Positions 1 through 64,000 of a DNA stretch of 64,000 bases are shown piece after piece. This DNA is from an uncultured Bacteroidota bacterium (GTDB taxonomy: Bacteria > Bacteroidota > Bacteroidia > Flavobacteriales > Flavobacteriaceae). The stretch's first letter is position 1; each line of letters opens with the position of its first letter. Made by a program: the position numbers and the translations under genes. The notes under the pieces were generated by a model. The model did not search any database. It saw only the letters and a list, made by a program, of their open reading frames with translations, and was not told the DNA's origin. The stretch covers positions 1 through 64,000 of the forward strand of contig CAIWKX010000115.1 of the NCBI GenBank assembly GCA_903913315.1, written 5' to 3'.

Positions 1-1
1 A

Positions 2-1126
2 GTAATACATGGTGGTCAACACCATGAAAAAGTTACCGGTGCAGTTATGACTCCGGTTTTTCAAACGTCAACCTATGCTCAAACAAGCCCAGGTCAGCCA
101 GTAGGCGATTATGAATACAGTAGAGCAGCAAATCCGACGCGCCAAGCTTTGGAAGACGCTCTGGCTTCTATAGAAAATGGAGCAAGAGGTTTAGCATTTT
201 CATCCGGTTTAGCAGCAACAGATTGCTTGTTGCGAATGTTCAAAGCAGGAGATGAAATTATAGCAATGGACGATTTGTACGGTGGAACATACCGATTATT
301 TACTCGTTTATACAAAGATAGTGGTATTAAATTTCATTTTGTTGATATGAATGATTTTGAAAAATTCGAGTCATTAATTAATAAAAACACGAAATTAGTT
401 TGGGCGGAAACACCAACAAATCCTTTAATGAAATTAGCAGACATTCAAGAAATCGCTAAAATCACAAAAAAGAACAATATTCTTTTTGCGGTGGATAATA
501 CTTTTGCTACACCTTATCTTCAAAAACCATTAGATTTGGGAGCAGATATTGTAATGCATTCTGCTACAAAGTATCTTGGCGGACATTCTGATGTTATTGC
601 AGGAGCATTAATTATAAAAGATAAAGATTTAGGCGATGAATTGCATTTTAAACAATTTGCTACTGGAGGAACACTTGGACCAATGGATAGTTATTTAGTT
701 TTAAGAGGAATCAAAACCTTGCATTTGAGAGTTCAGAGACATTGCGAAAATGGTATGAAAGTTGCCGAATTTTTAAGCAATCATCCAGAAGTTGATAAAG
801 TATTCTATCCAGGATTACCTGATCATCCTTTTCACGATATAGCTAAAAAGCAAATGAGTGGTTTTGGAGGAATGGTTTCGTTCACCTTTACTTCAGGAAA
901 AAAAGAAGATGCCATTTCATTTTTAGAAAAATTAAAAGTATTTACCTTAGCCGAATCATTGGGAGGTGTCGAAAGTTTAGCAAATCATCCGGCTTTAATG
1001 ACTCATGCCTCTATTCCAGAAGATAAGCGAATAGAAGTTGGAATTACAGATGACCTTGTTCGATTAAGTACGGGGGTTGAAGACATTGATGATTTACTTG
1101 CTGATTTAGAACAAGCTTTTAGATAA
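2..1126 (+). CDS. metB: Cystathionine gamma-synthase/PLP-dependent trans-sulfuration enzyme, 5'-truncated by window edge
   Basis: Frame is open upstream of the ORF-track ATG at 47 (..VIHGGQHHEKVTGAVMTPVFQTSTY); PLP lysine motif SATKYLGGHSDVIAG. Confidence 0.85.
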   Translation, partial: VIHGGQHHEKVTGAVMTPVFQTSTYAQTSPGQPVGDYEYSRAANPTRQALEDALASIENGARGLAFSSGLAATDCLLRMFKAGDEIIAMDDLYGGTYRLFTRLYKDSGIKFHFVDMNDFEKFESLINKNTKLVWAETPTNPLMKLADIQEIAKITKKNNILFAVDNTFATPYLQKPLDLGADIVMHSATKYLGGHSDVIAGALIIKDKDLGDELHFKQFATGGTLGPMDSYLVLRGIKTLHLRVQRHCENGMKVAEFLSNHPEVDKVFYPGLPDHPFHDIAKKQMSGFGGMVSFTFTSGKKEDAISFLEKLKVFTLAESLGGVESLANHPALMTHASIPEDKRIEVGITDDLVRLSTGVEDIDDLLADLEQAFR

Positions 1127-1131
1127 AAAAC

Positions 1132-1165
1132 AAAAATCCCGATTCAATTTTGAATCGGGATTTTT
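1132..1165. terminator. Intrinsic bidirectional terminator
   Basis: aaaaatcccgattcaa/ttgaatcgggattttt between converging genes. Confidence 0.8.
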
Positions 1166-1184
1166 ATTATTGTTGACAAGGCTA

Positions 1185-1973
1185 TTATTGAATGTAATAA
1201 ATATAACCAAAGTTTAACCAAATATTCCAATCGTTAGCTCTGTTTTCTAAATACACTTTTGGATCTGGACTTAAACCATCCACCCAATTAGAAAAATAAT
1301 ATTGAAATCGTAAATCTACCATTAAGTCTGATAATGGTGTTAATTTGTATCTAGTTCCAATACTAGAAACCACAGACCAAGTTGTACCTCCTTTGGTATC
1401 AAAAGCACCAATATATTTTATGGGAGTTACAGTGGGTAATTGCCCTAAACCAGGTCCCATTTCAGAATAAGCTTTTGGAGAATAAAAACTATATTGACCT
1501 CCTAAACTAATAAAGGGACCAAAACTTCCAATAGTAGCTGTAAAATCTCTAATACTATATGGAAAAAATTCTAACTGCATTCCTATGTTTGTTACTTCTG
1601 TACTACCTCTCATGGCTCTCAATTGATTTGCCATTAAAGAAGTTTTACTTGGGTCTACCCATTGGCCATAATGTTTTAAGTCAGTTTTATTGTATGATAA
1701 TTCACTTCTTAATTTGAAGTGATCATTAAAATAAGTTTCTGGTGTATAACAACTACATTCAGCTTTATAAGAAAAATTCAAATAATGAATTAGACCTATT
1801 CCATAACCAGTATTTCCAGCATTTGTGGCAAAATTATGTCTTTCCCCATAATCTGATTGGAAAGCAACAGGACCGACAATTGCACCTATTTCGTGAGAAA
1901 AACCAAATTGAGCCACTGCTTTATTAGTAAAGCCAAACAAAATCAGAAAAATTATAATGAAATACTTGTTCAT
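1185..1973 (-). CDS. THC0290_0291-family outer membrane beta-barrel-like protein
   Basis: Signal peptide MNKYFIIIFLILFGFTNKAVAQ, then FGFSHEIGAIVGPVAFQSDYGER typical of this Flavobacteriia family; internal start at 1973 preferred. Confidence 0.7.
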   Translation of the reverse strand: MNKYFIIIFLILFGFTNKAVAQFGFSHEIGAIVGPVAFQSDYGERHNFATNAGNTGYGIGLIHYLNFSYKAECSCYTPETYFNDHFKLRSELSYNKTDLKHYGQWVDPSKTSLMANQLRAMRGSTEVTNIGMQLEFFPYSIRDFTATIGSFGPFISLGGQYSFYSPKAYSEMGPGLGQLPTVTPIKYIGAFDTKGGTTWSVVSSIGTRYKLTPLSDLMVDLRFQYYFSNWVDGLSPDPKVYLENRANDWNIWLNFGYIYYIQ

Positions 1974-2156
1974 TGGTATACAAATTAATTCAATTAGCGA
2001 CAAATATATAAAAACATAATTCACTTATAAAATAAAATAAAAAAATACTTATTTGTAATGAAAAATAAGGGTAAAAGTTTTAAAATCAACCGATAATTTC
2101 AAGTAGCATCAAAAAGTATTAGGAAAAAATTAAAAAGTATGAGAATTTAAAAAAAA

Positions 2157-2188
2157 TTGTGCCATTATTTTAATAAAATGTATATTTG
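2157..2188 (+). promoter_or_regulatory. Bacteroidetes-type promoter for gdhA (TTG-N21-TATATTTG)
   Basis: TTG 2157-2159 and TATATTTG 2181-2188. Confidence 0.6.
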
Positions 2189-2234
2189 TCGCATATTACG
2201 AAATCGTTTTCTTAAACATTAATATTATAATTTT

Positions 2235-3578
2235 ATGTCACAAAGTATTAACGCATTCATTGATTTAGTTGCACAAAGAAATGGCAACGAACCAGAGTTT
2301 ATGCAAGCAGTTAAAGAAGTTGCTGAAACAGTAATTCCTTTTATAGAAGAAAATAAAAAATACCAAAACAAAATGCTTTTGGAAAGAATGGTTGAACCAG
2401 AAAGAGTAATCATGTTCAGAGTAGTTTGGATTGATGATGCTGGAAAAACTCAAGTTAACAGAGGGTACAGAATTCAGATGAACTCTGCAATTGGTCCTTA
2501 CAAAGGAGGAATTCGTTTTCATCCAACTGTGAATTTAAGCATTTTGAAATTTTTAGCTTTTGAGCAAACTTTCAAAAACAGTTTGACTACATTGCCAATG
2601 GGCGGTGGTAAAGGAGGTTCTGATTTTGATCCAAAAGGGAAATCGGATATTGAAATCATGAAATTTTGTCAAGCTTTTATGACAGAGTTATCTAAACATA
2701 TTGGTGCAGATACAGATGTTCCTGCTGGAGATATTGGTGTTGGTGGAAGAGAAGTTGGCTATATGTTTGGTCAATATAAAAGAATAAGAAATGAATTTAC
2801 AGGAGTTTTAACTGGTAAAGGAATTTCTTTTGGAGGATCTTTAATTCGTCCAGAAGCGACAGGATATGGTGATGTATATTTTGCTCAAAGTATGCTAGCA
2901 ACTAAAGGGGATAGTTTCACTGGAAAAACTGTAGTAGTTTCAGGTTCTGGTAACGTGGCTCAGTATGCTACTGAAAAAGCGACTCAATTGGGTGGAAAAG
3001 TGGTTACTATGTCTGATTCATCTGGATATATCTATGATGCTGATGGGATTACTGCAGAAAAATTAGCTTACGTAATGGAAATTAAAAACGTGAACTACGG
3101 AAGAATTTCAGATTATGTAACTAAATATCCAAACGCAAAATTTGTCGCTGGAAAACGTCCGTGGGAAGTGAAATGTGATGTAGCTTTACCATGTGCAACT
3201 CAAAATGAATTAAATGAAGAAGAAGCAAAAACATTAGTTGCCAACGGATGTATTTGTGTTGCTGAAGGGGCTAATATGCCTTCAACTCCCGAAGCCATGC
3301 ATGTTTTTCAAAATGCTAAAATTTTATTTGCTCCTGGAAAAGCTTCTAATGCTGGTGGTGTTGCAACCTCTGGTCTTGAAATGTCTCAAAACTCATTACG
3401 TTTGAGTTGGACTTCTGAAGAAGTAGATGAAAGATTAAAAAGAATTATGTCTGACATCCATGCATCATGTGAAAAATATGGTAAAGAAGCTTCAGGATAT
3501 ATTGACTATGTAAAAGGTGCAAATATTGCAGGCTTCGTTAAAGTAGCTGATGCAATGCTAGCGCAAGGAATTGTTTAA
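2235..3578 (+). CDS. gdhA: NADP-specific glutamate dehydrogenase
   Basis: Full-length 447 aa; GGGKGGSDFDPKGKS and QTFKNSLTTLPMGGGKGG motifs. Confidence 0.95.
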   Translation: MSQSINAFIDLVAQRNGNEPEFMQAVKEVAETVIPFIEENKKYQNKMLLERMVEPERVIMFRVVWIDDAGKTQVNRGYRIQMNSAIGPYKGGIRFHPTVNLSILKFLAFEQTFKNSLTTLPMGGGKGGSDFDPKGKSDIEIMKFCQAFMTELSKHIGADTDVPAGDIGVGGREVGYMFGQYKRIRNEFTGVLTGKGISFGGSLIRPEATGYGDVYFAQSMLATKGDSFTGKTVVVSGSGNVAQYATEKATQLGGKVVTMSDSSGYIYDADGITAEKLAYVMEIKNVNYGRISDYVTKYPNAKFVAGKRPWEVKCDVALPCATQNELNEEEAKTLVANGCICVAEGANMPSTPEAMHVFQNAKILFAPGKASNAGGVATSGLEMSQNSLRLSWTSEEVDERLKRIMSDIHASCEKYGKEASGYIDYVKGANIAGFVKVADAMLAQGIV

Positions 3579-3601
3579 ACATTAAGCAATCAAATTTATA
3601 T

Positions 3602-3637
3602 AAACCTTCTTTCAAATTTTGAAAGAAGGTTTTTTTA
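3602..3637. terminator. Intrinsic terminator downstream of gdhA
   Basis: aaaccttctttcaaattttgaaagaaggttttttt. Confidence 0.8.
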
Positions 3638-3675
3638 TTGCTTTATATGAAAACAATTATAACTGCGTTTTATAG

Positions 3676-3683
3676 TATATTTG
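3676..3683 (+). promoter_or_regulatory. Bacteroidetes -7 box TATATTTG
   Basis: TATATTTG about 20 bp upstream of the 3706 ATG. Confidence 0.5.
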
Positions 3684-3705
3684 TCGATAAAATTTATTTT
3701 AAATA

Positions 3706-6042
3706 ATGTTTAAACAAGTTTTTATTTTAGCCTTATTTAGTTTTTCAATTGGTTTTTCACAGAATAACCAGTTATGGAAAGGTTATTTTTCATTTAATCA
3801 AGTTACAGCTATTTCAGAATCTCCAACTGCTGTTGTTGCATCTTCAGAAAACGCTATTTTTTCAAAAAATCTTAATACAAACGATATAAAAACCACCACC
3901 ACAGTTGATGGATTAAAAGCAGTTTCTATCACAGCTCTTTATTATAGTGCAACGACTAAAATAACTTTTGTAGGAAACAGCAATGGCTTGTTATTACTAA
4001 TGATGCCAGACGGGACATTTATTCAAAAAATAGGAATTATAAGTGATGTTCCTGTTCCCACAACAATAAAAAAAATCAACCATTTTCTTGAGAATAATGG
4101 TAAAATATATGTTTCTTGTGATTATGGAATTTCTATTTTTGACTTAACTACATTAGAATTTGGAAATACCTATTATCTAGGTCCCCAAGGGGCTTATGTT
4201 GCTGTGGAACAAACAGCAATCAATAACGGATTTATTTATGCAGCCACCAAAGGAAATCCTTCAGGGAGTGGAATTAGAAAAGCAAATTTATCCAATCAGT
4301 TTTTGGATGATTACAATCAATGGGTTGATATTTCTGGAAATGAATGGAATGGGGTAATAAGTTTTGGGCCAAATATTTTTGCTATAACAACAGCTACAAG
4401 TGTTTATAAATATGATGGAACTAATTGGACTGTTTTTTCTTCATGTCCAGAAAGCTTATTACATATTCAATCTACAACAGATTATATAATAATAACATCA
4501 CCCAATAATGTATATATATATAATCAAGGTTTGCAACCAGTTACTCATATCCAAAGCAATCAAATTACAGCTACTCCAGTCACATTTACTTGTGCAACGG
4601 TTATTAATGATGTGATTTATATTGGTACAAATGAAAATGGAATCCTCACTTCAAGCATTTCAAATGCTACTAATTTTAGTTTTATCCTTCCTAATGGCCC
4701 CATAAGAAATAGAATTTTTAGAGTAAAAAAATCAAGCGCAGCACTTTGGGCTTTATACGGTCGTTATGATCAATATTACAATCCCTATAATCCAAATCCT
4801 CCTTATGGACTTTATCAATACCCTATAAGTAAATATACCAATGATAATGGGTGGACTTTTATTCCGTATTCTAATTTATTAGGAGCAAAGTCATTATCTA
4901 ATATCACTTTTAATCCTAATAATGACAATCAGTTTTATGTTAGTTCCTATTTTTCTGGACTACTAAAAGTAGTTAATGAAGTGCCTACAATACTATACAA
5001 TACCACAAATACAGGGTCAAATGGTTTAGAATCACTACAGTCGACACCGCCTAATCCTTCCTATATTGACATCCGTGTAAACGGCCCAGCTTTTGATAGA
5101 AATGGCGATTTATGGATGACTAATAATTATTTGGTTAAACCTTTAAAAGTATTGAGAAGTAACGGACAATGGCAGTCGTATGATTTTACTTCAGCTGAAT
5201 CTGCAAGCGATTTAAAAGACACCAGTTATGGTATTCCAGTTGTTGACAAAAATGGTACTAAATGGCTTTCTCAAGACCGAAACGGTGTCGTTGGATTTAA
5301 TGAAAACTACAACAATAAATTTATTACAATTAAAACAGGCACATCCGGAAATCTACCCAACGGAGATGTAAGATGTCTGGCTATTGACACCAAAAACCAA
5401 CTTTGGATAGGAACAATAGCAGGTTTACGAATTGTGCCATCAGTAGATTCTTTTCTTACCGATACGGATATTCAATCAAAAGCCATCATTATTTTAGAAA
5501 ATAATCTAGCCCAAGAATTATTTTATTCTCAATTTATTATTGATATTGCGGTTGACGGAGCTAATAGAAAATGGGTATCCATTGCAGATTCAGGAGTGTA
5601 TTTAGTTTCATCAGACGGACAGCAAACTATCTATCATTTTACTAAAGATAATTCACCGTTACCAACCAATAACATCAATGATATTGAAATTGATGGAGCC
5701 ACTGGAGAAGTGTTTTTCGCCACCGATAGCGGAATGGTTTCTTTTAAAGGAGTTTCTACTGCAGCCAGTGGCGATTTGAGTAGTGTTTATGTCTATCCAA
5801 ATCCTGTTCGACCCGAATTTACTGGCACCGTAAAAATCTCAAATTTAACCAATAAAGCCATTGTTAAAATCACGGACATAGAAGGAAGTTTAGTTTTTGA
5901 AACTACTTCCGAAGGAGGAACTATTGAATGGGATACTACTGCTTTTGGAAAATACAAAGTAGCCTCTGGCGTCTATATGATTTTTGTTTCGGCCCAAGAT
6001 GGTAGTGATACTACAGTTAAAAAAGTGATGATTATCCGATAA
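3706..6042 (+). CDS. porZ: PorZ-like beta-propeller protein of the type IX secretion system
   Basis: Signal peptide, propeller-like repeats, C-terminal T9SS sorting-type domain (VYPNPVRPEFTGTVKISNL...GVYMIFVSAQDGSDTTVKKVMIIR). Confidence 0.75.
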   Translation: MFKQVFILALFSFSIGFSQNNQLWKGYFSFNQVTAISESPTAVVASSENAIFSKNLNTNDIKTTTTVDGLKAVSITALYYSATTKITFVGNSNGLLLLMMPDGTFIQKIGIISDVPVPTTIKKINHFLENNGKIYVSCDYGISIFDLTTLEFGNTYYLGPQGAYVAVEQTAINNGFIYAATKGNPSGSGIRKANLSNQFLDDYNQWVDISGNEWNGVISFGPNIFAITTATSVYKYDGTNWTVFSSCPESLLHIQSTTDYIIITSPNNVYIYNQGLQPVTHIQSNQITATPVTFTCATVINDVIYIGTNENGILTSSISNATNFSFILPNGPIRNRIFRVKKSSAALWALYGRYDQYYNPYNPNPPYGLYQYPISKYTNDNGWTFIPYSNLLGAKSLSNITFNPNNDNQFYVSSYFSGLLKVVNEVPTILYNTTNTGSNGLESLQSTPPNPSYIDIRVNGPAFDRNGDLWMTNNYLVKPLKVLRSNGQWQSYDFTSAESASDLKDTSYGIPVVDKNGTKWLSQDRNGVVGFNENYNNKFITIKTGTSGNLPNGDVRCLAIDTKNQLWIGTIAGLRIVPSVDSFLTDTDIQSKAIIILENNLAQELFYSQFIIDIAVDGANRKWVSIADSGVYLVSSDGQQTIYHFTKDNSPLPTNNINDIEIDGATGEVFFATDSGMVSFKGVSTAASGDLSSVYVYPNPVRPEFTGTVKISNLTNKAIVKITDIEGSLVFETTSEGGTIEWDTTAFGKYKVASGVYMIFVSAQDGSDTTVKKVMIIR

Positions 6043-6103
6043 AAGTTTATTGTTAGTTGTTCCGTCTTTTACAGCCATAACTATAAACTATAAACTTCAA
6101 ACC

Positions 6104-6817
6104 ATGTTGGTAAAAACCAAAGCAATCGTAATTTCTTCCCTAAAATATCAAGAAAAAAGCTTGATTGTAAAATGCTTTACCCAATCCGATGGATTGAAAA
6201 GTTATTTCGTTCAAAGTGCTTATTCTGGAAAAAAATCCAACCAAAAAATCGCTTATTTTCAACCTTTAACTATTCTTGAAATCGAAGCCCATCACAAGAA
6301 TAAAGGCACCTTAGAACATTTTAAAGAAATTAAATTAGCCACTGCTTATCAAAGCATCAACACTGATATTGTTAAAAGCACTATAGTGATTTTTCTCTCC
6401 GAAGTGTTGCATCATAGCATTCAAGAAGAAGAAAAAAATGAAGACTTATTTACGTTTTTAGAAACCGCTTTAATTTGGTTAGACACCCACGAAGAAACAT
6501 CAAATTTTCATTTAATATTATTGTTGGAAATCACAAAATTCCTCGGATTTTATCCTAATAAGACAGAAGCCGATTTTAAATTTTTTGAAATGACAGAAGG
6601 TAACTTTTCTTTTTCTCAAGGAATAAGTTGTCTGTCCGAATATGAAACCTTTTTGCTTAAAAAATTAATTCAGCTAAAATTTGATGCTAATCAAAAAATA
6701 TTTGCTGGCATAGAACGTCAAATCTTACTAAAAATCGTATTAGATTACTATTCCATTCACTTAGACGGATTCAAAAAACCAAAATCGATAGATGTTTTAA
6801 AGGAAGTTTTTTCTTAA
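6104..6817 (+). CDS. recO: DNA repair protein RecO
   Basis: MLVKTKAIVISSLKYQEKSLIVKCFTQSDGLKSYFV N-terminal OB region; internal start preferred over 6050. Confidence 0.9.
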   Translation: MLVKTKAIVISSLKYQEKSLIVKCFTQSDGLKSYFVQSAYSGKKSNQKIAYFQPLTILEIEAHHKNKGTLEHFKEIKLATAYQSINTDIVKSTIVIFLSEVLHHSIQEEEKNEDLFTFLETALIWLDTHEETSNFHLILLLEITKFLGFYPNKTEADFKFFEMTEGNFSFSQGISCLSEYETFLLKKLIQLKFDANQKIFAGIERQILLKIVLDYYSIHLDGFKKPKSIDVLKEVFS

Positions 6818-6938
6818 AAATATAAAAAATCACAATTCTTTCGGAATTTTTGGCAAAAGCCCATTCTCTTTTGTCTATTTTCTATTCTCTTTTATCAAAA
6901 TTCCTTACTTTCGCAAACTGATTTAAGAATGCGACAAA

Positions 6939-9900
6939 ATGAGTACAAAATTTACTGAATACAAAGGACTTGACTTGCCAACAGTGGCATCTGAAGTTCT
7001 TGATTTTTGGAAGAAAAACCACGTCTTTGAACGAAGTGTTACTTCTCGTGAAGGAAACCAACCTTTTGTGTTTTTTGAAGGACCGCCTTCGGCAAACGGT
7101 TTGCCAGGAATTCACCACGTAATGGCACGTGCCATAAAAGATATTTTTTGTCGTTATAAAACTCAAAAAGGATTTCAAGTAAAGCGTAAAGCAGGTTGGG
7201 ATACTCACGGCTTGCCTGTGGAATTGGGGACCGAGAAAGAATTAGGCATCACCAAAGAAGATATCGGAAAAACCATTTCGGTGGAAGAATACAACGAAGC
7301 GTGTAAAAAAACAGTAATGCGTTACACCGACGTATGGAACGACCTAACTGAAAAAATGGGGTATTGGGTAGATATGGAAGATCCATATGTGACTTACAAA
7401 TCCAAATACATGGAAAGCGTTTGGTGGTTATTGAAGCAAATTTATAATAAAGATTTACTATACAAAGGTTACACCATTCAACCTTATTCTCCTAAAGCGG
7501 GAACTGGATTATCTTCACACGAAGTCAATCAGCCTGGGAGTTATCGAGATGTAACGGACACTACAGTTGTAGCTCAATTCAAAACAAAACCAGAAACATT
7601 GCCAAACTTTCTCCAAGGATTTGGAGAGGTTCATATTTTAGCTTGGACTACCACTCCTTGGACGTTGCCCTCTAATACTGCTTTAACAGTGGGCCCAAAA
7701 ATCGATTATGTTTTAGTTGAAACATTTAATCAATATACGTTCCTTCCTGTAAAAGTAATTTTGGCTAAAAACTTAGTTGGAAAACAATTCGGAAAAGGAT
7801 TTTTTCAATCGGTTGAACCTTCAGATTTTGAAAATTTTAAAGAAGGTGATAACCTGCCTGCCGGCAAGACAGGAAATATTCCATACCAAATTCTAACGGA
7901 ATGTAAAGGAGCTGATTTAGTCGGAATTCGTTATGAGCAATTGATGCCATTAGCTTTACCTTATCAAAATCCAGAAAATGCATTTAGAGTTATTGCTGGT
8001 GATTTTGTGACTACTGAAGACGGAACTGGAATTGTGCACACGGCTCCAACGTTTGGTGCAGATGATGCCAAAGTGGCCAAAGAAGCAACGCCAGAAGTGC
8101 CGCCAATGTTGGTTTTAGATGCGAATCAAAACCCAATGCCGCTTGTTGATTTACAAGGCAGATTTATTCAAGGATTAGGAAGCTATTCTGGTAAGTATGT
8201 TAAAAACGAATATTACAACGATGGTGAGGCTCCAGAACGCTCCGCTGATGTTGAAATTGCTATCCAATTAAAAGAAGAAAATAAAGCGTTTAAAGTCGAA
8301 AAATATGTGCACAGTTATCCTCATTGTTGGAGAACCGACAAACCGATACTATACTATCCATTAGATTCTTGGTTTATCAAAGTAACTGAAATCAAAGATC
8401 GAATGTTTGATTTGAACGAAACTATCAATTGGAAACCCAAAGCAACGGGTGAAGGTCGTTTCGGAAATTGGTTGAAAAATGCTAACGATTGGAACTTATC
8501 GCGTTCACGCTATTGGGGAATTCCATTACCAATTTGGAGAACTGAAGATGGAACGGAGGAAATGCTAATAGGTTCGGTAGAAGAATTGTATGCTGAAATT
8601 GAAAAATCAATCGCTGCAGGTTTCCAATCAGAAAATCCGTTCCAAGGGTTTGTGGTTGGAAATATGAGCGAAGAAAACTACGATTTAGTTGATTTACATA
8701 AAAACGTTGTTGACAAGATTGTTTTAGTATCCCCATCAGGAAAAATGATGAAACGCGAATCCGATTTGATTGACGTTTGGTTTGATTCAGGTGCGATGCC
8801 TTATGCACAATGGCATTATCCTTTTGAAAACAAGGATTTAATTGATGAAAACAAAGCGTTTCCAGCTGATTTTATTGCAGAAGGTGTTGATCAAACACGT
8901 GGTTGGTTCTATACATTGCATGCTATTGGAACGTTAGTTTTTGATAAGATTGCTTATAAAAATGTGGTTTCCAATGGACTAGTTTTAGACAAAAACGGAC
9001 AAAAAATGTCCAAACGATTAGGGAATGCAGTAGATCCATTTGCTACTCTAGCAGAATATGGACCCGACGCTACCCGATGGTATATGATTTCCAATGCTAA
9101 TCCGTGGGACAATTTAAAATTTGACATTGAAGGCGTAGCAGAAGTTCGTAGAAAATTTTTCGGAACCTTGTATAACACGTATTCGTTCTTTAGTTTGTAT
9201 GCAAACATTGATGGGTTCAAATATGCAGAAGCTGAAATTCCATTAAATGAACGACCAGAAATTGACCGTTGGATTTTATCAGAATTGCACACTTTGATAA
9301 AAAATGTGGATGATGCTTATGCTGATTATGAGCCTACCAAAGCTGCTCGCGCTATTTCTGAATTCGTTCAGGAAAATTTGAGTAATTGGTACGTTCGTTT
9401 GTGTAGAAGACGTTTCTGGAAAGGAGAATATGGAACAGATAAAATAGCGGCTTATCAAACTTTATATACCTGTTTGTTAAATGTGGCTAAACTTTCTGCT
9501 CCCATAGCGCCATTTTTCATGGACAAACTTTACAGAGATTTAACACAGGCAACACATTCAGAGGAATTTGAGTCAGTACATTTGGCAAAATTTTCAAATT
9601 CGGTTGAAAACTTTGTTGATAAATCGTTAGAGAGCAAAATGATGAAAGCACAGACCGTTTCATCACTAGTTTTATCCCTTCGAAAAAAGGAAATGATAAA
9701 GGTGCGTCAACCGTTGCAAAAGGTGATGATACCTGTACTTGACGCCAATCAGCGGGCTGAAATTGAAGCTGTTTCTGACCTGATAAAAGCCGAAGTAAAC
9801 GTGAAAGAAGTCGAACTTCTTGACGATGCATCGGGTGTTTTAGTGAAGCAAATTAAGCCTAATTTTAAAGCATTAGGACCTCGTTTTGGAAAGGATATGG

Positions 9901-10361
9901 GATTGATTTCTAATGTAATACAAAAATTTTCGCAAGAAGAGATCAATGAAATTGACACTAAAGGGGAGCTATCGCTTGTTATTTCGGGAAAAAGTATAAT
10001 TTTAACATCCGAAGATGTAGAAATATCTTCACAAGATATTCCAGGATGGTTGGTCGCTAATGCAAACGGAATCACAGTAGCTCTAGACATCACAATTTCG
10101 GAAGATTTGAAACAAGAAGGAATTGCAAGAGAATTGGTAAACAGAATTCAAAACATCAGAAAAGATTCTGGATTTGAAGTTACCGATAAAATTAAAGTTC
10201 AAATTCAACGCAGTGGCGAATTAGAGCAAGCAATAAAAAATAACGAAAGCTATATCAAAGACGAAACGTTAACCGAAGAATTAGATTTTGTTGACAAGTT
10301 GGAAAATGGTGTAGAAATAGAATTTGACGAAATAAAAACAAGAATATTAATTTCAAAATAG
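6939..10361 (+). CDS. ileS: Isoleucyl-tRNA synthetase
   Basis: GPPSANGLPGIHHVMARAIKDIFCRY, KMSKRLGN motif, 1140 aa. Confidence 0.97.
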   Translation: MSTKFTEYKGLDLPTVASEVLDFWKKNHVFERSVTSREGNQPFVFFEGPPSANGLPGIHHVMARAIKDIFCRYKTQKGFQVKRKAGWDTHGLPVELGTEKELGITKEDIGKTISVEEYNEACKKTVMRYTDVWNDLTEKMGYWVDMEDPYVTYKSKYMESVWWLLKQIYNKDLLYKGYTIQPYSPKAGTGLSSHEVNQPGSYRDVTDTTVVAQFKTKPETLPNFLQGFGEVHILAWTTTPWTLPSNTALTVGPKIDYVLVETFNQYTFLPVKVILAKNLVGKQFGKGFFQSVEPSDFENFKEGDNLPAGKTGNIPYQILTECKGADLVGIRYEQLMPLALPYQNPENAFRVIAGDFVTTEDGTGIVHTAPTFGADDAKVAKEATPEVPPMLVLDANQNPMPLVDLQGRFIQGLGSYSGKYVKNEYYNDGEAPERSADVEIAIQLKEENKAFKVEKYVHSYPHCWRTDKPILYYPLDSWFIKVTEIKDRMFDLNETINWKPKATGEGRFGNWLKNANDWNLSRSRYWGIPLPIWRTEDGTEEMLIGSVEELYAEIEKSIAAGFQSENPFQGFVVGNMSEENYDLVDLHKNVVDKIVLVSPSGKMMKRESDLIDVWFDSGAMPYAQWHYPFENKDLIDENKAFPADFIAEGVDQTRGWFYTLHAIGTLVFDKIAYKNVVSNGLVLDKNGQKMSKRLGNAVDPFATLAEYGPDATRWYMISNANPWDNLKFDIEGVAEVRRKFFGTLYNTYSFFSLYANIDGFKYAEAEIPLNERPEIDRWILSELHTLIKNVDDAYADYEPTKAARAISEFVQENLSNWYVRLCRRRFWKGEYGTDKIAAYQTLYTCLLNVAKLSAPIAPFFMDKLYRDLTQATHSEEFESVHLAKFSNSVENFVDKSLESKMMKAQTVSSLVLSLRKKEMIKVRQPLQKVMIPVLDANQRAEIEAVSDLIKAEVNVKEVELLDDASGVLVKQIKPNFKALGPRFGKDMGLISNVIQKFSQEEINEIDTKGELSLVISGKSIILTSEDVEISSQDIPGWLVANANGITVALDITISEDLKQEGIARELVNRIQNIRKDSGFEVTDKIKVQIQRSGELEQAIKNNESYIKDETLTEELDFVDKLENGVEIEFDEIKTRILISK

Positions 10362-10368
10362 TATAAAG

Positions 10369-10749
10369 ATGATTGAAGAAATGATGAGATACTCGGACGC
10401 TGATTTAGCAGAGTTTAAAGAAATTATCTTAAATAAAATTGAGAAAGCACAAGCTGATTTAGAACTTATCAAAAGTGCTTATATGAATGATTTGAATAAT
10501 GGAACGGATGATACATCGCCAACATTTAAAGCATTTGAAGAAGGAAGTGAAACAATGAGTAAAGAAGCAAATTCAGCTTTGGCTATTCGCCAAGAGAAAT
10601 TTATTCGCGACTTAAAAAACGCACTTTTTCGTGTTGAAAACAAAACCTATGGTGTTTGTAAAGTAACAGGGAAATTAATCGGTAAAGAGCGATTAAAAAT
10701 TGTACCTCATGCTACAATGAGCATTGAAGCAAAAAATTTACAACGATAA
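10369..10749 (+). CDS. DksA/TraR-family protein with degenerate zinc finger
   Basis: N-terminal coiled coil; YGVCKVTGKLIGKERLKIVPHATMSIEAK retains one Cys of the canonical four. Confidence 0.8.
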   Translation: MIEEMMRYSDADLAEFKEIILNKIEKAQADLELIKSAYMNDLNNGTDDTSPTFKAFEEGSETMSKEANSALAIRQEKFIRDLKNALFRVENKTYGVCKVTGKLIGKERLKIVPHATMSIEAKNLQR

Positions 10750-10773
10750 TTACAATTTTGTAATTCAAAATAC

Positions 10774-10799
10774 AACGCTCCAAAAGGAGCGTTTTTTTT
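10774..10799 (+). terminator. Intrinsic terminator
   Basis: aacgctccaaaaggagcgttttttt. Confidence 0.85.
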
Positions 10800-10840
10800 A
10801 GAAAAATAATCCTATTTTTGCACCACAAAAAATAAAAAAA

Positions 10841-11491
10841 ATGAAACTTAGAAATTCGGCATTTATAATCTTTTTGATATTATTAATAGATCAATACTCA
10901 AAAGTATTTGTAAAAACGAATTTTGTATTGGGCGAACAAGTAAAGGTTTTTGGCTGGTTTAAGTTTTTATTTATTGAAAATGAAGGAATGGCATGGGGTA
11001 CCGTTATTCCGGGGGAATACGGAAAATTATTTCTTACCGTTTTTAGAATTATTGCTGTTTTTGCGATAGGGTATTGGCTTTGGGATGCTACTCAAAAAGA
11101 AAAATCAAAATACCTTATTGTTGCTATTTGTTTGATTTTTGCAGGAGCCTTAGGAAACATTATAGATTCTGTGATCTATGGTGTAATGTTCGATGATAGT
11201 CGAAATCATTTATCTACTTTTTTCCCAAAAAATCATTACGGAACTTGGTTTCATGGCAAAGTTGTGGATATGTTTTACTTCCCTTTCATTGAAGATTATA
11301 AAATGCCAAACTGGTTGCCATTTATAGGAGGAAAAGAAGTTACTTTTTTTAATGCTATTTTCAATGTTGCCGATTTTTCAATTTCAACAGGAGTTGGAAT
11401 TCTAATCTTTTTCAATAAAAAAGCATTTGCTCATCAGCCGAAACCAAAACATGTAACGTATTCTTCCGTTTTAGATCACGAAGAAGATTAG
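10841..11491 (+). CDS. lspA: Lipoprotein signal peptidase
   Basis: LIDQYSKVFVK, GALGNIIDSVIYG and FNVADFSIS motifs. Confidence 0.93.
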   Translation: MKLRNSAFIIFLILLIDQYSKVFVKTNFVLGEQVKVFGWFKFLFIENEGMAWGTVIPGEYGKLFLTVFRIIAVFAIGYWLWDATQKEKSKYLIVAICLIFAGALGNIIDSVIYGVMFDDSRNHLSTFFPKNHYGTWFHGKVVDMFYFPFIEDYKMPNWLPFIGGKEVTFFNAIFNVADFSISTGVGILIFFNKKAFAHQPKPKHVTYSSVLDHEED

Positions 11492-12072
11492 AACCTATAA
11501 ATTTCAGTAGGAGTAATACAATAATTCAATCGGATATCATTTAGCGATATATCTTCAATAACAGTTTCTGCTTCAAAGAAAGACAATCCTATCTTTATAG
11601 TTTCAGATTTACATTCTGACAAGAATTTATCATAAAATCCTTTACCATATCCAACACGATTTCCTTTTAAATCGAAAGCTAATAAAGGCACAAATACCAC
11701 ATCAATTTTATTTACAGGAACTTCCAAACCATTTAGAGGTTCAGGAATATTGTATGCATTTTTCTTGAATTTAGTATTGTCTGTAAGAAGATAATGAGAC
11801 ATTCCTAAAGTAGCAAAATCACTTTTAGAAACTACAATTTCCTTATCTTTTCCAGCTAAAATTTGAAGAATAAATTCGGTGTCAATTTCTTTTTGTTCTG
11901 CAATTGTTAGAAATAAATGATAATAAGTCCCTTGCCAAACCTTTCTATCACCAATAGAAGTATTCAGTTGCAACAATTGATTTGCAATAGCCAAACTTTT
12001 ATTTTCAATTTCTTCTTTGGAAAGTAATTTTCGTAATTCTTTATATTTAATTCTTAATTCCTTCTTCAACAT
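11488..12072 (-). CDS. 5-formyltetrahydrofolate cyclo-ligase
   Basis: VPLLAFDLKGNRVGYGKGFYDKFL motif. Confidence 0.92.
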   Translation of the reverse strand: MLKKELRIKYKELRKLLSKEEIENKSLAIANQLLQLNTSIGDRKVWQGTYYHLFLTIAEQKEIDTEFILQILAGKDKEIVVSKSDFATLGMSHYLLTDNTKFKKNAYNIPEPLNGLEVPVNKIDVVFVPLLAFDLKGNRVGYGKGFYDKFLSECKSETIKIGLSFFEAETVIEDISLNDIRLNYCITPTEIYRF

Positions 12073-13303
12073 GGGAAACTAATTTCAATTCGTTGATAAA
12101 AGTAGTTAAATGTTGTACTTCTACGTGATGCATCACCACAATTTTATACCAAGAATTTTTTTCGTTGTGGGTTTCAGGCACCAAATCATATTTATGCGCC
12201 AAATCTTTTGGAATATATTCAGCATGAATGGTTACAATGTTCATATAAGGTTCACGGAAATATTTTACACCTAATTTGTCCAATTCATTGCATAAAAATT
12301 GGGTTCTCATTTGTAAAACACTAATTTTTTCAAACCAACCAAAGGAACCATAACTATGCAAAATCATCCAAACAGCAATTGCATTGGCACCCGAACGACT
12401 TCCGCAAAGGGTTAAATCCATTCCTTCTACATATTGGGCTTCTTTAGTTAATACATTTTCTATCAATCCTTTTCTGCAAATAAAAATGCCGGTTCCATAA
12501 GGTGCTTGAAGCATTTTATGGGCGTCAATTGTGATGGAACTAATGTTCGGATTATTGAAATTGATAATCGATTTTTCATTGCTAAATTGATAAACAAATC
12601 CACCATAAGCTCCGTCAATATGAAGTTTGTACTCTACTGCATATTTTTCTAAAAGATCTGTATAATTCTTTGGATTATCAACAGAACCAAACATGGTAGT
12701 ACCCATATTGGAAATCACGATGAAACATTTTTTACCATTGTTCTTAGCCTTAACAATGATTTCTTCTAAAGCAACTTTGTTAATTTCTCTGTTTTCAAAT
12801 GAAACCGGAATTTTCAACCAATCTAACTGCAGTAGATTAGCCCCTTTTGGGATGGAATAATGAGTATCTTCCGAAGCTAAAATGACTATTTCATCTACTT
12901 TAGCCTCTTTTTTATACATAAAAAAATTACGATACATCCATATCGCTTGTATATTAGCTTCTGTTCCGCCAGGTGAAATATAGCCATCGAATGAGTTTGG
13001 TTTGGCTTTAAATACATCAACCGCCAAAATATTTAGCACATCTTTTTCTAGTTCGTGAGTGCCTTTAAATGCACTTTCAGAATCGCCTAACGTATGACAA
13101 CCAATATGATTTGGATTGGAAACAAACGATTGTAACAATGGGGTGTCTTTTAGAAAAGGCGCATTGTCGTTAAAAACTTTTCCGTCCAATTTTGAAGCGG
13201 GATAGCCAAGAGAAGTGTCTTTAGAAAAATTAACATTTTCGTTTAAGGCTTCTATGATTCTATTTTTTTGTTCTTCTGGAGAAAGTTTTTGCCAATATAA
13301 CAT
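12047..13303 (-). CDS. PLP-dependent decarboxylase (group II family)
   Basis: SPGGTEANIQAIWMYRN, SITIDAHKMLQAPYGTGIF (PLP Lys). Confidence 0.88.
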   Translation of the reverse strand: MLYWQKLSPEEQKNRIIEALNENVNFSKDTSLGYPASKLDGKVFNDNAPFLKDTPLLQSFVSNPNHIGCHTLGDSESAFKGTHELEKDVLNILAVDVFKAKPNSFDGYISPGGTEANIQAIWMYRNFFMYKKEAKVDEIVILASEDTHYSIPKGANLLQLDWLKIPVSFENREINKVALEEIIVKAKNNGKKCFIVISNMGTTMFGSVDNPKNYTDLLEKYAVEYKLHIDGAYGGFVYQFSNEKSIINFNNPNISSITIDAHKMLQAPYGTGIFICRKGLIENVLTKEAQYVEGMDLTLCGSRSGANAIAVWMILHSYGSFGWFEKISVLQMRTQFLCNELDKLGVKYFREPYMNIVTIHAEYIPKDLAHKYDLVPETHNEKNSWYKIVVMHHVEVQHLTTFINELKLVSHVEEGIKN

Positions 13304-13409
13304 ACTTAAAAAATTTCCTCAAAACTACTGTAACAAGCTAATATAAAACATGATATTTGTTAGGTTTACCTAGTAGAGACTATGTAGAGCAAACGCATCA
13401 TTTATTTTT

Positions 13410-13598
13410 TTCACCCTTCAAGCCTGAATTTTTACCCTCAGAGCCTGAAAATTGAGGCTAATAGCGTGAAAATTCACCCTCAGAGCCTGAAAATTCACCC
13501 TTTTAGCCTGAAAATTCACCCTCAAAGCGTGAAATTTGAGGCTAAAAGCCTGAAAATTCACCCTCAGAGCCTGAAAATTCACCCTCGGAGGGTGAAAT
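13410..13598. repeat. Array of nine 21-bp quasi-palindromic tandem units
   Basis: Hand-parsed units starting at 13410, 13431, 13452, 13473, 13494, 13515, 13536, 13557, 13578, e.g. TTGAGGCTAAAAGCCTGAAAA and TTCACCCTCAGAGCCTGAAAA. Confidence 0.95.
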
Positions 13599-13858
13599 TT
13601 GAGTTTTCATATTTTAACAGTTTTAACAATTCTAACGATTATAAAGATATAATTTTACGAACAATATCTGTCCTTGTCAGATACGTGCAATACTATCGCA
13701 TTCAAATAAGAGTTAATTTTTGCAATTCGTGGTTTTTAAACTGCTGCGTTTGCCCTAAAAGATTTTGAATTTGTTTTGTGTAGAATTTAAAGTTAAATTT
13801 GTTTAGAGAAAATAGGTCAAAAATCTTCGTTTTTCTTTTGAAATATCGACAATAAAAA

Positions 13859-15655
13859 ATGAATAATCCCTCTTTAGAACTTCAAATACAAACCTTACCG
13901 GATAATCCTGGAGTCTATCAGTATTATGATAAAGAAGGAAAAATTCTTTACGTTGGGAAAGCCAAAAACCTCAAAAAGCGTGTGTCATCGTATTTTAACA
14001 AAGTTCATGATAATGGTAAAACCAATGTATTGGTTCGTAAAATTGTAACGATTAAACACATTGTAGTTTCGTCGGAACAAGATGCCCTTTTGTTGGAAAA
14101 CAATTTGATAAAAAAACTACAACCAAGATATAATGTGTTGTTGCGCGATGATAAAACATATCCTTGGATTTGCATCAAAAAAGAACCCTTCCCAAGAATA
14201 TTTCCCACTCGAAAAATGATAAAAGACGGTTCTGAATATTTTGGGCCGTACACTAGTTTTAAAACAGTAAATACTATTTTAGATTTAGTTAAAGAATTGT
14301 ATCCTTTGAGAACTTGTAACTTCGATTTAAGTCCTGCAAATATTAATAAAGGTAAATTCAAAGTTTGTTTGGAATTTCATATTGGCAATTGTAAAGGTGG
14401 ATGTGAAGGCTATGAAACTGCAGAAAACTATCAAATACAAGTGAATGCCATTCGGGAAATATTGAAAGGAAATTTCAAAGAAAGTTTGCGGGATTTCAAA
14501 TCAAAAATGCAGGAATTTGCTACTACTATGCAATTTGAAGAAGCACAAAAAATCAAAGAAAAAATAGAAGTGCTCCAAAATTACCAATCCCATTCGACTG
14601 TTTTAAATCCTAAGATTTCTAATATTGATGTGTTTTCGATTATTTCTGATGAAGCTGTTGCCTATGTGAATTTCTTACAAATTGCCCATGGCGCCATCGT
14701 TCGATCGTATACTTTAGAGTTGAAAAAGAAATTAGATGAAACTGATGAAGCGCTTTTAGAATTAGCCGTAGTTGAACTTCGTGAACGGTTTCATTTGACG
14801 TCTAAAGAAATTATTTTGCCTTTTTTGTTGGATTTAGGACCTGCAATTAAAGTAACCGTACCCCAATTGGGAGATAAAAAAAAGATTTTAGAATTATCAG
14901 AAAGGAATGCTAAATATTATAGATTAGACCAATTAAAACAAATTCAAATTGTCGATCCAGAAAGACATACCAATCGTATTATGGCACAAATGCAAAAAGA
15001 TTTGCGCCTTTCTGTTGAACCACGTCATATTGAATGTTTTGATAATTCTAATATTCAAGGGACTAATCCAGTTGCTGCCTGCGTGGTTTTTAAAGATGGT
15101 AAACCATCAAAAAAAGATTATCGCCATTTTAATATAAAAACAGTCGAAGGACCAAACGATTTTGCTTCTATGGAAGAAGTGGTTTACAGAAGGTACAAGC
15201 GATTATTAGATGAAAACCAGCCGCTACCTCAATTGATCATTATCGACGGAGGAAAAGGGCAACTTTCATCAGCGTTAAAAAGCATTGATGATTTGGGGTT
15301 GCGAGGAAAAATTGCAATTATTGGAATTGCAAAACGATTGGAAGAATTGTTCTATCCAGGGGATTCTGTTCCACTATATCTTGACAAAAAATCGGAAACA
15401 CTAAAAGTGATTCAGTTTTTAAGGAATGAAGCGCATCGATTTGGAATTACATTCCATCGCGATAAAAGAAGCAAGTCAGCACTTAATTCCTCCATTGATA
15501 CTATTCCTGGAATTGGAGAGAAAACAATGCTATCATTAATAAAACACTTCAAAAGTGTTAAAAGATTAAAATTAGCCACTGAAAAAGAAATTTCGGAGGT
15601 AGTAGGTGTGTCAAAAGCAAAAAAAATTTCCGACTTTTACAAATCAAACCCGTAA
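13859..15655 (+). CDS. uvrC: Excinuclease ABC subunit C
   Basis: GIY-YIG N-terminus (PGVYQYYDKEGKILYVGKAKNLKKRV), HhH C-terminus. Confidence 0.97.
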   Translation: MNNPSLELQIQTLPDNPGVYQYYDKEGKILYVGKAKNLKKRVSSYFNKVHDNGKTNVLVRKIVTIKHIVVSSEQDALLLENNLIKKLQPRYNVLLRDDKTYPWICIKKEPFPRIFPTRKMIKDGSEYFGPYTSFKTVNTILDLVKELYPLRTCNFDLSPANINKGKFKVCLEFHIGNCKGGCEGYETAENYQIQVNAIREILKGNFKESLRDFKSKMQEFATTMQFEEAQKIKEKIEVLQNYQSHSTVLNPKISNIDVFSIISDEAVAYVNFLQIAHGAIVRSYTLELKKKLDETDEALLELAVVELRERFHLTSKEIILPFLLDLGPAIKVTVPQLGDKKKILELSERNAKYYRLDQLKQIQIVDPERHTNRIMAQMQKDLRLSVEPRHIECFDNSNIQGTNPVAACVVFKDGKPSKKDYRHFNIKTVEGPNDFASMEEVVYRRYKRLLDENQPLPQLIIIDGGKGQLSSALKSIDDLGLRGKIAIIGIAKRLEELFYPGDSVPLYLDKKSETLKVIQFLRNEAHRFGITFHRDKRSKSALNSSIDTIPGIGEKTMLSLIKHFKSVKRLKLATEKEISEVVGVSKAKKISDFYKSNP

Positions 15656-15656
15656 T

Positions 15657-17912
15657 ATGAAAAGTAAGGAACAATGCAGCTATAAATGGCAAGATAGTAA
15701 TAGGAATTATTATCTGCTACTTATTATGTTTTGTCTTTCCCCATTTTTCTTGAAAGCTCAAGAAGTAAAAAAAAAGCCAAAAATAGGATTGGTCCTTTCA
15801 GGAGGAGGCGCAAAAGGATTTGCTCATATTGGAGTCCTAAAAATTTTAGAACAAGAAGGGGTTAAAATCGATTATATTGGAGGCACTAGCATGGGAGCTG
15901 TTGTAGGAGGTTTATATGCCTCGGGGTATAGCGCTTCCCAAATAGATTCCATTTTTAAAAATACAAATTTTGATGAACTTCTTAAAGATTATATTCCTCG
16001 TGATTCTAAAAGTTTTTATGAAAAACATAACGATGAATTGTACGCCGTTTCTTTATTGTTTAATAAATTTAACATAGGCGTTCCGATTGCTTTGTCAAAA
16101 GGCATGTATAATTATAATTTACTCACCAAACTAACGGATCACGTAAAGCATATTAGAGATTTCAATAAACTTCCAATTCCTTTTGTTTGTATTGCAACAG
16201 ATATAGAATCAGGAAAAGAAGTTGTTTTTCATAATGGTTATTTACCTCAAGTAATGTTAGCGAGTTCGGCATTTCCAACACTTTTTTCTCCAGTGGAAAT
16301 AAATGGAAAAATGTTAGTTGATGGTGGGATTTCTAATAATTATCCTGTAGATGAAGTTAGAAAAATGGGAGCAGATATTATTATTGGTGTTGATGTTCAA
16401 GATGATCTAAGAGATAGGAGTTCATTGAAGGAAGCCACCAAAATAATGGTTCAAATTACCAATTTGCAGATGATTGATAAAATGAAAGAAAACATTAGCA
16501 AAACTAATATTTATATCAAACCCGATATCACTAATTTTTCAGTTATTTCATTTGATAAAGGTCAAGAAATAATAAAGAGTGGAGAAGATGCAGCCATATC
16601 AGTGATTGAAAAAATTAAAAAAGTAGCCAATCCTAAAGAATTTGTACAACAAAAAATGAAAATGAATGAAGGGAATGATAGGATTTATCTAAAAATGATT
16701 ACCATTAATGATGTAAAAAATTATACTAGAGCTTACATAATTGGAAAATTAGGATTTAAAGAAGGTTCCAAAATTTCTTATCAAGATTTAAAAAAAGGTA
16801 TCAATAAATTGAATGCTACTCAAAATTTTAGCGCAATTAGTTACTCAATAGACCAACTTGAAGATGGGGAAAACTTAAATGTAACGGTGCGTGAAAGTGA
16901 AGACAAAACCTTTATTAAATTTGCCTTGCATTATGATGGATTGTATAAAAGCGCCATTTTAGTGAATTTAACTCAAAAAAAATCGCTTTTTAAAAATGAT
17001 GTGATTTCAGCAGATATAGCATTAGGAGATAATTTCAGATACAATTTAGATTATTATATTGATAATGGTTTTTATTTTAGTTTTGGATTTAAATCTAGAT
17101 TAAATCAATTCAATCGTAATGTTGCAACAGATTTTAATCATGGTGTTACTTTCTCACAATTGGGGATAAGCACTTTAAATATAGATTATCTAGACTTCAA
17201 CAACCAAGCGTATTTGCAAACTATTTTTGCACAGAAATTTCTAATTGGGGCAGGAATCGAATGGAAACACATGAAAATAAATTCTAATACATTATCCAAT
17301 CAATCCTCAATATTTGAAAATAGTGACTATGGAAGTATTTTTGGATACCTCAAATATGATTCTCTTGACAATAAGTATTTCCCAAAAAAAGGATGGTATT
17401 TTAATGGAGATATACAATCCTATTTATATTCTACAAATTATACAAAGCAATTTAATAGATTTTCTATTTTAAAAGGCGAAGCAGGAATTACCAGAACATT
17501 CTTTAAAAAAATAAATTTAAAACTTAGTACCGAAGCAGGGTTTTCTTTAGGGGCTAATAGTGTGCCATTTCTAGATTTTGTATTGGGCGGATATGGTTAT
17601 AACACGATTAATAACTTCAAACATTTTTATGGCTACGATTTTGTTTCGCTTGCAGCAGATAGTTATATAAAATCGACCGGAACATTAGATTTTGAATTTT
17701 ACAAAAAGAATCATGTTAATTTTTCTGCCAATTATGCCAATTTACAAGACAACCTTTTTGGAAATGGAAACTGGCTTTCTACACCAAGATATTCAGGGTA
17801 TGCTATTGGTTATGGGCTCGAAACAGTATTAGGACCTATTGAAATAAAATATTCCTGGTCACCAGAATTACCAAAAGGTTTTGTTTGGATTAATGTTGGA
17901 TTTTGGTTTTAA
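15657..17912 (+). CDS. Patatin-like phospholipase fused to an Omp85-like surface-antigen barrel
   Basis: GLVLSGGGAKGFAHIGVLKILE, GGTSMGAVVGG, DGGISNNYPVDE; C-terminal beta-barrel. Confidence 0.9.
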   Translation: MKSKEQCSYKWQDSNRNYYLLLIMFCLSPFFLKAQEVKKKPKIGLVLSGGGAKGFAHIGVLKILEQEGVKIDYIGGTSMGAVVGGLYASGYSASQIDSIFKNTNFDELLKDYIPRDSKSFYEKHNDELYAVSLLFNKFNIGVPIALSKGMYNYNLLTKLTDHVKHIRDFNKLPIPFVCIATDIESGKEVVFHNGYLPQVMLASSAFPTLFSPVEINGKMLVDGGISNNYPVDEVRKMGADIIIGVDVQDDLRDRSSLKEATKIMVQITNLQMIDKMKENISKTNIYIKPDITNFSVISFDKGQEIIKSGEDAAISVIEKIKKVANPKEFVQQKMKMNEGNDRIYLKMITINDVKNYTRAYIIGKLGFKEGSKISYQDLKKGINKLNATQNFSAISYSIDQLEDGENLNVTVRESEDKTFIKFALHYDGLYKSAILVNLTQKKSLFKNDVISADIALGDNFRYNLDYYIDNGFYFSFGFKSRLNQFNRNVATDFNHGVTFSQLGISTLNIDYLDFNNQAYLQTIFAQKFLIGAGIEWKHMKINSNTLSNQSSIFENSDYGSIFGYLKYDSLDNKYFPKKGWYFNGDIQSYLYSTNYTKQFNRFSILKGEAGITRTFFKKINLKLSTEAGFSLGANSVPFLDFVLGGYGYNTINNFKHFYGYDFVSLAADSYIKSTGTLDFEFYKKNHVNFSANYANLQDNLFGNGNWLSTPRYSGYAIGYGLETVLGPIEIKYSWSPELPKGFVWINVGFWF

Positions 17913-17958
17913 TTCTTTAGAAAAAGAAGTTTTCTTTAAAATAATTAAACAAAAAAAG

Positions 17959-17966
17959 TATATTTG
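17959..17966 (+). promoter_or_regulatory. -7 box TATATTTG upstream of permease
   Basis: TATATTTG 28 bp upstream of ATG. Confidence 0.5.
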
Positions 17967-17993
17967 AACACAATAAACTAAAAAAGATAAATT

Positions 17994-19472
17994 ATGTCTA
18001 TTTGGAAAAAGAAACCTTTACAACTATTATTAGCAGAAGCATCTGAATCTGAGAAAGGATTAAAAAGAACGTTAACCGCATGGTCATTAGTCGCTTTAGG
18101 AATTGGAGCAATCATTGGCGCAGGACTTTTTGTTAGAACGGCTACTGCCGCAGCCCAAAATGCTGGACCATCAGTAACCATTGGATTTATTGTGGCTGCT
18201 ATTGGGTGTGCTTTAGCAGGATTGTGTTATGCTGAATTATCTTCTTCCATTCCGATTTCAGGAAGTGCCTACACTTATACTTATGCTACAATGGGAGAAT
18301 TACTCGCTTGGATAATTGGGTGGGATTTAATACTTGAATATGCAGTCGGGGCTGCAACAGTTGGAATTGCGTGGAGTGAGTACCTCAATAATTTACTGGT
18401 CAATGTGTTGCATTCAAGACCTATTCCTTACTCTTTATGCCACTCTCCTTTTCAAACCTCATTGTCAGGCGAACATGGAATGATAAATTTACCAGCTTTT
18501 TTTATTGTTGGAATTATTAGCTTACTCTTAATTAAAGGAACTCAAGAATCGGCTTTTGTAAATGGATTAATTGTAATTACTAAAGTTGCAATTGTTATTT
18601 TAATTATTGGTTTTGGATGGCATTTTATAAATCCTGTTAATCATACCCCATATATTCCGCAAGATTCAACATATACTGACGACCAAGGAATAGGTCATCA
18701 TTTTGGTGGAATAATGGGCATTCTTGGTGCTGCGGGAACAGTTTTCTTCGCATTTATTGGATTTGATGCTGTAAGTACAGCCGCACAAGAAACTAAAAAT
18801 CCAAAGAGAGATATGCCAATTGGAATTTTAGGTTCATTAGCAATTTGTACCATTTTATATATTCTTTTTGCTCATGTTTTAACTGGATTGGAACCGGTTG
18901 AATTTTTTAGAACTACAGGCAAAGAAGCTTCGGTTGCAAATGCAATAACGGCGTCTATGGGAACAAATTTTGCTTGGTTGGCACAATTTGTAACTGTTGC
19001 AATTCTTTTTGGATTTACTTCGGTTATTTTAGTGATGCTATTAGGTCAATCTCGTGTTTTCTATTCAATGGGGAAAGATGGTTTGCTTCCAAAAGCATTC
19101 GGTGACTTACATCCAAAATACAAAACCCCATATAAAGCAAATCTTGTTATTTTGGTTATTGTAGGAGCTTTTGCAGCATTTATTCCTGGTGATATTGTAG
19201 GAGATATGACAAGTATTGGAACTTTATTTGCTTTTATTTTGGTTTGTATTTCGGTTATTGTTTTAAGAAAAACAGAACCAGATATGAAACGTGAATTCAA
19301 AACTCCATTTGTTCCGTTTGTTCCAATATTAGGAATTCTTGTATGTCTTGCAATGATTTTTGGATTAGGTTGGACAAATTGGTTAAGATTGATATTATGG
19401 TTGGCCATTGGTCTAGTTGTTTATTTTCTTTATGGGAAAAAGAATAGTAAATTGAACAATCCTGATAAATAA
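17994..19472 (+). CDS. APC-family amino acid permease
   Basis: Multiple TM segments; LGIGAIIGAGLFVRTATAAAQNAGPSVTIGFIVAAIGCALAGLCYAEL. Confidence 0.92.
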   Translation: MSIWKKKPLQLLLAEASESEKGLKRTLTAWSLVALGIGAIIGAGLFVRTATAAAQNAGPSVTIGFIVAAIGCALAGLCYAELSSSIPISGSAYTYTYATMGELLAWIIGWDLILEYAVGAATVGIAWSEYLNNLLVNVLHSRPIPYSLCHSPFQTSLSGEHGMINLPAFFIVGIISLLLIKGTQESAFVNGLIVITKVAIVILIIGFGWHFINPVNHTPYIPQDSTYTDDQGIGHHFGGIMGILGAAGTVFFAFIGFDAVSTAAQETKNPKRDMPIGILGSLAICTILYILFAHVLTGLEPVEFFRTTGKEASVANAITASMGTNFAWLAQFVTVAILFGFTSVILVMLLGQSRVFYSMGKDGLLPKAFGDLHPKYKTPYKANLVILVIVGAFAAFIPGDIVGDMTSIGTLFAFILVCISVIVLRKTEPDMKREFKTPFVPFVPILGILVCLAMIFGLGWTNWLRLILWLAIGLVVYFLYGKKNSKLNNPDK

Positions 19473-19490
19473 TTTAAGAATTACATAAGT

Positions 19491-19536
19491 AAAAGGCATT
19501 AAAATTTGATTTATCATTTTTTAATGCCTTTTTTAT
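19491..19536 (+). terminator. Intrinsic terminator
   Basis: aaaaggcattaaaa...ttttaatgccttttttatttt. Confidence 0.75.
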
Positions 19537-19703
19537 TTTAATAAAGTTCTAAAGAAAAAATATTTTTACGATATTTGTAATGATGAAAAAATGGGACAAC
19601 TTACTTATCCATCTAAAATTCCTCATCAAGAGAAATCCTGAATGAGTTGCTGTTTAGTTTTACAAAATCTAATATTTAATATCGTAAATCTAATATTTAA
19701 ATT

Positions 19704-20864
19704 ATGCCATTTTATCACAAACTTGGAAATATTCCACCAAAACGCCATACTCAATTCCGAAAATCAAATGGAGATTTGTATTACGAACAACTTTTTGGAA
19801 CGGTTGGTTTCGACGGCATGTCAACTAATTCCTATCACGAACAACGTCCAACACAAGTAAAAGAAATTCGTTCGCAATATAGCGTTGCACCAACTATTGC
19901 AAAATCAAATAACATTCAGTCTTATAAATTAAGAGGATTTGATGTGGCACCTCAGGATGATTTTTTAGAAAGCAGAAAAATTGTATTAACCAATTCGGAT
20001 TGTCATATTGTGCTGGCTGCACCAAGAAAATCAACCACTGATTATTTCTATAAAAACACCGATTCAGATGAGATGATTTTCATCCATCAAGGGTCGGGAA
20101 AATTAAGAACCATCTACGGGAACCTTGATTTCAAATACGGAGATTATCTAATCATCCCACGTGGAATCATTTATAAAATTGATTTTGATACTGAAGTAAA
20201 TCGTTTGTTTATTGTAGAATCACACGCGCCAATTTATACACCAAAGCAATATCGAAATTGGTTTGGACAACTTTTAGAACATTCCCCGTTTTGTGAAAGA
20301 GATATTCGTCGCCCTTATGAATTGGAGACTAATAATGAGTTTGGAGATTTTGTTATCAAAGTAAAAAAGAAAGACGAAATTTTCGAAATGGTTTACGCTA
20401 CACATCCGTTTGATGTAGTGGGTTATGACGGTTACAATTATCCGTATGCGTTTTCCATTCACGATTTCGAACCCATTACAGGTAGAGTACACCTTCCTCC
20501 ACCAGTGCATCAAACATTTGAAACATCAGCATTTGTAGTTTGTTCCTTCGTTCCACGTTTGTATGATTATCATCCTCAAGCTATCCCAGCACCTTACAAC
20601 CATAGTAATATAGATGCCGATGAGGTTTTATATTATGTTGATGGTGATTTTATGAGTAGAAATGATATAAAACAAGGAAATATTTCACTCCACCCAGCGG
20701 GAATTCCACACGGACCGCACCCTGGCGCCGCTGAAAGAAGTATTGGCAAAAAAGAAACACTAGAATTAGCTGTTATGGTCGATACATTCAAACCCTTAAT
20801 GGTAACAGCAGAAGCTTTGAAAATTGCAGATGAAACCTATTTTCAAAGTTGGTTAGATAAATAA
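19704..20864 (+). CDS. hmgA: Homogentisate 1,2-dioxygenase
   Basis: FIHQGSGKLRTIYGNLDFKYGDYLIIPRG, HPAGIPHGPHPGA. Confidence 0.93.
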   Translation: MPFYHKLGNIPPKRHTQFRKSNGDLYYEQLFGTVGFDGMSTNSYHEQRPTQVKEIRSQYSVAPTIAKSNNIQSYKLRGFDVAPQDDFLESRKIVLTNSDCHIVLAAPRKSTTDYFYKNTDSDEMIFIHQGSGKLRTIYGNLDFKYGDYLIIPRGIIYKIDFDTEVNRLFIVESHAPIYTPKQYRNWFGQLLEHSPFCERDIRRPYELETNNEFGDFVIKVKKKDEIFEMVYATHPFDVVGYDGYNYPYAFSIHDFEPITGRVHLPPPVHQTFETSAFVVCSFVPRLYDYHPQAIPAPYNHSNIDADEVLYYVDGDFMSRNDIKQGNISLHPAGIPHGPHPGAAERSIGKKETLELAVMVDTFKPLMVTAEALKIADETYFQSWLDK

Positions 20865-20948
20865 TTAATTAATAATAAAAATTTTAAAAGTCATTTTGAA
20901 TATAGTTTATCCTTAATTCTTAATTCTTTTGTCAAAATACTACATATC

Positions 20949-22109
20949 ATGAGTAAAGAAGTAACTTCCGTAGAATACGGACTAGAAAAAATATTTAGTG
21001 GAGCACAAGATTTCCTTCCACTATTAGGGACTGATTATGTTGAGTTTTACGTTGGAAACGCAAAACAATCAGCGCACTATTACAAAACAGCATTTGGATT
21101 TCAATCACATGCTTATAAAGGATTAGAAACAGGGTCAACAGATTCTGTGAGTTATGTTTTAAAACAAGATAAAATACGTTTAGTGCTTACAACACCTTTA
21201 CATAGTAATTCTCCAATCAACGAGCATTTAAGAAAACACGGTGATGGCGTAAAAGTGATTGCTCTGTGGGTTGAAGATGCTAAATCAGCATGGGAAGAAA
21301 CTACTAAACGAGGGGCTGTATCTTTTATGGAACCAACTATTGAAAAAGATGAACATGGGGAAGTAGTTCGTTCCGGAATTTACACTTATGGAGAAACCGT
21401 TCACATATTTGTAGAAAGAAAAAATTATAATGGTGCCTTTTTACCAGGATTCGTAACATGGAAATCAGAATACAATCCTGAACCACTTGGATTAAAATAT
21501 GTGGATCACATGGTCGGAAACGTAGGTTGGGGTGAAATGAACCAATGGGTAAAATGGTACGAAGATGTGATGGGTTTTGAAAATTTCCTTTCTTTTGATG
21601 ATACGCAAATCCATACTGAATATTCTGCTTTGATGAGTAAAGTGATGAGTAACGGTAACGGAAGAATTAAATTTCCAATTAACGAACCAGCTAAAGGTAA
21701 TAAGAAATCGCAAATAGAAGAATATATTGATTTTTATGAAGGGCCAGGCTGTCAGCATTTGGCAGTAGCTACCGATAACATTATTGCTACTGTGGCAGGA
21801 TTAAAAGCTCGAGGGGTTGAATTTCTTCCACCACCACCACAAGCATATTATGACGAAATACCTGCTAGATTGGGTGTTCACAGGGATATGATGAAGGAAG
21901 ATATTAAAGAGTTACAAAAACTTTCTATTTTGGTTGATGCAGACGAAGATGGATATCTTTTGCAAATATTTACAAAACCTGTAGAAGATAGACCAACCTT
22001 GTTTTTTGAAATTATTCAAAGAATGGGAGCAAAAGGTTTCGGCGCGGGTAATTTTAAAGCGCTTTTTGAATCAATTGAACGGGAGCAAGCTTTGAGAGGA
22101 ACGCTGTAA
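20949..22109 (+). CDS. hppD: 4-hydroxyphenylpyruvate dioxygenase
   Basis: Paired vicinal-oxygen-chelate domains; VDHMVGNV, GCQHLAVATDNI, LLQIFTKPVEDRPTLFFEIIQR. Confidence 0.95.
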   Translation: MSKEVTSVEYGLEKIFSGAQDFLPLLGTDYVEFYVGNAKQSAHYYKTAFGFQSHAYKGLETGSTDSVSYVLKQDKIRLVLTTPLHSNSPINEHLRKHGDGVKVIALWVEDAKSAWEETTKRGAVSFMEPTIEKDEHGEVVRSGIYTYGETVHIFVERKNYNGAFLPGFVTWKSEYNPEPLGLKYVDHMVGNVGWGEMNQWVKWYEDVMGFENFLSFDDTQIHTEYSALMSKVMSNGNGRIKFPINEPAKGNKKSQIEEYIDFYEGPGCQHLAVATDNIIATVAGLKARGVEFLPPPPQAYYDEIPARLGVHRDMMKEDIKELQKLSILVDADEDGYLLQIFTKPVEDRPTLFFEIIQRMGAKGFGAGNFKALFESIEREQALRGTL

Positions 22110-22220
22110 AAAACCAAAATTCATTGAACAATTAGTAAAATACAACGTTGTAGTATCGATATTTTTAATAAAAATATGTTAAAGTTGATTTTTTATTGAG
22201 AATAGTCTAAATAACTACAT

Positions 22221-22228
22221 TATATTTG
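22221..22228 (+). promoter_or_regulatory. -7 box TATATTTG upstream of a terminator-ended intergenic transcript candidate
   Basis: TATATTTG with TTG at 22196-22198. Confidence 0.45.
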
Positions 22229-22310
22229 CACCATCAAAAGAGAAGGAGTGGTTTCCTTTAATTTTATATAAATTTTCATAATTTATAGTTTTTTGGTTGG
22301 TTAATAGCAT

Positions 22311-22344
22311 AAAAACTCCGTCATTACTTGATGGAGTTTTTTTG
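22311..22344 (+). terminator. Intrinsic terminator upstream of the DUF3108 gene
   Basis: aaaaactccgtcattacttgatggagttttttt. Confidence 0.75.
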
Positions 22345-22404
22345 TTTTAATACATTTGGAGCGAAAATTGTAGTGCAACTATAACGTTCGATATCCATTA
22401 AGAA

Positions 22405-23178
22405 ATGAAAAAAATAATTATACTTGCTTTATTTTTCTTGACTGTAAGTTTTGACAATCAAAAGCAATCCGCCTTTGACGTAGGAGAATGGTTTAAATTT
22501 AGAATTCATTACGGATTAGTTACTGCGGGTTATGCAACGCTAGAAGTTAAAGAGGCTATTAAAAACAATAAAAAAGTTTTTCATGCTATAGGCCATGGAT
22601 ACACAACGGGGATGTCTAAATGGTTTTTTAAAGTTGAAGACAATTATGAATCTTATTTTGATAAAGCTACAGGAAAACCCTATCAATATGTAAGAAAAAT
22701 TGATGAAGGAGGATATACTAAAGATCAGGAAGGCTTTTTTAATCAAGATAAAAACACAATCTTAATAAAAGATTATAAAAATAATACAAATAAATCCTTC
22801 GCAACTCCGGAATATATACAAGATATTGTTTCAACGTTTTATTATCTTCGAAATCATCCAAGTGTAAATAAATTGAAGGTAGGAGAATCAATTGCAATTG
22901 ATATGTTTTTCGATGATGAAACCACTAAATTTAAGTTAAAATATATAGGAAAAGAAGATGTTGATAGTAAATTTGGAATCGTTCCTTGTATGATTTTTAG
23001 ACCATTAGTGCAGTCGGGAAGGGTTTTTAAGGAACAAGAAAGTTTAACAGTTTGGATTTCAGATGATGATAACAAAGTCCCCATAAGAATAAAAGCGAGT
23101 TTAGCTGTTGGTTCTATTAAAGCAGATTTAGAATCTTTTAAAGGATTATCAAATCCATTTACAATAAAATCGAAATAA
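22405..23178 (+). CDS. DUF3108 domain-containing protein
   Basis: Signal peptide; GEWFKFRIHYGLVTAGYATLEVKE. Confidence 0.8.
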   Translation: MKKIIILALFFLTVSFDNQKQSAFDVGEWFKFRIHYGLVTAGYATLEVKEAIKNNKKVFHAIGHGYTTGMSKWFFKVEDNYESYFDKATGKPYQYVRKIDEGGYTKDQEGFFNQDKNTILIKDYKNNTNKSFATPEYIQDIVSTFYYLRNHPSVNKLKVGESIAIDMFFDDETTKFKLKYIGKEDVDSKFGIVPCMIFRPLVQSGRVFKEQESLTVWISDDDNKVPIRIKASLAVGSIKADLESFKGLSNPFTIKSK

Positions 23179-23182
23179 TATA

Positions 23183-24109
23183 ATGAATATAGAAACTACT
23201 AATATTATAGCAGAATTACAAAATAAATTTGATGCTATAAATCAAAAAACTGAAACTCATCTTGAAGGATTATTATGGTCTAAACCAATAACTTACTGGG
23301 ATTATATCCAAACAGATGCGTTATTAAATCTGCAAACTCAACGTACCACTTTGCCAGACGAAATGGTTTTTATAATGTACCATCAAGTAAATGAGTTGCT
23401 GTTTAAGATGATTCTATGGGAAATCAATCAAGTTTGTCATTGTGATAAGCTGGAAACTAAATTTTTTGCAGATCGATTAACACGAATTACCAGATACTTT
23501 GATATGCTTACCACATCATTCGATATTATGGGGGATGGAATGGAAGTAGATCAGTACATGAAATTCAGAAATACTTTAACACCAGCAAGTGGATTTCAAA
23601 GTGCACAATATAGATTAATTGAATTCGCTTCAACCGATTTGATTAATCTTATAGACTATCGTTTTAGAACTACAATTGACAGAAATACGCCTTATTCTCA
23701 TGCTTTTGAACATTTGTACTGGCAAGCCGCTGGGAAAGACTATCAAACAGGCGAGAAATCCTATTTAATTCTTGAATTCGAAAGAAAATACAAAGAGGAG
23801 TTTTTACGCTATATGGAAGAATACAACACCATAAATATTTGGAGAAAATTCAAACAGTTACCAGAATCTGATCAAAAAGATTCAGATTTGGTGGCGGCAA
23901 TGCGTCATTATGATAGAACAGTTAACATTACTTGGGTGATGGGTCATTTGAATGCTGCCAAAAAATATATTGATAGCGGCAAAGGTTCTGGAGAAGCGAC
24001 TGGAGGTAGCGACTGGAAAAAATACATGCACCCAAAATACCAAAGAAGAATCTTTTTTCCCGAACTTTGGAGCGAAGAAGAATTGAAAAACTGGGGAGAA
24101 GATTGTTAA
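23183..24109 (+). CDS. Tryptophan 2,3-dioxygenase family protein
   Basis: DEMVFIMYHQVNELLFKMILWE, SGFQSAQYRLIE, GTGG-like SGEATGGSDWKKY. Confidence 0.88.
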   Translation: MNIETTNIIAELQNKFDAINQKTETHLEGLLWSKPITYWDYIQTDALLNLQTQRTTLPDEMVFIMYHQVNELLFKMILWEINQVCHCDKLETKFFADRLTRITRYFDMLTTSFDIMGDGMEVDQYMKFRNTLTPASGFQSAQYRLIEFASTDLINLIDYRFRTTIDRNTPYSHAFEHLYWQAAGKDYQTGEKSYLILEFERKYKEEFLRYMEEYNTINIWRKFKQLPESDQKDSDLVAAMRHYDRTVNITWVMGHLNAAKKYIDSGKGSGEATGGSDWKKYMHPKYQRRIFFPELWSEEELKNWGEDC

Positions 24110-24127
24110 AAGAATAAATTACTCGTA

Positions 24128-25351
24128 TTGAGAAAAATTGCTGTCGTTTTATTGGTATTAGTGTCATTGTATTCTTGTAAGAAATCGCAAGAGGAGTTTG
24201 TTATTGAAAATGTTGAACCTCAAAGACCTATTGTGGATTTTGGTTTTCATTATGATGAATTTAATGTACATTATGATACTATCCAAAGCCAAGATACTTT
24301 TGAAAAAATATTAAAAAAACAAAACCTTAACGGAAGAAAAGCCGCCGAGATTATAAAAGTCATAAAAGATTCTTTCCCAACCTCAGTTCGATTTAAAAGA
24401 CCTTATGTTTGTCTTCGTTCTAAAGACAAATACCATAAACTTCAATATTTAATTTACCAGCCAACTCGACTAGAGTATTATTTAGTGGATTTGACCGATT
24501 CCATTGTTGGACACAAAAAGAAGCGTCCTTTAACGTTTAAAAGCAGAGTGGTTGCAGGTGAACTTACTGGGCCTTTAACACAGACGTTACGAAGTTTAAA
24601 AATTGACCCTACTTTATCAGGAAGATTAACAAAAGTTTTTGCTTGGTCCATCGATTTCTTCAAATCTAAAAAGGGAGATAAATTTGCTTTAAGCTTTACC
24701 GAACGCTATATTAACGACACTGTTTATGACGGGGTGGATAGTTTAAAAGCTGCCTTTTTTGAATACAAGGGAGAAAAAATATACGCCTTCCCTTTTGTTC
24801 AAGAGAGAAATGGTAAAACCGATTATTATGATGAAAATGGGAAAGCCCTGAAAAACTTCTTTCTTAAAGCACCATTAAAATTCGTAAACATTACCTCTCA
24901 TTTTTCCCAAAATAGATTCCATCCAGTTCAATTAATGTGGAAAGCACACAAAGGAACCGACTATGCCGCTCCTACGGGAACACCCATTATGACAACAGCA
25001 ACTGGTGTTGTGGAACAAGCGGGATATACTGCAGGAAATGGAAACTTTGTCAAGGTGAAACACGACAAAGTCTATTCTACTCAATACCTCCATATGTCTA
25101 AGATTTTGGTGCGGCGTGGGCAACATGTTAAGCAAGGAGAAGTCATTGGAAAAGTAGGAAGTACCGGATTAGCTACAGGACCTCACGTGTGTTACCGTTT
25201 CTGGAAAAATGGAGTTCAAGTCGATGCTCTAAAATTAAAACTCCCTAATTCTCAAGTGATGGAAGGCAGAAATTTACCAAGATTTAAAGAGCAAATGCGT
25301 CCCTTAAAACGAGAGTTGGACAGTGTTGCCGAATTGAAATTCAAGAAATAA
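24128..25351 (+). CDS. M23-family peptidoglycan peptidase (lipoprotein)
   Basis: HKGTDYAAPTGTPIMTTATGVVEQAGY, HLSKI-like YLHMSKI, GLATGPHVCYRFW. Confidence 0.92.
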   Translation: MRKIAVVLLVLVSLYSCKKSQEEFVIENVEPQRPIVDFGFHYDEFNVHYDTIQSQDTFEKILKKQNLNGRKAAEIIKVIKDSFPTSVRFKRPYVCLRSKDKYHKLQYLIYQPTRLEYYLVDLTDSIVGHKKKRPLTFKSRVVAGELTGPLTQTLRSLKIDPTLSGRLTKVFAWSIDFFKSKKGDKFALSFTERYINDTVYDGVDSLKAAFFEYKGEKIYAFPFVQERNGKTDYYDENGKALKNFFLKAPLKFVNITSHFSQNRFHPVQLMWKAHKGTDYAAPTGTPIMTTATGVVEQAGYTAGNGNFVKVKHDKVYSTQYLHMSKILVRRGQHVKQGEVIGKVGSTGLATGPHVCYRFWKNGVQVDALKLKLPNSQVMEGRNLPRFKEQMRPLKRELDSVAELKFKK

Positions 25352-25475
25352 ATCTTTTTCCCTAAATCTTATGCAACTACAACGTTTGCATAACTTTTTG
25401 GGGAATAAAATTCTCTTATCCCTTTGGTTGTATCTGTAATCTTTTAGCTAATTTTGCTTCTCAAAAATTAACAAA

Positions 25476-27119
25476 ATGGCTTTACAAAATACAAATCCAT
25501 CCACTACAACAGCATGGAAAAATCTAGAAAAACACTTCACTACAATGGAAAACAACTCCATCAAAGAAATGTTCCATACAGATGCCGAAAGAGCTGAAAA
25601 ATTTCATATTAAATGGAATGATTTTTTAGTGGATTATTCTAAAAACAACATCAATCAAGAGACTTTAGCCTTGCTTTTACAACTAACTGATGAGGTAAAT
25701 TTAAAAGACGCGATTACCAAATATTTTGATGGCGATATCATCAATCAAACGGAAAACCGAGCGGTATTACATACGGCTTTGCGTGCTCCCGAATCGGCTA
25801 CTGTTTTAGTAGACGGAATAAATGTGATGCCAGAGATTTATCATGTGAAAAGAAGCATTGAAAAATTTACCAACGAAATCACTTTAGGGCTAAGAAAAGG
25901 ATATACTGGTAAACCTTTTACCGACGTAGTGAATATTGGGATTGGAGGTTCTGATTTAGGCCCTGCAATGGTGGTGGAAGCCTTGCAGTATTATAAAAAC
26001 CACCTTAATGTTCATTTTGTTTCTAATGTTGACGGTGATCATGTGAGTGAAATCATCAAAAAAATAGATCCAGAAACAACTCTTTTTGTAATTGTTTCTA
26101 AAACATTTACCACACAAGAAACACTTACCAATTCAGAGACCATCAGAACTTGGTTTTTGCAATCGGCAAAACAAGAAGATGTGGCAAAACACTTTGTGGC
26201 AGTTTCTACCAACATCCAAAAAGTGACAGAATTCGGTATTGACCCTAACAATATATTTCCAATGTGGGATTGGGTGGGCGGACGTTTCTCTTTATGGAGT
26301 GCTGTCGGGTTATCCATCAGTTTGGCTGTAGGATATGATAACTTTGATAAGTTATTGAAAGGTGCCAATCAAATGGATGAGCATTTCAAAAACGAATCAT
26401 TTGATAAAAATATCCCTGTTATTCTGGCATTACTCAGTATTTGGTACAATAATTTCTTTGGCGCCGAAAGTGAAGCATTAATTCCCTACACGCAATACCT
26501 TCAAAAGTTAGCGCCTTATTTGCAACAAGGAATTATGGAAAGTAACGGGAAAAGTATTGGTCGTGACGGAAAGCCTGTGAATTATCAAACAGGAACAATC
26601 ATTTGGGGAGAACCTGGTACCAATTCGCAACACGCTTTTTTCCAATTAATTCATCAAGGAACCAAGTTAATTCCAACTGATTTTATCGGATATGTTGATT
26701 CATTATATGGCAATCAAGATCATCACGAAAAATTAATGTCTAACTTTTTTGCGCAAACAGAAGCCTTATTAAACGGGAAAACTGCCGAACAAGTGCAAGC
26801 AGAATTTGACAAACAAGGGGTTAACAAAGACAAAGCCGAATATTTAAAACCGTTTAAAGTTTTTACAGGTAATAAACCCACGAATACTATCTTAATCCAA
26901 AAGCTAACACCTGAGTCTTTAGGTTCGTTAGTGGCATTATACGAACACAAAATATTTGTACAAGGAATTATTTGGAACATATTTAGTTATGACCAATGGG
27001 GAGTTGAGTTAGGAAAACAATTAGCCAATTCTATTTTGGAAGAAATACATTCAAAGCAGGTCAAAAAGCATGATAGTTCCACCCAGTTTTTACTTTCACA
27101 TTTCTTAAAAAACAAATAA
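25476..27119 (+). CDS. pgi: Glucose-6-phosphate isomerase
   Basis: [38 protein letters not shown]. Confidence 0.97.
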
Positions 27120-27122
27120 TAT

Positions 27123-27154
27123 AAAACCTCATTCTTACCGGATGAGGTTTTTTT
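27123..27154 (+). terminator. Intrinsic terminator downstream of pgi
   Basis: aaaacctcattcttaccggatgaggttttttt. Confidence 0.8.
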
Positions 27155-27197
27155 ATTCTTTTTTCTGTACATTTGTTAAAACAAAAATTATAGTAAT

Positions 27198-27620
27198 ATG
27201 TACCATTTCATACAAAAATTCCATTCAGGCTGGGCTTATTTAGCTCTTTTATTATTAGTTGTTGCTGTTGTTAATTCTTTCATTGGAATGACATCCAAAA
27301 AAGAATTCACAACCAAAGATAGAAAAATAGCCTTGTTTGGTTTAATAGCAACTCACATCCAATTGGTTATTGGTTTGATTTTGTATTTTGTTTCTCCATT
27401 GGGATTAGCTTCTTTTGGGAAAATGGCAGAATCAGATATTAGAATCCCATCTATGGAACATCCATTAGTAAATATCATTGCAATAGCTTTGATTACAATT
27501 GGATGGACTAAACACAAAAAAGCAACTACCAATGAAGCTAAATTCAAGTCGATAACTATGTTTTATGGCTTGGGATTACTTTTAATTTTAGCAAGAATAC
27601 CTTGGCGTTTATGGTTTTAA
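27198..27620 (+). CDS. Conserved 4-TM membrane protein
   Basis: Hydrophobic helices; HIQLVIGLILYFVSPLG. Confidence 0.6.
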   Translation: MYHFIQKFHSGWAYLALLLLVVAVVNSFIGMTSKKEFTTKDRKIALFGLIATHIQLVIGLILYFVSPLGLASFGKMAESDIRIPSMEHPLVNIIAIALITIGWTKHKKATTNEAKFKSITMFYGLGLLLILARIPWRLWF

Positions 27621-27730
27621 TCGAACCAAAATCCTAATAAAAGTTTTTTTGAAGTACTGCTGTAGTCACTATGCTACAGTGTTGCTTTTATAAAGGCATT
27701 ATTTTTGTTAAATCAATTCAAAAACAAAAG

Positions 27731-28228
27731 ATGAAAAGACGAACACAGATAGTACTTCTTCTTCTTCTAACAACGATTGTCGGTACTACTTTTTATGCAC
27801 AATCTATGTTGTCGGGGAAAAAGAATCAAAACAAAGCTACGGTTGATTCTATTCTTAAAAAGAATAATTCCGCTGAAAAAGCAATAAACCTTGCCGATAC
27901 GCTAGTCCAATACCAAGGAAAGTTTAAACCCTACAAAAAAGGAGCTCACGCCTCTTATTATGCAGATAAATTTAATGGAAGAAGAACCGCTAGCGGTAAA
28001 CGTTATGATAAGAATAAATTAACGGCTGCTCACAAATCTTTTCCTTTTGGGACTAAAGTTCGAGTTACTAATGAAGCCAATGGAAAATCGGTAGTGGTTG
28101 AAGTAATTGACCGCGGTCCTTTTGTGAGAGGTAGAGAAATAGACTTATCTCGAAAAGCATTCTACACCATTGCATCCAGTAGTGGTATGGGATATATTAA
28201 AGTTACTTTAGAAGTACTTCAAAAATAA
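27731..28228 (+). CDS. rlpA: RlpA-like (septal ring lytic transglycosylase / double-psi beta-barrel) protein
   Basis: ASYYADKFNGRRTASGKRYDKNKLTAAHKSFPFGTKVRVTN, VIDRGPFVRGREIDLS. Confidence 0.9.
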   Translation: MKRRTQIVLLLLLTTIVGTTFYAQSMLSGKKNQNKATVDSILKKNNSAEKAINLADTLVQYQGKFKPYKKGAHASYYADKFNGRRTASGKRYDKNKLTAAHKSFPFGTKVRVTNEANGKSVVVEVIDRGPFVRGREIDLSRKAFYTIASSSGMGYIKVTLEVLQK

Positions 28229-28229
28229 A

Positions 28230-28697
28230 CTACCAATTTTTATACGGATGTAAACTTAAATACGCGTTATAATAGCGCTTGTCTCCAGTGACTTCTGTTC
28301 CAAGCCAATTTGGTTTTTTTATAGCTTCATCTTCGTTTTGGAGTTCAATTTCTGCCATGATTAAACCATCATTATCGCCGTGAAACACATCAATTTCTAT
28401 GGTATGATGCCCCGATTTTACTTCATAACGGGTTTTCTCAATCACGCCTTTCTCACACAATTGCAACAATGATTTGGCTTCGTCCACTGGAATTTCTTTT
28501 TCCCATTCCATTCTAGAAGTACCACTTTCATTACCTACCCCTTTAATGGTAATATAGCCTTTTGCCCCTTTTATTCTAATTCGAACCGTCCGCTCGGGAT
28601 TGGAAGTAAGATACCCTTGCGCAATCTCATTATGAATATGAGCCTCGTCTTTAAAAGCCAAAGAAGTCACCAAATATTTTCGCTCTATTTCTATCAT
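28230..28697 (-). CDS. CYTH domain-containing protein
   Basis: MIEIERKYLV start, RIRIKG..GYITIKG, YEWEKEI-like motifs. Confidence 0.9.
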   Translation of the reverse strand: MIEIERKYLVTSLAFKDEAHIHNEIAQGYLTSNPERTVRIRIKGAKGYITIKGVGNESGTSRMEWEKEIPVDEAKSLLQLCEKGVIEKTRYEVKSGHHTIEIDVFHGDNDGLIMAEIELQNEDEAIKKPNWLGTEVTGDKRYYNAYLSLHPYKNW

Positions 28698-28873
28698 ACT
28701 AGAAAGGTATTACCATTCTTAAATTTCATTGAGAAGGAATAACAAACATACTAAATCTTTATCATTCTGCGAAAGCTAACTACCAAAACTAATAGCAATA
28801 ACAGAAGTTTTCCTTTGCTATAAAAAAGCAGAATTGACAAATAAAACATATTATTTTTTATGTTAATGTAAGA

Positions 28874-29097
28874 AAAAAAAGACTTTTGTCATCATCTTTT
28901 GCTGCAAAGGATATAAAGGAACGACTTGCATAAGCCTTGGTTACAAAATAGGCGAGCAAGTAACAACTCGCATAAGCCTTGGTTGCAAAATAGTCGAGCA
29001 AGTAACAACTTGCACAAGCCTTGGTTGCAAAATATACGAACCACAGACCTTTCTAGACAGCCTTGAAAGTAAATGATGATGACAAAAGTCTTTTTTT
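28874..29097. repeat. Intergenic element with 23-bp perfect terminal inverted repeats enclosing about three 42-bp tandem repeats
   Basis: aaaaaaagacttttgtcatcatc (28874-28896) inverted at 29075-29097; 42-bp units at 28920-28961, 28962-29003, 29004-29040 (partial). Confidence 0.93.
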
Positions 29098-29259
29098 AAT
29101 AAATGGGTTTTCTAAAAATGAAAATAAGTACTATTATGGATGAAGTTATCATAAAAATAAAGGCTAGAAATGTTTTGATTGTATAGTATTTGAAACACCC
29201 TTATCCTAACGTTAATCCTTCTCGTATCTCCATGCCATAAATTTCTCTAAATTTGTAGT

Positions 29260-30342
29260 GTGTCAGATGAAATCAAACAACGAAAAATCATTCATGTGGA
29301 TATGGATGCATTCTACGCTTCGGTAGAGCAGATGGATAATCCCGAACTCAAAGGGAAACCATTAGCCGTAGGCGGAAGCGAAGCTCGTGGTGTTGTGGCA
29401 GCAGCAAGTTATGAAGCTCGCAAGTTTGGTGTGCGAAGTGCCATGAGTGGTGTGCAAGCCAAACGCAATTGCCCTGATTTGATTTTTGTTCGTCCTCGTT
29501 TTGACCGTTACAAAGAAATCTCAAACAAAATCAGAAAGATATTCCTTGATTATACTGATTTGGTCGAACCCTTATCCCTAGATGAAGCTTATTTGGATGT
29601 GACGCAAAACAAGAAAGGAAATCCTAGTGCCAGTTTGATTGCACAAGAAATTAGAAAACGAATCTTTGATGAGGTTGGGCTTACAGCTTCTGCAGGAATA
29701 TCAGTCAATAAGTTTGTGGCAAAAATTGCCAGCGATTATAACAAACCTAACGGACAAAAGACAGTAACCCCCGATGAGGTGGAAGGTTTTTTAGAGGCTT
29801 TAGAAATAAAAAAGTTCTACGGAATTGGGAAAGTGACCAAAGAGAAGATGTACCAACACGGTATCTTTACCGGAAAGGATTTAAAGTCAAAAACCAAAGA
29901 ATACCTAGAACAGCATTTTGGCAAAAGTGGGTTGTTTTATTATGCCATTGTTCGTGGCATTCACAACAGTGAGGTCAAACCCAATAGAATATCAAAGTCA
30001 GTTGCAGCCGAGCATACTTTTTACCAAAATCTAACCTCCGAAATCTTTATGGTAGAAAAATTGGAACGCATTGCAGCCGAACTCGAAAAGCGATTAAAGA
30101 AGTACCACATTTCGGGGAAAACGGTCACACTCAAAATTAAATACAGTGATTTCACTACCCAAACCCGAAGTAAAACCTTGCCGTATTTTATCTCCGACAA
30201 AGGATTACTGCTTGAAACCGCCAAAGAATTACTCTACCAAGAACGCATGAAAGATTCCGTGCGTTTGTTGGGGATATCCTTAAACAATCTTAATACAGAA
30301 GTAAAGAAGACAATAGTCGTTCAGTTGCGGTTTGAGTTTTAA
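29260..30342 (+). CDS. dinB: DNA polymerase IV (Y-family)
   Basis: GTG start; IHVDMDAFYASVEQMDNPELKGKPLAVGG, SLDEAYLDVT. Confidence 0.95.
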   Translation: MSDEIKQRKIIHVDMDAFYASVEQMDNPELKGKPLAVGGSEARGVVAAASYEARKFGVRSAMSGVQAKRNCPDLIFVRPRFDRYKEISNKIRKIFLDYTDLVEPLSLDEAYLDVTQNKKGNPSASLIAQEIRKRIFDEVGLTASAGISVNKFVAKIASDYNKPNGQKTVTPDEVEGFLEALEIKKFYGIGKVTKEKMYQHGIFTGKDLKSKTKEYLEQHFGKSGLFYYAIVRGIHNSEVKPNRISKSVAAEHTFYQNLTSEIFMVEKLERIAAELEKRLKKYHISGKTVTLKIKYSDFTTQTRSKTLPYFISDKGLLLETAKELLYQERMKDSVRLLGISLNNLNTEVKKTIVVQLRFEF

Positions 30343-30442
30343 GATGAATAATCATCATTATAAGGCTAAAATTACATTCCCGTTAAGGGTTAAAATAAGT
30401 TAATATTTTAGTAAATTTTTTTTAGATTAAGAAAAGTTAAAG

Positions 30443-30450
30443 TATATTTG
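30443..30450 (+). promoter_or_regulatory. -7 box TATATTTG
   Basis: TATATTTG 21 bp upstream of the 30471 ATG. Confidence 0.5.
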
Positions 30451-30470
30451 ATGCACTAAATTTTTAAATT

Positions 30471-31220
30471 ATGAATTCAAGAAATCCATTTTTCAAAACA
30501 GATTCGTATACGAATACATCTAAAACGTATGATGCTGTTGTAATTGATTATGACCAAACTATGACGGTGTCAGGAACAATCAATAAGAGTTTTATTCTTT
30601 TATTGCTATTAGTTACAGGTGCCTTTTTTACTTGGAATATGGCATTTAATGGTGAAAATCCTATTGGTTTTACTATCGGAGGTGCTATTGCTGGACTTGT
30701 TTTTGTGTTGATTACTACGTTTAAACCACAACTTTCTTCTTATCTATCGCCAGCATATGCTGTAGCTGAAGGATTGTTCATTGGAGGAATATCCGCTATT
30801 TTTGAAAGAATGTATCCAGGTATTGTAATTCAAGCCGTGAGTTGCACTTTTGTGACTTTCTTGGTTTGTCTTGCTTTATATAAATTTAAAATTGTTCAAG
30901 TAACTGAAAAGTTTAGATCGGTTGTATTGGCTGCTACCTTGGCTATTGGGGTGTATTATATGCTTTCATGGTTAATTTCAATGTTCACCAGCTTTCAACC
31001 AGTACATTATGGAAACTCTATGACTAGTATTGGTATTAGTGCTTTCGTTATTGTTATTGCAGCTTTAAATTTGTTTTTAGATTTTGATCAAATTGAAAAA
31101 GGAGCTGAACAAAAGATGCCAAAATATATGGAATGGTACGGCGCCATGGGATTAATGATTACATTGGTATGGCTTTATATCGAGTTTTTACGTTTGTTAT
31201 CAAAACTAAATAGAAAATAA
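30471..31220 (+). CDS. Bax inhibitor-1/YccA family membrane protein
   Basis: About 7 TM; DFDQIEKGAEQKMPKYMEWYGAMGLMITLVWLYIEFLRLL. Confidence 0.9.
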   Translation: MNSRNPFFKTDSYTNTSKTYDAVVIDYDQTMTVSGTINKSFILLLLLVTGAFFTWNMAFNGENPIGFTIGGAIAGLVFVLITTFKPQLSSYLSPAYAVAEGLFIGGISAIFERMYPGIVIQAVSCTFVTFLVCLALYKFKIVQVTEKFRSVVLAATLAIGVYYMLSWLISMFTSFQPVHYGNSMTSIGISAFVIVIAALNLFLDFDQIEKGAEQKMPKYMEWYGAMGLMITLVWLYIEFLRLLSKLNRK

Positions 31221-31241
31221 TCATCATAGTAGAATAAATTA

Positions 31242-31271
31242 AAGCTCAGCAGTAATGTTGGGCTTTTTTTA
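31242..31271 (+). terminator. Intrinsic terminator
   Basis: aaagctcagcagtaatgttgggcttttttt (includes G-U pairs). Confidence 0.7.
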
Positions 31272-31386
31272 TGGCTTTTTTTTGGAGTATTTACAATTAA
31301 AAGATTGATAGTGTAACAAATAGAAACAAAAAACTACTAATCTATAAAATCATTAACTTTACCGTCTAATTAACAAATAACAACTA

Positions 31387-33405
31387 ATGAAGAATATTAA
31401 AATTACTCTTTTGGCGGCAACGGTGCTCTTAGCATCATGCAACAAAAAACAGGAACTTGTTTCGGGTATTACTAAAAAGAATATGGATACTATTGCCAAA
31501 CCAGGCGATAATTTTCAAGAATATGTAAATGGAGCATGGTTAAAAAACAACAAAATTCCAGCAGATAAATCATCTTATGGCTCATTTGATATGTTGTATG
31601 ACCAATCTCAAAAAGATGTTAAAGCCATTATTGAAGAAGCTTCTAAAGGAAGTTTTGCTAACGGTAGTGACCAACAAAAAATTGGCGATTACTATGCGTC
31701 GTATATTAATAGAAAAGAGCGTGATGCCAAAGGAATTACGCCTATTCAACCAGAATTAAAAAACATTGATGCCATAGCTAATTATACTGACTTGGCAGCT
31801 TATTTTGGAAAAGCAAACAGAACGGGTGTTGCTATTCCATTTGCTATTTCGGTAAATCAGGATTATAAAAATCCGAATGAGTACACTTTAATGACTTGGC
31901 AAAGCGGTCTTGGGCTGCCGGAAAGAGAATATTACCTTCAGACGGATGCTAAAATGACGGATGTTCGTAAAAAGTATTTAGCTCATATTGAAAAAATGTT
32001 GAGGTTAACAGGAATGCCAACGCCTGCCGAAAGTGCAGCTAAAATCATGGCGTTAGAAACGACAATGGCGAAAGCACAAATGACAAAAGAAGATACTCGT
32101 GAGACGGCAAAATTATATAATAAGTATGCGATTGGGGATTTAAAAACTTTAATGCCCGATTTTGATTGGAATGCAATGCTTAAAAATTCGGGTATTGAAA
32201 ATCAAAAGATTTTGGTAGTATCTCAAGTGGAGTATACTAAAAGCTTGAACGGAATTATTAAAAGTACGCCGATAGATACTTGGAAAACCTACTTAAAATG
32301 GAGTTTGATTAACAATGGAGCTAGTCATTTGACAACGGAGTTAGATAAAGCAAACTTTGAGTTTTATGGTAAAACACTTTATGGTACAGAGAAACAAGAA
32401 GATGACTGGAAACGTGCTGTTAACTCTGTAAACGGAAGTTTAGGGGAGATGGTAGGGAAAGTATATGTTGCTAAACATTTTTCGCCAGAAGCAAAAGAAC
32501 GTATGGTAGGAATGGTTAAAAACCTATTGAAAGCTTATGCAGAAAGTATTAAGAAATTAGATTGGATGAGTGAAGCTACTAAAAAACAAGCATTGCAAAA
32601 AGTAGATAAATTCATGATTAAGATTGGTTATCCTGATAAATGGAGAGATTATTCTAGTTTGAAAGTGGTTAAAAATGATTTGTATGGGAATGCTGAAAGA
32701 GCTACCGAATTTGAATACAACCGTTTGTTACACAAATTAGGAAAACCAGTAGACCGAACAGAATGGGGAATGACACCACAAACAGTAAATGCTTATTATA
32801 ATCCATCATTGAATGAAATTGTTTTTCCTGCCGCGATATTGCAACCTCCTTTCTTTAATTTGAATGCTGATGATGCCGTAAATTATGGCGGAATTGGAGC
32901 TGTTATTGGTCATGAAATTGGTCACGGATTTGATGACCAAGGCGCTACATTTGATGGTGATGGTGTAATGAGAAACTGGTGGACTCCAGAGGATTTAACT
33001 AAATTTAAAGCAAAAACAGAAGCTTTAGTTGCGCAATATAGCGGTTTCAAAGCATTTCCTGATTTGAATGTAAATGGTGCTTTTACTTTGGGTGAAAACA
33101 TCGGCGACTTAGGTGGATTGAGTATTGCTATTAAAGCGTATAAAATGAGTTTAAATGGAAAAGAAGCGACTGTGATGGATGGTTATACCGGAATGCAACG
33201 TGTTTTCTTAGGTTGGGGACAAGTTTGGTTGGATAAACAAAGAGAAGAAGCTATGCGAAGTCAAATTGCTGGCGACCCACACTCACCTGCTAAATTCCGT
33301 ATTAATGGAGTGGTTCGTAATGTTCCAGAATTTTATGAAGCATTTAAAATTAAGCCAACAGATTCTTTATACTTAGCTCCTGAAAAGAGAGTTAAAATTT
33401 GGTAA
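31387..33405 (+). CDS. M13-family metallopeptidase (neprilysin-like) lipoprotein
   Basis: VIGHEIGHGFDDQG (HExxH), GENIGDLGGLSIAIKAYK. Confidence 0.95.
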   Translation: MKNIKITLLAATVLLASCNKKQELVSGITKKNMDTIAKPGDNFQEYVNGAWLKNNKIPADKSSYGSFDMLYDQSQKDVKAIIEEASKGSFANGSDQQKIGDYYASYINRKERDAKGITPIQPELKNIDAIANYTDLAAYFGKANRTGVAIPFAISVNQDYKNPNEYTLMTWQSGLGLPEREYYLQTDAKMTDVRKKYLAHIEKMLRLTGMPTPAESAAKIMALETTMAKAQMTKEDTRETAKLYNKYAIGDLKTLMPDFDWNAMLKNSGIENQKILVVSQVEYTKSLNGIIKSTPIDTWKTYLKWSLINNGASHLTTELDKANFEFYGKTLYGTEKQEDDWKRAVNSVNGSLGEMVGKVYVAKHFSPEAKERMVGMVKNLLKAYAESIKKLDWMSEATKKQALQKVDKFMIKIGYPDKWRDYSSLKVVKNDLYGNAERATEFEYNRLLHKLGKPVDRTEWGMTPQTVNAYYNPSLNEIVFPAAILQPPFFNLNADDAVNYGGIGAVIGHEIGHGFDDQGATFDGDGVMRNWWTPEDLTKFKAKTEALVAQYSGFKAFPDLNVNGAFTLGENIGDLGGLSIAIKAYKMSLNGKEATVMDGYTGMQRVFLGWGQVWLDKQREEAMRSQIAGDPHSPAKFRINGVVRNVPEFYEAFKIKPTDSLYLAPEKRVKIW

Positions 33406-33420
33406 TTTATTGAAGTTTAT

Positions 33421-33451
33421 AAAAAGCCCAACATTACTGTTGGGTTTTTTT
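33421..33451 (+). terminator. Intrinsic terminator
   Basis: aaaaagcccaacattactgttgggttttttt. Confidence 0.8.
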
Positions 33452-33499
33452 GTTACAAATTTTATTGACTAGGATTTATTCTGTAGTGTATCGAAAACA

Positions 33500-33533
33500 A
33501 AAAACCTCGCTTCTTAATTGTAGCGAGGTTTTG
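33500..33533. terminator. Intrinsic terminator for pyk (minus strand)
   Basis: aaaaacctcgcttcttaattgtagcgaggttttg. Confidence 0.75.
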
Positions 33534-33551
33534 TATATTATGAAATAGAGA

Positions 33552-34982
33552 CTATTCTATCTCTGAAATCCTCAATGTATTTACCATACCTTTTGAAACA
33601 ACGGGCATAGCCGCAAGGTTAATTAACATGTCACCTTTTTTAACATAGCCATTTTCTTTTGCAATTTGGTTGATGTCTTCAACTGTATCATCTGTACTTA
33701 CAAATTTATCATAGAAGAAAGCATTTACACCCCAAAGCAAATTCAACTGCGTTAAAATTCTTCGGTTAGAAGTATAAACCAAAATATGTGCCGAAGGTCT
33801 CCAAGCCGAAATTTGGAAAGCAGTATAACCACTATTTGTCAAAGTAGAAATAGCTTTGGCCTTAATATCATTAGCCATAGTAGCCGCATGATAACAAATG
33901 GATTTAGTTATAAAACGTTTGGTTCTAACATGAGGTGGGTTTTGTGGAACAGTAATTAATGGAGAATCCTCCACTGCTTCAATAATTTGAGTCATTTTTT
34001 CAATCACTTGAACAGGATAATTACCAACTGAGGTCTCTCCAGACAACATAACTGCATCTGCACCATCCATTACTGAGTTGGCAACGTCATTTACTTCAGC
34101 ACGAGTTGGTGTTAAACTAGTAATCATAGTTTCCATCATTTGTGTGGCCACGATTACAGGAATACGAGCTGTTTTAGCTCTATGAATTAATTTCTTTTGA
34201 ATCAATGGCACTTCGTGTGCTGGAATTTCAACGCCAAGGTCACCACGAGCCACCATCAAACCATCACAGAAAGCTACAATTTTATCTATATTTTCTACTG
34301 CTTCTGGTTTTTCAATTTTAGCTATTATCGGAATTTTATGATCAGAATGTTTAGCAATTAAATCTTGCAATTCTTCTAAATCGGCAGGAGTTCTTACAAA
34401 GGAAAGCGCAATCCAATCTACATTTTGCTCAATGGCAAAAATAGCATCTTTAATGTCTTTAGTAGTAAGTGCTGGTAAAGAAACTTTAGTATTAGGTAAG
34501 TTTACTCCTTTTTTAGATTTTAATGGACCTCCTTGAATAACTTTACAAACAACTTCTGTAGTACCGTTAGTTTCTAAAGCTTCAAACATTAATTTTCCAT
34601 CGTCTAGAAGGATTTTTTCGCCTGGTTTCACATCTCTTGGAAACTCAAGATAGTTCATATAAACTCTATCTTTTGTGCCAGGAACATCTTCCGCTGTTTG
34701 AAATGTAATAATATCACCTGGATTAACCACTACATCTTCTTTCATTACACCTACACGAAGTTTTGGCCCTTGTAAATCTGCTAAAATAGCTGTGGTGTAA
34801 TTATTTTCGTGATTTAACTCTCTAATGATATCGATTCGTTCTTTGACATCAGTATAATCTGCGTGAGAAAAATTAATACGGAATACATTTACTCCAGCAT
34901 CAATCATGGCTTTAATTACTTCTTTTGAACTACAAGCTGGACCTAATGTGGCTACAATTTTAGTCTTTTTTCTTGTTGGCAT
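33552..34982 (-). CDS. pyk: Pyruvate kinase
   Basis: KIVATLGPACSS, DGLMVARGDLGVEIP, DGADAVMLSGETSVGNYP. Confidence 0.97.
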   Translation of the reverse strand: MPTRKKTKIVATLGPACSSKEVIKAMIDAGVNVFRINFSHADYTDVKERIDIIRELNHENNYTTAILADLQGPKLRVGVMKEDVVVNPGDIITFQTAEDVPGTKDRVYMNYLEFPRDVKPGEKILLDDGKLMFEALETNGTTEVVCKVIQGGPLKSKKGVNLPNTKVSLPALTTKDIKDAIFAIEQNVDWIALSFVRTPADLEELQDLIAKHSDHKIPIIAKIEKPEAVENIDKIVAFCDGLMVARGDLGVEIPAHEVPLIQKKLIHRAKTARIPVIVATQMMETMITSLTPTRAEVNDVANSVMDGADAVMLSGETSVGNYPVQVIEKMTQIIEAVEDSPLITVPQNPPHVRTKRFITKSICYHAATMANDIKAKAISTLTNSGYTAFQISAWRPSAHILVYTSNRRILTQLNLLWGVNAFFYDKFVSTDDTVEDINQIAKENGYVKKGDMLINLAAMPVVSKGMVNTLRISEIE

Positions 34983-34986
34983 TTTA

Positions 34987-35475
34987 TTAAAATATTAAAT
35001 TATTTTTAGATTTTATTTTGTCCTTATCGACAGTATAAACCAAGGTTATTCCATCAACAGCACTTATTTTAGATACAACTTCAGTTAGGTCGATTTCATT
35101 GGCAGCATTTTCAATTTTCAAAAAGAAATCAACTTTTTTATATTCAGGCAGCAGGTAAGCCAAGGATGAAAATGAGTTTTTTGAATTAGAAAACAAATCA
35201 ATAGTTATGTTGTTTTCTGTTCCTAGGACTACATTTTTATTTTGAACTAAATCCCAAGTAATGACTTTTTCAATGTCTTTATAAGTAAATCGCGCAAAAG
35301 AAGTTTGTCCTTCCTTTACTTTGGATTGAATATCCAATTCGCTTTTATGCAATTGAATTTCGATATCCCGATTTAAAAAATAAGCCAATCGATAATCTTC
35401 TAGCGAAGTATGAATAGCGATAATGTGATAATCATCCTCTTCAAAATCTTCAATATATATTTTATGGACAGCCAT
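34987..35475 (-). CDS. IPExxxVDY family protein
   Basis: LLPEYKKVDFFLKI matches the family motif; position next to pyk. Confidence 0.8.
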   Translation of the reverse strand: MAVHKIYIEDFEEDDYHIIAIHTSLEDYRLAYFLNRDIEIQLHKSELDIQSKVKEGQTSFARFTYKDIEKVITWDLVQNKNVVLGTENNITIDLFSNSKNSFSSLAYLLPEYKKVDFFLKIENAANEIDLTEVVSKISAVDGITLVYTVDKDKIKSKNNLIF

Positions 35476-35588
35476 TTATTGCCAAAATAAGTTGTAAATA
35501 TAAGATTTATAAGGAACAAAACACAGTCCCAATATTAGATTAACGTTATTTTATAAACGAAAACGTTGTAGTTTTTTATGAAAATGAA

Positions 35589-36332
35589 TTATATTTTGTT
35601 AATTTTTTCTTGAAATGCAAAATAGGCACGTTTTGCCGCAATTTCTTCTGCTTTCTTTTTAGAAGTTGCTCTTGATTTGGCAATTACTTTTTCATCAATA
35701 CTCAATTTTACACCAAAATATTTCTGACCATCGTTTCCATTATCGTCAAAAACGTCAAAGTAGAATTGTTTTTTCTCTTTTTGACACCATTCAATAACCA
35801 AACTTTTATAACTAATTACTTTTCCTTCTAGACGAGCAATATTCACATAAGGAAGAATCACTTTTTTTCGGATAAAATCTTCACAGCCAACATAGCCTTT
35901 GTCAAGAAATATTGCGCCAACCAAGGCTTCAAAAATATTACCATGAATGTTTTCTCCAAAATGAGATGAAGGTACTTTACTATCTACTAAATCCACCAAG
36001 TTCAAATCGCGACCTAATTCATTTAAATGTTCTCTGCTGACAATTTTTGAACGCATTTTGGTCAAATAACCTTCATCTCCAAGCGGAGCTTCTTTATATA
36101 AATGAGCGGCAATTACAGAACTTAACATTGAATCCCCAAGAAACTCTAGTCGTTCATAATTCAAAGGATTTCCCTCTTCATCGGTTTTATTTGATGACCT
36201 ATGAGTGAATGCTTTTTCGTAATATCTTATGTTGGTAGTTTTAAAACCAATAATCTTTTCAACAGCAGCAAAAAAATTCCCGCCTTCTATAGGACGGGAA
36301 TTTCTGAAAAATATTTTGTTAAGTAATCGCAT
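35589..36332 (-). CDS. rnc: Ribonuclease III
   Basis: NYERLEFLGDSMLSSVIA signature, C-terminal dsRBD. Confidence 0.95.
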   Translation of the reverse strand: MRLLNKIFFRNSRPIEGGNFFAAVEKIIGFKTTNIRYYEKAFTHRSSNKTDEEGNPLNYERLEFLGDSMLSSVIAAHLYKEAPLGDEGYLTKMRSKIVSREHLNELGRDLNLVDLVDSKVPSSHFGENIHGNIFEALVGAIFLDKGYVGCEDFIRKKVILPYVNIARLEGKVISYKSLVIEWCQKEKKQFYFDVFDDNGNDGQKYFGVKLSIDEKVIAKSRATSKKKAEEIAAKRAYFAFQEKINKI

Positions 36333-36338
36333 GAAAAC

Positions 36339-37592
36339 TTATTCTTCTAATTTTTTAAACAAAACGCAAGCATTGTGCCCACCAAAACCAAAAGTGTTAC
36401 TCATAGCAACTTTGATATCTCTTTTTTGAGGTTTGTTGAGTGTTAAATTCAATGAAGGATCAATATTTTCATCAACAGTGGTATGATTAATTGTTGGAGG
36501 AACTATGCCGTGTTGCATAGCTAAAATAACAGCAATCGATTCAATAGCGCCAGCAGCTCCAAGCAAGTGACCAGTCATTGATTTAGTGGAATTGATGTTG
36601 ATGTTTTTAGCATGAGCACCAAAAACATGACTAATCGCTTTCAATTCAGCAACATCACCAAGAGGAGTTGAAGTTCCATGAGTATTAATGTGATCGACCA
36701 TATCTGGAGTCATTCCTGCATCTCGCAGCGTATTTTCCATTACCGCAATTACGCCAATTCCTTCTGGGTGTGGAGCGGTTAAGTGATACGCATCAGATGA
36801 CATTCCACCACCACCTAACTCGCAATAGATTTTTGCACCTCGCGCCTTAGCATGTTCATATTCTTCTAATACAATAGCTCCCGAGCCTTCACCAAGAACA
36901 AATCCGTCACGAGTAGCATCAAAGGGACGTGAAGCCGTTTCAGGACTTTCGTTTCTAGTGGATAAGGCATGCATCGAGTTGAATCCACCCATTCCTGCAA
37001 TAGTTACAGCGGCTTCAGAGCCTCCGGTAACAATAACGTCACACATTCCTAATCGGATATAGTTAAAAGCATCAATCATAGCATTAGCGGAGGATGCACA
37101 AGCAGAAACAGTAGTATAATTTGGACCCATATACCCATTTCTCATAGAAATATGAGCAGGAGCAATATCTGCAATCATTTTTGGAATAAAGAAAGGATTG
37201 AACTTTGGCGTTCCATCCCCTTTGGCATAATACATCACTTCTTCTTGAAAAGTTTCTAATCCGCCAATTCCAGCACCCCAAATAACACCCACTCTGTGTT
37301 TATTCACATTGTCATTCGTAATTCCAGCGTCTTTGATAGCTTCATCACTAGAGGCAATGGCATAATGGGAAAATTTATCTAATCGGCGTGATTCTTTACG
37401 ATCCATGTAATCTTCAATATTGAAGTTTTTAACTTCGCAAGCAAATTTTGTTTTATGCTTTTCTGTATCGTAATACGTTATCGGAGCAGCACCGCTTTTG
37501 CCATTTACTAAACCATCCCAATACTCTTGAATGGAATTACCGATGGGAGTTAATGCTCCAAGACCAGTTACAACAACACGCTTTAATTGCAT
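36339..37592 (-). CDS. fabF: Beta-ketoacyl-ACP synthase II
   Basis: VSACASSANAMIDA active-site Cys; NTFGFGGHNACVLFKK. Confidence 0.96.
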   Translation of the reverse strand: MQLKRVVVTGLGALTPIGNSIQEYWDGLVNGKSGAAPITYYDTEKHKTKFACEVKNFNIEDYMDRKESRRLDKFSHYAIASSDEAIKDAGITNDNVNKHRVGVIWGAGIGGLETFQEEVMYYAKGDGTPKFNPFFIPKMIADIAPAHISMRNGYMGPNYTTVSACASSANAMIDAFNYIRLGMCDVIVTGGSEAAVTIAGMGGFNSMHALSTRNESPETASRPFDATRDGFVLGEGSGAIVLEEYEHAKARGAKIYCELGGGGMSSDAYHLTAPHPEGIGVIAVMENTLRDAGMTPDMVDHINTHGTSTPLGDVAELKAISHVFGAHAKNININSTKSMTGHLLGAAGAIESIAVILAMQHGIVPPTINHTTVDENIDPSLNLTLNKPQKRDIKVAMSNTFGFGGHNACVLFKKLEE

Positions 37593-37729
37593 ATAATTTT
37601 TTTTAAATATCGTTTAAACAAATAATACCCTACTATCTTTATGTTATATAAGCTTAAAGAGACGAGGGTATTTCAATATAGTGTGATTGAAATTTCAATC
37701 AAAAATAGTCTAATTTTTTAAAAATAATA

Positions 37730-37762
37730 AAAACCCGTACACAAATATTGTATACGGGTTAT
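37730..37762. terminator. Intrinsic terminator downstream of acpP (minus strand)
   Basis: aaaacccgtacacaaatattgtatacgggtt. Confidence 0.7.
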
Positions 37763-37770
37763 TTATTTTA

Positions 37771-38007
37771 TTATTTTTTTGCTTCTTCGATGTAAGAAAT
37801 AGCTTGACCTACAGTAGCAATGTTTTCAGCTTGGTCGTCTGGAATTTGAATATCAAATTCTTTTTCGAACTCCATAATAAGCTCAACAGTGTCTAATGAA
37901 TCAGCTCCTAAATCGTTTGTGAAGCTTGCTTCTGTTACAACTTCATTCTCGTCAACGCCTAATTTGTCTACGATAATCGCTTTAACTCTTGATGCAATGT
38001 CTGACAT
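37771..38007 (-). CDS. acpP: Acyl carrier protein
   Basis: [20 protein letters not shown] phosphopantetheine motif. Confidence 0.97.
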
Positions 38008-38181
38008 AATCTTTAATTTTAAATTTTAATTGTTGGCAAAAATAAAAAACTTTATCTTAAAACCACCTTTTAGTTAATAAATGTGACCACGAAATTAAAA
38101 AAATTATTTTACAAAGACTTCATTTATATTATTTATTATCATTTATTATTCTTTTTTTTGCGTAATAAATATTACAACTAG

Positions 38182-38751
38182 ATGAAAAAAATAGTACTCT
38201 TCGCTTCTGGATCGGGTTCTAATGCCGAAAAAATTGTATTGCATTTCAAGACTAAAGAATTGGCTAAAGTGGTCGAAATTTTCACTAATAATCCAAATGC
38301 TAAAGTATTAGAAAGAGCTAAAAACTTAAATGTTCCCGCTCAAATTTTCAATAGACAAGAGCTAAATGAAGGAAAAGTTTTAGATAAACTAAAAGAAATA
38401 CAACCCGATTTGATTGTTTTAGCCGGATTTTTATGGAAATTTCCAGAGCATATCATCAAAGAATATCCTAATAAGATAATAAACATCCATCCAGCATTAT
38501 TGCCAAATTATGGTGGAAAAGGAATGTATGGAATGAATGTGCATCAATCCGTTTTAAATAATAAAGAAAAAGAAACTGGAATTACCATTCATTTTGTAAA
38601 TGAGCACTATGACGAAGGAGGAATCATCTTCCAAAAAGCAGTCAACATAGAAGATTGCCAAACAGCCGAAGAAATCGCAGATAAAATACACATTTTAGAA
38701 CATCATTTTTTTCCAGAAGTAATAGAAAAACTCATAACTCATAACTCATAA
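38182..38751 (+). CDS. purN: Phosphoribosylglycinamide formyltransferase
   Basis: FASGSGSNAEKIV, NIHPALLPNYGGKGMYG. Confidence 0.95.
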   Translation: MKKIVLFASGSGSNAEKIVLHFKTKELAKVVEIFTNNPNAKVLERAKNLNVPAQIFNRQELNEGKVLDKLKEIQPDLIVLAGFLWKFPEHIIKEYPNKIINIHPALLPNYGGKGMYGMNVHQSVLNNKEKETGITIHFVNEHYDEGGIIFQKAVNIEDCQTAEEIADKIHILEHHFFPEVIEKLITHNS

Positions 38752-38753
38752 CT

Positions 38754-39236
38754 TTGAACTCATATCAAGTCCACATCTACACCGACGGCGCAGCCAAAGG
38801 AAACCCCGGAAACGGAGGTTATGGCGTTGTCATGGAATTAGTAGGCACTCCCCATAAAAAAGAATTTTATGAAGGATTTCGCTTGACAACCAATAACAGA
38901 ATGGAACTTCTTGCTGTAATTGTTGGTTTAGAAAAACTCAAAAACCCAAACATGAAAGTGTTAGTGATTTCCGATTCTAAATATGTAGTGGATTCTGTGG
39001 AGAAAAAGTGGGTGTTGGGTTGGGAGAAAAAAGGATTTGTAAATCGAAAGAATTCCGATTTATGGAAACGATTCTTGAAAATTTACCGTCAACACCAAGT
39101 CGACTTTAAATGGATAAAAGGACACAACAATCATCCCCAAAACGAACGCTGTGATGAACTAGCAGTATATGCTTCAGGATTACCCAATTTATCGATAGAT
39201 GCTTTTTATGAAAATGAAGAATCCAAACTATTATAA
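38754..39236 (+). CDS. rnhA: Ribonuclease HI (TTG start)
   Basis: IYTDGAAKGNPGNGGYGVVM, NRMELLAVI, KGHNNHPQNERCDELA. Confidence 0.93.
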   Translation: MNSYQVHIYTDGAAKGNPGNGGYGVVMELVGTPHKKEFYEGFRLTTNNRMELLAVIVGLEKLKNPNMKVLVISDSKYVVDSVEKKWVLGWEKKGFVNRKNSDLWKRFLKIYRQHQVDFKWIKGHNNHPQNERCDELAVYASGLPNLSIDAFYENEESKLL

Positions 39237-39239
39237 TTT

Positions 39240-40091
39240 ATGAAGACCCTTACAACCACATTATTGTTACTTATTTCATTGGCTACAGTTGCTCAAGAAG
39301 CGGACTATTATACCAATAAAAACTTTCTTAAAACGTTAAATAATGATACTACTTATGTGTTTTTAAGAAAGAAAATAACCCAAGAGTATGTTCATTCTAG
39401 TCCAGGAAGCTGGGGCGAATTTGTAAAAGATGTAGACGAGGATATTAAAACCAAAGAGAAAGTAATCGCCTTTACATTTGATGCATGTGGAAGAGAAAAA
39501 GGTTTGGGTTTCGATCAAGAATTGATAAATTATTTGATCAAAGAAAATATTCCAGCTACATTATTTGTAACCGGTAGATGGATAGACGAACATTTTGATA
39601 CTTTTATGTCGATATCCAAAGAAAAAACATTTGAAATAGAAAACCACGGACTCAACCACAAACCATGTTCTATTGACGGCGAAAGTGAATATGGAATTCA
39701 TGGTACAGCTACCGTTGGTGATGCCTTTGATGAAATAGAAGCCAATGCGCGAAAAATAGAAGCGCTTACACATCATAAACCCAAATTCTATCGTTCGGCA
39801 ACCGCTTTTATTGATGAGGCTTGTGCTAAAATGGCACGACAATTACACATTCAAGCCATTAGTTTTCAAGTATTATCAGGAGATGCCGTTCCGTTTACGC
39901 CTGCTAATGAAATAGAAGAAAACGTTTTGAAAAACATCAAACCCGGCGCTATAGTTATTATGCACATGAACCACCCACAATGGAATACCTTTGAAGCCCT
40001 AGAAAAAATAATTCCAAAACTAAAAGCAGAAGGCTACCGCTTTGTGCAACTCAAAGACTTCCCTCTTTATAGTATAAAAGGGCAGGATTAG
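39240..40091 (+). CDS. Polysaccharide deacetylase family protein
   Basis: IAFTFDACGREKGLGFD (NodB-like Asp motif), H-x-x-N-H-like ENHGLNHKP. Confidence 0.85.
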   Translation: MKTLTTTLLLLISLATVAQEADYYTNKNFLKTLNNDTTYVFLRKKITQEYVHSSPGSWGEFVKDVDEDIKTKEKVIAFTFDACGREKGLGFDQELINYLIKENIPATLFVTGRWIDEHFDTFMSISKEKTFEIENHGLNHKPCSIDGESEYGIHGTATVGDAFDEIEANARKIEALTHHKPKFYRSATAFIDEACAKMARQLHIQAISFQVLSGDAVPFTPANEIEENVLKNIKPGAIVIMHMNHPQWNTFEALEKIIPKLKAEGYRFVQLKDFPLYSIKGQD

Positions 40092-40157
40092 ATCGCATTT
40101 ATTAGCAATACTATTTAAATAGGTAATGTATGGGTAGATTATTTAGGGTACCACAAC

Positions 40158-40256
40158 CATGCTTTATCCATGCTTTATCCATGCTTTATCCATGCTTTAT
40201 CCATGCTTTATCCATGCTTTATCCATGCTTTATCCATACACTATCCATACACTATG
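40158..40256. repeat. 11-bp minisatellite, nine units (7 perfect CATGCTTTATC + 2 CATACACTAT[C/G])
   Basis: Direct unit parsing 40158 to 40256. Confidence 0.97.
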
Positions 40257-40377
40257 GCCCGCCCTGACCCGTCCTAAAATAACTATACAAGTTATTAAAT
40301 AAATCCTATTTTAGTTATCTTTTGCAACTCTGAAACTTATAAACTATCTTTGCGCCTTCTAATTTGAAACCAAAAAA

Positions 40378-41301
40378 ATGAACAAACTTTTAATAGTAGG
40401 AACGGTTGCTTTTGATGCTATCGAAACTCCTTTTGGAAAAACTGATAAAATATTAGGTGGTGCTGGAACTTTTATTGGGTTATCGGCTAGCCATTTTAAA
40501 TTACAATCGGCTATTGTTTCGGTAGTAGGTGATGATTTTCCGCAAGAGTATTTGGATTTATTGACGGCAAGAAATATTGATATTTCAGGTCTTGAAGTGG
40601 TTAAAGGAGGGAAAACATTCTTCTGGAGTGGTAAATACCACAACGATATGAATTCAAGAGATACCTTGGCTACTGAATTAAATGTTTTGGCAGATTTCAA
40701 TCCCATTGTACCCGAAAACTTCAAAAATGCCGATGTAGTGATGTTAGGAAACTTACATCCATTAGTACAAACAGGTGTTTTAAATCAAATGACTGCCAAA
40801 CCAAAATTAGTGGTTTTGGACACGATGAACTTTTGGATGGACTGTGCTTTACCAGAATTGCTTGACGTAATCAAACGTGTTGATGTAATCACCATTAATG
40901 ATGAAGAAGCACGTCAGTTGTCTGGAGAATATTCTTTAGTGAAAGCGGCAGCTAAAATTCATACTATGGGACCAAGGTATGTCGTGATTAAAAAAGGAGA
41001 ACATGGCGCCTTAATTTTCCATAACGAACATATTTTCTTTGCACCAGCATTGCCATTGGCAGATGTTTATGATCCAACAGGAGCTGGAGATACTTTTGCT
41101 GGAGGATTTGCTGGATTCATCACACAACAAGGAGACATTTCTTTTGAGACAATGAAAACTGCGGTTATTCAAGGGTCCAACTTAGCGTCATTCTGTGTGG
41201 AGAAATTCGGAACAGAGCGAATGTTAGAATTAAAAGAATCAGAGGTGAAAAGCCGCTTGAAACAATTCAAGTCTTTAACACAATTTGATATAGAATTATA
41301 A
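40378..41301 (+). CDS. PfkB-family carbohydrate/nucleoside kinase
   Basis: YDPTGAGDTFAGGFAGF signature. Confidence 0.92.
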   Translation: MNKLLIVGTVAFDAIETPFGKTDKILGGAGTFIGLSASHFKLQSAIVSVVGDDFPQEYLDLLTARNIDISGLEVVKGGKTFFWSGKYHNDMNSRDTLATELNVLADFNPIVPENFKNADVVMLGNLHPLVQTGVLNQMTAKPKLVVLDTMNFWMDCALPELLDVIKRVDVITINDEEARQLSGEYSLVKAAAKIHTMGPRYVVIKKGEHGALIFHNEHIFFAPALPLADVYDPTGAGDTFAGGFAGFITQQGDISFETMKTAVIQGSNLASFCVEKFGTERMLELKESEVKSRLKQFKSLTQFDIEL

Positions 41302-41308
41302 TAACTTT

Positions 41309-41336
41309 ATGCCTCGAAATTTTCGGGGCATTTTTA
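41309..41336 (+). terminator. Intrinsic terminator
   Basis: atgcctcgaaattttcggggcattttta. Confidence 0.7.
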
Positions 41337-41352
41337 TTTACATTAACAATAC

Positions 41353-41372
41353 GGACAAGTCGCGACTTGTCC
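41353..41372. repeat. Perfect 20-bp palindrome GGACAAGTCGCGACTTGTCC
   Basis: Self-complementary over all 20 nt. Confidence 0.97.
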
Positions 41373-41392
41373 CTAACAACACAACAATTACA

Positions 41393-43291
41393 ATGAGTGA
41401 CGCAATCAAACACGAATGTGGAATTGCACTTTTACGATTAAAGAAACCGTTAGCGTTTTACAAACAAAAATACGGTTCGGCTTTCTACGGAATACAGAAA
41501 ATGTATCTCTTAATGGAAAAACAACACAACCGTGGACAAGACGGCGCTGGTTTTGCTTCCATTAAATTAGATGTGGAACCCGGAGAACGATACATCAGTC
41601 GAGTGCGTTCTAATGATGCACAAGCGATCCAAGATGTCTTCAAGCAAATCAACGAACGCATCAACGAAGAAATGGCTTCTCATCCGGAATATGCTGATGA
41701 TGTAGCTGCTCAAAAAGCAAACATCCCCTATATTGGAGAATTATTTTTAGGGCATGTTCGTTATGGAACTTTTGGTAAAAATAGTATTGAAAGTGTGCAT
41801 CCATTTTTACGTCAAAACAATTGGATGCATCGAAATCTGATTGTTGCGGGAAACTTCAACATGACCAATGTTACCGAGCTTTTCAATAGTTTAGTAGAAT
41901 TAGGGCAACATCCAAAAGAAATGGCAGATACGGTAACCGTAATGGAAAAAATCGGACATTTTTTGGATGATGAGGTTACCGATTTGTATCACGAATGTAA
42001 ATTGAATGGATTATCAAAAAGAGAAGCTTCTCCTGTTATTGCTGAAAAACTGCAAATTGCTAAAATATTAAAAAGAGCTTCCAAAGGGTGGGATGGTGGT
42101 TATGCTATGGCTGGACTTTTTGGTCATGGTGATGCCTTTGTGTTTCGTGATCCTGCGGGAATTCGTCCAGCTTATTTCTATGAAGATGATGAAATTGTTG
42201 TTGTAGCTTCGGAAAGACCCGTTATTCAAACCGTATTCAATGTTCCATTTGAAAAAGTGCAAGAATTGCAACCCGGAAATGCTTTAATCATTAAGAAGAA
42301 CGGAAACGTTACCGAAGAAGAAATAATTGTACCCACTATTAAAAAAGCATGTTCTTTTGAAAGAATTTATTTTTCACGAGGAAGCGATGCCGAAATTTAT
42401 CAAGAGCGAAAAAATTTAGGAAAATTAATTCTTCCAGCTGTTCTCGAATCTATTGGAGATGATACTGATAATACTGTTTTCTCTTATATACCAAATACTG
42501 CGGAAACCTCCTTTTATGGAATGGTAGAAGCAGCACAAGATTTTTTAAATCAAAGAAAAAATCAATTTATTTTAAATAATAGAAAAACATTAACCAAAGA
42601 AAAATTAGAAGAAATACTTTCGGTTAAAATTAGAACTGAGAAAATCGCTATTAAGGACGCCAAACTAAGGACATTTATTACGGATGATAAAAACCGTGAT
42701 GAATTGGTAGCCCATGTTTATGATGTAACCTATGGAGTTATCAAACCAACTGATAATTTAGTGATTATTGATGATAGCATTGTTCGTGGGACTACATTAA
42801 AAATGAGTATCATTAAAATGATGGATCGATTGAATCCTAAGCGAATAGTTGTTGTTTCCTCGGCACCACAAATTCGATATCCAGATTGTTATGGTATTGA
42901 CATGGCAAAGTTGGAAGGACTAGTTGCCTTTCAAGCAGCAATTGAACTTTTAAAAGAGCAAAATCGCTATCATATTGTTGATGAAGTTTATAAAAAATGT
43001 AAAGCTCAAGAGAAGTTAAAAGACTCGGATGTAGTTAATTACGTTACAGAAATATATTCGCCATTTAGCGATACAGACATTTCCAATAAAATAGCGGAAT
43101 TACTAACTTCTGAAAGTATAAAAGCAGAAGTAAAAATTATTTTTCAATCTGTTGCTAACCTTCATATTGCTTGTCCGAAGAATTTAGGAGATTGGTACTT
43201 CACAGGTGACTATCCAACACCTGGAGGAAACCGAGTTGTAAACCGAGCATTTATGAATTTTTATGAAGGAAAAGATGCTAGAGCCTACTAA
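41393..43291 (+). CDS. Amidophosphoribosyltransferase-like protein (class II glutamine amidotransferase + PRTase)
   Basis: KHECGIALL, HNRGQDGAGFAS, GHVRYGTFG; VIIDDSIVRGTTLK PRPP motif; start at 41393 preferred over 41309, which lies in a terminator. Confidence 0.88.
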   Translation: MSDAIKHECGIALLRLKKPLAFYKQKYGSAFYGIQKMYLLMEKQHNRGQDGAGFASIKLDVEPGERYISRVRSNDAQAIQDVFKQINERINEEMASHPEYADDVAAQKANIPYIGELFLGHVRYGTFGKNSIESVHPFLRQNNWMHRNLIVAGNFNMTNVTELFNSLVELGQHPKEMADTVTVMEKIGHFLDDEVTDLYHECKLNGLSKREASPVIAEKLQIAKILKRASKGWDGGYAMAGLFGHGDAFVFRDPAGIRPAYFYEDDEIVVVASERPVIQTVFNVPFEKVQELQPGNALIIKKNGNVTEEEIIVPTIKKACSFERIYFSRGSDAEIYQERKNLGKLILPAVLESIGDDTDNTVFSYIPNTAETSFYGMVEAAQDFLNQRKNQFILNNRKTLTKEKLEEILSVKIRTEKIAIKDAKLRTFITDDKNRDELVAHVYDVTYGVIKPTDNLVIIDDSIVRGTTLKMSIIKMMDRLNPKRIVVVSSAPQIRYPDCYGIDMAKLEGLVAFQAAIELLKEQNRYHIVDEVYKKCKAQEKLKDSDVVNYVTEIYSPFSDTDISNKIAELLTSESIKAEVKIIFQSVANLHIACPKNLGDWYFTGDYPTPGGNRVVNRAFMNFYEGKDARAY

Positions 43292-43345
43292 AAATTAACA
43301 TTTTATGTAGTTTATCGATTATTGGTGTAATTCATCAATATTATT

Positions 43346-43376
43346 TTGTAACTAAATACAAGTCAGTATATCTTTG
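43346..43376 (+). promoter_or_regulatory. Promoter of sRNA candidate A (TTG-N20-TATCTTTG)
   Basis: TTG 43346-43348; TATCTTTG 43369-43376. Confidence 0.65.
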
Positions 43377-43380
43377 GAGA

Positions 43381-43451
43381 ACCATAGCATTAGTAGGTTA
43401 AGTTTATGGTAGATTTGGGGCAAAAAAGGTGAAAGAAATTTCACCTTTTTT
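43381..43451 (+). ncRNA. Candidate small RNA A (about 71 nt)
   Basis: 4 nt after -7 box; ACCATA/TATGGT 5' pairing; conserved 37-nt core; 13-bp terminator stem aaaaaaggtgaaa-gaaa-tttcacctttttt. Confidence 0.7.
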
Positions 43452-43553
43452 ATTTTCTATAAGTTCCACTTTCAAAATGGCGAATTCTACCCTCATTTGA
43501 CTATCATCCCAATATATTTCTCAATTTTTAAGATTATAAAACCACCATACTAT

Positions 43554-43561
43554 TATGTTTG
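43554..43561 (+). promoter_or_regulatory. -7 box of sRNA candidate B (TATGTTTG)
   Basis: TATGTTTG 4 nt before ACCATA; no good TTG -33 seen. Confidence 0.5.
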
Positions 43562-43565
43562 CAGT

Positions 43566-43640
43566 ACCATAGGATTTAGTAGGTTAAGTTTATGGTAGAT
43601 TTGGGGCAAAAAGGCGTTCGCAACCGCGGACGTCTTTTTA
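43566..43640 (+). ncRNA. Candidate small RNA B (about 74 nt), sibling of A
   Basis: Identical 37-nt core; 14-pair terminator stem aaaaaggcgttcgc-aacc-gcggacgtcttttt (2 G-U pairs). Confidence 0.7.
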
Positions 43641-43657
43641 AAATTCACACACACAAA

Positions 43658-43687
43658 AAAACCCGGTTGCACACACAACCGGGTTTT
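43658..43687. terminator. Terminator for sod (minus strand), likely bidirectional
   Basis: aaaacccggttg-cacaca-caaccgggtttt. Confidence 0.85.
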
Positions 43688-43706
43688 GAATTTTATAAAT
43701 TGACTA

Positions 43707-44312
43707 TTATTTAGCTTCGTTATATCTTCTAGACACTTCTGTCCAATTGATTACATTAAAGAAAGCTTCGATATAATCGGGACGACGATTTTGATAATGT
43801 AAGTAGTAGGCATGTTCCCAAACATCCATTCCTAAAATTGGAGTTCCTCCACAACCAATACCAGGCATTAAAGTATTGTCTTGATTTGGCGTTCCACAAA
43901 CTTCTAATTTACCATCTTTTATACAAAGCCAAGCCCAACCCGAACCAAATTGAGTAGCACCAGCTTTTGCAAAAGAAGCTTTGAATTCGTCAAACGAACC
44001 AAAATCTTTTTCAATAGCCGCTAATAATTCACCAGTAGGTAATCCACCACCGTTTGGAGACATTACAGTCCAGAACAAATTATGGTTAAAAAACCCACCA
44101 CCATTATTTCTAACAGCTGCTTTAGTCATATCTAAATTTTTTAGAATTTCTTCAATAGATTTTCCTTCCAAATCTGTTCCTGCAATTGCTGCATTCAAGT
44201 TAGTTGTATAAGCATTATGATGTTTTGAATGGTGAATTTCCATTGTTCTTGCATCAATATGTGGTTCTAACGCATCGTAAGCGTAAGGTAATTGCGGTAA
44301 TTCAAATGCCAT
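43707..44312 (-). CDS. Superoxide dismutase (Fe/Mn)
   Basis: [55 protein letters not shown]. Confidence 0.96.
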
Positions 44313-44425
44313 GATATTTTTGTTTAAGTTATTACTAAAATTGATTTCAAATTTATACATTTATCTTTGTAAAAGAAAATACTTTTTTTACATAATTCCA
44401 TTGAAAAAACCTATTATAGAGCTAA

Positions 44426-44947
44426 ATGACATTTGATATACAGCCCAAGCATTTGCAAAACGAACTTATAAAACTAGTTCCACTTCATGAAAATGATTTT
44501 GAAGAATTGTATGAAGTAGCTTCCGATCCTTTAGTTTGGGAACAGCATCCTAATAAATTGCGTTATCAAAGAGCTATTTTTCAGAATTTCTTTCAAGGAG
44601 CTATTGCATCTAGAGGCGCTTTTTTTGTTCGAGACGCCGAGACCAATGAAGCTATTGGCAGTAGCCGATTTTATGATTATGATGAAAAAAACAATTCCAT
44701 TTTGATTGGTTATACCTTTATGGCAAGAAAATATTGGGGAAAAGATTACAATAAAGCTTTGAAAAAAGTCATGATGGACTATGTTTTTCAATATGTAGAC
44801 ACCATTTATTTTCACATTGGAGCCACTAATATTCGTTCACAAAAAGCTATTGAAAAAATAGGCGCAATAAAAATTGATGCAATTGAAGTTACCTATTACG
44901 GAGAAGCGTCTAAATTGAATTATATTTATCGAATTAATAAAAAATAA
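44426..44947 (+). CDS. GNAT-family N-acetyltransferase
   Basis: LVPLHENDFEELYEVASDP; GYTFMARKYWGKDYNKALK; NIRSQKAIEKIGA. Confidence 0.88.
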   Translation: MTFDIQPKHLQNELIKLVPLHENDFEELYEVASDPLVWEQHPNKLRYQRAIFQNFFQGAIASRGAFFVRDAETNEAIGSSRFYDYDEKNNSILIGYTFMARKYWGKDYNKALKKVMMDYVFQYVDTIYFHIGATNIRSQKAIEKIGAIKIDAIEVTYYGEASKLNYIYRINKK

Positions 44948-47900
44948 ATGCAAAAACCAGCTTTCTCTATCTATGATGCCTCTGCGGGATCAGGTAAAAC
45001 CTATACTTTGGTAAAAGAATATCTCAAAATCATTCTTTTGTCCAAAAAGCAAGATGCATATCGCAACATTCTGGCGATTACTTTTACTAACAAAGCTGTT
45101 CACGAAATGAAAAGTCGAGTGGTAGAAAGTTTGTCTGAATTTGCTAAAGAAAGTCCTTCTGATAAAGCATCGAATTTGATGCAAATCATTAGTTCTGAAA
45201 CAGGATTAAGTTTGTTTGATATTAAAGAAAAAGCAAAAAGCATTATTAAAAATTTGATTCATAATTATGCTGCTTTTGATATTTCTACTATTGATAAATT
45301 CACTCACAAAGTCATTCGAGCCTTTGCTCATGATTTGAATTTACCTATAACATTTGATGTTTCTCTTGATACAGAAAACCTTTTAACCGAAGCAGTTGAT
45401 GCCATTATTGCTCAAGCTGGAGAAGATGAAACATTAACCAATCTTCTTGTGAATTTCACAATGGAAAAAACCGACGATGATAAATCTTGGGATGTTTCGC
45501 GTGAAATCATGGAAACAGGCAAATTAATTTTAAACGAAAACAATCGCGAAGAAATAAGTCATTTCAATAATAAATCGATTGCTGAATTTGTTGAAATTAA
45601 GAATAAACTAGTTGAATTTTGTAAAGAAATAGAAGTTGAAACCATTGCTCAAGCCACAGATGCATTGCTTTTGATTGAAAAAAATGGCATTGATTTAAAA
45701 TCGTTTTCAAGAGGAACTTTCCCAAATCATTTGATTAAAATTAAAGAAGGGAAGTTCAATCCAAATAACAAAATGTTTTATGAATTTGACGATATTCAAA
45801 TAAATAGTAAAGCATCTGATGGAGCAATAATCGAAAGTATTATCCCTGAATTATTGTCAATATTAAAATCGATTTATACCAAATTTGAAAAGAAAAATTT
45901 CTACGAAGCTTTCTTGAAAAATATTACGCCACTTTCGTTGATGAATACGTTGAGCAATAAATTGCAAGACATTCAAAAAGAACAAAATATACTTTCCATA
46001 ACAGAATTCAATAAATTAATTAACGAGCAAATTCAAAACCAGCCGGCGCCTTTTATTTATGAGCGGTTAGGTGAAAAATACAAGCATTTTTTTATTGACG
46101 AATTTCAAGATACTTCTGAAATGCAATGGCAGAATTTAATTCCGCTTATTGATAATGCACTTTCGAGCGAAGATTTAGATGGAACTCGTGGTTCGTTACT
46201 GATTGTAGGTGATCCAAAACAGTCAATTTACCGTTGGCGTGGTGGAAAAGCAGAGCAATTTATTGAATTAAGCAAAAATGAAAACCCATTTGTAAACCCT
46301 GAAAAGGAGCTTTTCCCATTAGGAACTAATTGGAGAAGTTATGAGAATGTCATCGACTTTAATAATAATTTTTTCAAATTTTTAGCTTCAAAATTTGCAA
46401 ATAGTAACTATAAAGATTTATATGAAAATCATTCTCATCAAGAATTTAACTCGAAAAAAGGAGGTTATGTAAATATTAGTTTTATTCCGAAAATTGACAA
46501 AGAAGAAGTTTCAGATGAAGATAGTTTAGATAAAAACGATTTGTACTTGGAAGCTACTTTAAATACAATTGTGAAAGTAAAAGCGAATGGATTTAGTTAT
46601 AAAGACATTGTCATTCTAACCCGAAATAAAAAACCAGGAACCGCTATTGCTAATCATTTAATTGAAAATGGAATTCCTATAGTTTCTTCTGAAAGTTTGT
46701 TACTAGGTGCGTCTTCGGAAGTGCAAACTTGTATTTATATATTACGCTATTTAAAAAACATAAATGATTTAGAGTCGAAAGCTAATTTCTTGTATTATAT
46801 AGCTAAAAATTTACAGCAAAAATTACCTGTTCACGATTTTATCGCCAAAGGAATGGAATTGAAAAACGAATTGGAATTTCAAAATTGGTTGACTGAAATT
46901 GATGTTGATTTTCCTTTTCAAAGCCTCAGAAAGAAAGCGCTTTATGAAGCGACAGAAATCATAATTTCAAAAGTGATTCCAATAGAAAAGCGAAATGCTT
47001 ATGTGCAATATTTCTTGGATTTGATTTTGGAACATGACTTAAAAAAACAATCTGGAATTTCCGATTTTCTTACTTATTGGGAAAACAATTCTGAAAAATT
47101 AAGCATTCCATCACCTGAAGGAAGTGATGCGGTTCGAATTATGACCATTCATAAATCCAAAGGGTTGGAATTTCCTGTAGTGATATTTCCTTTTGCAGAA
47201 CAAAACTATTCGCAAAACTTAGGTGATAAAATTTGGATTGCTGCCAATGAAGCACAAATTGGTTTGCCAAAAGCATTGGTTTCAAAAAATGCAGCTGTCG
47301 AGAATTTTGGAGAAGAAGCATCGTTAGTTTATCTTCAGAAAAAAGAAGAAGATTTGTTGGACAACATTAATGTTTTATATGTTGCATTGACCCGTGCCGA
47401 AGAACAATTATATATAATTTCGGGATTGGTTTCTGAAAACAGTAAAGGTGAATTACCAAATAATATGGCGACTTTCTTTATAGAATTTTTATCAAGTAAA
47501 TTTAAGGAAGAACAATTGCAATATGAATTTGGGTCATCAGAAAAAAATTCAATTACAAAAGAAGTAGTTTCTAATGCATTAACTATTCCTCAACTTTCGC
47601 AAACATTACATCCAAAAAACATCAAAATTGCACAACGCGAAAGTGTGATGTGGAATACCAAACAACAAAAAGCGATTGAATTCGGGAACATCATTCATGA
47701 AATCTTAGCCTTTATAAAAACTAAAAACGACATCGATTTGGCAATAACCAAAGCTATCGAAAATGGATTAATCATTTCCCATCAAAGAGAAGCAGTTTTG
47801 GCAACAATTTCAGCAATTGTTACTCACAAAGAACTGACCGATTATTTTTCGGAAGAACATAAAGTAATGAACGAACAAACCATCATTCAAAAACAAGGAA

Positions 47901-48097
47901 ATATTGTAAAACCCGATAGAATGTCGGTTTCGAAAGATAAAAAGGTATTTCTTTTAGATTATAAAACCGGTCAGCATTTACCAAAACACAAAACACAATT
48001 AGAAAACTATCAGAAGACTATCGAAGATATGGGTTATAAAGTGGAGAAAAAGTCACTGATATATATAGGGGAAGAAATTGAAGTGTTACATTTGTAG
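44948..48097 (+). CDS. UvrD/Rep-family helicase with C-terminal PD-(D/E)XK nuclease (RecB/AddA-like)
   Basis: YDASAGSGKTYTLVKEYLK Walker A; FIDEFQDTSEMQW; DPKQSIYRWRGG; KKVFLLDYKTG. Confidence 0.92.
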   Translation: MQKPAFSIYDASAGSGKTYTLVKEYLKIILLSKKQDAYRNILAITFTNKAVHEMKSRVVESLSEFAKESPSDKASNLMQIISSETGLSLFDIKEKAKSIIKNLIHNYAAFDISTIDKFTHKVIRAFAHDLNLPITFDVSLDTENLLTEAVDAIIAQAGEDETLTNLLVNFTMEKTDDDKSWDVSREIMETGKLILNENNREEISHFNNKSIAEFVEIKNKLVEFCKEIEVETIAQATDALLLIEKNGIDLKSFSRGTFPNHLIKIKEGKFNPNNKMFYEFDDIQINSKASDGAIIESIIPELLSILKSIYTKFEKKNFYEAFLKNITPLSLMNTLSNKLQDIQKEQNILSITEFNKLINEQIQNQPAPFIYERLGEKYKHFFIDEFQDTSEMQWQNLIPLIDNALSSEDLDGTRGSLLIVGDPKQSIYRWRGGKAEQFIELSKNENPFVNPEKELFPLGTNWRSYENVIDFNNNFFKFLASKFANSNYKDLYENHSHQEFNSKKGGYVNISFIPKIDKEEVSDEDSLDKNDLYLEATLNTIVKVKANGFSYKDIVILTRNKKPGTAIANHLIENGIPIVSSESLLLGASSEVQTCIYILRYLKNINDLESKANFLYYIAKNLQQKLPVHDFIAKGMELKNELEFQNWLTEIDVDFPFQSLRKKALYEATEIIISKVIPIEKRNAYVQYFLDLILEHDLKKQSGISDFLTYWENNSEKLSIPSPEGSDAVRIMTIHKSKGLEFPVVIFPFAEQNYSQNLGDKIWIAANEAQIGLPKALVSKNAAVENFGEEASLVYLQKKEEDLLDNINVLYVALTRAEEQLYIISGLVSENSKGELPNNMATFFIEFLSSKFKEEQLQYEFGSSEKNSITKEVVSNALTIPQLSQTLHPKNIKIAQRESVMWNTKQQKAIEFGNIIHEILAFIKTKNDIDLAITKAIENGLIISHQREAVLATISAIVTHKELTDYFSEEHKVMNEQTIIQKQGNIVKPDRMSVSKDKKVFLLDYKTGQHLPKHKTQLENYQKTIEDMGYKVEKKSLIYIGEEIEVLHL

Positions 48098-48261
48098 AAA
48101 TTTAGAAAATAGAATACAGAACAAAGAAAATAGACTCTGCACATTCAAATTATTGCAATAAAACTAAGATTTTACATTCGTGAAAATTTGTGCAAATCGT
48201 GGCAAAAGAAAAGCTTCGAGACTTCGAGTCTTCGTGGCAAATAAACAAACAAACTAATACT

Positions 48262-49452
48262 ATGTACGGAAAAATTCAACAACACTTACAAAATGAATTA
48301 AATACTATTGAACAAAATGGTATTTTCAAAAAAGAACGCGTTATTACGTCTCCACAAGGGGCAGAAATTACTGTTAATGGAGTAACAGTTTTAAACTTTT
48401 GTGCCAACAACTATTTAGGATTATCATCGCATCCTGAAGTAATCCAAGCTGCGAAAGATGCTTTAGATTCGCACGGATTTGGAATGTCGTCTGTGCGTTT
48501 CATTTGTGGCACACAAGATATTCACAAAACATTAGAACAAAAGATTGCTAATTTTTATGGAACCGAAGACACTATATTATATGCAGCAGCATTTGATGCT
48601 AATGGTGGCGTTTTTGAACCATTATTAGGAGAAGAAGATTGCATAATTTCTGATTCTTTAAATCACGCTTCCATTATTGACGGAGTTCGTTTGTGTAAAG
48701 CGGCACGTTATCGTTATGAAAATTCCAATATGGAAGATTTAGAACAGCAACTGATTAAAGCAACAGCAGCAGGTCACCGATTCAAGTTGATTGTAACTGA
48801 TGGAGTATTTTCAATGGATGGATTAGTTGCGCCATTAGATAAAATCTGTGATTTGGCTGATGAATATGATGCACTAGTAATGGTCGATGAATGTCATGCG
48901 GCAGGTTTTATTGGTGCCACAGGAAAAGGAACCTTAGAAGCCAAAGGAGTAATGGGACGTGTGGATATCATAACCGGTACATTGGGGAAAGCACTTGGAG
49001 GTGCTATGGGAGGCTATACCACTGCGAAAAAAGAAGTAATTGAGATTTTACGTCAACGTTCGAGACCTTATCTTTTTTCAAACTCTTTAGCACCCGCTAT
49101 TGTTGGGGCCTCTATTAAAGTGTTTGAACTTTTAGAAAAAGACACTACTTTACGGGATAAGCTGGAATGGAATACTAATTATTTTAAGCAAGGATTAAGG
49201 GGAGCAGGGATTGATTTTATAGATGGTGATTCAGCAATAGTTCCTGTAATGTTGTATGATGCTAAATTATCTCAAATAATGGCAGATGAACTACTTAAAA
49301 AGGGAATTTATGTGATTGGATTCTTCTATCCAGTAGTTCCAAAAGAGAAGGCAAGAATTAGAGTACAGCTTTCGGCAGCACATACTAAAGAGCATTTAGA
49401 CAAAGCAATACAAGCGTTTACAGAAGTAGGTAAGTCTCTAGAAATCATATAA
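48262..49452 (+). CDS. kbl: Glycine C-acetyltransferase (2-amino-3-ketobutyrate CoA ligase)
   Basis: [45 protein letters not shown]. Confidence 0.93.
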
Positions 49453-49540
49453 TGTAGAATTTTGCCTACAACATTTTGATAATTCAATAATAGGTATTAC
49501 TTTTGCGCCATTATATCTTTATAATCTAACAAAATTAAGT

Positions 49541-50962
49541 ATGAAACATCTTAACAAATTAATTGCTTTATTGATGCTTTTGGGATTAAGTTCTCAAGCG
49601 CAAGACAGTGACAACACATGGGCTATCTCGTTTGGAGCAAACGCAGTAGACGGAGGCAGAGTAAGTGCTGCATCAAGTATTAAAAATCAATTTTCTCAGT
49701 ATTTTGACCAAAAAACGTATTGGAGTATTATTCCTTCAGTATCTTATGTAAATGTTTCGAAATACGTTGGAGACAACTTCTCTTTTGGGATTACAGGTTC
49801 TGTAAACAAAATGACTAAGTTTGTTGGTGATGGGATTTATGATCCAGCATCTAACACAAACAGTTATCCTATTGTTAACACAGGAGATTTAATGTATTAT
49901 GGTATTGATGGAGTTATTAAATATAGCTTTATGAATATGATCAAATCTAAAGTTATTGATCCATCTCTTCACATTGGTGGTGGATATACTTGGTTAGGTG
50001 ATGCTTCTGCAGGAACTGTTAATGGAGGTTTAGGATTAACTTTTTGGTTATCTAAACAAGTAGGTTTGTCTTTACAATCTACTTACAAACATTCATTTGA
50101 TGATACAAGAGTTCCTAATGTAGATGTTCCTTCACACATGCAACATTTTGTAGGTATTACTTTCAAATTTGGAGCTAAAGATACTGATGGTGATGGAATT
50201 TATGACAAATATGATGCTTGTCCTGAAGTTGCTGGTCCAAAAGAATTTAATGGTTGTCCAGATTCAGACGGTGATAAAATTATTGATAAAGATGATGCTT
50301 GTCCAAATGAAGCTGGTTTAGCTGCATTCAATGGTTGTCCTGATACAGATGGAGACGGTGTTCCAGATAAAGATGATGCTTGTCCAGATGTTGCTGGTTT
50401 AAAAGCTTTAGGTGGATGTCCTGACAAAGATGGAGATGGAATTGCTGACAAAGATGATAAATGTCCAGATGTTAAAGGACCAAAAGAAAACGCAGGTTGT
50501 CCTTGGCCAGATAGAGATGGAGATGGAGTTCTTGACAAAGATGATAAATGTCCAGACGTTAAAGGTCCAGCTTCTAACAATGGTTGTCCAATACCAGAAC
50601 CAACAGAAGAGGCTATTAAAAAATTGAATGAGTATGCTAAAACTATCTTGTTTGATACAGGAAAATTCTCTTTCCAAAAACAAACATTGCCAGTTTTACA
50701 ATCAATTTCTGCTATTTTAAAAGAATATCCAACTTCTAAATTCAGTATTGAAGGTCATACAGATAATTCAGGTAAAGCAGATGCTAACCTAAAATTATCT
50801 GAAGAAAGAGCTGCTGCAGTTAAAAATTATTTAGTTGAAAATGGAATTGCTGCTGATAGATTAACATCTTCAGGATATGGTCAAACAAAACCAATCGATT
50901 CTAATAAAACTAAAGCTGGTAAAGCTAACAACAGAAGAGTTGAAGTGAAATTAGTAAAATAA
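49541..50962 (+). CDS. OmpA-family outer membrane protein with thrombospondin type 3 repeats
   Basis: [19 protein letters not shown] repeats; [34 protein letters not shown]. Confidence 0.95.
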
Positions 50963-51025
50963 TTTCTTTTAAAATATTTTCAAGAAAACGCTCCGAATTT
51001 CGGGGCGTTTTTTTATATTTATCAA

Positions 51026-53785
51026 ATGGCAAATGCAACTTTTCTTCAACACTTAGCACAAGTTATTTTAAATGATTATTCTGATAAATTATCAGACACT
51101 ATAATTATCTTACCTAACAGGAGAGCTAAAGTCTTTCTAATAGAAGCGTTGAAAAAGCAATCTGAGAAAACCATATTTGCTCCTGAAATAATTAGTATTG
51201 AAGATTTTGTGCAAAACATTGCAGGTATTCGTTCTATAGACAGTGTGGAACTTTTATTTGAATTTTACACGATTTATTTGCACGTTACAGAAAAAGATAA
51301 AGAGTCTTTTGAAACCTTTGCCAATTGGGCAAAAACATTGCTCCAGGACTTTAATGAAATAGATCGTTACTTATTGGACCCCGATAAGGTTTTAAAGTAT
51401 TTAGAAAACATCAAAGAAGTTGAGCATTGGGCCGTTGATATAGACAAACGGACAAATCTTATTGAAAACTATCTTATTTTCTGGAAAAAACTGCCACATT
51501 ACTATCATTCTCTTTATCACTATTTACTTCAAAAAGGAGTTGGCTACCAAGGATTAATTTATAGAGAAGCTGTACATAATCTAAGTCACTTTTCAGAATC
51601 AGTAAAAGAAAAAAGCTTTGTTTTTGCTGGATTTAATGCCCTTAATCAAGCAGAAGAAAAGATAGTGCAACATCTTTTAGCATTAGATAAAGCCAAAATC
51701 TATTGGGATATTGATGAAACTTTTTTAAACGATACGTATCACGATACCGGACTTTTTCAACGACGATTTAAAGCGGAATGGCCTTACTATAAAACTAATC
51801 CGTATGAGTGGATATCTACTGAATATCAGCATGAGAAGAATATTCATGTCATTGGTACGCCAAAATCAATTGGTCAAGCCAAGATTGTTGGCGATATTAT
51901 TGAAAAACACAGTGATGCTACTAATGGCCAACTTCAAAATGTAGCTGTTGTGCTTGGAGAAGAAAGTCTTTTACTGCCAGTTTTGTATTCATTGCCAAGT
52001 AATGTTCCTGCTTTAAATATTACTATGGGATTTTCGAGCAAGAACAATCCTGCTCAATTGTTGATGGCAAAATTGTTTAAGATGCATACTAATGCGTTGG
52101 CTAGAAACGCTACTAGTTATGTCTTTTATTATAAAGATGTTTTGGATATTCTGACGCATCCGTTAATAGAACCGTATGTAAATGCATCAGGATTAGTGAA
52201 TCGTTTCAACCAAAATAACTACACTTTTATTGTCCATAAGCGTATTTTAGAATTGCAAGAAAAGCAGAATGATTTATTTCAATTGCTTTTTCAAAAATGG
52301 GATACTAATTCAGTGAAGGTCTTGGAGTGTTTATCTCAGGTATTATTGATTATCAAATCGAATTTAAGTAGCGATAATGAAGACGAAAAAATTACCAATG
52401 CCTTTGTATATTCCATTTTCAAAGTCATTAATCAACTGATTTCTTATTTTTCTTCTCATGAAAATATTGATACTATTGACACACTTTATGCTATCTACAA
52501 GCAAGTAATTGAGGTGGCAGAGGTTTCTTTTGAAGGAGAACCCTTGAACGGATTGCAAATTATGGGAGTGTTAGAAAGTCGAGTACTCGATTTTGAAACG
52601 GTGATTATCACCTCGGTAAATGAAGGCAAATTCCCTGCAGGGAAAAGTATGAATTCTTTTATTCCGTATGATGTGAAACGCGAATTGGGTTTGCCCACTT
52701 TTAAAGAAAAAGATGCGATTTATACCTACCACTTCTATCATTTATTGCAACGTGCTAAGAATGTGTATTTGTTATACAATTCTGATAGTGACGGTTTGGA
52801 TGCAGGTGAAAAAAGTCGATTTATTACCCAATTGGAAGTAGAAAAGCAACCGAAGCACAATTTGACATTTCAAACGTATAATGCCGATGTTCCCGAAATT
52901 GCTCATCAACCTATTGTAGTTCCAAAATCGGATAGTGTTTTGGTGCGATTAAAAGAAATCGCCGATAAAGGATTTTCTCCCTCATCGTTAACCGCTTATA
53001 TTCGAAATCCGATTCAATTTTATTTTCAACGTATTTTGCGCATTTCTGAAACCGATGAAGTGGAAGAAAATATCGCAGTAAATACACTTGGAACCATTAT
53101 TCACGGTGCTTTAGAAGAATTATATAAACCGTTTATCGGTAAAATATTAATTGAAAATGATATTACAACCTGCATTAAAAACATTGATGAAGAAGTTTTA
53201 AAACAATTCAAATTGGTCTATAAAGAAGGCGATATCAAAAAAGGGCGAAACCTTTTGGCCTATGAAGTTGCCAAACGAAATGTGCTTAATTTTTTAAAAT
53301 TAGAATTAGAATCCATTCAAAAAAATGGAGACAAAATTCAGATTATCGCGTTAGAAAAGCATTTGGATCGAACTTTAGAACATCCAAGCCTGCCTTATCC
53401 AGTGAAGATTGCAGGTAATGTTGACCGCATTGAAAACCGAAATGGCAAAATTAGAATCATCGATTATAAGACAGGAACGGTCACTCGACCAAGTGTTACT
53501 TTAAAATCATGGAATGGTTTAACTGAAGACATTAAAAACGATAAAATCATTCAGATTCTGGCCTATGCTTTTATGTATGCACCACAAGCCAAAGGATTAG
53601 AAATAGAAGCTGGGATTATTTCTTTTAAAAATTTAAAGAACGGATTTTTACCTTTTAATTTTAAAGAAGGTAAAGAAGTAAGCGAAGTGATTTCTTTTGA
53701 AATAATGGAAAATTATTTAGAAGAAATTGTGGTTTTATTGAATGAAATATTGGATGTTGGGGTTGCTTTTGAGGAGAAGATTTAA
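51026..53785 (+). CDS. PD-(D/E)XK nuclease family protein (AddB-like)
   Basis: LPNRRAKVFLIEAL; FSPSSLTAYIRNPIQFYFQRIL; IRIIDYKTGTV nuclease motif. Confidence 0.88.
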   Translation: MANATFLQHLAQVILNDYSDKLSDTIIILPNRRAKVFLIEALKKQSEKTIFAPEIISIEDFVQNIAGIRSIDSVELLFEFYTIYLHVTEKDKESFETFANWAKTLLQDFNEIDRYLLDPDKVLKYLENIKEVEHWAVDIDKRTNLIENYLIFWKKLPHYYHSLYHYLLQKGVGYQGLIYREAVHNLSHFSESVKEKSFVFAGFNALNQAEEKIVQHLLALDKAKIYWDIDETFLNDTYHDTGLFQRRFKAEWPYYKTNPYEWISTEYQHEKNIHVIGTPKSIGQAKIVGDIIEKHSDATNGQLQNVAVVLGEESLLLPVLYSLPSNVPALNITMGFSSKNNPAQLLMAKLFKMHTNALARNATSYVFYYKDVLDILTHPLIEPYVNASGLVNRFNQNNYTFIVHKRILELQEKQNDLFQLLFQKWDTNSVKVLECLSQVLLIIKSNLSSDNEDEKITNAFVYSIFKVINQLISYFSSHENIDTIDTLYAIYKQVIEVAEVSFEGEPLNGLQIMGVLESRVLDFETVIITSVNEGKFPAGKSMNSFIPYDVKRELGLPTFKEKDAIYTYHFYHLLQRAKNVYLLYNSDSDGLDAGEKSRFITQLEVEKQPKHNLTFQTYNADVPEIAHQPIVVPKSDSVLVRLKEIADKGFSPSSLTAYIRNPIQFYFQRILRISETDEVEENIAVNTLGTIIHGALEELYKPFIGKILIENDITTCIKNIDEEVLKQFKLVYKEGDIKKGRNLLAYEVAKRNVLNFLKLELESIQKNGDKIQIIALEKHLDRTLEHPSLPYPVKIAGNVDRIENRNGKIRIIDYKTGTVTRPSVTLKSWNGLTEDIKNDKIIQILAYAFMYAPQAKGLEIEAGIISFKNLKNGFLPFNFKEGKEVSEVISFEIMENYLEEIVVLLNEILDVGVAFEEKI

Positions 53786-53860
53786 CCACAAAGGACACAA
53801 AGTTTATGCACAAAGAACACAAAGCTTTGTAAACTTAGTGCAATTTTCGGGTCTTCGTGT

Positions 53861-54643
53861 TTAACATTTTTTAAAAAACTCCACCAACGCTTTCATCAAT
53901 TGATTTTTATTTTCAATATGGCTCATGTGTCCATCAGGAAATGAGGTGAGTTTTACTTTCGTGCCTTCTATTTGTTCCAGATTGTCTTCATAAATTAGGA
54001 CACCGTCTTTTTTTCCTAAAATCAACTGAATTGGATAAGGAGCAAAGTGCAAAATCACTTCTCTATCATTTCTAATTTTCATGCCCTCAAGTGAGGCAAC
54101 GATTCCTTGCAAGGGTGTTTTTAACGCTTCTATTTTAACCTTTTCTATTTGTTCTGCCAAGCGTTCTCGGTTGTTTTCACTGAATAAATTGGCAATACTC
54201 ATGCGCACAAAAGCTGTATAATTTTGCTTTACGGCTACAATGGCTCGGTCGCGATTGATTTTGCGTTCGTCGCTATCGGCGCGAGAAGTCGAGTTCAGTA
54301 GTACCAATCCTTTCATGTTATCGGGATACAATTCGGCGAAAGCCAATGCTACATACCCCCCCATAGAATGTCCTACCAAAATAGCTTTTCTAATTTTTAA
54401 TTCGTGCAACACATGATGCACCATATCGGCTTGGTCTTCCATCGAATGAACATAACCCAAGCAATCGGTTTGACCATGGCCTAACAAATCGATGGCAATC
54501 ACGCGATACTTTTTAGAAAATTCCGGTACAAAAGCATCCCACATTGATTGATTTTCCAAAAAACCATGTAACAGCACTACTGCCGTGCCTTTTCCTTGCT
54601 CGGTATAAGAGATTTTAGTGTTTTTGAAAGTGGTTGTTTTCAT
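53861..54643 (-). CDS. Alpha/beta hydrolase
   Basis: VVLLHGFLENQSMWD; LVGHSMGGYVALAFAE; internal start preferred. Confidence 0.92.
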   Translation of the reverse strand: MKTTTFKNTKISYTEQGKGTAVVLLHGFLENQSMWDAFVPEFSKKYRVIAIDLLGHGQTDCLGYVHSMEDQADMVHHVLHELKIRKAILVGHSMGGYVALAFAELYPDNMKGLVLLNSTSRADSDERKINRDRAIVAVKQNYTAFVRMSIANLFSENNRERLAEQIEKVKIEALKTPLQGIVASLEGMKIRNDREVILHFAPYPIQLILGKKDGVLIYEDNLEQIEGTKVKLTSFPDGHMSHIENKNQLMKALVEFFKKC

Positions 54644-54737
54644 AAAAATAAGCTCTGCAAAAATAGTTTTTGTTTTGAAATGATGGTTATCCATTTTTAA
54701 ATTAATAAGCACAATTTATGAACATCATTTTTAAAAT

Positions 54738-54926
54738 TTGACACTAAAAGCATTATAATTGATACTAAAAGCATTAAAATTGATGCTAAAAGTATTAATA
54801 TTGATGTTAAAAACATCTAAATTGACATTAAAAGCTTTAAAAATGATGATAAAAGCATCAACAATAAAGATAAAAGCATCAATAATAAAGATAAAAACAT
54901 CATAAATGATTATAAAAGCATCATTT
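54738..54926. repeat. Array of nine 21-bp quasi-palindromic tandem units
   Basis: Units at 54738, 54759, 54780, 54801, 54822, 54843, 54864, 54885, 54906; e.g. TTGATACTAAAAGCATTAAAA; composite ideal TGATGCT-AAA-AGCATCA is a perfect inverted repeat. Confidence 0.95.
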
Positions 54927-54971
54927 TTAAAATATATTGCTTATTTTTATACTTTCTAAATTTAAAAAGCG

Positions 54972-55322
54972 ATGATAAAAAGTAAGAACAACATTAATAC
55001 AGGTGCTCTTTTGGAGACTTATGTTTATAAAAATAAAATTACTAAAACTGATTTAGGTCTTGCCATAGGTAGAAACGGACTTGCCATTTTGCAATACATG
55101 CGAAATGACAGTATTCAAACGGGGATTTTGCTTGATATTTGTTATGCTGTGAAACACAATTTTTTTAAAGATATTGCCAATCAATTGCCCGATGATTTCA
55201 CCACAACAAATCCTGCCGACAAGAGTTTGATTTCTGAAAAAGACCAACTCATTGCGGAGCTTCAAGAAGAAGTCAAGGTATTGAAGATTCAAAATGAGGT
55301 GTTGATGAAGAAGAAGAAGTAG
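54972..55322 (+). CDS. Small putative HTH protein with C-terminal coiled coil
   Basis: KITKTDLGLAIGRNGLAILQYMRNDSIQTGILLDICYAVKHNFFKDIAN resembles XRE-like HTH; SEKDQLIAELQEEVKVLKIQNEVLMKKKK coiled coil. Confidence 0.6.
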   Translation: MIKSKNNINTGALLETYVYKNKITKTDLGLAIGRNGLAILQYMRNDSIQTGILLDICYAVKHNFFKDIANQLPDDFTTTNPADKSLISEKDQLIAELQEEVKVLKIQNEVLMKKKK

Positions 55323-55463
55323 GTTTTGGGTTTTTTGAACCACAAAAGACAGTATTTAATGCTCAGTATCGAGTGTTCAGTTGATTCTAATAAGGGAAAT
55401 TTTATAAAACAAAAAGGCACAGAAGCAAAAAACTTTTGTGCCTTTTTTTGTGGTTTATGAAAA

Positions 55464-56828
55464 TTATTTAATATCGGGCATAAAGACCCCTTCTTCGGTA
55501 ATCATAAACGTGAGTCGGTAGTAATCAATGTTTACCGCTACCCAAGGGTCGGTCATTTTGTATTGTTTAAACGCATCATTACTCAACAGCAAACAATGTT
55601 TTCTTTTTACATGGTCAATAAGATACACATCGGCTTCAACACCAGCAGGCGCAATGAGGTATTTGGCCTCATCATTTAGTTGGGGTAGTTTGTCTAAATC
55701 AATTAATTTGTGTCGAAGGGAGGCATCGGCAATGATTAATATATCACTAAATCCTTTGGTTTTTAGAAATCGAACCATTTTTATTAAATTGGCAATCGAC
55801 GGTTTTTCAGGAACACCATTTTGGCTATTGTGTGCTACATTGCTTCCGTCAATCACGATGCTTCTGTTCTGTAATTGATAGATTTCCAAAAACTCACCAT
55901 CCGTATCATAGTGCCCAAATTGAGCGGCTTCGGAATTGGTTTCAAGGAATGAAATATAGTCTTTGTTCTTTTTTAAAGAGGTTTTAAACCAATCAAATAG
56001 TTTTCCGTCCTTCGTTTTATATTGGCTAAGAGTTTGCTCTAATAGTATTTTTAATTTGGTTACGCCTATTTTTTTACCTTGTTCCAATTTGCTTAAAAGT
56101 AGTAATAACAGACTTTGATCATGGGGCAAATCGGGAGAAGACATCTCCAAATTGTGTTTATCGATATATTCTAAATACGTTTTTACCTTTTCTTCTTTGG
56201 CTTTTTGGTACTCCGAAAAGTTAGGAAATCCATTAACAAGAGCATCTTTATAATCCTTATTCATTTCAAATCCTTTTTCCTTTGCTGATTTATATTCTTC
56301 CACATTAGTAAAGCCTCCTACAAGGCTTTTCAGGGCTTGATTGTAATCTTCAAATTGATTTTCGATTACATAATTATACAGTTCTAGAGCATTTTGGAAG
56401 GGCTGGAAGGCAACATTTGCTTTTTGAATTGCTACAAAATCAGTTTTGTATTGTTCAAATCCAATCAAATAACCTTCGCTTTCTATTTTTTCAAGTTTTT
56501 CTTTGTCTTGAATACCAAATTTGGTTTTCATTTCATAGAGTTCATAGTTGCAAAGGCCTTCTTTTTTGGCATTATAAAAGTCGGTTGCTGAAGGAAATTT
56601 ATTTAGAAAAGCTGTTTTTGCGTCTTCTAAAGTTTCATATCCATTGGAATGAATCTGTAAAATGAATTGATGCGACAACACTCCAAATTTTGTAGCATTA
56701 TCAAAAATAAAAACTTCTTTGACATTGTGTTGTTCTATGTATTTGCATAAGTCTACTACATTTTCGAGTTCGATAATTGCGGTGTTTTGAACTTTGGCTT
56801 TGATGTAATTAATTTGGTTTGGCTTCAT
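55464..56828 (-). CDS. NYN/PIN-like (Zc3h12a-type) ribonuclease-domain protein with N-terminal repeats
   Basis: IVIDGSNVAHNSQNG, ILIIADASLRHKL, APAGVEADVYLIDHVKRKHCLLLSNDAFKQY; repeated GFxNxxEYxxAKxxGF segments. Confidence 0.7.
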   Translation of the reverse strand: MKPNQINYIKAKVQNTAIIELENVVDLCKYIEQHNVKEVFIFDNATKFGVLSHQFILQIHSNGYETLEDAKTAFLNKFPSATDFYNAKKEGLCNYELYEMKTKFGIQDKEKLEKIESEGYLIGFEQYKTDFVAIQKANVAFQPFQNALELYNYVIENQFEDYNQALKSLVGGFTNVEEYKSAKEKGFEMNKDYKDALVNGFPNFSEYQKAKEEKVKTYLEYIDKHNLEMSSPDLPHDQSLLLLLLSKLEQGKKIGVTKLKILLEQTLSQYKTKDGKLFDWFKTSLKKNKDYISFLETNSEAAQFGHYDTDGEFLEIYQLQNRSIVIDGSNVAHNSQNGVPEKPSIANLIKMVRFLKTKGFSDILIIADASLRHKLIDLDKLPQLNDEAKYLIAPAGVEADVYLIDHVKRKHCLLLSNDAFKQYKMTDPWVAVNIDYYRLTFMITEEGVFMPDIK

Positions 56829-56840
56829 ATAAATAATTGT

Positions 56841-57971
56841 TTAGTCTAAAGATATGGTTTTCCTAACGGAGATGATTTCGGTTTCTACAGCGGGTTTATT
56901 AATAAAATCATGATTTTTTTCAAGACATTCGTAGAGAATAACGGGCCACCTTCCCTCAAATTTTGCTGGTTGCTCTTTTTTTGCTGTTACTAAAGCGTCA
57001 TAAGTATCTTGATTGATCGTTTTACTTTTTAAATAAAGCTCCCAAATTTTTTCAATTGGAGCTTCTCCAATAAGTAATTGGGATTGAAACTGATTAAAAG
57101 AAGTTGCAGCACTATTTTGTAAAACGGCGCTTTCTAAAGGTAAATTTTTGGTAGAGGGCAACCAGTTTTTAATGTTTTTTCTAAAGAATTCTAATCCTTT
57201 ATTAGAATTCGGGTTGTCATAACATACTTTAGCCCATTGTTCAATTTTTTCTCTAAATTCTCTTGCGGGCTCGTTAAGTTGCGTTCTAGCAATATTGAGT
57301 TCTATGTCTGTAAAAGCGTTGAGAAATGGGAAAACACAACTTTCATCTGCATAAAAATTATCTAGCATTTCCGCTTCTTTACTCTCTGATTCATGAAATG
57401 CAAAAGGAAGAATTTTATTATTTTCTATGTCTTGAAAAGTGATGAAAAATAAAGGCATTCCTTTTTCAGAATCGGGCAATAATAATTGAAAAATTTTAGT
57501 GTTCGTTAAAATTTTAGGATCAATTTTTAGATCTTTTTCAATCCCAGAATAGTAGTAATAAAAATGGTCATCATTCAACAGTTTATTAAAGGTGCGAATG
57601 CCATATTGCTCTTCAAAAGCATTAAAAATTCTTTGAGATTCACCTTCAAAAAAAACGAGTAACGATGATTTTATTTTATTGATTCCAACAATAATTTGTG
57701 CGTTTTTATTTTTTATTTTAGAAAGACCTTTAAAGGTATCCACTCCTTTTTTATAAAGTTCATAATCGGGCGAGCTTTTAGTAATGTCCAATAAAAATCT
57801 CATTTTGGATTCAAAAGTAAAGTCTTTTGATTCTTCTTCAAGAAGATATATAGCCTTACCAATATTAGCACTTACTACATTTATATTTAAAATATAAGCA
57901 ATTCTGATGGATGCCTTGTATCCAAAAGTTAATAAGTTATCTCCTAAAACATTCAAAACTAACCATCTCAT
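56841..57971 (-). CDS. Conserved hypothetical protein
   Basis: 376 aa full ORF, 12-bp gaps to both neighbours on the same strand; no domain recognised. Confidence 0.7.
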   Translation of the reverse strand: MRWLVLNVLGDNLLTFGYKASIRIAYILNINVVSANIGKAIYLLEEESKDFTFESKMRFLLDITKSSPDYELYKKGVDTFKGLSKIKNKNAQIIVGINKIKSSLLVFFEGESQRIFNAFEEQYGIRTFNKLLNDDHFYYYYSGIEKDLKIDPKILTNTKIFQLLLPDSEKGMPLFFITFQDIENNKILPFAFHESESKEAEMLDNFYADESCVFPFLNAFTDIELNIARTQLNEPAREFREKIEQWAKVCYDNPNSNKGLEFFRKNIKNWLPSTKNLPLESAVLQNSAATSFNQFQSQLLIGEAPIEKIWELYLKSKTINQDTYDALVTAKKEQPAKFEGRWPVILYECLEKNHDFINKPAVETEIISVRKTISLD

Positions 57972-57983
57972 ACCCTATAAAAA

Positions 57984-59276
57984 TTAACTGTTCATAATTG
58001 ATTCAATTTCTTCTACTTCAATAGGAATACTGCGCATCAAGTTGAATGGTTCTCCTTTTGCTTGAATTACTACGTCGTCTTCAATGCGAATTCCGAAACC
58101 TTCAGCGGGAATGTAGATTCCTGGTTCCACGGTGAATACCATATTGGCTTGCATTGGTTCGTGTAATAATCCGTAGTCGTGTGTATCTAATCCCATGTGG
58201 TGAGAGGTTCCGTGCATGAAATATTTTTTATAAGCTGGCCAATCTGGATTTTCATTTTGCACATCGGCTTTGTCAATCAATCCTAAACCTAAAAGTTCAG
58301 AAGTCATTACTTTACCAACTTCTACATGATATTGCTTCCATAATGTTCCTGGAACTAACATTTTTGTAGCCTCATTTTTTACCCGTAAAACCGCATTATA
58401 CACTTCTTTTTGTCGATTAGAAAAACGTCCTGAAACCGGAACCATCCTCGTCATATCACTGGAATAATTGGCATATTCAGCACCAACATCCAACAAAATC
58501 AAATCGCCTGCTTTACATTGTTGGTTGTTTTCTATGTAATGCAATACATTGGCATTATTTCCTGACGCTATGATGGGTGTATAAGCAAAACCCTTAGAAC
58601 GATTTCTTAGAAATTCATGCGCAAATTCAGCTTCAATTTCATATTCCATTACGCCTGGTTTTACAAATGATAAGGCTCTGCGATAGCCTTTTTCAGTAAT
58701 ATTGCATGCTTCTTGAATCAAATCTAATTCTTCGCTTTCTTTTATGGAACGCAATCGTTGCAAAATAGGATTTGACTTTTCAACTTTATGAGCTGGATAA
58801 TTTTCTTTCCACCATTTGATAAAACGCGCTTCACGAGTTTCGGTTTCAATGGTTGCACGGTAATGCTCGTTTGTATTGATATACATCGTTTCGGCATACG
58901 TCATTACTTCTTTCAAAGTCTTAGGAAAATCTTGCAACCAAATCACAGTTTTTATCCCTGAAACTTCAAAAGCTCTTTCTTTTGTTAGTTTTTCACCTTC
59001 CCAAATGGCAATGTGTTCGTTGGTTTCTTTAAGAAAAAGAATTTCTTTTAAATTGTCATAAGGAGCATCTGGAAAAAGCAATAAAATACTTTCTTCTTGA
59101 TCCACTCCTGATAAATAAAAAATATCGCGGTGTTGTGCAAAAGGCAGCGTAGAATCGGCAGAAACAGGGTAAATATCGTTTGAATTAAAAACAGCAATAC
59201 TATTCGGTTTCATTTGTGCTGTAAATTTAGCTCTGTTTTTTATAAACAAGTCACGGTCAATTTGATGGTATTTCAT
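57984..59276 (-). CDS. pepP: Xaa-Pro aminopeptidase (M24B family)
   Basis: LLDVGAEYANYSSDMTRMVPVSG; HGTSHHMGLDTHD; FTVEPGIYIP; RIEDDVVI. Confidence 0.95.
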   Translation of the reverse strand: MKYHQIDRDLFIKNRAKFTAQMKPNSIAVFNSNDIYPVSADSTLPFAQHRDIFYLSGVDQEESILLLFPDAPYDNLKEILFLKETNEHIAIWEGEKLTKERAFEVSGIKTVIWLQDFPKTLKEVMTYAETMYINTNEHYRATIETETREARFIKWWKENYPAHKVEKSNPILQRLRSIKESEELDLIQEACNITEKGYRRALSFVKPGVMEYEIEAEFAHEFLRNRSKGFAYTPIIASGNNANVLHYIENNQQCKAGDLILLDVGAEYANYSSDMTRMVPVSGRFSNRQKEVYNAVLRVKNEATKMLVPGTLWKQYHVEVGKVMTSELLGLGLIDKADVQNENPDWPAYKKYFMHGTSHHMGLDTHDYGLLHEPMQANMVFTVEPGIYIPAEGFGIRIEDDVVIQAKGEPFNLMRSIPIEVEEIESIMNS

Positions 59277-59378
59277 AATATTAAAATGTTTGTTATTCCA
59301 AAAATAGAAAGAATATGGTTATCGGTTTAATAAATTTTGAAAAATTTATAAAAATCATTATTTTTATAAAAAAAACAC

Positions 59379-60230
59379 ATGAAAATTAAATTTATAGCTT
59401 GTTTCTTTCTTTTGAGCCACTTGGTTGATGCTCAAGACAAAAACGCCTATCAGTTATATAATAGTAAAGGTAAAAAAGTGCCCTATTCAAAAGTAATTAA
59501 ATCAGCCAAAGCCACACAAATAGTGCTTTTTGGAGAATTTCATAACAATCCTATATCGCATTGGTTGGAATTAGAAATGACTAAAGATATTGCCCAAAAA
59601 AAATCGATTGTTCAAGGTGCAGAAATGTTTGAAGCAGACAACCAAGAACAATTGAATCAATATTTAAGTGGAGAAATTGATCAAAAGAAGTTAGATTCTA
59701 CAGCTCGACTTTGGAAAAATTATAAAACCGATTACAAACCCTTGGTTGATTTTGCCAAAGCCAACAAAAATCCTTTTGTAGCTACTAATATTCCAAGAAA
59801 GTATGCTGCTTTAGTCTCAAAAAATGGATTTGAAGCGCTTGAATCATTAACCATTCAAGAAAAATCATGGATGGCACCGTTGCCTATTCCTTATGATGCT
59901 AATTTACCGGGTTATGTGGACATGCTGAAAATGATGGGTGAACATACAAGTCCCAACATGCCCAAAGCACAAGCTTGTAAGGATGCGACGATGGCTTATT
60001 TTATTTTTAAGAACTTAAAAGAAGATACTGTATTTATACATTATAATGGAAGTTATCATTCTGACAATTTTGAAGGGATCAATTGGTATTTAAAAAAAAA
60101 TAATTTGTCTATTAAAGTGATTACCATTTCGACCGTTGAACAAGAAGATGTGTCAAAATTAGAGCAACAAAATTATAATAAAGCAGATTTTATTCTCGTT
60201 ATAGATAAACATGTAACAAAAACTTATTAA
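59379..60230 (+). CDS. ChaN-family lipoprotein
   Basis: VLFGEFHNNPISHWLELEMTKDI; GAEMFEADNQ; FIHYNGSYHSD. Confidence 0.85.
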   Translation: MKIKFIACFFLLSHLVDAQDKNAYQLYNSKGKKVPYSKVIKSAKATQIVLFGEFHNNPISHWLELEMTKDIAQKKSIVQGAEMFEADNQEQLNQYLSGEIDQKKLDSTARLWKNYKTDYKPLVDFAKANKNPFVATNIPRKYAALVSKNGFEALESLTIQEKSWMAPLPIPYDANLPGYVDMLKMMGEHTSPNMPKAQACKDATMAYFIFKNLKEDTVFIHYNGSYHSDNFEGINWYLKKNNLSIKVITISTVEQEDVSKLEQQNYNKADFILVIDKHVTKTY

Positions 60231-60303
60231 ATTCGCTTCAATTATTCCTGTCAAAACTTTAGTACTTTTGCAAAGTTTGATGAAGTTAAATCAATATCAA
60301 AGT

Positions 60304-61203
60304 ATGAAAAAATTAATAGTAGTATTTATAATCTTGGTAACTAGCGCGACTTTATTTTCTTGTGAAGATTATGATGATAATGCAGTTCCACCCAAATTAA
60401 TTATTAAATTCAAATTTGACCCGACCCAAGCTCGTTTAGATAATTTTGGACAACCTTCAACATTAGCGGCAGGTCATGCTGCACAATCACCAATTTTTAA
60501 TACCATTTCTTCTCACTATATTGAATTTGCACCCAATGAAAATACGCAATTAGGGGCTGGACAAATAGTTTATCATGGAGCAGAAACTACAGCAGGAGGT
60601 GCCAATGCTATAGATTTCAGTCAAGCTAAGATTGTTGCAGAAGGAGAAACATTTCTTGAAATTCCATTGAGTCAATTAGCAGCAGGAACTTATGAATGGA
60701 TTCGAGTATCACTCTCTTATCAAAATTATCAGATTAATATCAGAAAACCGAGTTCTAGTTTAGAGTATCCAGGAACACTAGCTAGTTTTGTTGGATTTAA
60801 CACCTATATCGGAACTAGTTCAATTGGTAATGTCTTCTTTCCAGTTAATGGTAATAAACCACAAGGGTATTGGCAATTCGCTTTAAACGACTATCCTTAT
60901 TCTGATTCTGGTCAAGCTCCAGCAGGAGCAACTACCGTTCCAAATCCTTTGTCAGCTACATCTCCAATTCCTTTAAACTCGTGTGTGGTTACGGGAAAAT
61001 TTTCCACACCTTTAACTATTACTGGAGTTGATAAAAAGAATGTGGTTATAACACTTTCTTTGTCCACTAATAATAGTTTTGAATGGATAGATACCAACGG
61101 AAATGGGAAATATGATCCTTCGGAGGGAGAAAATGTTGTTGATATGGGATTGAGAGGATTAGTTCCTTCGTACACTTATACTAACAGTATTTCTAATCAA
61201 TAA
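60304..61203 (+). CDS. Hypothetical lipoprotein
   Basis: Lipobox-like SATLFSCEDYDDN; no specific domain recognised. Confidence 0.65.
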   Translation: MKKLIVVFIILVTSATLFSCEDYDDNAVPPKLIIKFKFDPTQARLDNFGQPSTLAAGHAAQSPIFNTISSHYIEFAPNENTQLGAGQIVYHGAETTAGGANAIDFSQAKIVAEGETFLEIPLSQLAAGTYEWIRVSLSYQNYQINIRKPSSSLEYPGTLASFVGFNTYIGTSSIGNVFFPVNGNKPQGYWQFALNDYPYSDSGQAPAGATTVPNPLSATSPIPLNSCVVTGKFSTPLTITGVDKKNVVITLSLSTNNSFEWIDTNGNGKYDPSEGENVVDMGLRGLVPSYTYTNSISNQ

Positions 61204-61271
61204 ATTATTGACCATCAACAAGTGTTAAACTCACTTTAAACTCATTATAAATTATATCGAAAAGGTTGTAG

Positions 61272-61279
61272 TATATTTG
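61272..61279 (+). promoter_or_regulatory. -7 box TATATTTG upstream of sdhC
   Basis: TATATTTG; a second candidate TATTTTTG lies at 61289-61296. Confidence 0.45.
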
Positions 61280-61327
61280 AAATAGCTGTATTTTTGTTTG
61301 ATTTTTTTAAAACAAATTAATACAACT

Positions 61328-61996
61328 ATGGCAAAATCTACATTTTTGAGTTCGTCCATTGCTAGGAAAGTCGCAATGGCACTTTCAGGACTCTTTTTAA
61401 TTACCTTTTTAGCACTTCACTTTTTTATAAATTTAACCTCCGTTTTCAGCGAAAGTGTATTTAATAAATGTTCTCATTTTATGGGATACAATCCATTAAT
61501 TCAGTTCGTTATGCAGCCAGTTTTAGTAGCTGGGGTTGTTTTCCATTTTGTTATGGGAATGGTTTTAGAACTAAAAAACAGAAATGCAAGACCTGTGGCT
61601 TACGCAAAATACAATGGAGCAGCAAATGCTTCTTGGGCTTCTAGAAATATGATTATTTCTGGGCTTGTTGTTTTAGCTTTTCTAGGCTTACACATGTACG
61701 ATTTTTGGTTTCAAGAAATTGTTTACAAATATGTAGATGTAAATTCAGTGGAACCAACAAGATACTATGGAGAATTAGTTGCAAAATTTGAAGATCCTAT
61801 TCGTACAGGTTTGTATTGTATTGCATTTTTATTGCTTTCTTTACATTTATGGCACGGATTCAGTTCTGCTTTTCAATCAGTAGGATTTAATAATAAATTT
61901 TCTAAAAGCATACAAAAACTTGGGTATGCTTTTGCAATTGTAGTTCCTTTTGGATTTATATTTATTGCTTTATTTCATCATTTTTTCAATAATTAA
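61328..61996 (+). CDS. sdhC: Succinate dehydrogenase cytochrome b subunit
   Basis: SSSIARKVAMALSGLFLITFLALHFFINLTSVF; followed by sdhA. Confidence 0.92.
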   Translation: MAKSTFLSSSIARKVAMALSGLFLITFLALHFFINLTSVFSESVFNKCSHFMGYNPLIQFVMQPVLVAGVVFHFVMGMVLELKNRNARPVAYAKYNGAANASWASRNMIISGLVVLAFLGLHMYDFWFQEIVYKYVDVNSVEPTRYYGELVAKFEDPIRTGLYCIAFLLLSLHLWHGFSSAFQSVGFNNKFSKSIQKLGYAFAIVVPFGFIFIALFHHFFNN

Positions 61997-62008
61997 TTTT
62001 CATAGCTA

Positions 62009-64000
62009 ATGAAGTTAGATTCTAAAACACCAGAAGGTCCGATTTCGGACAAATGGACAGATTATAAAGATCATTTAAAATTAGTTGCACCCAACAATAG
62101 ACCAAAAATTGATATTATTGTTGTAGGAACAGGTTTAGCTGGAGCTTCGGCAGCAGCCTCGTTTGGTGAAATGGGCTATAATGTAAAAGCATTTTGCTTT
62201 CAAGATTCTCCACGCCGCGCACATTCAATAGCTGCACAAGGTGGGATTAACGCAGCAAAAAATTACCAAAATGATGGTGACAGTGTTTTTAGATTATTCT
62301 ATGACACTATCAAAGGAGGAGATTATAGAGCTCGAGAAGCAAACGTTCACCGTTTAGCAGAAGTTTCTGGAAATATCATTGACCAATGTGTAGCGCAAGG
62401 GGTTCCTTTTGCTAGAGATTATGGTGGATTATTAGATAACCGTTCGTTTGGTGGTACTCAAGTACAAAGAACTTTTTATGCCGCAGGACAAACAGGACAA
62501 CAATTATTATTAGGAGCCTATTCAGCTTTATCTAGACAAATCGGATTGGGTCGTGTAAAAATGTACAACCGTCACGAAATGTTAGAATTGGTGAAGGTTG
62601 ATGGAAAAGCTCGTGGAATTATAGCTCGTGATTTAATTACTGGCGAAATCGAAAGACATTCAGCTCATGCTGTAATTATTGCAACAGGAGGTTATGGAAA
62701 CGTATATTTCCTTTCTACAAATGCTATGGGAAGTAACGTAACTGCTTCTTGGAAAGTGCACAAACAAGGGGCTGCTTTTGCCAATCCATGTTATGTACAA
62801 ATTCACCCCACCTGTATTCCAGTTCACGGCATCAATCAATCTAAATTAACATTGATGTCCGAATCATTGCGTAATTCAGGTCGTATATGGGTGCCAAAGA
62901 AAAAAGAAGATGCTGAAGCTATCAGAGCAGGAAAATTGAAGCCAACTCAAATTGCGGAAGAAGATAGAGATTACTACTTGGAAAGAAGATATCCTGCTTT
63001 TGGAAATCTTGTTCCTCGTGACGTAGCTTCGAGAGCTGCTAAAGAAAGATGCGATGCTGGTTATGGAATTGAAGCTAATGCTACTAATGAAGGAGTTTAT
63101 TTAGATTTCTCTACAGAAATTCAAAGTAAAGGAAAACAAGCAGCGTACGCCAAAGGAAATCATAATCCTACAGCAGAAGAAATTACAGCATTAGGAAAAC
63201 AATGGTTGGAAGAAAAATATGGTAACTTGTTTACCATGTACCAAAAAATCACCGATGAAAATCCGTATGAAACACCGATGAAAATTTATCCAGCGGTTCA
63301 CTATACTATGGGTGGTGTTTGGGTAGATTATAACTTACAATCTACAATTCCTGGATGTTTCGTAGCGGGAGAAGCTAATTTCTCTGACCATGGTGCTAAT
63401 AGACTTGGAGCTTCTGCTTTAATGCAAGGTCTAGCAGATGGTTATTTTGTTTTGCCTTACACGGTTTCAGATTATTTAGCGGATGACATCAGAACAGGTA
63501 AAATTTCTACAGAATCTCAAGAATTTATTGATGCAGAAAAAAGAGTTAAAGATTCTATCCATAAATTTTTAAACAATAACGGAACTAAAACAGTTGACCA
63601 TTTCCATAAACAATTAGGACACATTATGTGGAATAAAGTAGGTATGGGAAGAAATGCTCAAGGATTGACTGAAGCTATCGCTGAAATTGCTGCTTTAAAA
63701 GAAGAATTCTATAAAGATGTTTATGTTCCAGGTTCTGCTGACGAAATGAATCCAGAATTAGAAAAAGCACTTCGAGTTGCCGACTTTATGGAATTAGGTC
63801 AGTTAATGGCAATGGATGGATTACAACGTAAAGAATCTTGTGGAGGACACTTCCGTGAAGAATACCAAGATGCCGAAGGAGAAACGCTTCGTGATGATGT
63901 GAATATGGCTTTTGTAGGCGCTTGGGAATATCAAGGAGAAGATATCAGCAAAGAGATACTTCACAAAGAAGAATTGAAATTCGAGTTTATTAAAATTGCA
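62009..64000 (+). CDS. sdhA: Succinate dehydrogenase/fumarate reductase flavoprotein subunit, truncated by window edge
   Basis: Not in ORF track (no stop before window end); translation [20 protein letters not shown]...[22 protein letters not shown]...[24 protein letters not shown]. Confidence 0.95.

Follow-up and report, generated by a model that had tools for sequence, protein, structure and literature searches.

The intergenic region between a purF-like amidophosphoribosyltransferase gene and a superoxide dismutase gene in this Flavobacteriaceae genome carries two units with the same short sequence at their centre, raising the question of what these units are and why this sequence has been retained. 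The interpretation considered probable here is that they represent a LytTR-activated array in which short genes for trans-acting sRNAs are repeated in tandem, constituting a core feature of the Flavobacteriaceae.

Architecture of the two units

The purF-like gene (41309..43291, plus strand) is the conserved upstream neighbour of the units in the window, that is, the whole 64-kb stretch of DNA that was analysed. The Fe/Mn superoxide dismutase gene, sod (43707..44360, minus strand), lies on the other side; as it is convergent, the units cannot be the leader of the gene that follows them. The first-pass annotation had described two plus-strand units 185 bp apart, each consisting of a -7 box, a gap of exactly 4 nt, ACCATA, an identical 37-nt core and an intrinsic terminator. 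This layout is borne out in full, with the putative starts at the ACCATA motifs of 43381 and 43566, exact copies of the core at 43390..43426 (copy A) and 43576..43612 (copy B), and the boxes TATCTTTG (43369..43376) and TATGTTTG (43554..43561) at the specified distance. The predicted sRNA of copy A (43381..43451) is approximately 71 nt long, with a best family-model match of 98 bits, while that of copy B (43566..43639, the end being approximate) is approximately 74 nt long and matches at 75 bits (E = 1.3e-13); both are on the plus strand, as are all the elements described below. The start is assigned to the A of ACCATA because the TAnnTTTG promoter box of F. psychrophilum is located at -12 to -5 (PMC9723704), the position then occupied by the sigma-A type box of copy A. 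A -33 element, TTTG (43345..43348), can also be recognised upstream of copy A from the family logo. A core search of the whole genome found copies A and B to be the only two, and dinucleotide-preserving shuffles set the chance level for the 37-nt core at zero matches with up to three mismatches.

Each unit is predicted to fold into a 5' hairpin, followed by the unpaired sequence AGAUUUGGGGC(AAA) and then a strong terminator. The pairing of ACCATA with TATGGT that had been noted earlier is available in both copies, joining 43381-43386 to 43405-43410 in copy A (hairpin 43381..43410) and 43566-43571 to 43591-43596 in copy B (hairpin 43566..43596). Downstream of the hairpin is a candidate seed or protein-binding site, which in copy A is AGATTTGGGGCAAA (43411..43424), unpaired until the terminator stem begins at 43422 and nearly invariant family-wide, and in copy B is AGATTTGGGGC (43597..43607), unpaired in the fold and likewise conserved in the family. 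The terminators are both intact despite stems that differ wholly in sequence, again as originally observed: that of copy A (43422..43451) is of the ggtgaaa type with 13 pairs, and that of copy B (43608..43639) of the ggcgttcgc type with 14. Both copies fold better than 200 of 200 shuffled sequences (z = -3.9 for A and -5.1 for B). Taken alone, the 5' stem of copy A has a weak folding energy (z = -0.4), and it is the comparison with relatives, which exhibit compensatory changes in this hairpin, rather than folding energy that supports it.

Distribution and conservation in the Flavobacteriaceae

The core, allowing up to three mismatches, is present in 149 of 200 Flavobacterium genomes at one to six copies each, against none for a reversed control pattern. 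A covariance-model search, proposed in the first-pass annotation as a check, was performed with a model built from 32 units; it matched 248 of 301 Flavobacteriaceae genomes, representing 199 of 237 genera, at one to seven copies. Named carriers are Winogradskyella, Algibacter, Lacinutrix, Psychroserpens, Gelidibacter, Salegentibacter and Xanthomarina. Diverged copies are present in many of the Flavobacterium genomes without a match in the first search, and in one diverged clade the core reads ...TTTTTACGGTATTTTTGGGGGC at the same position. At the purF locus of a Flavobacterium clade (L222-L228), the diverged core is GTAAATTAATTTTTACGGTATTTTTGGGGGC, and a GTAAA-TTTAC inner stem takes the place of the ACCAT stem. 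In the 2.05 Mb region of genome G173 (L221), a small gene close to sod is flanked by further diverged units, TATAGGTTAGAGTTATGGTGAATTTGGGGC, with no purF in the examined stretch. Order- and class-level searches outside the Flavobacteriaceae returned weak matches at most, with no PurF in the three that were examined. The best class-level match, which lies outside the order (G705:C83:30365-30430; 40 bits, E = 1.7e-5), could reflect either distant relatedness or a binning error.

The position of the array is also conserved. At 204 loci the first unit is found downstream of purF and in the same orientation, at a median distance of 101 nt from the stop codon, with sod present at 183 of these; the median spacing of tandem units is 224 nt. 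Using a simple stem-plus-T-run test, no separate terminator could be detected between purF and the first unit at 202 of the 204 loci, hence the terminator of the first unit, terminator A in the window, probably also ends purF. A few copies have no purF in the examined stretch, some of them with the operator still present. Two Hanstruepera loci (L113 and L194) retain the core and terminator with no purF in the stretch examined, such that a second locus is possible in some genomes. At L035-L062 and similar loci in other genera, the purF-proximal copy carries TTCATGG and a TAnnTTAG box, and later copies carry TTTATGG and TAnnTTTG; the occurrence of two subtypes within one array suggests a division of labour. 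A recurring stretch, TTTATTGGAATAAAGTC, is often found directly after the terminator (L014, L019, L022 and others).

The complete unit of promoter, ACCATA hairpin, core and terminator is found in approximately 200 genera, and the core is not found as a scattered repeat detached from promoter and terminator, the pattern that had been named as evidence against a pair of duplicated sRNAs with a conserved core; that proposal is therefore supported. An identical 30-nt core is shared by 279 of about 480 units (records rather than independent genomes, with some loci counted twice), near-invariance that contrasts with an identity of only about 70% between genera in the PurF protein. In the family logo, TAnnTTTG is placed exactly 4 nt upstream of ACCAT. 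The contrast between a conserved core and variable terminator stems, initially drawn from the two copies, extends across the family, in which the stems change with compensation: 30 cells are changed on both sides, compared with 10.5 in shuffles, and none of 500 shuffles reaches 30. For the 5' stem, ACCAU-AUGGU, the 24 variants include two double changes that are compensatory, as well as several wobble changes, and pairing is 93%, as against 51% or less when the partner is slid; the covariation support for this stem is modest, most rows being identical there. An alternative CCA-UGG pairing of the G-run shows no covariation. By sequence, the units thus have the attributes of trans-acting sRNAs: a promoter of their own, no ORF, an intrinsic terminator and an intergenic location other than that of a leader.

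Predicted control and mode of action

Alignment of the upstream regions reveals conservation of the segment from -53 to -41, and a wider view shows a second copy, giving a direct repeat of GCAnTT(C/T)(A/G)TC upstream of the promoters, for most units with a spacing of exactly 20 bp between its copies. Of 352 units, 248 have their best second match at precisely this distance upstream, and in about 30% it is elsewhere; the mean score of the second match is 4.6 at 20 bp, compared with -14 or lower at every other. The half-site consensus is TTGCAGTTCATCTAA for the proximal and ATGCATTTAATCGAA for the distal position. Upstream of copy A, the distal half-site GTAGTTTATCGAT (43307..43319) and, 20 bp from it, the proximal half-site GTAATTCATCAAT (43327..43339) form the top-scoring double site of the entire window, with a score of 21.2. 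Copy B has kept its promoter box, core and terminator but lost a good operator, retaining only a degenerate counterpart, TCATTTGACTATC and TATATTTCTCAAT (43493..43525), the score of the proximal half being 10.0 at copy A and -7.7 here. The 20-bp direct-repeat operator and its degenerate version at copy B, together with the family-wide distribution and the purF-sod synteny, are additions to the first-pass annotation.

LytTR regulators bind direct or inverse repeats of 9-11 nt separated by spacers of 11-13 nt, an example being the GGCATTTCAT repeat bound by E. coli YpdB (PMC4847170), while AlgR binds CCGTTCGTC (PMC4064291). The period of 20 bp fits a 9-nt repeat with an 11-nt spacer upstream of a promoter, as in the definition of a LytTR site, and the operator consensus matches the YpdB site at 8 of 10 positions, a level equalled by 0.3-0.6% of shuffled consensuses. 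Judged by motif and spacing, the binder would be a LytTR protein, and the units look like two-component-controlled sibling sRNAs with a LytTR-type operator. The genome containing the window has eight LytTR matches, none of which is linked to the sRNA locus. AraC-type regulators can also bind direct repeats approximately 21 bp, or about two helical turns, apart, and a protein of another class, such as an AraC/HTCS-type regulator, might bind the upstream repeat with the remainder of the model unaffected. This is an unlikely but serious alternative; the resemblance of the half-site to those of both YpdB and AlgR, and the presence of LytTR regulators in the genome of the window, argue against it. 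Double sites elsewhere in the related genome G171 do not define a clear regulon. Further intergenic LytTR-like double sites occur in G171 at 549663, 2043070, 879164 and 740661, shortly upstream of genes that by eye encode an outer-membrane-type protein, a carbohydrate-binding-type protein, a peptidase and a histidine kinase, which are possible regulon members.

In the favoured model, a LytTR-type response regulator of a two-component system would bind the double direct repeat at approximately -74 to -41, its copies 20 bp apart, and activate the sigma-A promoter (TAnnTTTG). Each unit would then give rise to an RNA of about 71 nt beginning with ACCAUA and comprising a 5' hairpin, the single-stranded segment AGAUUUGGGGCAAA and the intrinsic terminator, which in the first unit would double as the terminator of purF. 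Tandem copies would raise the dose of one common sequence, and this would most likely use UUUGGGGC to base-pair with target mRNAs. Function probably resides in the invariant unpaired AGAUUUGGGGCAAA, and GGGGCAAA is its putative base-pairing seed. Target prediction from the unpaired region, which had also been proposed previously, was less fruitful, as seed and duplex scans found no convincing mRNA targets. In a duplex scan of 2.4 Mb of G171, the seed outperforms shuffled seeds, and there is no enrichment at translation starts relative to other gene positions; several of the best TTTGCCCC sites in this genome overlap TAnnTTTG-like -7 boxes. Over 61 genomes, TTTGCCCCAAAT has approximately 95 matches outside the arrays compared with approximately 43 for the reversed pattern, which contains a CpG and is hence a biased control. 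The sole attractive target candidate, a TonB-dependent receptor, was discarded, as no conserved site was seen among the matches listed.

Other functions have to be weighed against base pairing. The RNAs could be real but mainly protein-binding, serving as a sponge or scaffold for, say, an RRM-type RNA-binding protein that would recognise GGGG/AGGUUAA, the extent of titration being determined by copy number. Such a role would account for the near-invariance of the whole 37 nt including the loop and stem, which is more than a short seed requires, and is compatible with the lack of target enrichment and with tandem copies, which suit titration; furthermore, the Bacteroides protein RbpB binds a multicopy sRNA family (PMC11697453). 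It is nevertheless rather improbable, because a sponge would be expected to carry more than a single GGGG motif per RNA and a fully unpaired stretch ahead of a terminator is typical of base-pairing sRNAs. The near-constant placement of the first unit after purF, where it provides the sole recognisable terminator at 202 of 204 loci, would be expected if the unit were a duplicated purF termination region, or an RNA derived from the purF 3'UTR, with no independent regulatory role. However, a mere terminator has no need of a conserved core, a TAnnTTTG box or a double operator, the additional copies each keep their promoter, and the operator is still found with some copies that have no purF in the locus, making this very improbable. 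Least credible is a tiny peptide starting at the ATGG of the core: ATGGTAGATTTGGGGCAAA can be read as an open frame in the majority of copies, but these have no shared stop codon and are invariant at synonymous positions, and natural variants gain or lose a base between ATGG and GGGG, shifting the frame, or replace the ATG with ACG or GTG. These frame-breaking variants lead to the rejection of this reading, and agree with the earlier statement that no ORF explains the units.

To our knowledge, sRNA regulation in Bacteroidota beyond the gut Bacteroides is almost unexplored, and the element described here is strikingly conserved and easy to find. If the proposed model is correct, an sRNA common to the family would be available together with a prediction of what regulates it, and F. 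johnsoniae and other laboratory strains would permit direct tests of the two-component signal, its RNA output and the targets. Rfam could gain a new family, for which the model, copies and variants already exist, and the Flavobacteriaceae a model of a LytTR operator. The fullest version of this proposal envisages a purF-anchored, LytTR-driven, dose-multiplied core regulatory RNA with a G-rich active segment, conserved in some 200 genera and absent from RNA family records, in hosts largely without Shine-Dalgarno-based initiation; it is advanced tentatively, as something a little short of an even prospect.

Comparison with known RNA families and systems

No Rfam 15 family matches the window at its gathering score, the similarities to STnc40, sraA and other Rfam families being chance matches driven by the terminator, and no named sRNA family common to the Flavobacteriaceae was found among the papers searched. 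The most similar RNAs within the phylum are FopS/GibS of the Bacteroidaceae (RF04319, PMC11697453), which are likewise multicopy paralogous sRNAs of approximately 70 nt with a shared conserved segment and a terminator, and with which there is a scattered AUUAG..AGGUUAA..AGAUU resemblance in a sub-threshold alignment. The units score 17.7-21.5 bits with the FopS model, well below the curated cut-off of 56. When this model was applied to 17 whole genomes, nothing exceeded the cut-off and the array was never the best match, a weak listed match at the array being found in G173 only and the best matches lying elsewhere in the genomes. FopS consists of a single-stranded 5' part with the R1 seed, followed by the terminator (PMC11697453), whereas here the unpaired stretch comes after a conserved 5' hairpin, and the GGGGC motif and single syntenic array are further differences. 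FopS is the nearest kind within the phylum, but the units fall outside that family.

Within the genus Flavobacterium, Rfp18 of F. psychrophilum is a structured sRNA conserved across the genus, with a homologue expressed in F. columnare (PMC9723704). The units resemble it, and also Rfp13 and Rfp15, in being structured and Flavobacterium-wide, a comparison made by description. Rfp18 is said to pair via a third stem-loop (PMC9723704), whereas a single unit here has two hairpins; a longer transcript spanning several units is conceivable. The element may correspond to a transcript that has been detected before, Rfp18 or else Rfp13 or Rfp15, this too being a comparison by description only. With the same limit on the Rfp18 comparison, the element is well supported as a feature and is proposed as a new sRNA family.

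More distant parallels exist for the predicted regulation. RNAIII, controlled by AgrA, and VR-RNA, controlled by VirR, are sRNAs activated by a LytTR regulator through a direct repeat, the type of operator that is predicted here too, but they occur in Firmicutes as single RNAs of greater length and unrelated sequence. LhrC in Listeria (controlled by LisR), the csRNAs of Streptococcus (CiaR) and Qrr in Vibrio (LuxO) are sets of nearly identical sRNAs that are frequently arranged in tandem, every member having a terminator and being under response-regulator control of its own. All three families are listed in PMC11697453. They belong to other phyla, have no sequence relation to the units and employ another operator and regulator class; what they share with the array as modelled here is the organisation of sibling sRNAs driven by a response regulator.
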